From: a virus
IMG/VR virus record: IMGVR_UViG_3300047564_002776
Coordinates: 1 to 26,868 of that record
Length of the DNA stretch: 26,868 bases
Strand: one strand, 5' to 3'
A program made the position numbers and the translations under genes. Below the pieces are notes generated by a model. That model did no database searches. It worked only from the letters and a program-made list of their open reading frames with translations, and was not told where the DNA came from. Below, piece after piece: positions 1-26,868 of this stretch. Numbering within the stretch: position 1 is the first letter of the stretch; each line of letters begins with the position of its first letter.

Positions 1-34
1 GGGTGAGAAGGACGGGACTTCGGAGTAAGAAAAA

Positions 35-65
35 GGGAACCCCCCGCAAAGAGGGTTCCCCTTTT
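35..65 (-). terminator. Rho-independent terminator (possibly bidirectional)
   Basis: An 8-bp GC-rich stem (35-42 with 53-60, GGGAACCC/GGGTTCCC) closes a 10-base loop. Read on the minus strand the stem is followed by a run of five T (complement of 30-34), which is the classical intrinsic terminator shape. It lies just past the stop codon of the last gene of the minus-strand cassette. On the + strand the stem is followed by CTTTT, so it may also stop transcription entering from the left. Confidence 0.85.
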
Positions 66-70
66 GACGA

Positions 71-229
71 TTAGACTAGTTTTCCTTTTTCGGGAAGGCC
101 CTTAATGTAGGCCTGCATTTTCGGCCAAATAGAAATGAATTCCCGAATTTCCTGCTTGTTTCCCCTTTTGCGTATACGAGCGGCCACACTAGAGAGATAG
201 ACGTAAGCGGTTTTTTGGTTTGGTTTCAT
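71..229 (-). CDS. Small hypothetical protein (52 aa)
   Basis: The frame is open much further upstream (to 415) but that part would lie inside ardA. I chose the ATG at 229, 13 bases past the ardA stop, because it gives a compact cassette without a long overlap. The product is short and strongly basic (many Lys/Arg, ending EKGKLV), with no signal peptide, membrane segment or recognisable motif. It is the last gene before the terminator at 35-65 and was probably co-transcribed with ardA. The function is unknown; small basic early proteins beside antirestriction genes are common in phages, but nothing here assigns a role. Confidence 0.5.
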   Translation of the reverse strand: MKPNQKTAYVYLSSVAARIRKRGNKQEIREFISIWPKMQAYIKGLPEKGKLV

Positions 230-242
230 GAGTTTGGAAAAA

Positions 243-752
243 TTAGTGGTTGCGGAAAAAAAAGCCGTTGTGTGAGCAATAGTCGAAACGCAGTGCGCTG
301 TTCCAAACTGCTTGCCAATCAATGCAGGTTGATAGCCAAACGGGCAAAGAAGAAAGCCCTTCCGTTTCCTCGCAAATAGACTCCGCGAAGTCCTCTTTTG
401 AATCGTACTGCCCAACGTAAGCGCCTTGCGCTTGTTCTAGGCTGGTATCTTCAAAGGGTAGCCCGATTGCTTCGGCATAGGCTTCCCAGACTTCGCGATC
501 CTCCTCCGAACATTCGAGCCATTCCCAAAGAAGGGAATGAATGTAGCTTTCTGCATAGAGTCCCTTCGGGAACCCTTCAAAGTCCTGAAACATGAATTCG
601 GGGTCGGTTTCGTCCGAATGCAAAGCCTTGCAAGCTTCAAGGAAAGAGTCTGCGTCGTGCCCTTCAAGGTCAATCCAAGCTCCTTTGATAGAACCGGAAT
701 TGTATTTGGTGAAGGTGCCAACGTAGATGCGAGGTGTGGTTGTTGTTGTCAT
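243..752 (-). CDS. ardA: ArdA-like antirestriction protein
   Basis: Members of this family are elongated acidic DNA mimics that bind type I restriction-modification enzymes and protect incoming DNA. The 169-aa product has the family's usual length and hallmark N-terminus: after a run of Thr comes PRIYVGTFTKYNSGSIKGAW, then the acidic region with DPEFMFQDFEGFP, the EAYAEAIGLP segment, YDSKEDFAESI, and a C-terminus ending FFFRNH. It is rich in Asp/Glu throughout, as expected for a DNA mimic. The frame extends to 812, but the ATG at 752 begins exactly at the family N-terminus. No Shine-Dalgarno sequence is visible upstream. It is the middle gene of a three-gene minus-strand cassette ending at the terminator at 35-65. 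Identification rests on recognised family sequence, so I am fairly sure. Confidence 0.9.
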   Translation of the reverse strand: MTTTTTPRIYVGTFTKYNSGSIKGAWIDLEGHDADSFLEACKALHSDETDPEFMFQDFEGFPKGLYAESYIHSLLWEWLECSEEDREVWEAYAEAIGLPFEDTSLEQAQGAYVGQYDSKEDFAESICEETEGLSSLPVWLSTCIDWQAVWNSALRFDYCSHNGFFFRNH

Positions 753-782
753 GGTGTTAGTGTGTAGTATGTTGGTTTTAGC

Positions 783-824
783 GGAGCAAAACGCTCCCTT
801 CTGCCCCCTCAAACGAAGGGGCAG
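783..824 (-). other. Two adjacent hairpins in the ardA leader
   Basis: Between the 89-aa gene and ardA lie a 5-bp hairpin (783-787/793-797, GGAGC/GCTCC, loop AAAAC) and a 7-bp hairpin (801-807/818-824, CTGCCCC/GGGGCAG). Neither is followed by a T-run on the minus strand, so they are not a classical terminator. They could stabilise or process the message between the two genes. Confidence 0.4.
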
Positions 825-835
825 TTTGGGAACGC

Positions 836-1105
836 TTAAGCCATGTTTGCGAGAGTTTCCTCAATTTCGATTGCAAGGATGAGCGGATGGGCCCCGTCGT
901 ACATGTCAGACATCGCCACCGCAGCTCCGTTTGCGTCAATCGCCCAAAGACGGAGCAACGCAATTTCCAAGCGTGCGGGCAACGTGTAAGGTACGATGCA
1001 AAACTCGTTGTCTTCCATGCGCAAGCGCGCGTCGTATGTGGCCTGAGATTGTGAAGTGTAAACCTCTGGCTCCGTGCCTGATGTGGTTTGTATCTTATAG
1101 TACAT
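836..1105 (-). CDS. Hypothetical protein (89 aa)
   Basis: This is the first gene of the minus-strand cassette, 83 bases upstream of ardA. The ATG at 1105 has an A/T-rich stretch before it and no Shine-Dalgarno motif. The product is acidic and appears fully soluble. It opens MYYKIQTTSGTEPEVYTSQS and its C-terminal third (LILAIEIEETLANMA) should be helical. I recognise no family. Its position and strand, opposite to the virion genes, suggest an early host-takeover protein, but this is inferred from context only. Confidence 0.6.
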   Translation of the reverse strand: MYYKIQTTSGTEPEVYTSQSQATYDARLRMEDNEFCIVPYTLPARLEIALLRLWAIDANGAAVAMSDMYDGAHPLILAIEIEETLANMA

Positions 1106-1140
1106 ATTATGTCTAATTTGTTGGGTTTGTTGGGTTTGTG

Positions 1141-1299
1141 CTATTCTCCACGCAGTGAAAGCGCGGAAGAAAGGAAGAAAGGTAGCGTCGCAATTGCCAG
1201 AGCGGCAAAGATTAGCGCCTCAGACTGTAGCGCAAACATGCGCAAACCGATGATATCGAGGGCCAAGAGTAGGATTGAGAGGATGAATTGTGCGAACAT
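1141..1299 (-). CDS. Possible small membrane protein (52 aa)
   Basis: A longer minus-strand frame reaches 1632, but its upstream part is the low-complexity Arg/Ser/His-rich translation of a repeat region and looks non-coding. From the ATG at 1299 the residues change character: two hydrophobic stretches (FILSILLLALDIIG around residues 5-18 and ALIFAALAIATLPFFLS around 28-44) separated by a short polar turn, as in a two-span small membrane protein. It sits 35 bases upstream of the 89-aa gene on the same strand. There is no ribosome site to support it, and the surrounding sequence is of unusual composition, so it may not be expressed. Confidence 0.35.
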   Translation of the reverse strand: MFAQFILSILLLALDIIGLRMFALQSEALIFAALAIATLPFFLSSALSLRGE

Positions 1300-1511
1300 G
1301 CGTACACTATCGGTCACAACTGCGCACAAGTTAAGCAAAAAATGCGAAAGAGACGAAAAAAGTTTGTGTAACAGAAGCGAGAGCGTGCGCGTGCGTGCGG
1401 AGACGAAGAGCGGAGTGCGGAGTGCGGGAGCGTGCAGGTGAGACGAGACGAGACTGGGATGGGATGGGGAAAACGGGAATGCGTTCCGCCCCGAATGGTG
1501 TCTCCCAAGCG

Positions 1512-1548
1512 ATGTCCGACCCCCCTCGTACATGCATGTCTGACCCCC
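1512..1548 (+). repeat. Pair of ATGTCYGACCCCC direct repeats
   Basis: Copies at 1512-1524 (ATGTCCGACCCCC) and 1536-1548 (ATGTCTGACCCCC) differ by one base and are spaced 24 bases apart. They share the A-C-tract core with the exact 15-bp repeats near 1797 and 1828, so the region carries at least four C-tract sites. Confidence 0.45.
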
Positions 1549-1796
1549 TGCCTCTTGTCCGTCCGTTGTCCACCGTCTGCGCATGCTCCTCCGCAGTGCT
1601 CGTTCCGCCGCTCCGTCACGCTCTGCCGTCACCCGTCACGCGCTGCCATGCGATGCCGTCAACCGTCAGCGTGCGGTCCGTGCCGTCGGTTGGGTGCCGA
1701 TCCGATCCGGTCGACTCGACTCGGCGAGCGCGAACGAGACGCGAGTAGGGGGGGAGGGGGTTCGTCATTCTGGATTGGTCGAAGTTGGCGACGCAT

Positions 1797-1842
1797 ACCC
1801 CCCACTAGAGATTGAGTCACATACGAGACCCCCCACTAGAGA
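1797..1842 (+). repeat. Pair of 15-bp direct repeats (ACCCCCCACTAGAGA)
   Basis: Two exact copies lie at 1797-1811 and 1828-1842. Their start-to-start distance is 31 bases, about three helical turns, so both would face the same side of the DNA. This is the geometry expected of a protein-binding operator or origin iteron. They sit in the strand-switch region roughly 250 bases before the first + strand gene. Confidence 0.6.
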
Positions 1843-2089
1843 GAATCATCGGACACAAGGTCCGGCAGCGGCGCTCCGTAGCGGCACTAGGACTATTGTG
1901 TCACTACAATCGTAGGAAGGTGTTGCGTTGTGAGATGATTGTGGTAGTGGTGAATTTGTGGCGTAACATTAGGTTCAACGTAGTTTTGGTGATGAAAGAA
2001 ACCAGTGGGTGCTGATCGGAAATCATCGAGAGTGCGTTGTGGGACATCTGTGATGTTCCGGCGTCACACAATTTTCAACCTGCATAATT

Positions 2090-2524
2090 ATGGAGACCAC
2101 AGTCAAATTTGGTGTGTACGAGAAGCATGTGAAGGCGCTATTGGGTGACAAGTACGATTTGGCGTCGTTTGTGGAGGGGACGGACTACAAGCGGTTTAAG
2201 ACTGGGTACGCGAGCCGTGTAGCGTTTAGGAATGGCATCCTGGAGGAGCTTGGGGGCAAACCGGCTGAGACGGCTGTCTCATCGAACAGTCAAGGAATCC
2301 TTGATAGTTCACCAGCGCAGGAGAAGCCTGTTGAGAAGGTGCAGAAGCCAAGTCAACCCAAGGGTGTGTACGAGGTTGTTGTGACGAGGAAGTATCCGAA
2401 TCCACGGTATGTGGAGACGACCGGAGGACAAGTGTTCGTCGGAGGAAAGCCGGTCAAGCTGGGCCAACGAATCAGGGTTCGTAACAACGAACTCGTGTTA
2501 AAGCCTTCCAGTTATCTTGGGTAA
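2090..2524 (+). CDS. Hypothetical protein (144 aa), first gene of the + strand block
   Basis: The ATG at 2090 follows CATAATT with no Shine-Dalgarno sequence. Three parts are visible: an N-terminal, probably helical segment (1-55, containing VKALLGDKYDLASFVEG and YASRVAFRNGILEEL), a Pro/Lys/Ser/Gln-rich linker (58-90), and a C-terminal, probably beta-rich part (92-144, with YEVVVTRKYPNPRYVE and GGQVFVGGKPVKLGQRIRV). I do not recognise the family. Being upstream of terL it occupies a position where a small terminase often lies, and the basic, two-domain build would not exclude that, but no TerS signature is seen. It is separated from terL by a 520-base structured leader. Confidence 0.6.
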   Translation: METTVKFGVYEKHVKALLGDKYDLASFVEGTDYKRFKTGYASRVAFRNGILEELGGKPAETAVSSNSQGILDSSPAQEKPVEKVQKPSQPKGVYEVVVTRKYPNPRYVETTGGQVFVGGKPVKLGQRIRVRNNELVLKPSSYLG

Positions 2525-2602
2525 GTCACTGGTAGAAAACACGTTTGAGCGGTAAAAAAGCCAACCGCATTTTCTATATTTTCTTTCTCTTACTCTTGTT
2601 CT

Positions 2603-2711
2603 TTCCCTGTCTTCCCTATTCCCTGCCTTGATTCCCCTCCCGAGGATCTTATTTTAGGCTGTCTTCTTGTTATTCCCCTAGCTCCGGGAGGGAAATCAAT
2701 CCGACAGGGAA
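2603..2711 (+). ncRNA. Long imperfect hairpin, structured RNA candidate
   Basis: Three stacked stems share one axis: 2603-2611 with 2703-2711 (9 bp), 2628-2633 with 2694-2699 (6 bp), then, after one C/A mismatch, 2635-2642 with 2685-2692 (8 bp, CCCTCCCG/CGGGAGGG). In total 23 Watson-Crick pairs enclose a loop of about 42 bases. The 5' sides are all pyrimidine-rich and the 3' sides purine-rich. This much pairing is unlikely by chance, though one sequence gives no covariation test. Its role (leader control, processing, packaging) is not shown by the sequence. Confidence 0.5.
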
Positions 2712-2726
2712 GAGTTTAGAGGAGAG

Positions 2727-2777
2727 CATAGTACCCCCAAGACTCAGCATTACTGCTTATCTTGGGAGAGTACTATG
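2727..2777 (+). ncRNA. Three-tier hairpin holding an ATG in its stem
   Basis: An 8-bp outer stem (2727-2734 with 2770-2777, CATAGTAC/GTACTATG), a 7-bp inner stem (2736-2742 with 2760-2766, CCCAAGA/TCTTGGG) and a 4-bp apical stem (2746-2749 with 2754-2757, loop TTAC) stack with small internal loops. The ATG at 2775-2777, which opens a 49-codon frame, is fully inside the 3' strand of the outer stem. Folding would hide that start codon. Confidence 0.5.
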
Positions 2778-2924
2778 AACAAGAGAGAAACGATCCGCAT
2801 AGGTTTTCGTCCGTCGTGTCGCATTACAGTCGTGCAGAAATGGCTACCCGTTCAACAATCTGCTTGGCTCTCTCGCGGCCTGACTGTCAGTACTCTAAAG
2901 CTCTTCGACGCCTCAGATTTTTAA
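2775..2924 (+). CDS. Possible leader peptide (49 aa)
   Basis: An ATG at 2775 opens a 49-codon frame ending at TAA 2922-2924. The product is basic (MNKRETIRIGFRPSCRI at the N-terminus) and resembles no family I know. Its start lies in the stem of the hairpin at 2727-2777, and its stop is followed after one base by another hairpin (2926-2947). A second frame (TTG 2762 to 3064) overlaps it and runs into terL. Either could be chance; I list this one because the start and stop both abut RNA structure. Confidence 0.25.
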   Translation: MNKRETIRIGFRPSCRITVVQKWLPVQQSAWLSRGLTVSTLKLFDASDF

Positions 2925-2925
2925 T

Positions 2926-2947
2926 CCAGCTCAAGGGGTCTAGCTGG
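2926..2947 (+). other. Stem-loop in terL leader
   Basis: A perfect 6-bp stem CCAGCT/AGCTGG (2926-2931 with 2942-2947) has a 10-base purine-rich loop containing AAGGGG. There is no T-run after it, so it is not an intrinsic terminator. Confidence 0.4.
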
Positions 2948-3001
2948 AACCATTTTAGTCGCTCGTGCGTCCGATGTTTCAGGTTGTGCAGGAGGTACGC
3001 G

Positions 3002-3018
3002 GTAAGCTATAGGCTTAC
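3002..3018 (+). other. Stem-loop just upstream of terL
   Basis: A 6-bp stem GTAAGC/GCTTAC (3002-3007 with 3013-3018) with loop TATAG ends 29 bases before the terL ATG at 3048. It could affect ribosome access or message stability. Confidence 0.4.
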
Positions 3019-3047
3019 GAGAGAAAGAATCGTAGAAATTCGAGCCT

Positions 3048-4796
3048 ATGTCAACACAGATTGAAGAGAAATTTGATGCGGTGGATCAGAAGGAAAAGTT
3101 GATCCAGAAGATCCTCAAGTTCCCGATGCAGGAACATCCTGTGTTTCCTTGTCCGAACGAGGAACAGCGACGACAGATGGTCGAGAACGTCGGGACGGAG
3201 CAGGTGATGCGCATGTTCCTGGCAAGAGAACAACGTATCCGGGCAGAGCAGGATGATCCCTACCGGTATGGCAGTGAGCTGACGGCGTGGCCGGATGCTG
3301 ACGATATTCTTAACCGTTTCAACGAGGTGTTGGTGCTGGGCGGCAACCGGGCAGGGAAAACCGAGTGGGCAGCCAAACGTGTGGCTCAAGCGTTTGTTGG
3401 CATGGATCTGGTTGGCAACATGCCTCCATGGATTAAAGAACGTAGCCAGAAGCGAGGACTGAACATCTGGTGTCTGCATACGACCCACATGACCAGTGTG
3501 GCGATGCAGCAGAACGTCTTTCATAAGTATCTGCCTAAAGAGCTGAAGGAAGCCAAGCGTACTTCCTCTATTCAGCTTAGTTGGTCGCAGAAGAACGGTT
3601 TTACTGACAATACGGCTGTTTATCAGAAGAACCAGATTTGGTTCCTCAACTATAGCCAGGACATCAAGGTCGTCGAAGGGGGTGAAGTCGATATTGTTTG
3701 GTGCGACGAGCTGGTCCCTCAGGATTGGCTGGAAACACTTCGATACCGGCTGGTGACCCGGTCAGGAAAGTTGCTCGTCACGTTTACACCGATCCTTGGG
3801 TACACCCAGGTGGTGAAGGAGTTCATTACAACTGCCAAGGTGACCGAATACAAGGCGGCCGAACTTTTGCCGGAGAACAACGTCATTGGTGTGCCCAAGG
3901 GTCACATGCCCTACAAGGCAGAAGGAATTTACGGCAAGCATGGCGTAGTTTGGTTTCACTCAAAGCTCAACCCATACAACAATTGGGAACGGATGAAGCA
4001 AACGCTTCGAGGCCGGAGCAGTCACGACATCAAGATTCGTGCTTACGGTTGGGCGGATCAGACAGCTGGAAGTCAGTTCCCGATGTTTGGAGACGTGAAC
4101 ATTTTCAAGGATCCGGTGTCCAAGGTGGCTCCAGAGGGAACGAACTACATGGTTGCTGATCCTGCTGGTGCACGAAACTGGTTCATGCTTTGGGCGCGGG
4201 TGGATGTGCATGGGATCATCTGGGTTTACCGTGAGTGGCCGGACCAAAGCTACGGCGAGTGGGCTTTGCCGTCTGAGCGCCCCGATGGAAAGCCTGGACC
4301 AGCACAACGCAGCGGAGCTGGACGGGGTGTCAACGAGTATACTGAGCTTGTCTGGTCCCTTGAGACTCACAAAGACAACGTCGAAGAGATTGCCGAGCGT
4401 TACATCGACCCTCGGAGTGCAGGCTCAGAAGTGACGACCAAAGAAGGTGGGATTACATTGCTCGACCTGATTGCTGGAGCCAGCAACCCGCTGCATTTCA
4501 TTCCGGCAGCAGGTGTGACCGTGGACGAACGGGTGTTAGTGATTAACGATCTACTCTGTTACGACCGAGATTTGCCTATTGAGATTGGCAAGAATCATCC
4601 CAAGCTAATGATCCATGAGAGTTGCCAGAACCTAATCTACAGCATGAGGGAGTGGACTGGAGCAGACGGCCAAAAGGGAGCCAGCAAAGATCCTATTGAC
4701 GCTTTAGGGTATCTGACGGTGATGCAACCACAGCACTACGGCGGTGAAAGCTGGAAGAAACAAATGGCTGCAATGTCAAAATGTGGTTCCTATTGA
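3048..4796 (+). CDS. terL: Terminase large subunit
   Basis: This is the ATP-driven packaging motor and headful/cos nuclease that loads DNA through the portal. The 582-aa protein has the N-terminal ATPase with a Walker A (GGNRAGKT, residues 98-105), a Walker B (DIVWCDE, 215-221, with the catalytic Glu after Asp), and a coupling motif (LVTFTP, 243-248). The C-terminal half has an RNase H-like nuclease: ADPAGAR (370-376, Asp371 as likely metal ligand), YIDPRSAG (Asp454) and KDPIDALGYL (Asp548/Asp551). The ATG at 3048 is preceded by no Shine-Dalgarno motif. The stop lies 36 bases before the portal start, so packaging genes are adjacent as usual. Domain order, length and motifs make the call secure. 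Confidence 0.95.
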   Translation: MSTQIEEKFDAVDQKEKLIQKILKFPMQEHPVFPCPNEEQRRQMVENVGTEQVMRMFLAREQRIRAEQDDPYRYGSELTAWPDADDILNRFNEVLVLGGNRAGKTEWAAKRVAQAFVGMDLVGNMPPWIKERSQKRGLNIWCLHTTHMTSVAMQQNVFHKYLPKELKEAKRTSSIQLSWSQKNGFTDNTAVYQKNQIWFLNYSQDIKVVEGGEVDIVWCDELVPQDWLETLRYRLVTRSGKLLVTFTPILGYTQVVKEFITTAKVTEYKAAELLPENNVIGVPKGHMPYKAEGIYGKHGVVWFHSKLNPYNNWERMKQTLRGRSSHDIKIRAYGWADQTAGSQFPMFGDVNIFKDPVSKVAPEGTNYMVADPAGARNWFMLWARVDVHGIIWVYREWPDQSYGEWALPSERPDGKPGPAQRSGAGRGVNEYTELVWSLETHKDNVEEIAERYIDPRSAGSEVTTKEGGITLLDLIAGASNPLHFIPAAGVTVDERVLVINDLLCYDRDLPIEIGKNHPKLMIHESCQNLIYSMREWTGADGQKGASKDPIDALGYLTVMQPQHYGGESWKKQMAAMSKCGSY

Positions 4797-4831
4797 CCAT
4801 TGACATAGATTAACGTAATTTGACGCAAAGT

Positions 4832-6943
4832 ATGTATTCGCCTTCTACCGATCCTTTGGCAATAGCTACCAACATTCCTGATGTTGGCGATTTGTTGAGC
4901 GAATACAACCGGGCAATGATCAACTCGACTCAGGGCAACCTGACGACGAAGTTCGATGACATCCGTTTTGCCCGCTGGGCAGGCCAAAGTGACGACGGCA
5001 AGAAGCATAGCAATCTGCGTAACGATGGAGACCCAGCGTGGCCTTTTGAAGGTGCAAGCGACGTTCGTAACCGTTTGATTGACAGTACCTGTAACGAGCT
5101 TTCTGCGCTCTTGGTGACTGCGTTTGAGCGGGCAACGATTCGTGCGAGTGAGACGGAACTCAACGACACGTCGATCTCCGGTGTTGCGACGACGTTGCTG
5201 CATTGGGTGCGCGACAATAAGATGCCTTTGGAGCTTCGTCGTGAGGCAGAACTTGGAGCGCAATACGCTTTCCAGTACGGTTGGACAGCTTTCTTTGTCG
5301 GCTGGAGACAGAACATCAGCAAGCGTACTCAGCCTGTTTCCATACAGGAAATCATGGCAATGGCGCAGCAATCGGGCAGTCCGACACTGATGCAATTGCC
5401 TCAGTTGATTGCTGATCAGGCAGAAGAAGCTGCATTGATTTTGCAGGCTTCCATCCCTGGACTCGCGTTGCAAGAGGCCAAGCGCATGGTCCGTGAGTTG
5501 TCTGAAACGGGAGTGACGACTCGAGACGAAGAGTATGTCAGCAAGAATCTGCCTGAGATCATCGCGCTGAAGCCTTGGGACGAGATTTTGTTCCCACCGG
5601 AGACTGCCGATCTGCAAAGAAGCCGAGTCATCTTCCGTCGGACATGGATGTCCGAGGTGGAGATCCGTGAAAAAATCACGACTGAAGGCTGGAACAAGGA
5701 TTGGGTTGAGTTGGCTGTGCAGATGGCTGGCAAAAGCAGCACTTTGTACAACACCAATATCTTGCCGAGTACGGAGATGCTGGTTTACAACGGCATCAAC
5801 TACAAGAACATGATCGAGGTGGTGTATTGCTACACCAAAAGCTTGGACGGCACGGCTCCCTGTATCTACTACACGGTCATTTGTCCTCAGGCTGCTGTTG
5901 ATCATCGAGGAGAAGAAATCTCATACGCCATCCATGAAAGACTCGATTACGCGCATGGAGAGTATCCTTTTGTTGAGTTTCGTCGTGAGTGCATTCGTCG
6001 GGCTATTTTTGACACGCGCGGAGTTCCAGAACTGGCGTCCACGGATCAAGACGAAGTCAAAGCCCAGCATGACTCGATCAGAGATCATACGGCATTCTCA
6101 ACCTTGCCTCCCATCAAAGTCGTCAAACGAATTGGAGCCATCAACAAGATCGGCCCAGGTGTTTCTCTACCGGTAGTCAGTCCGACCGACTACACGTTTA
6201 TGGATCCGCCAGCTCGTCAGCCCACTGTGGCGTTCGAGTTGATCCAGCGCGTTGAGGCCAATCATGCTGCCTACTTTGGGACGGTTAATCCGAATGTTGA
6301 TCCTCGCAAAACGCAGTTACTCCAACAGATGTTGGTTAACACTTGGCTGCTAACCTGGCGCACCATCTTCCGACAGATGTTCAGCCTGTGCTGCCAGTAC
6401 ATGAGTCCACAGGAGATTCAGCGAGTCACTGGCGGCCAACTGCCGCAAAACTTGTCTGCCATCCACAACGAGTTTGATCTGACCGTCAAATTCGATGTCA
6501 ACGATCTGGACAAGGAATACATTGCTCAGAAGATCGACTTCCTGACCAAAGTGGCACAGCTTGATTCGGGAGGTGTACTCAACCGGAACAAGCTCACCGA
6601 AATGATGATCCGTGCGGTTGCACCTGAGATGGCTCAGGAGTTGATCCTTAATCCACAGGACGCCAGTCGTCAGATGTTTAAGGACGTACAGAGTGACATT
6701 GCGCTCATGTTATTGGGCAATGAAGCCTTGTATCAACCAAACGATCCTGCTGCTCAGACAAAACTTCAGTACGCACAGCAGATCCTTCAGGCTAATCCAA
6801 AAGCGCAGCAAGCATTACAACAGGATCAGAACTTCCAAGCGTTGTTCCAGAACTACGTTAAGAGCTTGCAAATGAGCGTCATGCAACAGCAGAACGCGCA
6901 GATTGGCCGGATTGGTGTGACGCCTGTAAGCCAACAGCAATAA
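4832..6943 (+). CDS. Portal protein
   Basis: The dodecameric ring at the capsid vertex through which DNA is packaged and ejected. The frame opens at a TTG (4820) but the ATG at 4832 (703 aa) is the better start. The protein is rich in helices and matches the large portal class of podovirus-type phages: an N-terminal region with GDPAWPFEGASDVRNRLID (about 70-88), a central region around EYPFVEFRRECIRRAIFDTR, the stem-type segment DQDEVKAQHDSIRDHTAF, and a Gln-rich C-terminus (last 100 residues) of barrel-helix character. It follows terL directly and precedes the scaffold and capsid genes. Assignment comes from position, length and general sequence resemblance; no single catalytic motif exists for portals. 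Confidence 0.85.
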   Translation: MYSPSTDPLAIATNIPDVGDLLSEYNRAMINSTQGNLTTKFDDIRFARWAGQSDDGKKHSNLRNDGDPAWPFEGASDVRNRLIDSTCNELSALLVTAFERATIRASETELNDTSISGVATTLLHWVRDNKMPLELRREAELGAQYAFQYGWTAFFVGWRQNISKRTQPVSIQEIMAMAQQSGSPTLMQLPQLIADQAEEAALILQASIPGLALQEAKRMVRELSETGVTTRDEEYVSKNLPEIIALKPWDEILFPPETADLQRSRVIFRRTWMSEVEIREKITTEGWNKDWVELAVQMAGKSSTLYNTNILPSTEMLVYNGINYKNMIEVVYCYTKSLDGTAPCIYYTVICPQAAVDHRGEEISYAIHERLDYAHGEYPFVEFRRECIRRAIFDTRGVPELASTDQDEVKAQHDSIRDHTAFSTLPPIKVVKRIGAINKIGPGVSLPVVSPTDYTFMDPPARQPTVAFELIQRVEANHAAYFGTVNPNVDPRKTQLLQQMLVNTWLLTWRTIFRQMFSLCCQYMSPQEIQRVTGGQLPQNLSAIHNEFDLTVKFDVNDLDKEYIAQKIDFLTKVAQLDSGGVLNRNKLTEMMIRAVAPEMAQELILNPQDASRQMFKDVQSDIALMLLGNEALYQPNDPAAQTKLQYAQQILQANPKAQQALQQDQNFQALFQNYVKSLQMSVMQQQNAQIGRIGVTPVSQQQ

Positions 6944-6944
6944 C

Positions 6945-7196
6945 ATGACAGAAGATCAAAAGAACGCTTTTGGGTTTAGTGGGAAGAACGTCACTTGGAC
7001 GGAGATCATTAAGCTAATTGAAGCTATGCAACAACAGCAGTGGATTTCTGCTGTTAGTCGAGACATGAAAGGAGAAGATCGTATCCACGCATGTGGTTCA
7101 GTGGATGGCATTAATCTTGTTTTGTCTACGCTTGTACAATTTAGACAGGAAGCTAGGAAATTAAATGGCTTGACTCCTGATGAAGATTTGGCATAA
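6945..7196 (+). CDS. Small hypothetical protein between portal and scaffold (83 aa)
   Basis: The ATG lies one base past the portal stop, so it was probably translated by coupling. The product has two likely helices (VTWTEIIKLIEAMQQQQWISAV and INLVLSTLVQFRQEARKLNG) and ends in the acidic TPDEDLA. No known family is recognised. A small gene in this slot is often a head accessory or chaperone protein, but that is contextual only. Confidence 0.65.
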   Translation: MTEDQKNAFGFSGKNVTWTEIIKLIEAMQQQQWISAVSRDMKGEDRIHACGSVDGINLVLSTLVQFRQEARKLNGLTPDEDLA

Positions 7197-7211
7197 CGCC
7201 AACAACGGGCT

Positions 7212-7228
7212 AACCAGCGTTACTGGTT
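7212..7228 (+). other. Short stem-loop before scaffold gene
   Basis: A 6-bp stem AACCAG/CTGGTT (7212-7217 with 7223-7228) has a 5-base loop CGTTA, in the 64-base gap before the scaffold gene. It lacks a T-run. It may set the stability of the downstream capsid message. Confidence 0.3.
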
Positions 7229-7260
7229 TGAAACTATAAAGGGCTTGCTGCCTCACCAGC

Positions 7261-8259
7261 ATGGAAAACACAAACACACAGCCTGATTCCGGGAGTCAGG
7301 AGGGAGCAAATTTACCCGTTGCAGACAACCTCGGTAAGTTCGATGAGCGAAGTCTAACAGACTTCATCAAGAACAACTTCCTTGACGAGGAAGGGGCGGC
7401 TCCAGCCAAAGAGGAGCGGCAGACCGAGTCCGAGACTGAAGAGCCAACTACCGAGGAATCCTCGGAGGTTGAACCTGAAGTTCAAGACGAAGTCGATCAG
7501 TCCAACGAAGACGAAGAAGATAGTAGTCAGTTGAGTCGGGGTGTGCAGAAGCGCATCAACAAGTTAGTTGCTGCGAAAAAAGCCGCTCAGGCAAAGCTGC
7601 AAGAGCAAGAAGCAAAACTGGCTGCAATGCAGCGGGAGTTGGAGGCTAGTAAGTCTCTGGCAACCCAAGCAAAACAGCAATCAGTGTCCAACGAGATCGA
7701 GGCTCTTAGCTCAATCCCTGAGGTTGAGGCAGAGTACAAGAGAGCGGTGGACGTGATTATGTGGTGCGAAGAAAACCCGGACGGTGGAGAGATCCAAGGC
7801 CCGGATGGCCAAACGATTGAGTTGTCTGACAAACAAGTCAGGGCAATGAAACGGGCGGCAATTCGCAACAAAGAGGTCGAGCTTCCGCAGCGGTTCGCAT
7901 ATCTGCAACAGCAGGCAGCAGCCGCTCCATTGATCGTGCAGAACTTTCCATGGCTCAACAAGCCTGAATCTCAGGAGTATCAAGCAGCACAAGCTGTGTT
8001 GAATGATTTTCCAGAGATCAAGCGCAGACCTGACTACATGCACTTGGTAGGAATGTTTGTGGAAGGAATGAAGTCGTTCACTGAGCGCACTTCAAAACAG
8101 AAACAGGCAGCACCAATCAAGCGAGCACCTTCTCAGCCCAGTGTCAAAGCACCCCCGGCAAAACCCGATGATGGCACTCAAGCGAGCAAAGTGTTCTTGC
8201 GAGATACTTCCAGTCGAGATGGATTGAGTAACCTGTTGAAAGCAAAAGGGTTTGTGTAA
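7261..8259 (+). CDS. Capsid scaffolding protein
   Basis: Scaffolds direct procapsid assembly and are lost before DNA fills the head. The 332-aa product has the expected make-up: a highly acidic N-terminal part (about residues 44-92, with long runs of Glu/Asp such as EEPTTEESSEVEPEVQDE), a Lys/Ala/Gln/Glu-rich coiled coil (about 95-145, KLVAAKKAAQAKLQEQEAKL), and a basic Pro/Lys-rich C-terminus (QAAPIKRAPSQPSVKAPPAK) suited to binding the coat protein. It lies immediately before the major capsid gene, the classical scaffold position. No protease domain is seen, so this is not a protease-scaffold fusion. Identification is by composition and position. Confidence 0.85.
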   Translation: MENTNTQPDSGSQEGANLPVADNLGKFDERSLTDFIKNNFLDEEGAAPAKEERQTESETEEPTTEESSEVEPEVQDEVDQSNEDEEDSSQLSRGVQKRINKLVAAKKAAQAKLQEQEAKLAAMQRELEASKSLATQAKQQSVSNEIEALSSIPEVEAEYKRAVDVIMWCEENPDGGEIQGPDGQTIELSDKQVRAMKRAAIRNKEVELPQRFAYLQQQAAAAPLIVQNFPWLNKPESQEYQAAQAVLNDFPEIKRRPDYMHLVGMFVEGMKSFTERTSKQKQAAPIKRAPSQPSVKAPPAKPDDGTQASKVFLRDTSSRDGLSNLLKAKGFV

Positions 8260-8288
8260 GCCCTAACAACCAACCAAAACTCATTCTT

Positions 8289-9341
8289 ATGCCTCTATTA
8301 ACTGAACCTAACCTCTCTGGTCGCGGTAAACGCGAAGACCTCATGGACATGATTGCGCTCGTTGACGCGAAGGACACGCCCTTCACGTCGATGGCGCGCA
8401 AAGGCAGCAAGCCCGGGAATATGTATTTCCGCTGGCAGGCTGACAGCAATCCGGCTCCCCAAGTCGGTGGTACGCTTGACGGCTCTGACGTCAGCACCTA
8501 CACGAACTGGGACGTGGGCTATCGTGCGGAATTGGCTAACTACGCACAGGTGTTTCGTATGCCTGCCGTGCGTGTGTCCAAGCTCACGCAGGACATCGCT
8601 CAGGTTGCCGGTGTACGCGACGAACTGGCGTACAACGTCAGCAAGTCGATCCTCCAAGCCAAGCGTTCCATTGAAGTTGCGCTTTGCTCGAACCAAACCG
8701 CGCAGCAGGACAATGGCTCTGTGCCGTACCTAACCGCTGGTATTCAGACGTGGATTTCCACAGCTGGCACTGGCACGGCTACGCCCGGAGACATTCCTTC
8801 GCAGTTCCGCACGCCTTCTACGAGCATCCTCACTGGCGCTTCGAGCGGGTTGACGGACACGGCTGTGCAGGGCTTGCTCAAGTCGATCTACGACCAGACT
8901 GGCCAGTACAAGTCCTTCGACGCAATCGTTGGAACGGACCTCAAGCGTGCATTCACCGCGTTGCTTGGAACGACCCAGTTGACGACCACCAGCACGTCTG
9001 GTGTGACCGGAGCTGGTGCAACCAAGGTACAGACCTTCCAGCGTGACGCTGCGTCTGAAACGTACATCCAGTCCGTGGACGTGTTCCAAGGTGACTTCGG
9101 AACGGTGAAGCTGCATCCTTCCGTGTTCATCGGAACGGTGTCTGGCAGCACCTGGACCTCCACCCCGTACAAAGGTCTTGTTCTGAACATGGATCTGATC
9201 GAAGTGCGTTACGGTGGGAACGTCGCTTCCGTGCAATCGTTGCCTGACTTCGGCGGCGGTCCTGCTCGCTTGGTTGAAGCTGTTTGCGGCCTTGTGGTCG
9301 GCAATCCGCTTGGACTTGGCAAGTTCGACTTCTCGAGCTAG
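8289..9341 (+). CDS. Major capsid protein (SU10/DUF5309-like)
   Basis: This forms the icosahedral shell. At 350 aa it resembles the DUF5309 group of HK97-fold coat proteins (the phage SU10 type): the N-terminal KDTPFTSMARKGSKPGN region (about 30-46), then FRWQAD, DVGYRAELANYAQVFRMPAV, a central helix KSIYDQTGQYKSFDAIVGTD, and a C-terminal beta region with YKGLVLNMDLIEVRYG. It starts at ATG 8289 after a 29-base A/C-rich spacer without a Shine-Dalgarno motif. Codon choice is more GC-rich than in neighbouring genes (many CGT, GGC, ACG codons), as expected of the most heavily expressed phage gene. The gene is followed by the triple RNA element at 9352-9560. Confidence 0.9.
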   Translation: MPLLTEPNLSGRGKREDLMDMIALVDAKDTPFTSMARKGSKPGNMYFRWQADSNPAPQVGGTLDGSDVSTYTNWDVGYRAELANYAQVFRMPAVRVSKLTQDIAQVAGVRDELAYNVSKSILQAKRSIEVALCSNQTAQQDNGSVPYLTAGIQTWISTAGTGTATPGDIPSQFRTPSTSILTGASSGLTDTAVQGLLKSIYDQTGQYKSFDAIVGTDLKRAFTALLGTTQLTTTSTSGVTGAGATKVQTFQRDAASETYIQSVDVFQGDFGTVKLHPSVFIGTVSGSTWTSTPYKGLVLNMDLIEVRYGGNVASVQSLPDFGGGPARLVEAVCGLVVGNPLGLGKFDFSS

Positions 9342-9351
9342 TCTAACTAGC

Positions 9352-9411
9352 GCGACACCTGCGCCGTCACAGGTAATGCTGCCGGAAGTGGTGTGACTAA
9401 CGGAGAGACGT
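9352..9411 (+). ncRNA. Tandem RNA motif, copy 1
   Basis: Conserved blocks are GCGACACCTGC (9352-9362), GGTGTGAC (9390-9397) and GGAGAGAC (9402-9409). ACACC (9355-9359) pairs with GGTGT (9390-9394). A second stem, ACG/CGT (9400-9402 with 9409-9411), closes a GAGAGA hexaloop. The segment inside the first stem is 30 bases and has no single obvious hairpin. The copy starts 11 bases after the capsid stop codon. Confidence 0.7.
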
Positions 9412-9419
9412 CAATAAAG

Positions 9420-9469
9420 GCGACACCTGCCAGCCTGGCAAATTGGTGTGACACTCTGGAGAGACAGAG
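9420..9469 (+). ncRNA. Tandem RNA motif, copy 2
   Basis: Same blocks as copy 1: GCGACACCTGC (9420-9430), GGTGTGAC (9445-9452), GGAGAGAC (9458-9465). ACACC (9423-9427) pairs with GGTGT (9445-9449). Inside it is a clear hairpin TGCCA/TGGCA (9428-9432 with 9436-9440). The hexaloop stem is CTCTG/CAGAG (9454-9458 with 9465-9469), different in sequence from copy 1 but with the same GAGAGA loop. It is the shortest copy (50 bases). Confidence 0.75.
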
Positions 9470-9477
9470 ACATTTCT

Positions 9478-9560
9478 GCGACACCTGCCGTGCTGGAAAA
9501 CCCGGAACGCTTGGCCCGATTTGTCGGGCGTCTGAATGGTGTGACTGCTGGAGAGACAGC
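9478..9560 (+). ncRNA. Tandem RNA motif, copy 3
   Basis: Blocks GCGACACCTGC (9478-9488), GGTGTGAC (9538-9545) and GGAGAGAC (9550-9557). ACACC (9481-9485) pairs with GGTGT (9538-9542). The enclosed segment is expanded and holds a perfect 6-bp hairpin GCCCGA/TCGGGC (9514-9519 with 9524-9529). The hexaloop stem is GCTG/CAGC (9547-9550 with 9557-9560). It ends 12 bases before the ATG of the next gene, with CTTCTTTTGCGT between. Confidence 0.75.
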
Positions 9561-9572
9561 CTTCTTTTGCGT

Positions 9573-9932
9573 ATGGGAAATCTTCAAAGACCTGGACCTG
9601 GAATGCAGCAGCCTATGCGGCGTCCCATGCTGCAAGCTCCACAGAAGCCCACGTTTGCTGCTATTCCGGATGCAATTAACATTCAGCCATTTGATGCAAG
9701 CAAGTACGCGGAAAACATTCAGAAACCCATGCAACGTGCGTTTGAGTTGCAAAAAAACGTGGCTGATGCGCGTAATGCTGAAAGACAGCAGGTGATGGCT
9801 GAGAACGCAAAAAAACAACAGGAATATAATCAGCAGTTGCAGGCTTACAATCAACAGCGGATGCAGTCAAAGTATTTGCAGCAGCAACAACAAAATCCAT
9901 ACATTAGACAAAATGTTAGCAATCAGCCCTGA
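9573..9932 (+). CDS. Gln-rich hypothetical structural protein (119 aa)
   Basis: The frame is open upstream to 9393 but that part is only a read-through of the RNA repeats (Cys/Trp-rich, unlike phage protein), so I use the ATG at 9573. The product has a Pro/Met-rich N-terminus (MGNLQRPGPGMQQPMRRPM) and then a long helical, Gln/Asn/Ala-rich segment (about 45-105) ending in a poly-Gln run, consistent with a coiled coil. It overlaps the next gene by 20 bases. Position between capsid and connector-type genes suggests a minor virion or head-completion role. Function is unknown. Confidence 0.7.
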   Translation: MGNLQRPGPGMQQPMRRPMLQAPQKPTFAAIPDAINIQPFDASKYAENIQKPMQRAFELQKNVADARNAERQQVMAENAKKQQEYNQQLQAYNQQRMQSKYLQQQQQNPYIRQNVSNQP

Positions 9933-10260
9933 TCTTGTGCCGCAGTTAGAAGCCGAGTTTCGGCGTGGCTGGCAGATGAAGCGTGTAAACGCTGAGATCC
10001 AGTCGAAACAAGCTGCCAAGTATACCAAGATGCGCCACCGTTCAATTGATGGACTTGGCCAGAAGATCGGCAGTATTCCGCCAGATGCTTATCATTTCTG
10101 GGGACAGAAGCTGGGATACCAGTGCTGGGATGACAAGAAGTTCATTCACGAGTTCTTCCGCGATAACCCTCAATGCAGAGTTAATTCTGGCGGAACCAAG
10201 GAGATCAGTGTAGGATGGGTTCCTTCAACCAGTTCGCGTTTCCATAAAGTCTACGCATGA
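9913..10260 (+). CDS. Hypothetical virion-module protein (115 aa)
   Basis: Starts at ATG 9913 inside the end of the previous gene and ends with an ATGA overlap on the next, so translation was probably coupled on both sides. Visible elements are a helical basic N-terminal region (about 10-45, LVPQLEAEFRRGWQMKRVN), then IDGLGQKIGSIPPDAYHFWGQ, and a Trp/Cys-containing segment GYQCWDDKKFIHEFFRDNPQ. I recognise it as the kind of small conserved gene found next to capsid genes in podovirus-type phages, but know no function. Confidence 0.7.
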   Translation: MLAISPDLVPQLEAEFRRGWQMKRVNAEIQSKQAAKYTKMRHRSIDGLGQKIGSIPPDAYHFWGQKLGYQCWDDKKFIHEFFRDNPQCRVNSGGTKEISVGWVPSTSSRFHKVYA

Positions 10261-11465
10261 AGACAGTTCCGTTTAGCGACATCCTTGCAGAAGTATGCCA
10301 ATTGATTGGCTTGGATCGTTCGACGCTAAACGACAAGAGCTTCAACACAATTCGTGATTTTACGTCCCGTCGCATTGGAACGATATGGGATCGTGAAGAA
10401 TGGCCGGACGCAAACAGGTTTCTGCGCACGTTTCCGGGCAATCCAATCCAGTCGTTGACGTTGTTTGATTTACCGTCATTGACTACACAAGGAGACTCTG
10501 AGCTTACGACGGAATCAAACATCCCGTTGTCTGTTCAGACAGAAGAAGACTTGGTCAGCCTCAAACTTGATTTGGATCTGAACTTTCCAAGGGTTTACTT
10601 AGCTGACTTTGCAAACGACGCTTTCCGCAAGGGAACCATTTCGCAGACGGAAGTGCGCTTCAACAACCCGTTTTACTACACCTACAACGGAGAATCTGTC
10701 AGCATAGCCAAGCAGAACTACACGTTCACTTACGACTCTGCTACAGACAGCATCGGGCAATACATCACGAGCTTTTACGTTCAGATTCCGCACACATCTA
10801 CGGTGACTTTGCCAACCTACGAAGGCCCGAACGGAAAACTGACGACCACTGCCATATTTACAGCCAATCCGCAGCGGTTAGTGCAGATGCCCACAGGATC
10901 CTTGCAGGGTCTGGCAGCATGGGAGCGTGACCCGCGCACAACCACGCGAGCTGTGCAGATTGACTTTGCTGTTGAGGATCTGATCACTGTTCCGGATACA
11001 ACCAGAACTGTAGACGTAACCTATCTTCGGTTCTTGGAGGATGGAGAGAAGTTCATTCAATACCGCTTGGATGCGCCCCGGTTGTTTGGCTCCAAGTTCA
11101 TCAACAGCACGACCTACTCGGTTGGCTCTCAGGTGTACTACGACATTTTCCAACAGTCTTCTGAGTATAATCCTTTGACAGCCAGCAAAGGAACACGAGC
11201 CAACTTCTGGACATCAACTGTATCGTCTACTTCTGTTCCGCCTGCTGATCCACCAAACGTGTATTGGCAACAGGTAAGTATTCCTTATAGGTTCAAAGAC
11301 TTTTTGGTGAACAGCGTGACTGCTGACTTCCTTAAATCTGAAGGCAGAACTGACGAGGGTATTGCATTTGATCAGTTGGCTGAAGCTGCAATTCAACAAC
11401 AAATTGACGTATTGATCAGGCAACAAGGCCAGATTCAGAAGCTGAACATGGCTTACACCTACTAA
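10257..11465 (+). CDS. Virion structural protein, probable head-tail connector/adaptor type
   Basis: The 402-aa product starts with a helical region (VPFSDILAEVCQLIGLDRST and then IRDFTSRRIGTIWDREEWPD, within residues 4-60) resembling adaptor/head-completion helices, followed by an extended beta-rich body (70-340: TVTYLRF, VSIPYRF and similar) and a helical, Gln-rich C-terminus (ISQ... FDQLAEAAIQQQIDVLIRQQ, about 365-395). It overlaps the previous gene by ATGA. Placed after the capsid gene and before the fibres, where connector proteins usually lie. The exact role (adaptor, tail tube, or nozzle partner) is inferred from position. Confidence 0.6.
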   Translation: MKTVPFSDILAEVCQLIGLDRSTLNDKSFNTIRDFTSRRIGTIWDREEWPDANRFLRTFPGNPIQSLTLFDLPSLTTQGDSELTTESNIPLSVQTEEDLVSLKLDLDLNFPRVYLADFANDAFRKGTISQTEVRFNNPFYYTYNGESVSIAKQNYTFTYDSATDSIGQYITSFYVQIPHTSTVTLPTYEGPNGKLTTTAIFTANPQRLVQMPTGSLQGLAAWERDPRTTTRAVQIDFAVEDLITVPDTTRTVDVTYLRFLEDGEKFIQYRLDAPRLFGSKFINSTTYSVGSQVYYDIFQQSSEYNPLTASKGTRANFWTSTVSSTSVPPADPPNVYWQQVSIPYRFKDFLVNSVTADFLKSEGRTDEGIAFDQLAEAAIQQQIDVLIRQQGQIQKLNMAYTY

Positions 11466-11466
11466 G

Positions 11467-11673
11467 ATGAATAAGTTCATCATTCGCCGAAATGGAACCG
11501 TGGCAGCTCCAGGAGTCAAATTGGTGGCTCGTGGAAGCGTCAAGGGCAACAAGACAACCTTCAGGTTTCCAAAACAAGGACACCCTATTGCACCAACTAC
11601 TGTAGATCGTGTCTTGACGGAAACTGGTGATTTTCTTAATACTGAACTGAGCGACCGCATTGTAACTGGCTAA
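11467..11673 (+). CDS. Small hypothetical protein (68 aa)
   Basis: ATG one base past the previous stop; the next gene starts one base past its own stop. The protein is basic, with NKFIIRRNGTVAAPGVKLVA then GNKTTFRFPKQGHPIAPTTV, and probably all beta. No family recognised. Its tight linkage to the fibre gene suggests a tail accessory protein. Confidence 0.6.
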   Translation: MNKFIIRRNGTVAAPGVKLVARGSVKGNKTTFRFPKQGHPIAPTTVDRVLTETGDFLNTELSDRIVTG

Positions 11674-11674
11674 T

Positions 11675-13420
11675 ATGGGAACACGCATTACCGACCTTCC
11701 AGCAGCGACTATTGTCAATCCGACAGATGTTGCTCCTATCGTTCAGAGTGGAACGACAAAACAGGCTGCTGTTAGTCTGATTAAGACGACCAACGCCTCT
11801 GAGCTTACAAGCGGCACTGTAGCTGTAGCTCGTCTTCCTTTGGGAACGACAAGCAGTGCTGGCGCACTTCAGCTTGGAACCACTGCTGGAACTGCGTGCG
11901 AAGGCAGTGATGCTCGTCTGAGCAACAGCAGAACGCCCACTGGAACTGCTGGAGGAGACCTCACTGGAAGTTATCCCAATCCCACACTTGCACCCCTTAG
12001 CCCGTCTCCTGCTGGCACGTTTGGGTCTTCTACTGCCATTCCTGTTGTCACTGTAAACTCCAAAGGACAGGTTACAGCAGTCAGTGCGGCTACAGCAGCC
12101 GGAACAGTCTCGAGCGTTAATGTATCGGGTGGATCTACCGGGCTGACATTTAGCAATGGACCGATTGTTTCGTCTGGAACCATTGTTGCATCGGGCACGC
12201 TTGCTCTTGCAAATGGTGGTACTGGAGCCACTACAGCCGCAGGAGCACGCACCAACCTTGGCTTGGCCCCTTCTGCTACGATTGACACAACGAATGCCTC
12301 AAACATTACGTCTGGGACACTTAATGCCACTAGGCTGTCAGACACTGGTGTTACAGCAGGAACTTATGGAAGCACCTCAAGCGTTGCTCAAGTAACCGTA
12401 GATTCAAAAGGACGAGTTACTGGAGCAGTAAACATTCCAATTTCAAGCTCTGCTGGTGGAACAGTTACTAGCGTTGGAGTCACGTCTAGTACGCTATCAA
12501 TTACCAACTCTCCTATTACAAGCAGTGGCGACATTGGTATTGAGCTTTCCTCAATTACTACTGCTCAACTTCCAGCAAGCGGAGTAACGCCTGGAACGTA
12601 TGGAAGCACGACTCAGATTCCTGTTCTTGGAGTCGATTCAAAAGGTCGCGTAACGTCCATTTCTACGGCAGCAATTTCCAGTCTTGGGCCAAGTGGAGTT
12701 ACTGCTGGAACTTACGGCAGCGCCACTTCTGTTGGCAGATTTTCTGTAAACTCCAATGGAATTGTTACTGGAGCAAGCAATCAACTGATTGCACTGACAA
12801 CTGCTCAGATATCCGGACTGGCAGCTTCTGCTACAACGGACACCACAAACGCCAGTAATATTACGTCTGGAACGCTTAACGTAAACCGTCTGGCTACGTC
12901 TGGTGTAACTGCTGGAACTTACGGAAGCACAGCTGCAATTCCAGTGTTGACTGTAGATGCTTTGGGTCGTTTGACGGCCGCAAGCACGGTTGCGTTGCCA
13001 GGAGGTGGAGGTGGAACTCCTACTTCTGTGGGATATTTGCGTGAGACAATCACGACCAGCGCAACAGCAGCTACTGGCACAATCAACTTTGACGCAATCA
13101 CGCAGCCAACTCTGTATTACACGTCAAATGCTAGTGGAAACTTTACGTTGAACATTCGTGGAGATGGAACTACGACACTAAATTCTCTGTTGACCACAAC
13201 CCAGTCGTTGACTGTTACATTCCTAAACACGAATGGAACTACAGCCTATGGAATCAGTGCGCTCAACATTGATGGTTCTGCTCGTACTGTAAAGTGGTTG
13301 TCTGGAACTGGAGCCATTCCAACTCCGAATGCTAGCTCGATTGATGCTTGGACATTTACGATCATCAAGACCGCATCCAACACGTTCACTGTGCTTGGGT
13401 CACTTAGCAAATTCTTCTAA
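11675..13420 (+). CDS. Tail fibre protein 1, repeat-rich
   Basis: Tail fibres bind host surface receptors. The 581-aa product opens with a short motif (ITDLPAAT at 5-12, then QSGTTKQA) that recurs in the fibre at 14569 (ISQLPAAT ... NQGGTTKTA), so it is probably a shared attachment segment. The body is low in charge and rich in Thr/Ser/Gly, with five copies of a unit beginning GT(F/Y)GS and ending with VxSxGxVT-like residues (from about residues 114, 229, 307, 345 and 414), plus DTTNASNITSGTL repeats and ALANGGTGATTAAGARTNLG, a motif common in trimeric phage fibres. The last 130 residues form a different, probably receptor-binding or trimer-capping, domain. A glycine run (GGGGG, 443-447) links the two parts. 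Confidence 0.85.
   Translation: MGTRITDLPAATIVNPTDVAPIVQSGTTKQAAVSLIKTTNASELTSGTVAVARLPLGTTSSAGALQLGTTAGTACEGSDARLSNSRTPTGTAGGDLTGSYPNPTLAPLSPSPAGTFGSSTAIPVVTVNSKGQVTAVSAATAAGTVSSVNVSGGSTGLTFSNGPIVSSGTIVASGTLALANGGTGATTAAGARTNLGLAPSATIDTTNASNITSGTLNATRLSDTGVTAGTYGSTSSVAQVTVDSKGRVTGAVNIPISSSAGGTVTSVGVTSSTLSITNSPITSSGDIGIELSSITTAQLPASGVTPGTYGSTTQIPVLGVDSKGRVTSISTAAISSLGPSGVTAGTYGSATSVGRFSVNSNGIVTGASNQLIALTTAQISGLAASATTDTTNASNITSGTLNVNRLATSGVTAGTYGSTAAIPVLTVDALGRLTAASTVALPGGGGGTPTSVGYLRETITTSATAATGTINFDAITQPTLYYTSNASGNFTLNIRGDGTTTLNSLLTTTQSLTVTFLNTNGTTAYGISALNIDGSARTVKWLSGTGAIPTPNASSIDAWTFTIIKTASNTFTVLGSLSKFF
12014..12985 (+). repeat. Five fibre repeats in tail fibre 1
   Basis: Coding repeats with consensus near GVTAGTYGSTxxIPVxTVDSKGRVT, starting close to residues 114, 229, 307, 345 and 414 of the fibre. 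They are unequally spaced and about 25 residues each, with the third and fourth almost in tandem. A degenerate single copy occurs in the fibre at 14569 (GNYGSSAQIPVLTVNQFGQIT). Confidence 0.7.
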
Positions 13421-14100
13421 TGCCAATCCTTAATACGTTCACCTCTGCTGCGGCTAGGGCATTTAAGAGCTTTATATCTTCAGCGGTTGATCCATTTTTT
13501 AGCAACGTCGGACTGTTGCTTCATTTGGACACCAGTTTTGCTGATTCTAGTTTAAGTAATATTACATGTACTTCGTATGGATCTCCTGTAATTAGCTCTG
13601 TTCAGTCAAAATTTGGTGGCGGATCTTTGTTGTTGAATGGAAGTTCAAATTTACAATACACAGAACAAACATCAGCATTTATAGGATCTGGTGATTTTAC
13701 TGTTGAATTTTGGGTGTATAAAACATCAAATTCAATAGCAAGATCGTTCTCATCTACTTCATCAATTTTTATTCAAGATTCATCAACTTTTGGATTAAGG
13801 CTTTTTTGGTCAAGTCCAGAAGTACAAATAACATCAGCATCTACACTGCCATTAAATACATGGACTTATTTTGCTGTAACAAGGCAAGGAAACACATTTA
13901 GAATTTTTATAAATGGAACTTTGTCTGCAACTGCTACAGCATCATTAACCACATCAACTCTTGGACAGGGGAACATTGGTGGAATTGGGGTTTTGGGTGA
14001 ATTTTTCAATGGTTACATTGACGAGTTTCGCTTAACCAAAGGAGTTGCCAGGTACACATCTAGCTTCACTGCTCCAACTGCGCCTTTTCCAAATTCTTAA
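13420..14100 (+). CDS. LamG/ConA-like lectin-fold adhesin
   Basis: The start overlaps the fibre stop by one base (TAATG), so it was translated with the fibre. The 226-aa product has the concanavalin A-like/LamG (Laminin_G_3) pattern: a first strand LLLHLDTSFADSS (32-44), KFGGGSLLLNGSS, GDFTVEFWVYKTS, NTWTYFAVTRQGNTFRIFIN, and the closing GYIDEFRLTKGVARYT. Such domains bind glycans and occur as tail tip or accessory adhesin proteins. The DNA is clearly richer in A/T than the flanking genes and uses more ATT/AAA/TTT codons, a sign of separate origin by horizontal exchange. The fold is fairly sure; ligand unknown. Confidence 0.8.
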   Translation: MPILNTFTSAAARAFKSFISSAVDPFFSNVGLLLHLDTSFADSSLSNITCTSYGSPVISSVQSKFGGGSLLLNGSSNLQYTEQTSAFIGSGDFTVEFWVYKTSNSIARSFSSTSSIFIQDSSTFGLRLFWSSPEVQITSASTLPLNTWTYFAVTRQGNTFRIFINGTLSATATASLTTSTLGQGNIGGIGVLGEFFNGYIDEFRLTKGVARYTSSFTAPTAPFPNS

Positions 14101-14103
14101 TTT

Positions 14104-14565
14104 ATGCTCATAGCCAAAATCGAAAACGGAGCAGTTGTCTCGTATGGAGACTATCACGAGTACGGAGATTTTTGCTCTCCTCCACTTCAAGAGCAACTAG
14201 ACGCTCGTGGCTTTCTGCCGGTCGTCAGCACGGCATCACATGATGCTCGCACCGAGAAACTGGCGTCATGCGCCCCGGTAATTCAGGGCAACGAGGTGTG
14301 GATCGTAGCTGTTGTGCCCAAAACCGAGGACGACATAACCGCAGACAAACAGTCTGCGCTAATAAACGTGCGTCAGCAGCGCAACGCAAAGCTGCTTCAG
14401 TGCGATTGGACACAGTTGTCCGACTCCCCTGTAGACAAAGCTGCTTGGGCATTGTATCGTCAAGCTTTGCGTGATTTGCCTGCAAGCCTTGTTGATCCTC
14501 GTGATCCTGTTGTGTGGCCGCTTGCGCCAAGTGAACAAAGCCCGATTGGTGACACCTTATCCTAG
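14104..14565 (+). CDS. Tail fibre assembly chaperone (Phage_TAC-like)
   Basis: The 153-aa product ends with the hallmark of phage tail assembly chaperones: VRQQRNAKLLQCDWTQLSDS then WALYRQALRDLPASL and DPVVWPL (about residues 87-140). Its N-terminal half (MLIAKIENGAVVSYGDYHEY) is the fibre-associated part. These proteins help fold and trimerise fibre tips. It lies between the LamG gene and the next fibre, as expected for a chaperone. It is more GC-rich than the LamG gene just before it. The ATG at 14104 is in the context AATTTATG. Confidence 0.85.
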   Translation: MLIAKIENGAVVSYGDYHEYGDFCSPPLQEQLDARGFLPVVSTASHDARTEKLASCAPVIQGNEVWIVAVVPKTEDDITADKQSALINVRQQRNAKLLQCDWTQLSDSPVDKAAWALYRQALRDLPASLVDPRDPVVWPLAPSEQSPIGDTLS

Positions 14566-14568
14566 TTT

Positions 14569-16032
14569 ATGGCTGACGTAAAAATCTCTCAACTGCCAGC
14601 AGCAACGGTAGTCAATGCAAACGACATCTTGGTTCTCAATCAAGGTGGAACGACGAAAACGGCTGCGCAAAACCTGGTTGTGGCTGGGCTGGCAACCAGC
14701 GCGCAAGTAGCAGCCATTACCCCAGCAAGCATTGGCGCACTAGCAACATCTGCCGCTCCGAGCTTTGCCACTACTGCTCAGATTTCTTCCATTACACCCG
14801 CCAGCATCGGAGCTATTGCCACCAGTCAACAGTCTTCGTTTGCGACGACTGCACAGATTGCTGGTATTACCCCGGCCTCGATTGGTGCGATTGCCACAAG
14901 CCAGCAGGCATCCTTTGCAACCACGTCTCAGATTGCCGGGCTAACCAACACGGCTCAGGTTGTCGCACTGACAACGCAGCAGTTGTCTGCCATTACGATC
15001 AGCGCAGGCTCTGGGCTAACTGGTGGAGGCCCGTTATCTGCCAGCAGCACAGTTTCCTTGGCTGCTCTTAGCCCTGATCCAACCGGGAACTACGGCAGTT
15101 CAGCGCAAATTCCAGTGCTAACGGTCAACCAGTTTGGTCAGATCACGGCTGCGTCTACCGCTGCTGCATCAGGAGGGTCTGCTACCCCCACAAACATTCA
15201 GACGTTTACAAGTTCTGGAACATGGACAAAACCATCTGGAGCAAAAGTTGTTGAACTGCGTTTGCTTGGTGCTGGCGGAGGCGGAGGATCCGGAAGACGT
15301 GGCGCAGCAACAACAAATCGTTGTGGTGGCGCAGGTGGTGGTGGTGGTGGCTTTCACCAAATTACGATTGATGCTACATTGTTAGGCGCAACAGAAGCTG
15401 TTACTGTTGGAGCAGGAGGAACAGGTGGTGCATCAACAAGCACAGACTCAACAAATGGCATTCCTGGAACTGCTGGAGGCGCATCTTCGTTTGGAGCTTG
15501 GATTACTGTTCATGGTGGAGCAGGAGGACAAGGCGGATTGACTGGTGGACCAGCAGCAAGTGTTGGTGGTGTGCTTGGTCATTTTGGAGGACTAGCATCA
15601 AACACAGGTGGAAATGGCGGAGTCGGCTCTCCGATTGGATTTACAACTACAGGAGTTGGAACAGCAACGTACACTTCTACAACTTCGTTTTGGCCAGGTG
15701 GAGCAGGGGGAGGCGCAGGTGGTGGAATTGGAGCAGGTGATGGAGTTACATCTGGAGGTGCAGGAGGATTTGCTTTATTGGCCGCTATCTCTGGGCCAAG
15801 CACAACTCCGGCTGGACAAAATGGAACTGCTGGAACAACTCCGGCAAATCCTGGAATTCCGGGTTCTGGAGGAGCTGGGGGCGGATCATCTACAACCGCC
15901 AATTCTGGATCCGGAGGGGCTGGAGGACGTGCATCTGGAGGAGGAGGAGGAGCTGCATCTCTTAATGGCTTTCTATCTGGAGCTGGAGGAAATGGCGGAG
16001 ATGGCATTGTGATTGTTACAACCTATTTCTAA
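14569..16032 (+). CDS. Tail fibre protein 2 with glycine-rich adhesin domain
   Basis: The 487-aa protein shares the ISQLPAAT start with fibre 1. Residues 50-124 are three 25-residue tandem repeats (ITPASIGAIATSQQ, SFATT, QIAG). One fibre repeat follows (NYGSSAQIPVLTV, 174-186). From about 210 it has the TFTSSGTWTKPSGAKVVELR lead-in and then about 250 residues extremely rich in Gly (runs of up to six), spaced by Thr/Ser/Ala. Similar blocks occur in distal fibre adhesins that fold as polyglycine type II helices (known from phage S16 gp38), where surface loops bind outer-membrane receptors. Assignment to that fold is inference. The many GGA codons set this part apart. Confidence 0.8.
   Translation: MADVKISQLPAATVVNANDILVLNQGGTTKTAAQNLVVAGLATSAQVAAITPASIGALATSAAPSFATTAQISSITPASIGAIATSQQSSFATTAQIAGITPASIGAIATSQQASFATTSQIAGLTNTAQVVALTTQQLSAITISAGSGLTGGGPLSASSTVSLAALSPDPTGNYGSSAQIPVLTVNQFGQITAASTAAASGGSATPTNIQTFTSSGTWTKPSGAKVVELRLLGAGGGGGSGRRGAATTNRCGGAGGGGGGFHQITIDATLLGATEAVTVGAGGTGGASTSTDSTNGIPGTAGGASSFGAWITVHGGAGGQGGLTGGPAASVGGVLGHFGGLASNTGGNGGVGSPIGFTTTGVGTATYTSTTSFWPGGAGGGAGGGIGAGDGVTSGGAGGFALLAAISGPSTTPAGQNGTAGTTPANPGIPGSGGAGGGSSTTANSGSGGAGGRASGGGGGAASLNGFLSGAGGNGGDGIVIVTTYF
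14716..14940 (+). repeat. Three tandem 75-bp coding repeats in fibre 2
   Basis: Residues 50-74, 75-99 and 100-124 of fibre 2 are the same 25-residue unit (ITPASIGAxATSxxxSFATTxQIxx) with few changes. At DNA level the copies differ at many third positions, so they are old or selected for protein only. They probably form a repeated shaft segment. Confidence 0.8.
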
Positions 16033-16034
16033 GC

Positions 16035-16217
16035 ATGAAATACGCAATCGTTGATGATGCCACTAAGGTGGTGCTGAACATGATCGTTTGGGATGGCGTG
16101 ACACCGTACACACCTCCTGCTGGAACAACGCTGGTCAACGTGGATGGAATTCCCTGCGGGATTGGCTGGACTGAACAGCCAGATGGTTCATTCTTACCTC
16201 CTGAAGATAATGGCTAA
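16035..16217 (+). CDS. Small tail-fibre-associated protein (60 aa)
   Basis: The ATG lies two bases past the fibre stop. The product (KYAIVDDATKVVLNMIVWDG, then GIGWTEQPDGSFLPP) resembles the small N-terminal unit that in other phages is fused to fibre chaperones or lies beside them. Probably all beta. It overlaps the next gene by 8 bases. Role inferred from place and resemblance. Confidence 0.7.
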   Translation: MKYAIVDDATKVVLNMIVWDGVTPYTPPAGTTLVNVDGIPCGIGWTEQPDGSFLPPEDNG

Positions 16218-16482
16218 AAAAGGTGTATCCCTAGCAGTTGGTCGCGGCGAAAAGCTGCCTGTGTCAAAAGGCGCAGGACTCACAGCAAAAGGTCGCGCCA
16301 AGTACAACGCGGCAACTGGCAGTAACCTCAAGGCTCCTGCTCCCAACCCTAAGTCAAAGGCTGATGCGGCTCGCAAGAAGTCGTTCTGCGCTCGCATGAG
16401 CGGGATGCCTGGCCCTATGAAGGACGAGAAAGGACGCCCCACACGCAAGGCTGCATCACTCAAACGCTGGAACTGCAAATGA
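16210..16482 (+). CDS. Small basic conserved phage protein (DUF6321-like, 90 aa)
   Basis: The frame opens at 16144 but the ATG at 16210 fits the family N-terminus (MAKKGVSLAVGRGEKLPVSK). The rest is strongly basic and rich in Gly/Lys/Ala: KGAGLTAKGRAKYNAATGSN, KKSFCARMSGMPGPMKDEKG and a closing RKAASLKRWNC. I recognise it as the small conserved phage protein family with this signature; its function is not known to me. Basic composition suggests nucleic-acid binding. The next small gene starts inside its stop (ATGA). Confidence 0.75.
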   Translation: MAKKGVSLAVGRGEKLPVSKGAGLTAKGRAKYNAATGSNLKAPAPNPKSKADAARKKSFCARMSGMPGPMKDEKGRPTRKAASLKRWNCK

Positions 16483-16625
16483 AAAAAGGACTCTACGCTA
16501 ACATCAACGCCAAGCGTGATCGGATTGCTGCTGGGAGCGGCGAGAAGATGCGCAAGCCCGGATCCAAGGGTGCTCCGACGGTCAAGGCATTCAAGCAATC
16601 AGCCAAGACGGCCAAGAAGAAGTAG
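16479..16625 (+). CDS. Small Lys-rich conserved phage protein (48 aa)
   Basis: A short gene starting in ATGA overlap with the previous one. The product (KKGLYANINAKRDRIAAGSG, then KMRKPGSKGAPTVKAFKQSA, ending KTAKKK) matches a small conserved phage protein found in many podovirus-type genomes. It has about one-quarter Lys/Arg and likely binds nucleic acid or acidic virion surfaces; that is inference. The tail TAG is followed by the holin gene two bases later. Confidence 0.75.
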   Translation: MKKGLYANINAKRDRIAAGSGEKMRKPGSKGAPTVKAFKQSAKTAKKK

Positions 16626-16627
16626 CC

Positions 16628-16843
16628 ATGAAATACATCATTGATCGACTGAAAGAGCCGTCTACGTGGCGTGGTGTATTTGCCTTGTTGACTGCCCTTG
16701 GCCTGAAGCTGCATCCCGAGATGCAAGAAGCCATTTTGGCTACTGGCCTTGCTTTGATTGGGCTGATCAATGTCTTCCGAAAAGAATCAAATGATACCAA
16801 GCCTACTGCAAATCTTGCGCCTGTGGCTGGAGATCAAGGTTAA
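16628..16843 (+). CDS. Holin-like protein (71 aa)
   Basis: Holins form inner-membrane holes that start lysis. The 71-aa product has a charged N-terminus (KYIIDRLKEPSTWRG), two hydrophobic segments (GVFALLTALGLKL, about 16-28; AILATGLALIGLINVF, about 35-50) with a short polar turn, and a polar C-terminus. The RLKEPSTWRG lead-in is typical of a phage holin family. It is next to spanin-like and endolysin genes, supporting the lysis role. Confidence 0.8.
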   Translation: MKYIIDRLKEPSTWRGVFALLTALGLKLHPEMQEAILATGLALIGLINVFRKESNDTKPTANLAPVAGDQG

Positions 16844-17012
16844 ACGAGCTTCGTGGGAGCTTGAGCGTGACATAGCCAAGTATTGCGATGACATCGAAGC
16901 TCAAATTCTTGAAGCTCGAGCTGCTGGGCATGATGCTTTGGCTGACAGGTTGCGCCACCAATTCATGCGCTCCAGCAAAATACTTACATCCACTCAACAA
17001 AGAGATTCTTGA
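16791..17012 (+). CDS. Coiled-coil protein, possible inner spanin-like (73 aa)
   Basis: The ATG at 16791 (frame also has an ATG at 16770) gives a short amphipathic N-terminal helix (MIPSLLQILRLWLEIKVKR) and then a charged coiled coil (ELERDIAKYCDDIEAQILEA, DALADRLRHQFMRSSKI). It overlaps the holin by 53 bases and holds the start of the lipoprotein gene in another frame. Such nested pairs are typical of i-spanin/o-spanin (Rz/Rz1) units. The N-terminus is not a clean membrane segment, so the spanin role is tentative. Confidence 0.6.
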   Translation: MIPSLLQILRLWLEIKVKRASWELERDIAKYCDDIEAQILEARAAGHDALADRLRHQFMRSSKILTSTQQRDS

Positions 17013-17139
17013 GCTAAAGGCCGGTCAGACGTACACTGCTGAAATGACGCAGAAATGGCATTCAGACGCTCGATACCAAAGACTTGAACTTGAATTACTT
17101 GATGCTGTTTCAGTAGCCAAACAAGCACAAAACCGCTAA
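16888..17139 (+). CDS. Nested lipoprotein, outer spanin (Rz1-like) candidate
   Basis: Starts inside the coiled-coil gene in a different frame and extends 127 bases beyond it. The 83-aa product opens with a Lys-containing stretch and hydrophobic residues ending in a lipobox LTGC (residues 19-22), so Cys22 would be lipidated and the protein anchored to the outer membrane. The mature part is helical: KYLHPLNKEILELKAGQTYT, MTQKWHSDARYQRLELELLD. Rz1-type proteins are usually Pro-rich and this one is not, so it is a spanin by context rather than by composition. A Gram-negative host is implied. Confidence 0.65.
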   Translation: MTSKLKFLKLELLGMMLWLTGCATNSCAPAKYLHPLNKEILELKAGQTYTAEMTQKWHSDARYQRLELELLDAVSVAKQAQNR

Positions 17140-17144
17140 GTTGC

Positions 17145-17321
17145 ATGAAAAGCCCAAGCGAAATTATCAGTGACATTAGGGAGATTAGTTCTGTGTTGGG
17201 AGTAAACGTAGCTGCGATTGCTGTTTCTTTGTCCGAAATTGAGCAAGGTGTTCGTGTTCTTGCTGGCATTGCGGCGCTTATTTATACGCTGGTCAAAATC
17301 TACAAGCTCATCGAGAAATGA
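17145..17321 (+). CDS. Small membrane protein, second holin candidate (58 aa)
   Basis: ATG at 17145, ending at TGA 17319-17321 with an ATGA overlap on the endolysin. The product is helical (SPSEIISDIREISSVLGVNV) and has a clear hydrophobic segment near the C-terminus (VLAGIAALIYTLVKIY, about 38-53), with positive charge after it (KIYKLIEK). It could be an antiholin, pinholin or regulator of the holin at 16628. Position directly before the endolysin favours a lysis role; type is uncertain. Confidence 0.65.
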   Translation: MKSPSEIISDIREISSVLGVNVAAIAVSLSEIEQGVRVLAGIAALIYTLVKIYKLIEK

Positions 17322-17791
17322 TTGACGACCGTTCAGCAAAGTATTTGGACACGCTGATTCCTGAGGTGAAGCCAGCGTTTGCCCAGTTTTTGCTGGAAGT
17401 CAAAGATTTGTTGCGCGAGGAAGGATTGGACTACCGCATCATCTGTGGCACTCGAACATTTGAGGCGCAGGCTGCTCTTTACGCAAAAGGACGCACAGCT
17501 CCAGGACCAAGGGTAACCAATGCTCGCCCAGGTTCGTCCATGCACAACTTTGGACTAGCGATTGATTGTGGAGTGTTTCGTGGAAAGCATTATTTAGACG
17601 ATGGGACTCCTGAAGAGAAAAGACTTGCAGACAACATGCACAAGTTGGCTGGATCGGTCTGCGCAAAACACAAGCTGCGCTGGGGCGGCAACTTCAAAAG
17701 CATCTATGATCCGCCTCATTTCGAGTATAACACTCCTTACTCTCTTGCTGAGTTGCGTGCTCGCCGGGAACAAAAACGACCTCTAATCTGA
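17318..17791 (+). CDS. Endolysin, M15-family peptidase
   Basis: This enzyme cuts peptidoglycan peptide stems for release of progeny. The 157-aa product has the LD/DD-peptidase M15 zinc motif: SSMHNFGLAIDCG (about 71-83; His and Asp as zinc ligands) and a final DPPHFEY (about 131-137; catalytic/ligand His), with CGTRTFEAQAALYAKGRT in between the N-terminal helix and the active site. There is no signal peptide, so it needs a holin, which is present. It starts in ATGA overlap with the preceding membrane gene. Typical of compact single-domain phage endolysins. Confidence 0.9.
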   Translation: MIDDRSAKYLDTLIPEVKPAFAQFLLEVKDLLREEGLDYRIICGTRTFEAQAALYAKGRTAPGPRVTNARPGSSMHNFGLAIDCGVFRGKHYLDDGTPEEKRLADNMHKLAGSVCAKHKLRWGGNFKSIYDPPHFEYNTPYSLAELRARREQKRPLI

Positions 17792-17793
17792 TT

Positions 17794-18036
17794 ATGGCCA
17801 AAAAACTGACTGACGCATTGATGATGATTATCGGCGCACCTAAAGGTGGCAAAGGCCATTCTTGCCCCGAATGCGAATCCTCCATGGAATCTGACGGCAC
17901 TTGTTCAGAGTGCGGTTACGGTGAAGAAGAAGAGGGAGAAGAAGGCGAGATGGAGGACGAGGGAGGCGATCGTTTGATGGAGATTCGTGATGATCTTCAG
18001 CGTCTTGTGGACAAGATTAGCAAGATGATTTCCTAA
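17794..18036 (+). CDS. Small acidic zinc-ribbon protein (80 aa)
   Basis: ATG in the context CTGATTATG, two bases past the endolysin stop; the TAATG junction overlaps the next start. Two CxxC pairs (CPEC near residue 24 and CSEC near 37) form a zinc ribbon, followed by a Glu-rich tract (about 44-58) and a C-terminal helix (LMEIRDDLQRLVDKISKMIS). The role is unknown; it may be a regulator or a virion accessory. Confidence 0.7.
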   Translation: MAKKLTDALMMIIGAPKGGKGHSCPECESSMESDGTCSECGYGEEEEGEEGEMEDEGGDRLMEIRDDLQRLVDKISKMIS

Positions 18037-19943
18037 TGCCTTCTGAGCTTCAAGCTGAGTCGGATCAATCCTACATGGGGTTTGCGAGTCGTCTTGACCC
18101 AGCAAATCTTCCTGACGGCATCCTTCAGGCTGCTCAGAATATCAGGCTACAGAGAGGCATTGCACAGCCGCGCAAGGGCTGCCAGAGGCTAACGGATGCC
18201 TCTTTAAATGCTTTGACGATGGTTGGCTCAGGAGTCTGGATAGATTCCTTGGGGCGAGACAACATTGCAATGGTGTTCACGGATCGGCTGTACTTGTTTC
18301 GACCGGAACAACAGGGAACACAGTCAGAGTTGCTTGGGCCTTACTTGTTCCCTACTGGAAGAAACATTGCAGTAGGCGGGATCGTTGACTGTGTTCAAGC
18401 CCTCGATAAGTTGATCATTTTCCGAGGCAAGTACGACAGCACGATTTACGACGCAAGCGTGACGAATGTTTCTATTGCTAATGGAAGCACTGGAACGATT
18501 ACCGTCAACACAGCTAGCATACATGGATATGTGACTGGCGATGAGGCAACACTGCGCCATGGCATTTTTGACGTCGAGTCAGCCCTAGATGGCAGTCATA
18601 TCATCACGGTAACGTCGCCTACTCAGTTTACATTTTCGTGGACGAACACAACCGGGAGTACGTTCCAAGCGCACACCAACAAGACTCCGTTCACAACTCA
18701 GCGTGGAAAACCTCCGTTAATTTGGGATTCTGCAACAGGCGCAATAACTGTTGCTGATCAGCAGTACGTTAATCCAAGCAGTGGCACTGCACTGACGTAC
18801 CTAACCAAGTCCATACCTCCTGCTGACTTTGGGTTCTATTATCAGAATCGAATTGTTGCCAAGTACACAGATCATCAGTTGGTGGTCAGTGACATCTTGT
18901 CTTTTCAGACGGACGTGCAGTTCAACGCCTTCCTGATTAACCAAGGTGGCAATGACATCATTGTTGGATGTTTGCCGTGGATTGAGAATCAGTTTTTGGT
19001 GTTCATGCGAAACTCGATCTACATCGCGTTTCTTGATCCTAGAATTGTTATCACAGAAGTTGATAGAAGCCAAATCACAGTAGTAACCACTGAGCTTGGC
19101 TGTCTTGCTCGCAGAAGCATAGTCAACGCTGGGCAGTTTGTGTTCTTCTTGTCAGCCAAGGGAGTCCATATGTTGACTCCTCAGTTGGACCTAAAGATGG
19201 TTGGCAATACGGTTCCTTTGTCTGAGCCTGTTGCAGACTTTTTTCAGACCGTTAACTACACGACGGTTGGAAACTCGGTTGCAACTTACTACAACAACCG
19301 ATTTTACATTGCCATGCCTGTTCTGGCTGACAGCAATCCAAACGGAAAAAACAACCGCATCTTAATCTTCAATACTCTCAACAAGAATTGGGAAAGCATT
19401 GATGTGTATCCTATTGGATTAAATGCAGACAACTTGATTCCTGGCGGCTACAAGAACCAAGAACGCTTGTTCATCCTTACCAACTTTGCAGGAGCAACAC
19501 AGTTTGGTGGCATTTTCCTTGAAGAAGAACGAGAGGATGGCGACTTTTACACCGGAGGAGGCAATGGGGCCATTCTTCCGTTTACCTTGCCTGTTGACCT
19601 GAATAGTGGATTTTCTCTGAACTCAATCGTTTCGTTTGTGCGAACCAGAGAGTTCACTATGAAGTCTTTAAGTGAGAAGCGATTCAGCCGTGGAGAGTTT
19701 CAGTTCAACAACATTGTCAATGATGTGGTGTCTATTGATGCTATTATGCACGATCCTGACTCCATGCAGGCAATACTGGGATACCAATTTTCTGGAAATA
19801 GTGACGGCACACTTCGTCCTAGAATTGCCGGACGTGGATCTTCAGTGGACTTCACAATCAATTTTACTAGCGGAAGACCAGCATTGAAAGGTGTCACGGT
19901 TTACGGTATAATGGCAAACAGACCAATGGTTTCACAGGAGTAG
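18036..19943 (+). CDS. Large virion protein, nozzle-like (tail tubular B type) candidate
   Basis: The 635-aa product begins with YMGFASRLDPANLPDGILQA followed by AAQNIRLQRGIAQPRKGCQR, which has the flavour of tail nozzle (T7 gp12-like) N-termini where the chain enters a propeller-type fold. The body is beta-rich with repeated short strands (for example IAMVFTDRLYLF, VSIANGSTGTITVNT, FTFSWTNTTGS, RFYIAMPVLADS) consistent with a large beta structure; there is no coiled coil or membrane segment. It starts with a one-base overlap on the zinc-ribbon gene. In podoviruses the nozzle closes the tail; no tube, sheath or tape-measure gene is present here. Assignment is by resemblance and context. Confidence 0.65.
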   Translation: MPSELQAESDQSYMGFASRLDPANLPDGILQAAQNIRLQRGIAQPRKGCQRLTDASLNALTMVGSGVWIDSLGRDNIAMVFTDRLYLFRPEQQGTQSELLGPYLFPTGRNIAVGGIVDCVQALDKLIIFRGKYDSTIYDASVTNVSIANGSTGTITVNTASIHGYVTGDEATLRHGIFDVESALDGSHIITVTSPTQFTFSWTNTTGSTFQAHTNKTPFTTQRGKPPLIWDSATGAITVADQQYVNPSSGTALTYLTKSIPPADFGFYYQNRIVAKYTDHQLVVSDILSFQTDVQFNAFLINQGGNDIIVGCLPWIENQFLVFMRNSIYIAFLDPRIVITEVDRSQITVVTTELGCLARRSIVNAGQFVFFLSAKGVHMLTPQLDLKMVGNTVPLSEPVADFFQTVNYTTVGNSVATYYNNRFYIAMPVLADSNPNGKNNRILIFNTLNKNWESIDVYPIGLNADNLIPGGYKNQERLFILTNFAGATQFGGIFLEEEREDGDFYTGGGNGAILPFTLPVDLNSGFSLNSIVSFVRTREFTMKSLSEKRFSRGEFQFNNIVNDVVSIDAIMHDPDSMQAILGYQFSGNSDGTLRPRIAGRGSSVDFTINFTSGRPALKGVTVYGIMANRPMVSQE

Positions 19944-19945
19944 TT

Positions 19946-21520
19946 ATGGCTCAGATCAACAAAGGGACGATATATTCCACGACCAACTCAACCGTCACAG
20001 TTGATAATCTCAACCAGCACGTTGATGGGGCAACACTTTTGCCTGGAGCCATTGCAGATCAAGCGGCCATCTTGACTGTTGCAGCTCCTGCTTCTGATCA
20101 GGTGCTTATGTTGGCTTCTGGTCAGCTTAAAAAGGCCACAGTAGTTCAGGCGTTGGGTGGTGTAACTCCTTCTGAGTTGCTGAACAAAAACAACAACTTG
20201 TCTGACTTGGCCAGCATTGAAACAGCCAAGGTCAATCTGTCCCTTAATAACGTCGAGAACAAGTCGTCCGAGACTATCCGTGGCGAGATTACCGCCTCAA
20301 ACGTAACTACTGCTCTGACGTATGTTCCAACCAGCCCCACAGAGCTAAATGATGGTCTTGCCACTAGAATTGCCACCAGTCAATTAGGAGCATTGAATGG
20401 TGTGGCTACGCTTGGAAGTGACGGAAAGCTAGCCTCTAATCAAGTAGCAGCTCTGACCACAGCTTCTCAGTTGGCATTGATTGGAACAAGTGCACTTCCA
20501 GTTATTGGAGCACAGCCATTTTTAAGTTCTACGACTACTGGAACTGGATCTGTAGTGCTGTCTTCGTCTCCAACATTGACCACTCCGGTCCTTGGAACTC
20601 CATCGTCTGGAAATCTTAGTAATTGCACCAACATTCCATTGTCGGCTGCTACTGGCACGCTGGCCACAACACTTGGAGGAACTGGTCAAACGACCTATAG
20701 CAATGGGCAGTTGTTGATTGGAAACTCATCTGGAAGCCTTACTCCAGCCACGCTAACAGCAGGGTCAAATGTCAGCATTACCAACGCAAGCGGATCTGTT
20801 ACTGTTGCGTCCAGCGTTCCTGCTGCAACCACTTCTCAGCTTGGAGGCATTATCCCCGGTTCAGGGTTTACGGTTTCAAGTGGGATTTTAAATGCAATTC
20901 TTCCCAAGGCCTTTGCATCATTCTCTGGTCAGTTTGCAGATACAACTCAGGTTACTGGAAGCTACACCAAGGTTGGATCAACGGTTACTATTACATACAG
21001 TTTATCTGGAGGAGCGCCTCAATTCTATCTTTCCAATCAAGCGTATTTTGTATTCACAAAAGCAAGCGGCGCAGGAACTGTTCCAACAAACGGAAGGTAC
21101 TCTATAGGATCAGTATCAACATCTGAATCCAATCACACAATTACAGTAACATCTGCCGTTGCTGGCGATAGTGCAGGATCTATCACATTTAGATATTGCA
21201 GAATCAACTCATCAGAAAACATTGGAAGTATTATTTATTTTGGAACTGCGGCAAGTTCTGGTGGATACATTGCAAATACAAGTGTTTTGTTCATAGATCC
21301 AAAATTTGCAGTTTCTGTAAATCCTTGTTCTTTAGCAACATTTAGCTCAACATCAAACTTGACATCTTGGGGAATTTTGTATGACTACGTTGCTGGTAGC
21401 ACTCCGTGTCAAAGAACCATATCTTCTGCTGGGTTTGCTGGATATGATATATTAGCTTCTGCTGGAGTGGAAGATCTTGGATATGCTTCTTCTGTTTTGT
21501 TTTACGGACAGCTTATTTAA
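19946..21520 (+). CDS. Tail fibre protein 3
   Basis: The N-terminus (AQINKGTIYSTTNSTVTVDN, then HVDGATLLPGAIADQ) belongs to a fibre type seen in podovirus-like phages. The 524-aa protein is Thr/Ser/Gly/Ala-rich, with fibre motifs such as TGTLATTLGGTGQTTYSNGQ and SSPTLTTPVLGTPSSGN. Residues about 320-524 form a different C-terminal domain (KAFASFSGQFADTTQVTGSY onward) with several Tyr/Phe-rich strands; its DNA is richer in A/T than the rest, suggesting it was exchanged separately as a receptor-binding tip. The ATG follows GTAGTT without a Shine-Dalgarno sequence. Confidence 0.85.
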   Translation: MAQINKGTIYSTTNSTVTVDNLNQHVDGATLLPGAIADQAAILTVAAPASDQVLMLASGQLKKATVVQALGGVTPSELLNKNNNLSDLASIETAKVNLSLNNVENKSSETIRGEITASNVTTALTYVPTSPTELNDGLATRIATSQLGALNGVATLGSDGKLASNQVAALTTASQLALIGTSALPVIGAQPFLSSTTTGTGSVVLSSSPTLTTPVLGTPSSGNLSNCTNIPLSAATGTLATTLGGTGQTTYSNGQLLIGNSSGSLTPATLTAGSNVSITNASGSVTVASSVPAATTSQLGGIIPGSGFTVSSGILNAILPKAFASFSGQFADTTQVTGSYTKVGSTVTITYSLSGGAPQFYLSNQAYFVFTKASGAGTVPTNGRYSIGSVSTSESNHTITVTSAVAGDSAGSITFRYCRINSSENIGSIIYFGTAASSGGYIANTSVLFIDPKFAVSVNPCSLATFSSTSNLTSWGILYDYVAGSTPCQRTISSAGFAGYDILASAGVEDLGYASSVLFYGQLI

Positions 21521-21531
21521 TAAGATTTAGA

Positions 21532-21948
21532 ATGAGCGATCTTTGGGACGAGTTTGTAAACTTTGCATACTCCAAGAAACTGGAGCACAAGTGGCTTTTT
21601 CCTGAAGATTTGGAGAAAGAAACTCTGGATCAGATGTTAGCGTTTCACTTTCACAACAAAAACCTGCTACTCACCAAAGATGGAGACGAGTGGGCATTTG
21701 TAGTGTTACGTCCAATTAGACACGTTCTCGATGTCGTGTTCAATTGGGATCAGCCAGAGAGTGACATCATCCTGCTGGATTTCATGTATTCCAAGTGTAA
21801 AAAGGCAAGCCTTACGCTATGGAATATGTTCTGTGCAAAGAATTTAAAACCATCAGCAATTGTGTACTATAGGCGCGGAAAACCAAAACTGATGAATAAG
21901 ACACTGTTGTTCAATTTCTTCAAGAAGTGCATCCCTAAGAGTGTTTAA
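21532..21948 (+). CDS. Hypothetical protein (138 aa)
   Basis: ATG at 21532, 11 bases past the fibre stop. The product is rich in aromatic and charged residues (LWDEFVNFAYSKKLEHKWLF, EWAFVVLRPIRHVLDVVFNW, IILLDFMYSKCKKASLTLWN) and looks like a compact alpha/beta protein. A GNAT-like fold is conceivable (T7 gp13, a virion protein at a comparable place, is one), but I see no acetyl-CoA motif. Placed just before the internal virion proteins. Function unknown. Confidence 0.65.
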   Translation: MSDLWDEFVNFAYSKKLEHKWLFPEDLEKETLDQMLAFHFHNKNLLLTKDGDEWAFVVLRPIRHVLDVVFNWDQPESDIILLDFMYSKCKKASLTLWNMFCAKNLKPSAIVYYRRGKPKLMNKTLLFNFFKKCIPKSV

Positions 21949-21950
21949 TT

Positions 21951-23474
21951 ATGGGCGGAAAAACCACAATCCAACAGGCTCCACTGCCTCCTGCGCCTGA
22001 TTACAGCAAGATCACCAAAGAATCACTTCTTGCCCAAATCAACCTTGCTCCTCAGCTTTTTGCTGCTGAAGCAAGTCCATTATACGGTCAAGCCGCTTAC
22101 GCAAATCTTCAGAATCAGGTTAATGAGATTCTTGCGTCTGGTCAGATGCAACAGTTGGCTCAGTATTATCCTGAGATTGCCAACATTGAGGCAGATTATT
22201 TGCAAAGAACTCGAGCAAACGAAATTGCTCAACTTGAGTCTCCTGAGGTTGGTCTTGCTGCTACTCAGCAGGCATTCAACCAGTTGACTCCTGGGTACGC
22301 TGAAGCCGCTCAAAACATGGGTGAGTTTGCAGCTCAACAAACGGCTGCTGCCGCCCAACAACCCGGTTACACAGCCTATGAGCAACAGGTTGCTGGTCCA
22401 ACTGCTGGACAGTTTTTAGGCCAGATTGGCGGGCCATCTGCGGATCTGACGCTTGGTGGAATGCAGGCATATCGCCCCGGACAAGCCCTTGCAGGTTTGG
22501 CTGGCCCTCAACTGCAATCCGGCCTTGGAACAATTGATCAAGGACTTGTTCAGTCTTACATCAACCAGATGCCTGGAGTTCAGGATTTGGCGCAGCAATT
22601 AACTGACCAAGCATCTGAGGAGTTAGCTGCTGGCCGCGAATTGACGCCTGAAGAGATCCGGCAAGCCACTCAGTCTGCTCGTGAAGCTTATGCTGCTCGT
22701 GGAACAGCTCTTGGCCCGCAGGCTGTAGGTGCAGAGATTCTTGCTCGTGCTGAACTTGGAGATCAACGGTTGCGTGAACGTCAGGCAATGGCGGCACAAG
22801 CTGCCAATTTGTCTGCTCAGTTGTATACGCCAGCATTGCAGCAAGCGTTACAACGCCAAATGGGAGCAGAACAATATGGCTTGGGGGCGCAACAACAAGC
22901 GTTTACTCAGGGAATTGGTCAAGAAGAATTGGGGCGCGCTGCTCAAGCTCAAGAGTTTCAACAACGCACAGGTTTACAGGAGTTGGGACTTGGGTTGCAG
23001 TCTCAGGCTTATCAGCAAGCTTTGGGCCGAGAAAACTTGTCTTCTCAAACTCAAAACCAAGCATTCCAACAGGCATTGCAACGCACCCAACAAGAGTTGG
23101 CTGGACAACAAGCTTTGCAAGGACTACAGGCTGGACGGGCACAAATGGGAGCTGCTGCCATGGGTGCGCTTCAGCAGGTGCAAGCTCCAATTCTGCAAGC
23201 ATTCTATCGTCAACCCATCTTGTCTGGAACGGTTCCGCAACAGCAACAGTTTGCTCTAGCAGGACAACAGTTGGCTGGGCCTGCTCTGTTCAACCCTGAA
23301 AGCAGCATGGCATTCCAAGCTGCCTACACACCTTATCAGGCTCAAGTGGCACAAAACATTGGAGCCATGCAAGCAAATGCCGCCGCAAGTGCCGGTAAAT
23401 CTGGAATGATTGGAGCTTTGGGTGGAGGAGCGTTAGCTGCTGGAGGGATGATCGGTGGCGCAATGATCTTGTGA
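21951..23474 (+). CDS. Internal virion (ejection) protein candidate, Ala/Gln-rich
   Basis: The 507-aa protein is rich in Ala, Gln and Gly, and largely helical, with a long region of near-heptad Gln/Ala/Leu repeats (about 255-410, for example AEQYGLGAQQQAFTQGIGQE) and a C-terminal hydrophobic glycine-zipper segment (GALGGGALAAGGMIGGAMIL, 488-507) able to insert in a membrane. Such proteins are packed inside podovirus heads or tails and ejected ahead of the DNA. The start follows TTTAATT. The next gene starts one base inside its stop (TGATG). Confidence 0.7.
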   Translation: MGGKTTIQQAPLPPAPDYSKITKESLLAQINLAPQLFAAEASPLYGQAAYANLQNQVNEILASGQMQQLAQYYPEIANIEADYLQRTRANEIAQLESPEVGLAATQQAFNQLTPGYAEAAQNMGEFAAQQTAAAAQQPGYTAYEQQVAGPTAGQFLGQIGGPSADLTLGGMQAYRPGQALAGLAGPQLQSGLGTIDQGLVQSYINQMPGVQDLAQQLTDQASEELAAGRELTPEEIRQATQSAREAYAARGTALGPQAVGAEILARAELGDQRLRERQAMAAQAANLSAQLYTPALQQALQRQMGAEQYGLGAQQQAFTQGIGQEELGRAAQAQEFQQRTGLQELGLGLQSQAYQQALGRENLSSQTQNQAFQQALQRTQQELAGQQALQGLQAGRAQMGAAAMGALQQVQAPILQAFYRQPILSGTVPQQQQFALAGQQLAGPALFNPESSMAFQAAYTPYQAQVAQNIGAMQANAAASAGKSGMIGALGGGALAAGGMIGGAMIL

Positions 23475-24313
23475 TGAACATTGACTGCACAATTGATAAG
23501 ATCGACACGGCACTTTCACGCGCCCGCAGACCTGCTGTGTTGTGGAGCGGTGGGAAAGACTCTACTGTGCTGTTGCATCTTTCCAGAAAAGTGATGCCGG
23601 AGATTGAGGTGATCCATTTCAAACTACCTTTCCTGTCGCATAAGTACAAACATCACCATCAGGTTCAGGAAGAACTTAAACTCACCGTACATGACTGGGT
23701 TCCAATGGAAATCAGTCTAATCCACGGAAACAATCGGATTGATGTCTGCGAAACGTACAGTGTTGGAAATAGCTGGATTAAAGTAGCCAGAGGCACTGAA
23801 CCTTACGAACTTGGCAAACCGTTTGTCTGCGGCAAGGAATGGCTGATGCGCCCCAAAGCGGTTGTTCAGACAGACTTTGATGTTTTGTTGTGTGGACACA
23901 AGAGTTCTGACGACGATCCGTTGACCGGAAATGTGCCGCTTCAGATTGACGTCAAGAACTTGGGAACCAACACGACCATGTGGTTTCCATTGCGAGAGTG
24001 GACAGACGAAGATGTGGCTGGATACATCCTGCAAAACGGTGTGCCATACGACACAAACCGTTACGATTCAGATGTTGTCTCAAAGTCAGACAAACACATG
24101 AACACGGATTACGCTCATGCGTGCATGGCGTGTATTGATCGCAGAAACGCTCAGTTTGTCTATTGTCCAAAACTCGATCTGGAGGTAGAGAACATCCATG
24201 AGCGAGTACTGCACGAAGAGCCTCGATTCGATTACTGCGGAATGCGAACTGGACTGCCAAAAGTGCGGAGCGTGTTGCAGTCACAAGGCGAGCTGGCCAA
24301 TTCTCAAGCGTGA
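23474..24313 (+). CDS. PAPS-reductase-fold ATP pyrophosphatase
   Basis: The frame opens at GTG 23471 but I prefer the ATG at 23474. The 279-aa product has the N-type ATP-pyrophosphatase loop LWSGGKDST (23-31), a second motif LLCGHKSSDDDP (138-149), and PLREWTDEDV (172-181), the PAPS-reductase family signature. Members adenylate or pyrophosphate-activate substrates in sulfur chemistry, including PAPS reduction, tRNA thiolation and DNA phosphorothioation (DndC). The classical ECGLH reductase motif is absent, and a CxxC (CMAC, 217-220) with C231 near the C-terminus suggests a metal or Fe-S site. It is embedded among virion genes and shares 116 bases with the YkgJ-like gene after it. Substrate cannot be told. 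Confidence 0.85.
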   Translation: MNIDCTIDKIDTALSRARRPAVLWSGGKDSTVLLHLSRKVMPEIEVIHFKLPFLSHKYKHHHQVQEELKLTVHDWVPMEISLIHGNNRIDVCETYSVGNSWIKVARGTEPYELGKPFVCGKEWLMRPKAVVQTDFDVLLCGHKSSDDDPLTGNVPLQIDVKNLGTNTTMWFPLREWTDEDVAGYILQNGVPYDTNRYDSDVVSKSDKHMNTDYAHACMACIDRRNAQFVYCPKLDLEVENIHERVLHEEPRFDYCGMRTGLPKVRSVLQSQGELANSQA

Positions 24314-24527
24314 CAGATCCGATGCTGTTAATATTCCACCAGAGTTTATCCGGGACGACTTGCCGTTGCTCAAGTGCATCGGAACGCGATGCATTGCTCT
24401 CTCTGGTATTGTGGGACAAAATGTTTCGTGTAAGATCTACCAAGATCGACCGCAAGCCTGCCAGCGGTTTGAGAAAGGCAGTCCACTCTGTTTAGAAGCC
24501 CGATCCAAACTTTATGCAACCTCGTAG
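24198..24527 (+). CDS. YkgJ-family cysteine-cluster protein
   Basis: The 109-aa product has the zinc/iron-chelating YkgJ pattern: CQKCGACC-like core (CxxCGACC, Cys at 20, 23, 26 and 27), then C60, C65, and CKIYQDRPQACQRFEKGSPLC (78-98), the classic C-IY-RP-C-F-G-C spacing. YkgJ-type proteins are small Cys-rich metal-binding proteins with no general biochemical role proven. The gene overlaps the PAPS-reductase gene by 116 bases in another frame and the next gene by 14 bases, so its expression was tightly coupled to the former. Its Cys content (eleven Cys) is far above other genes here. Confidence 0.85.
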   Translation: MSEYCTKSLDSITAECELDCQKCGACCSHKASWPILKRDRSDAVNIPPEFIRDDLPLLKCIGTRCIALSGIVGQNVSCKIYQDRPQACQRFEKGSPLCLEARSKLYATS

Positions 24528-25059
24528 CCCATTCCAAGGTCAGCCTCCCAGCAATATGCAGTTCCCAATGGACGCATACATTCGTGGAGTAACCAACGCT
24601 GCGAACATCCAAGCTGAAGCTCAGGCTAGAATGGGCCAACAGATTGGAGAGGGTTTACAGAAGGCTGGGTCTGCCATTGGAAGTGCATACATGCAAAACT
24701 CTGGAGCAAAAGCTGACTACTCTGCTACTCAGTCCATGCTGAAGTCTCCGACGTACCAGAAATTGCTTGGATTGGACGAAAACTCTGCTGGTGAACTTTC
24801 CAAAACGCTTTCCACTGTCCAAGGTGAAGCTGGATATGGAGCAGCCAACAAGCAATCCGAGTCCTTGCTGAAGTATCTGTTCCAGACCAATCAGGCTACG
24901 CAGGAGATGAACGCTCGCCGGGATCTTGCGAATGCGCAGATTGGCGCTGCAAACTACAGAGCTGGGCTTAAACAAGATGAACAGAATCAAGGTAATACCC
25001 CAACTTTTGACATTGAAGGATTTCGCAACGTCCTGAAAGGAATCACGGGAGGTCAGTAA
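24514..25059 (+). CDS. Internal virion protein candidate (181 aa)
   Basis: The 181-aa product is low in charge, Ala/Gln/Ser-rich and helical (TNAANIQAEAQARMGQQIGE, then GSAIGSAYMQNSGAKADYS and RRDLANAQIGAANYRAGLKQ), with an extended Pro/Gln N-terminus. No motif is recognised. It starts 14 bases inside the YkgJ gene. Composition and position between two internal-protein genes suggest a small ejection or head-interior protein. Confidence 0.65.
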   Translation: MQPRSPFQGQPPSNMQFPMDAYIRGVTNAANIQAEAQARMGQQIGEGLQKAGSAIGSAYMQNSGAKADYSATQSMLKSPTYQKLLGLDENSAGELSKTLSTVQGEAGYGAANKQSESLLKYLFQTNQATQEMNARRDLANAQIGAANYRAGLKQDEQNQGNTPTFDIEGFRNVLKGITGGQ

Positions 25060-25073
25060 CGCAAATTTAAGTT

Positions 25074-26246
25074 ATGGCAGAAGATCAATCAGCTTTTGAT
25101 TACGTCAAAAGGATGTTTGGAGGTGGATTTCCTGCTCCTTCCAAGGCACAGCCTGCACCAGTAAGCCAGGCTCCACTTAGCCCAGATGCGGAACAGCGCG
25201 CTAAGGAAGAAGAAGCAAGAATGGTGGCTGCTGCTGGACTTCCTCCGGCTCCTAGACAGCCAATGGCAAGCCCTAGTGGTCTTGGAATGGTGGCAATTCA
25301 GCCAAATCAGGAAGAGATTTATATTTACCCTGAAGAAGATCAGCGGGGCAAGTTTGATAAGTCCACTTCCAATCGATCAAAAGCAAAAGCAGCGATGGCC
25401 ATTATGTTGGCTGATCCGAAGTATCAACGGCTTCCAGCTCATGTTCGTGATGCTGACAAGGCAGCGTATGAATCTTTGATTGACCTAGAAATACCTGCGG
25501 TCAAGTCGTTTGATGAGGAAAATCCGTCTGCAAAAGAGTTTGCCAAGTCGATCATGAACCCATACCAGAAACGCCAGAGCTTCGTTGAGGCTTTGCGTGG
25601 TCAGGTTTCTCTCATCAACAACACATTTAAAAAGTACGGGGCAGACAGCAACGAGGCTGCAAATGAGCTGGTTCCCAAGCTGATGGGGATGTTAAAGCTG
25701 TACAACTCCGCCTTGGCTGGCACTTCTGACGCTTTGTCTGGAGCTGAAGTTGAACGATTGACGCCGGAGTTAAACCCATACTTGTTCAACCCCAAGAAAG
25801 CATTGCAGGTTGGCGGGAAAGTTGTTGGTTCCGACATCCAGAAGTTCAAGAGCAAGCTAGAGGACTTGCATGACATTCTTCTGAACGAGAGCAACTCTGC
25901 ATTCAACACGATGGCAGCCATGTCTAGCCCGGAATACGCTGCAAAGAGCCTTGGGTTTGAACACAAGCGTCACTTTACAGAGAATGTCGTTCCTCGGTTT
26001 GATAAGAAGATCCCCAAGCGTGTAGCAACTGGGGCTTTGGATTACGCTGGATTCATCAAACAGAGACAAGCTCAGTTTGAGCAAGAGCTTCCACAGGCTG
26101 AGGCTACAAAGACGCAAATCTTGAACTCTTCTTTGCCCCAAGAAGAGAAGTACCGTCTTCTCAATGGGCTAAGAAACACGTTCAACGCTCGAACCGGCAG
26201 GGATCTTGACGTTCCTGAAGAGTTTTTGGCTCCTAGAGGTAAATAG
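25074..26246 (+). CDS. Internal virion protein candidate (390 aa)
   Basis: The ATG at 25074 sits in the context TTAAGTTATG. The 390-aa product has a Pro/Ala/Gln-rich N-terminus (about 20-75, e.g. FPAPSKAQPAPVSQAPLSP), followed by a helical, charged body (for instance YQRLPAHVRDADKAAYESLI and LRGQVSLINNTFKKYGADSN) and a helical C-terminal part (QEEKYRLLNGLRNTFNAR). No enzyme motif is seen. It precedes the partial gene that has a glycine-zipper segment, as in sets of podovirus ejection proteins. Function inferred from context. Confidence 0.6.
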   Translation: MAEDQSAFDYVKRMFGGGFPAPSKAQPAPVSQAPLSPDAEQRAKEEEARMVAAAGLPPAPRQPMASPSGLGMVAIQPNQEEIYIYPEEDQRGKFDKSTSNRSKAKAAMAIMLADPKYQRLPAHVRDADKAAYESLIDLEIPAVKSFDEENPSAKEFAKSIMNPYQKRQSFVEALRGQVSLINNTFKKYGADSNEAANELVPKLMGMLKLYNSALAGTSDALSGAEVERLTPELNPYLFNPKKALQVGGKVVGSDIQKFKSKLEDLHDILLNESNSAFNTMAAMSSPEYAAKSLGFEHKRHFTENVVPRFDKKIPKRVATGALDYAGFIKQRQAQFEQELPQAEATKTQILNSSLPQEEKYRLLNGLRNTFNARTGRDLDVPEEFLAPRGK

Positions 26247-26249
26247 ATT

Positions 26250-26868
26250 ATGGCAAATCCTTACGATCAATTTCTGCCTCCGCGTGATGTTTCTGCTGTT
26301 GCTACGGAAGAAGCCATGCGGCAAGGGGGCGCAGAGCAGCCAGAGGTTGCTTTTACGCCAATTGACGCTGCAACATTTCAACGTCAGCCAACCAAACCTG
26401 AGCCTGTTGCCCTGGATGAGCGTGACTTGAGCCAGAACTTTATCGACGACCTGCGCATAGCAATGTTGCGCTCGTCAGACAAGGACATCAACCCGCATTC
26501 GTTGGGGCGCACACCGCGCCAGGTGTTGACCAATGCTGTGGCACAAGGAGCCATCAGTCCGGGCTTTGAGCCGTCTGAGGACATGGGAGCCTTGAGTGGC
26601 TATTGGCGCAGCTTCAAAACAGAGATGGAGCCAAGTGTGTTGGGTGCAGTTGCAAGGGGCGCTAAGGAGGCTATTGGCCCAACACTTGGAGGATTGGCTG
26701 GCACTCTTGTTGGTGGTGTTGTTGGGCCTGTTGGAGCATTGGCGGGATCTTTTGCTGGCGGAGAACTTGGAGGAGCAGTTCAAGAGGCTATGTTCCCACC
26801 AACGCCTGAGGATGTTGCTCAGGCCATGATGGATTTCAATTTGCCTGAAACCCGGTATGGCCGGATGC
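26250..26868 (+). CDS. Partial internal virion protein, cut by window end
   Basis: The ATG at 26250 (context TAGATTATG) opens a frame that is still open at the window edge: at least 206 codons. The N-terminus (ANPYDQFLPPRDVSAVATEE) is Pro/acidic-rich, then a charged helical region (RDLSQNFIDDLRIAMLRSSD), and about residues 137-172 are a glycine-zipper membrane segment (LGGLAGTLVGGVVGPVGALA and following) as seen in ejection proteins that form a channel in the cell envelope. Large proteins of this kind often carry a lytic transglycosylase or other domains further on, which cannot be seen here. Confidence 0.7.
   Translation, partial: MANPYDQFLPPRDVSAVATEEAMRQGGAEQPEVAFTPIDAATFQRQPTKPEPVALDERDLSQNFIDDLRIAMLRSSDKDINPHSLGRTPRQVLTNAVAQGAISPGFEPSEDMGALSGYWRSFKTEMEPSVLGAVARGAKEAIGPTLGGLAGTLVGGVVGPVGALAGSFAGGELGGAVQEAMFPPTPEDVAQAMMDFNLPETRYGRM

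Follow-up and report, generated by a model that had tools for sequence, protein, structure and literature searches.

A tandem structured RNA family behind phage capsid genes and beside phage tRNAs: a candidate cis-acting element of transcript ends

A freshwater phage carries, between its major capsid protein gene and the gene that follows, three tandem copies of a small structured RNA whose two helices, P1 and P2, covary, which confirms a structured RNA family; its presence in hundreds of phages and several bacterial phyla, with covariation and yet outside Rfam, is rare for such a small RNA. On the sequence evidence presented here we tentatively favour, with a confidence that falls short of one half, a cis-acting module that would mark and protect transcript ends. 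Through its location, following capsid genes and next to phage tRNAs of initiator type, the element opens phage late gene control, RNA decay and tRNA maturation to direct tests, and experiments are already feasible with the isolated phages and the culturable host genus in which it occurs.

The window, i.e. the whole stretch of 26,868 nt that was analysed (IMG/VR record IMGVR_UViG_3300047564_002776, positions 1-26,868), is part of a tailed phage genome with the gene order portal, scaffold, capsid. The capsid gene (8289-9341, plus strand; PHROG 1328 major head protein, E 3.2e-37) ends with a TAG codon at 9339-9341, and the first RNA copy (9352-9412) begins 10 nt downstream; all three copies lie on the same strand as this gene. 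An inspection of the sequence alone had described three tandem copies at this place, with conserved blocks in a fixed order, ACACC/GGTGT pairing, three different stems that each close a GAGAGA loop, and two hairpins within the inserts, and every one of these features was recovered. In copy 1 ACACC (9355-9359) pairs with GGTGT (9390-9394) across 30 nt, the 3' strand of P1 and the conserved GAC together cover 9390-9397, and the P2 hairpin ACG-GAGAGA-CGT occupies 9400-9411. Copy 2 (9420-9469) has 17 nt between the P1 strands, including a TGCCA/TGGCA hairpin, and the P2 hairpin CTCTG-GAGAGA-CAGAG at 9454-9469; it is separated by the spacer ACATTTCT (9470-9477) from copy 3 (9478-9561), in which 52 nt with a GCCCGA/TCGGGC hairpin lie between the P1 strands and the P2 hairpin GCTG-GAGAGA-CAGC is found at 9547-9560. 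The assignment of the P1 3' strand with GAC in copy 1 and of all three P2 hairpins is based on sequence and covariation. Scored with a covariance model that derives mostly from other phages and had copy 2 but not copies 1 and 3 in its training set, the three copies reached 33.2 bits (E 1.8e-5), 57.7 bits (E 2.4e-11) and 35.4 bits (E 5.1e-6), respectively. The pattern GGTGTGAC-N2-10-GGAGAGAC occurs three times in the window and in none of 100 dinucleotide shuffles. Folding energy by itself would have missed the element, since the z scores of the copies are 0.7, -1.8 and -1.3. Downstream of the array, a gene with no function assigned (9573-9932, plus strand; ATG at 9573, MGNLQRPGPG...) starts without a Shine-Dalgarno sequence. 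Such sequences are absent before nearly all start codons of this phage, and the bases just upstream of the starts are frequently rich in T or A. Elsewhere in the window, a gene at 23471-24313 resembles phage proteins of the phosphoadenosine phosphosulfate reductase family (PHROG 424, E 2e-11).

Across the family, the core measures 40-90 nt and reads GCG-ACACC (P1)-TGC-(variable insert)-AGT-GGTGT (P1)-GAC-N-P2 hairpin with GAGAGA loop. The 5' block can also be GGA or CGA, and the five pairs of P1 occur as ACACC/GGTGT, ACGCC/GGCGT, ACACA/TGTGT, ACGAC/GTCGT or ACATC/GATGT. P2 consists of four to five pairs around GAGAGA and is separated by one free base from the invariant GAC. A4, C5, G110, GAC and GAGAG are constant in 150/150 rows of alignment A4. 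Two P1 pairs are nearly invariant, so that part of the core would be read by sequence. The insert between TGC and AGT extends from 2 to over 70 nt and often holds hairpins of its own. Many copies, bacterial ones above all, have an additional hairpin, P0, directly 5' of the core, whose stems differ while pairing is kept (GTCGCT/AGCGAC, GCCGCT/AGCGGC, GGTACT/AGTACC, TCTAG/CTAGA, TCTCG/CGAGA and TCTGG/CCAGA), a covariation judged by eye rather than scored.

In an alignment of 148 distinct sequences that was fitted to the structure, and is to that extent biased in its favour, 97.3% of the helix cells of P1 and P2 are paired and double-sided changes were counted in 244 cells versus 59.5 after shuffling, in agreement with the earlier proposal of selection on RNA structure; the signal was abolished by sliding the helix partners. 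P1 was also checked independently, by seeding the search with the GAC-P2 half alone and then looking up the upstream partner: GGTGT was accompanied by ACACC in 165/166 cases, TGTGT by ACACA in 4/4 and GTCGT by ACGAC in 1/1, and for GGCGT the ACGCC partner was within range in 18/38, most of the remaining cases being ACGC-ACC or ACACC forms. GC to GT/AC changes had suggested a pseudoknot together with a 2-bp hairpin, GC-gacacct-GC; this alternative was dropped because the changes apparently stem from a single clade of capsid phages and the other variants are explained by the simpler P1. At the inner pairs of P2, G-U exceeds A-C on the sense strand (15:0, 10:2 and 7:2), which together with the covariation indicates that selection acts on the transcript. 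The occurrence of copies in mobile elements could be taken as the mark of a DNA-level site or a coding repeat instead of an RNA, but both are contradicted by this G-U excess, by the constant sense orientation in capsid loci and by the insert lengths, which take almost all values from 2 to 74 nt irrespective of reading frame, as anticipated by the claim that the element is not conserved as a protein frame; we regard this explanation as hardly credible.

The earlier failure to recognise a known riboswitch, ribozyme or terminator in this pattern agrees with Rfam 15, whose 4227 models gave no match in the window at the gathering threshold, STAXI (RF01728) included, and only a 12-bit match to Yfr1 (gathering 38) at E<=10. 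Only tRNA and permuted tmRNA were matched in the related loci, and ARAGORN found neither tRNA nor tmRNA in the window. Mimicry of rRNA, prompted by the presence of GGTGTGACGCCTGCC in 23S rRNA, was rejected: a comparison with 16S, 23S and 5S rRNA gave only scattered matches of 10-14 nt to E. coli rRNA at E values of roughly 0.1-0.5. A search for phage RNA polymerase (PF00940) had no match, and neither had its positive control. No account of this RNA turned up in our searches of the open-access literature. In these comparisons the element has no match among known families, and its mechanism may still be of a known kind.

An exact-pattern scan located the element in at least 120 viral stretches, and a scan of bacterial genomes in 44 more, mostly from Gammaproteobacteria and about a dozen of them from Marinobacter; many of these loci are related, so that sequence counts are not counts of events. 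The covariance model, trained on 21 diverse copies in a curated alignment, gave 160 matches in 89 loci at a cut-off of E<=1, the E values of almost all of them being far smaller than 0.01, and 45 matches in the 44 bacterial loci. Both the homologues expected in related phages and the success of the covariance search suggested at the outset were thereby obtained, in bacteria as well as in phages. Isolated phages with the element are Marinobacter PS3, Pseudomonas Itty13, Bradyrhizobium ppBdUSDA122-1, Morganella IME1369_02 and Providencia PSTRCR_117lys; the Bordetella phages CN1/CN2, matched by blastn, were set aside as the covariance model gave no confirmation. One or two copies are present in each of 28 of the 61 Marinobacter genomes, a patchy occurrence that fits mobile DNA, and the genes near bacterial copies are, as we presume from reading their sequences, those of integrases, prophages, restriction systems, HNH nucleases and transposases. 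A single array gathers the copies in each of 20 phage records, three of these having a second site (G001 399-480, G014 2965 and G015 42034), preceded in G001 and G014 by related short genes.

Among relatives of the capsid locus, 170 matches in 80 loci are all in sense orientation and all in the intergenic region 3' of the capsid gene; one to four copies follow this gene in 77/77 relatives with enough sequence, a position that the initial reading had proposed to check, and the covariance model found none elsewhere in 750 kb of these loci. The three loci without a match (L040, L044 and L075) stop at or just past the capsid gene. In more general terms, a stop codon ending an open frame of at least 80 codons lies 2-20 nt upstream in 42/108 distinct junctions versus 3.9% at random places, a closeness partly due to the compactness of phage genomes and to the many related capsid loci, and at such junctions the element often begins about 10 nt past the stop. 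These junctions also include unrelated upstream genes, for instance an unrelated capsid gene in L145 (PHROG 283, E 9.6e-70); a Gp2.5-like ssDNA-binding protein gene precedes the element at longer distance in L138.

T7 has a leaky terminator after gene 10, and a similar terminator or attenuator could be imagined here, given the site after capsid genes and the T-rich stretch that follows P2 by 4-8 nt across phage copies. However, the stretch starts 4-5 nt past the stem instead of a GC-rich hairpin running directly into a U tract, TTTT within 15 nt 3' of P2 is limited to 41% of the phage copies (control 4%) and 13% of the bacterial ones, the conserved GAGAGA loop would be needless, and some copies have a terminator of their own downstream. 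An intrinsic terminator is contradicted by these features, and the explanation as a whole is improbable. The occasional placement in a 5' leader, with the conserved core and the tandem arrangement, would suit a metabolite-sensing riboswitch. Nonetheless, the adjoining genes do not form one pathway with the element as its leader but are of many unrelated kinds: genes for capsid, ssDNA-binding protein and HNH nuclease, prophage genes, and tRNAs; the lack of a common gene class contradicts the riboswitch, to which we assign very little probability, and makes ligand sensing the weakest of the roles offered earlier, which also comprised message protection or processing and a protein-binding site. 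That earlier interpretation is otherwise supported overall, and none of the refuting conditions it had named was borne out when checked.

Phage tRNAs form the second neighbourhood of the element. A tRNA on the same strand lies within 300 nt in 22/102 distinct phage loci versus 3.6% at random places, the other 80 having none in this range; the gap to the nearest tRNA is 11-248 nt and the neighbour is Met(CAU) in 18 of the 22 loci, most of these tRNAs being initiator-like with an unpaired 1:72 position, as read by eye. A C1:A72 mismatch and a recurring TTTAAT leader are found in the tRNA-Met(CAU) near the elements in L083, L122, L146, L173, L175 and L186, among others. These arrays, the sequence-specific loops suggesting specific recognition, the patchy bacterial copies and the terminator that follows the copies in Marinobacter pelagius (L225) and in L135 could speak for units excised like tRNAs that would act in trans, binding or titrating a host protein of e.g. 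translation, decay or defence. Such a small RNA would not need the post-capsid position kept in every relative, and its inserts would not be expected to differ among copies of one array; we deem it unlikely.

A new class of self-cleaving ribozymes cutting phage transcripts between message and tRNA units would account for the small size, the invariant core, the peripheral inserts of any length, the tandem copies, the closeness to phage tRNAs and the missing link to a gene class. It has a precedent in the theta ribozymes, HDV-like RNAs that are very abundant in phages and associated with phage tRNAs at their 3' end (PMC10879173). The element resembles them as a small structured RNA beside phage tRNAs and abundant in phages, but it has no HDV-like match nor any match to an Rfam ribozyme, stands in tandem behind capsid genes, and keeps a distance from tRNAs that differs from the cleavage site within 5 nt of the tRNA 3' end in the tRNA-associated theta group. 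Furthermore, most known small ribozymes differ from consecutive hairpins without an enclosing junction, and a ribozyme, too, appears to us unlikely.

Its sense orientation, its placement after stop codons and near tRNAs, and the lack of any function common to the neighbouring genes are in keeping with a cis-acting element by which transcript ends would be defined or protected. According to this favoured reading, a fold that directly follows a stop codon or separates tRNA genes would mark where an RNA unit ends, and would either keep exonucleases off the 3' end of the preceding message or set a cut site in the U-rich spacer after P2, where the T-rich stretch of phage copies could be recognised by a host endonuclease; the capsid message, the phage tRNAs and the downstream messages would then reach different levels, and tandem copies would provide redundancy. 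Protection or processing, and the enzyme responsible, are what we infer from sequence features. A plain exonuclease roadblock would have no need of an invariant GAC and GAGAGA, which calls for a more specific reader of the fold. Also against the favoured reading are copies that stand before a gene start with no close upstream gene, and the RNWTT motif, which was not enriched 3' of P2 in bacterial copies. As a ribozyme or a released small RNA fits much of the same evidence, our confidence in any single mechanism is below one half. It is possible, though we would not count on it, that the element represents a new functional class of phage RNA, either as a new ribozyme that cleaves itself or as the bacterial equivalent of exonuclease-resistant RNAs, organising late transcripts and tRNA arrays and common to phages of many bacterial groups.

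Several known systems invite comparison. Flaviviral exonuclease-resistant RNAs are short compact folds with a ring pseudoknot, arranged in tandem in the 3' untranslated region and variable in their peripheral lengths; the element shares the compactness, the tandem copies, the 3' untranslated site and the variable periphery, whereas no common sequence or ring pseudoknot was found and its putative target would be bacterial exonucleases. RNase III processing sites between T7 genes are likewise intercistronic hairpins that divide a late transcript, but the element has short helices and an invariant sequence core. GOLLD and ROOL RNAs occur near tRNAs. Like the element they are structured RNAs of phages, yet they measure hundreds of nt (PMC12286853), in contrast to its 40-90 nt core without Rfam match. 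The STAXI motif (RF01728) of Enterobacteriales is also reported to occur in tandem near ssDNA-binding protein genes and integrases, a vicinity that the element shares, but it is a pseudoknot with frequent UUCG loops (PMC2864571) and the element is without match in Rfam.

Other RNA-like features were noticed in these loci. A second repeated module, CCCGTCAAGGCTAGTGCGAAAGCATCCTCAAACCGACGGG, with paired changing ends, lies between element copies in L003 (about 7113-7150), L073, L074, L077 and L090, and the unnamed modules GCAAGCGAAGGATTTGTAGCAG... and GACGAAGAACATTGAGTCTTT... recur in the same islands. A permuted tmRNA (RF04321, 95.6 bits) is located at 2899-3122 of L104, a phage contig of 328 kb in which a copy of the element lies some 1.3 kb away. 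In Pseudomonas phage Itty13 (L261), the intron mode of ARAGORN revealed two unannotated tRNA-like structures (2568-2667 and 2955-3131) with anticodon-arm insertions of 25 and 102 nt, in an 880-nt gap before the terminase gene and adjoining an element copy. Finally, GGGCGGGTGCAAGTCCCGCCC hairpins with a T-loop-like heptaloop are found near element-like copies and tRNA-Met in Bellilinea (L250 1370-1499 and 7350-7863; L251 1225-1668), one stretch of which (L250 7350-7393) shows a weak match to mascRNA (21.5 bits).
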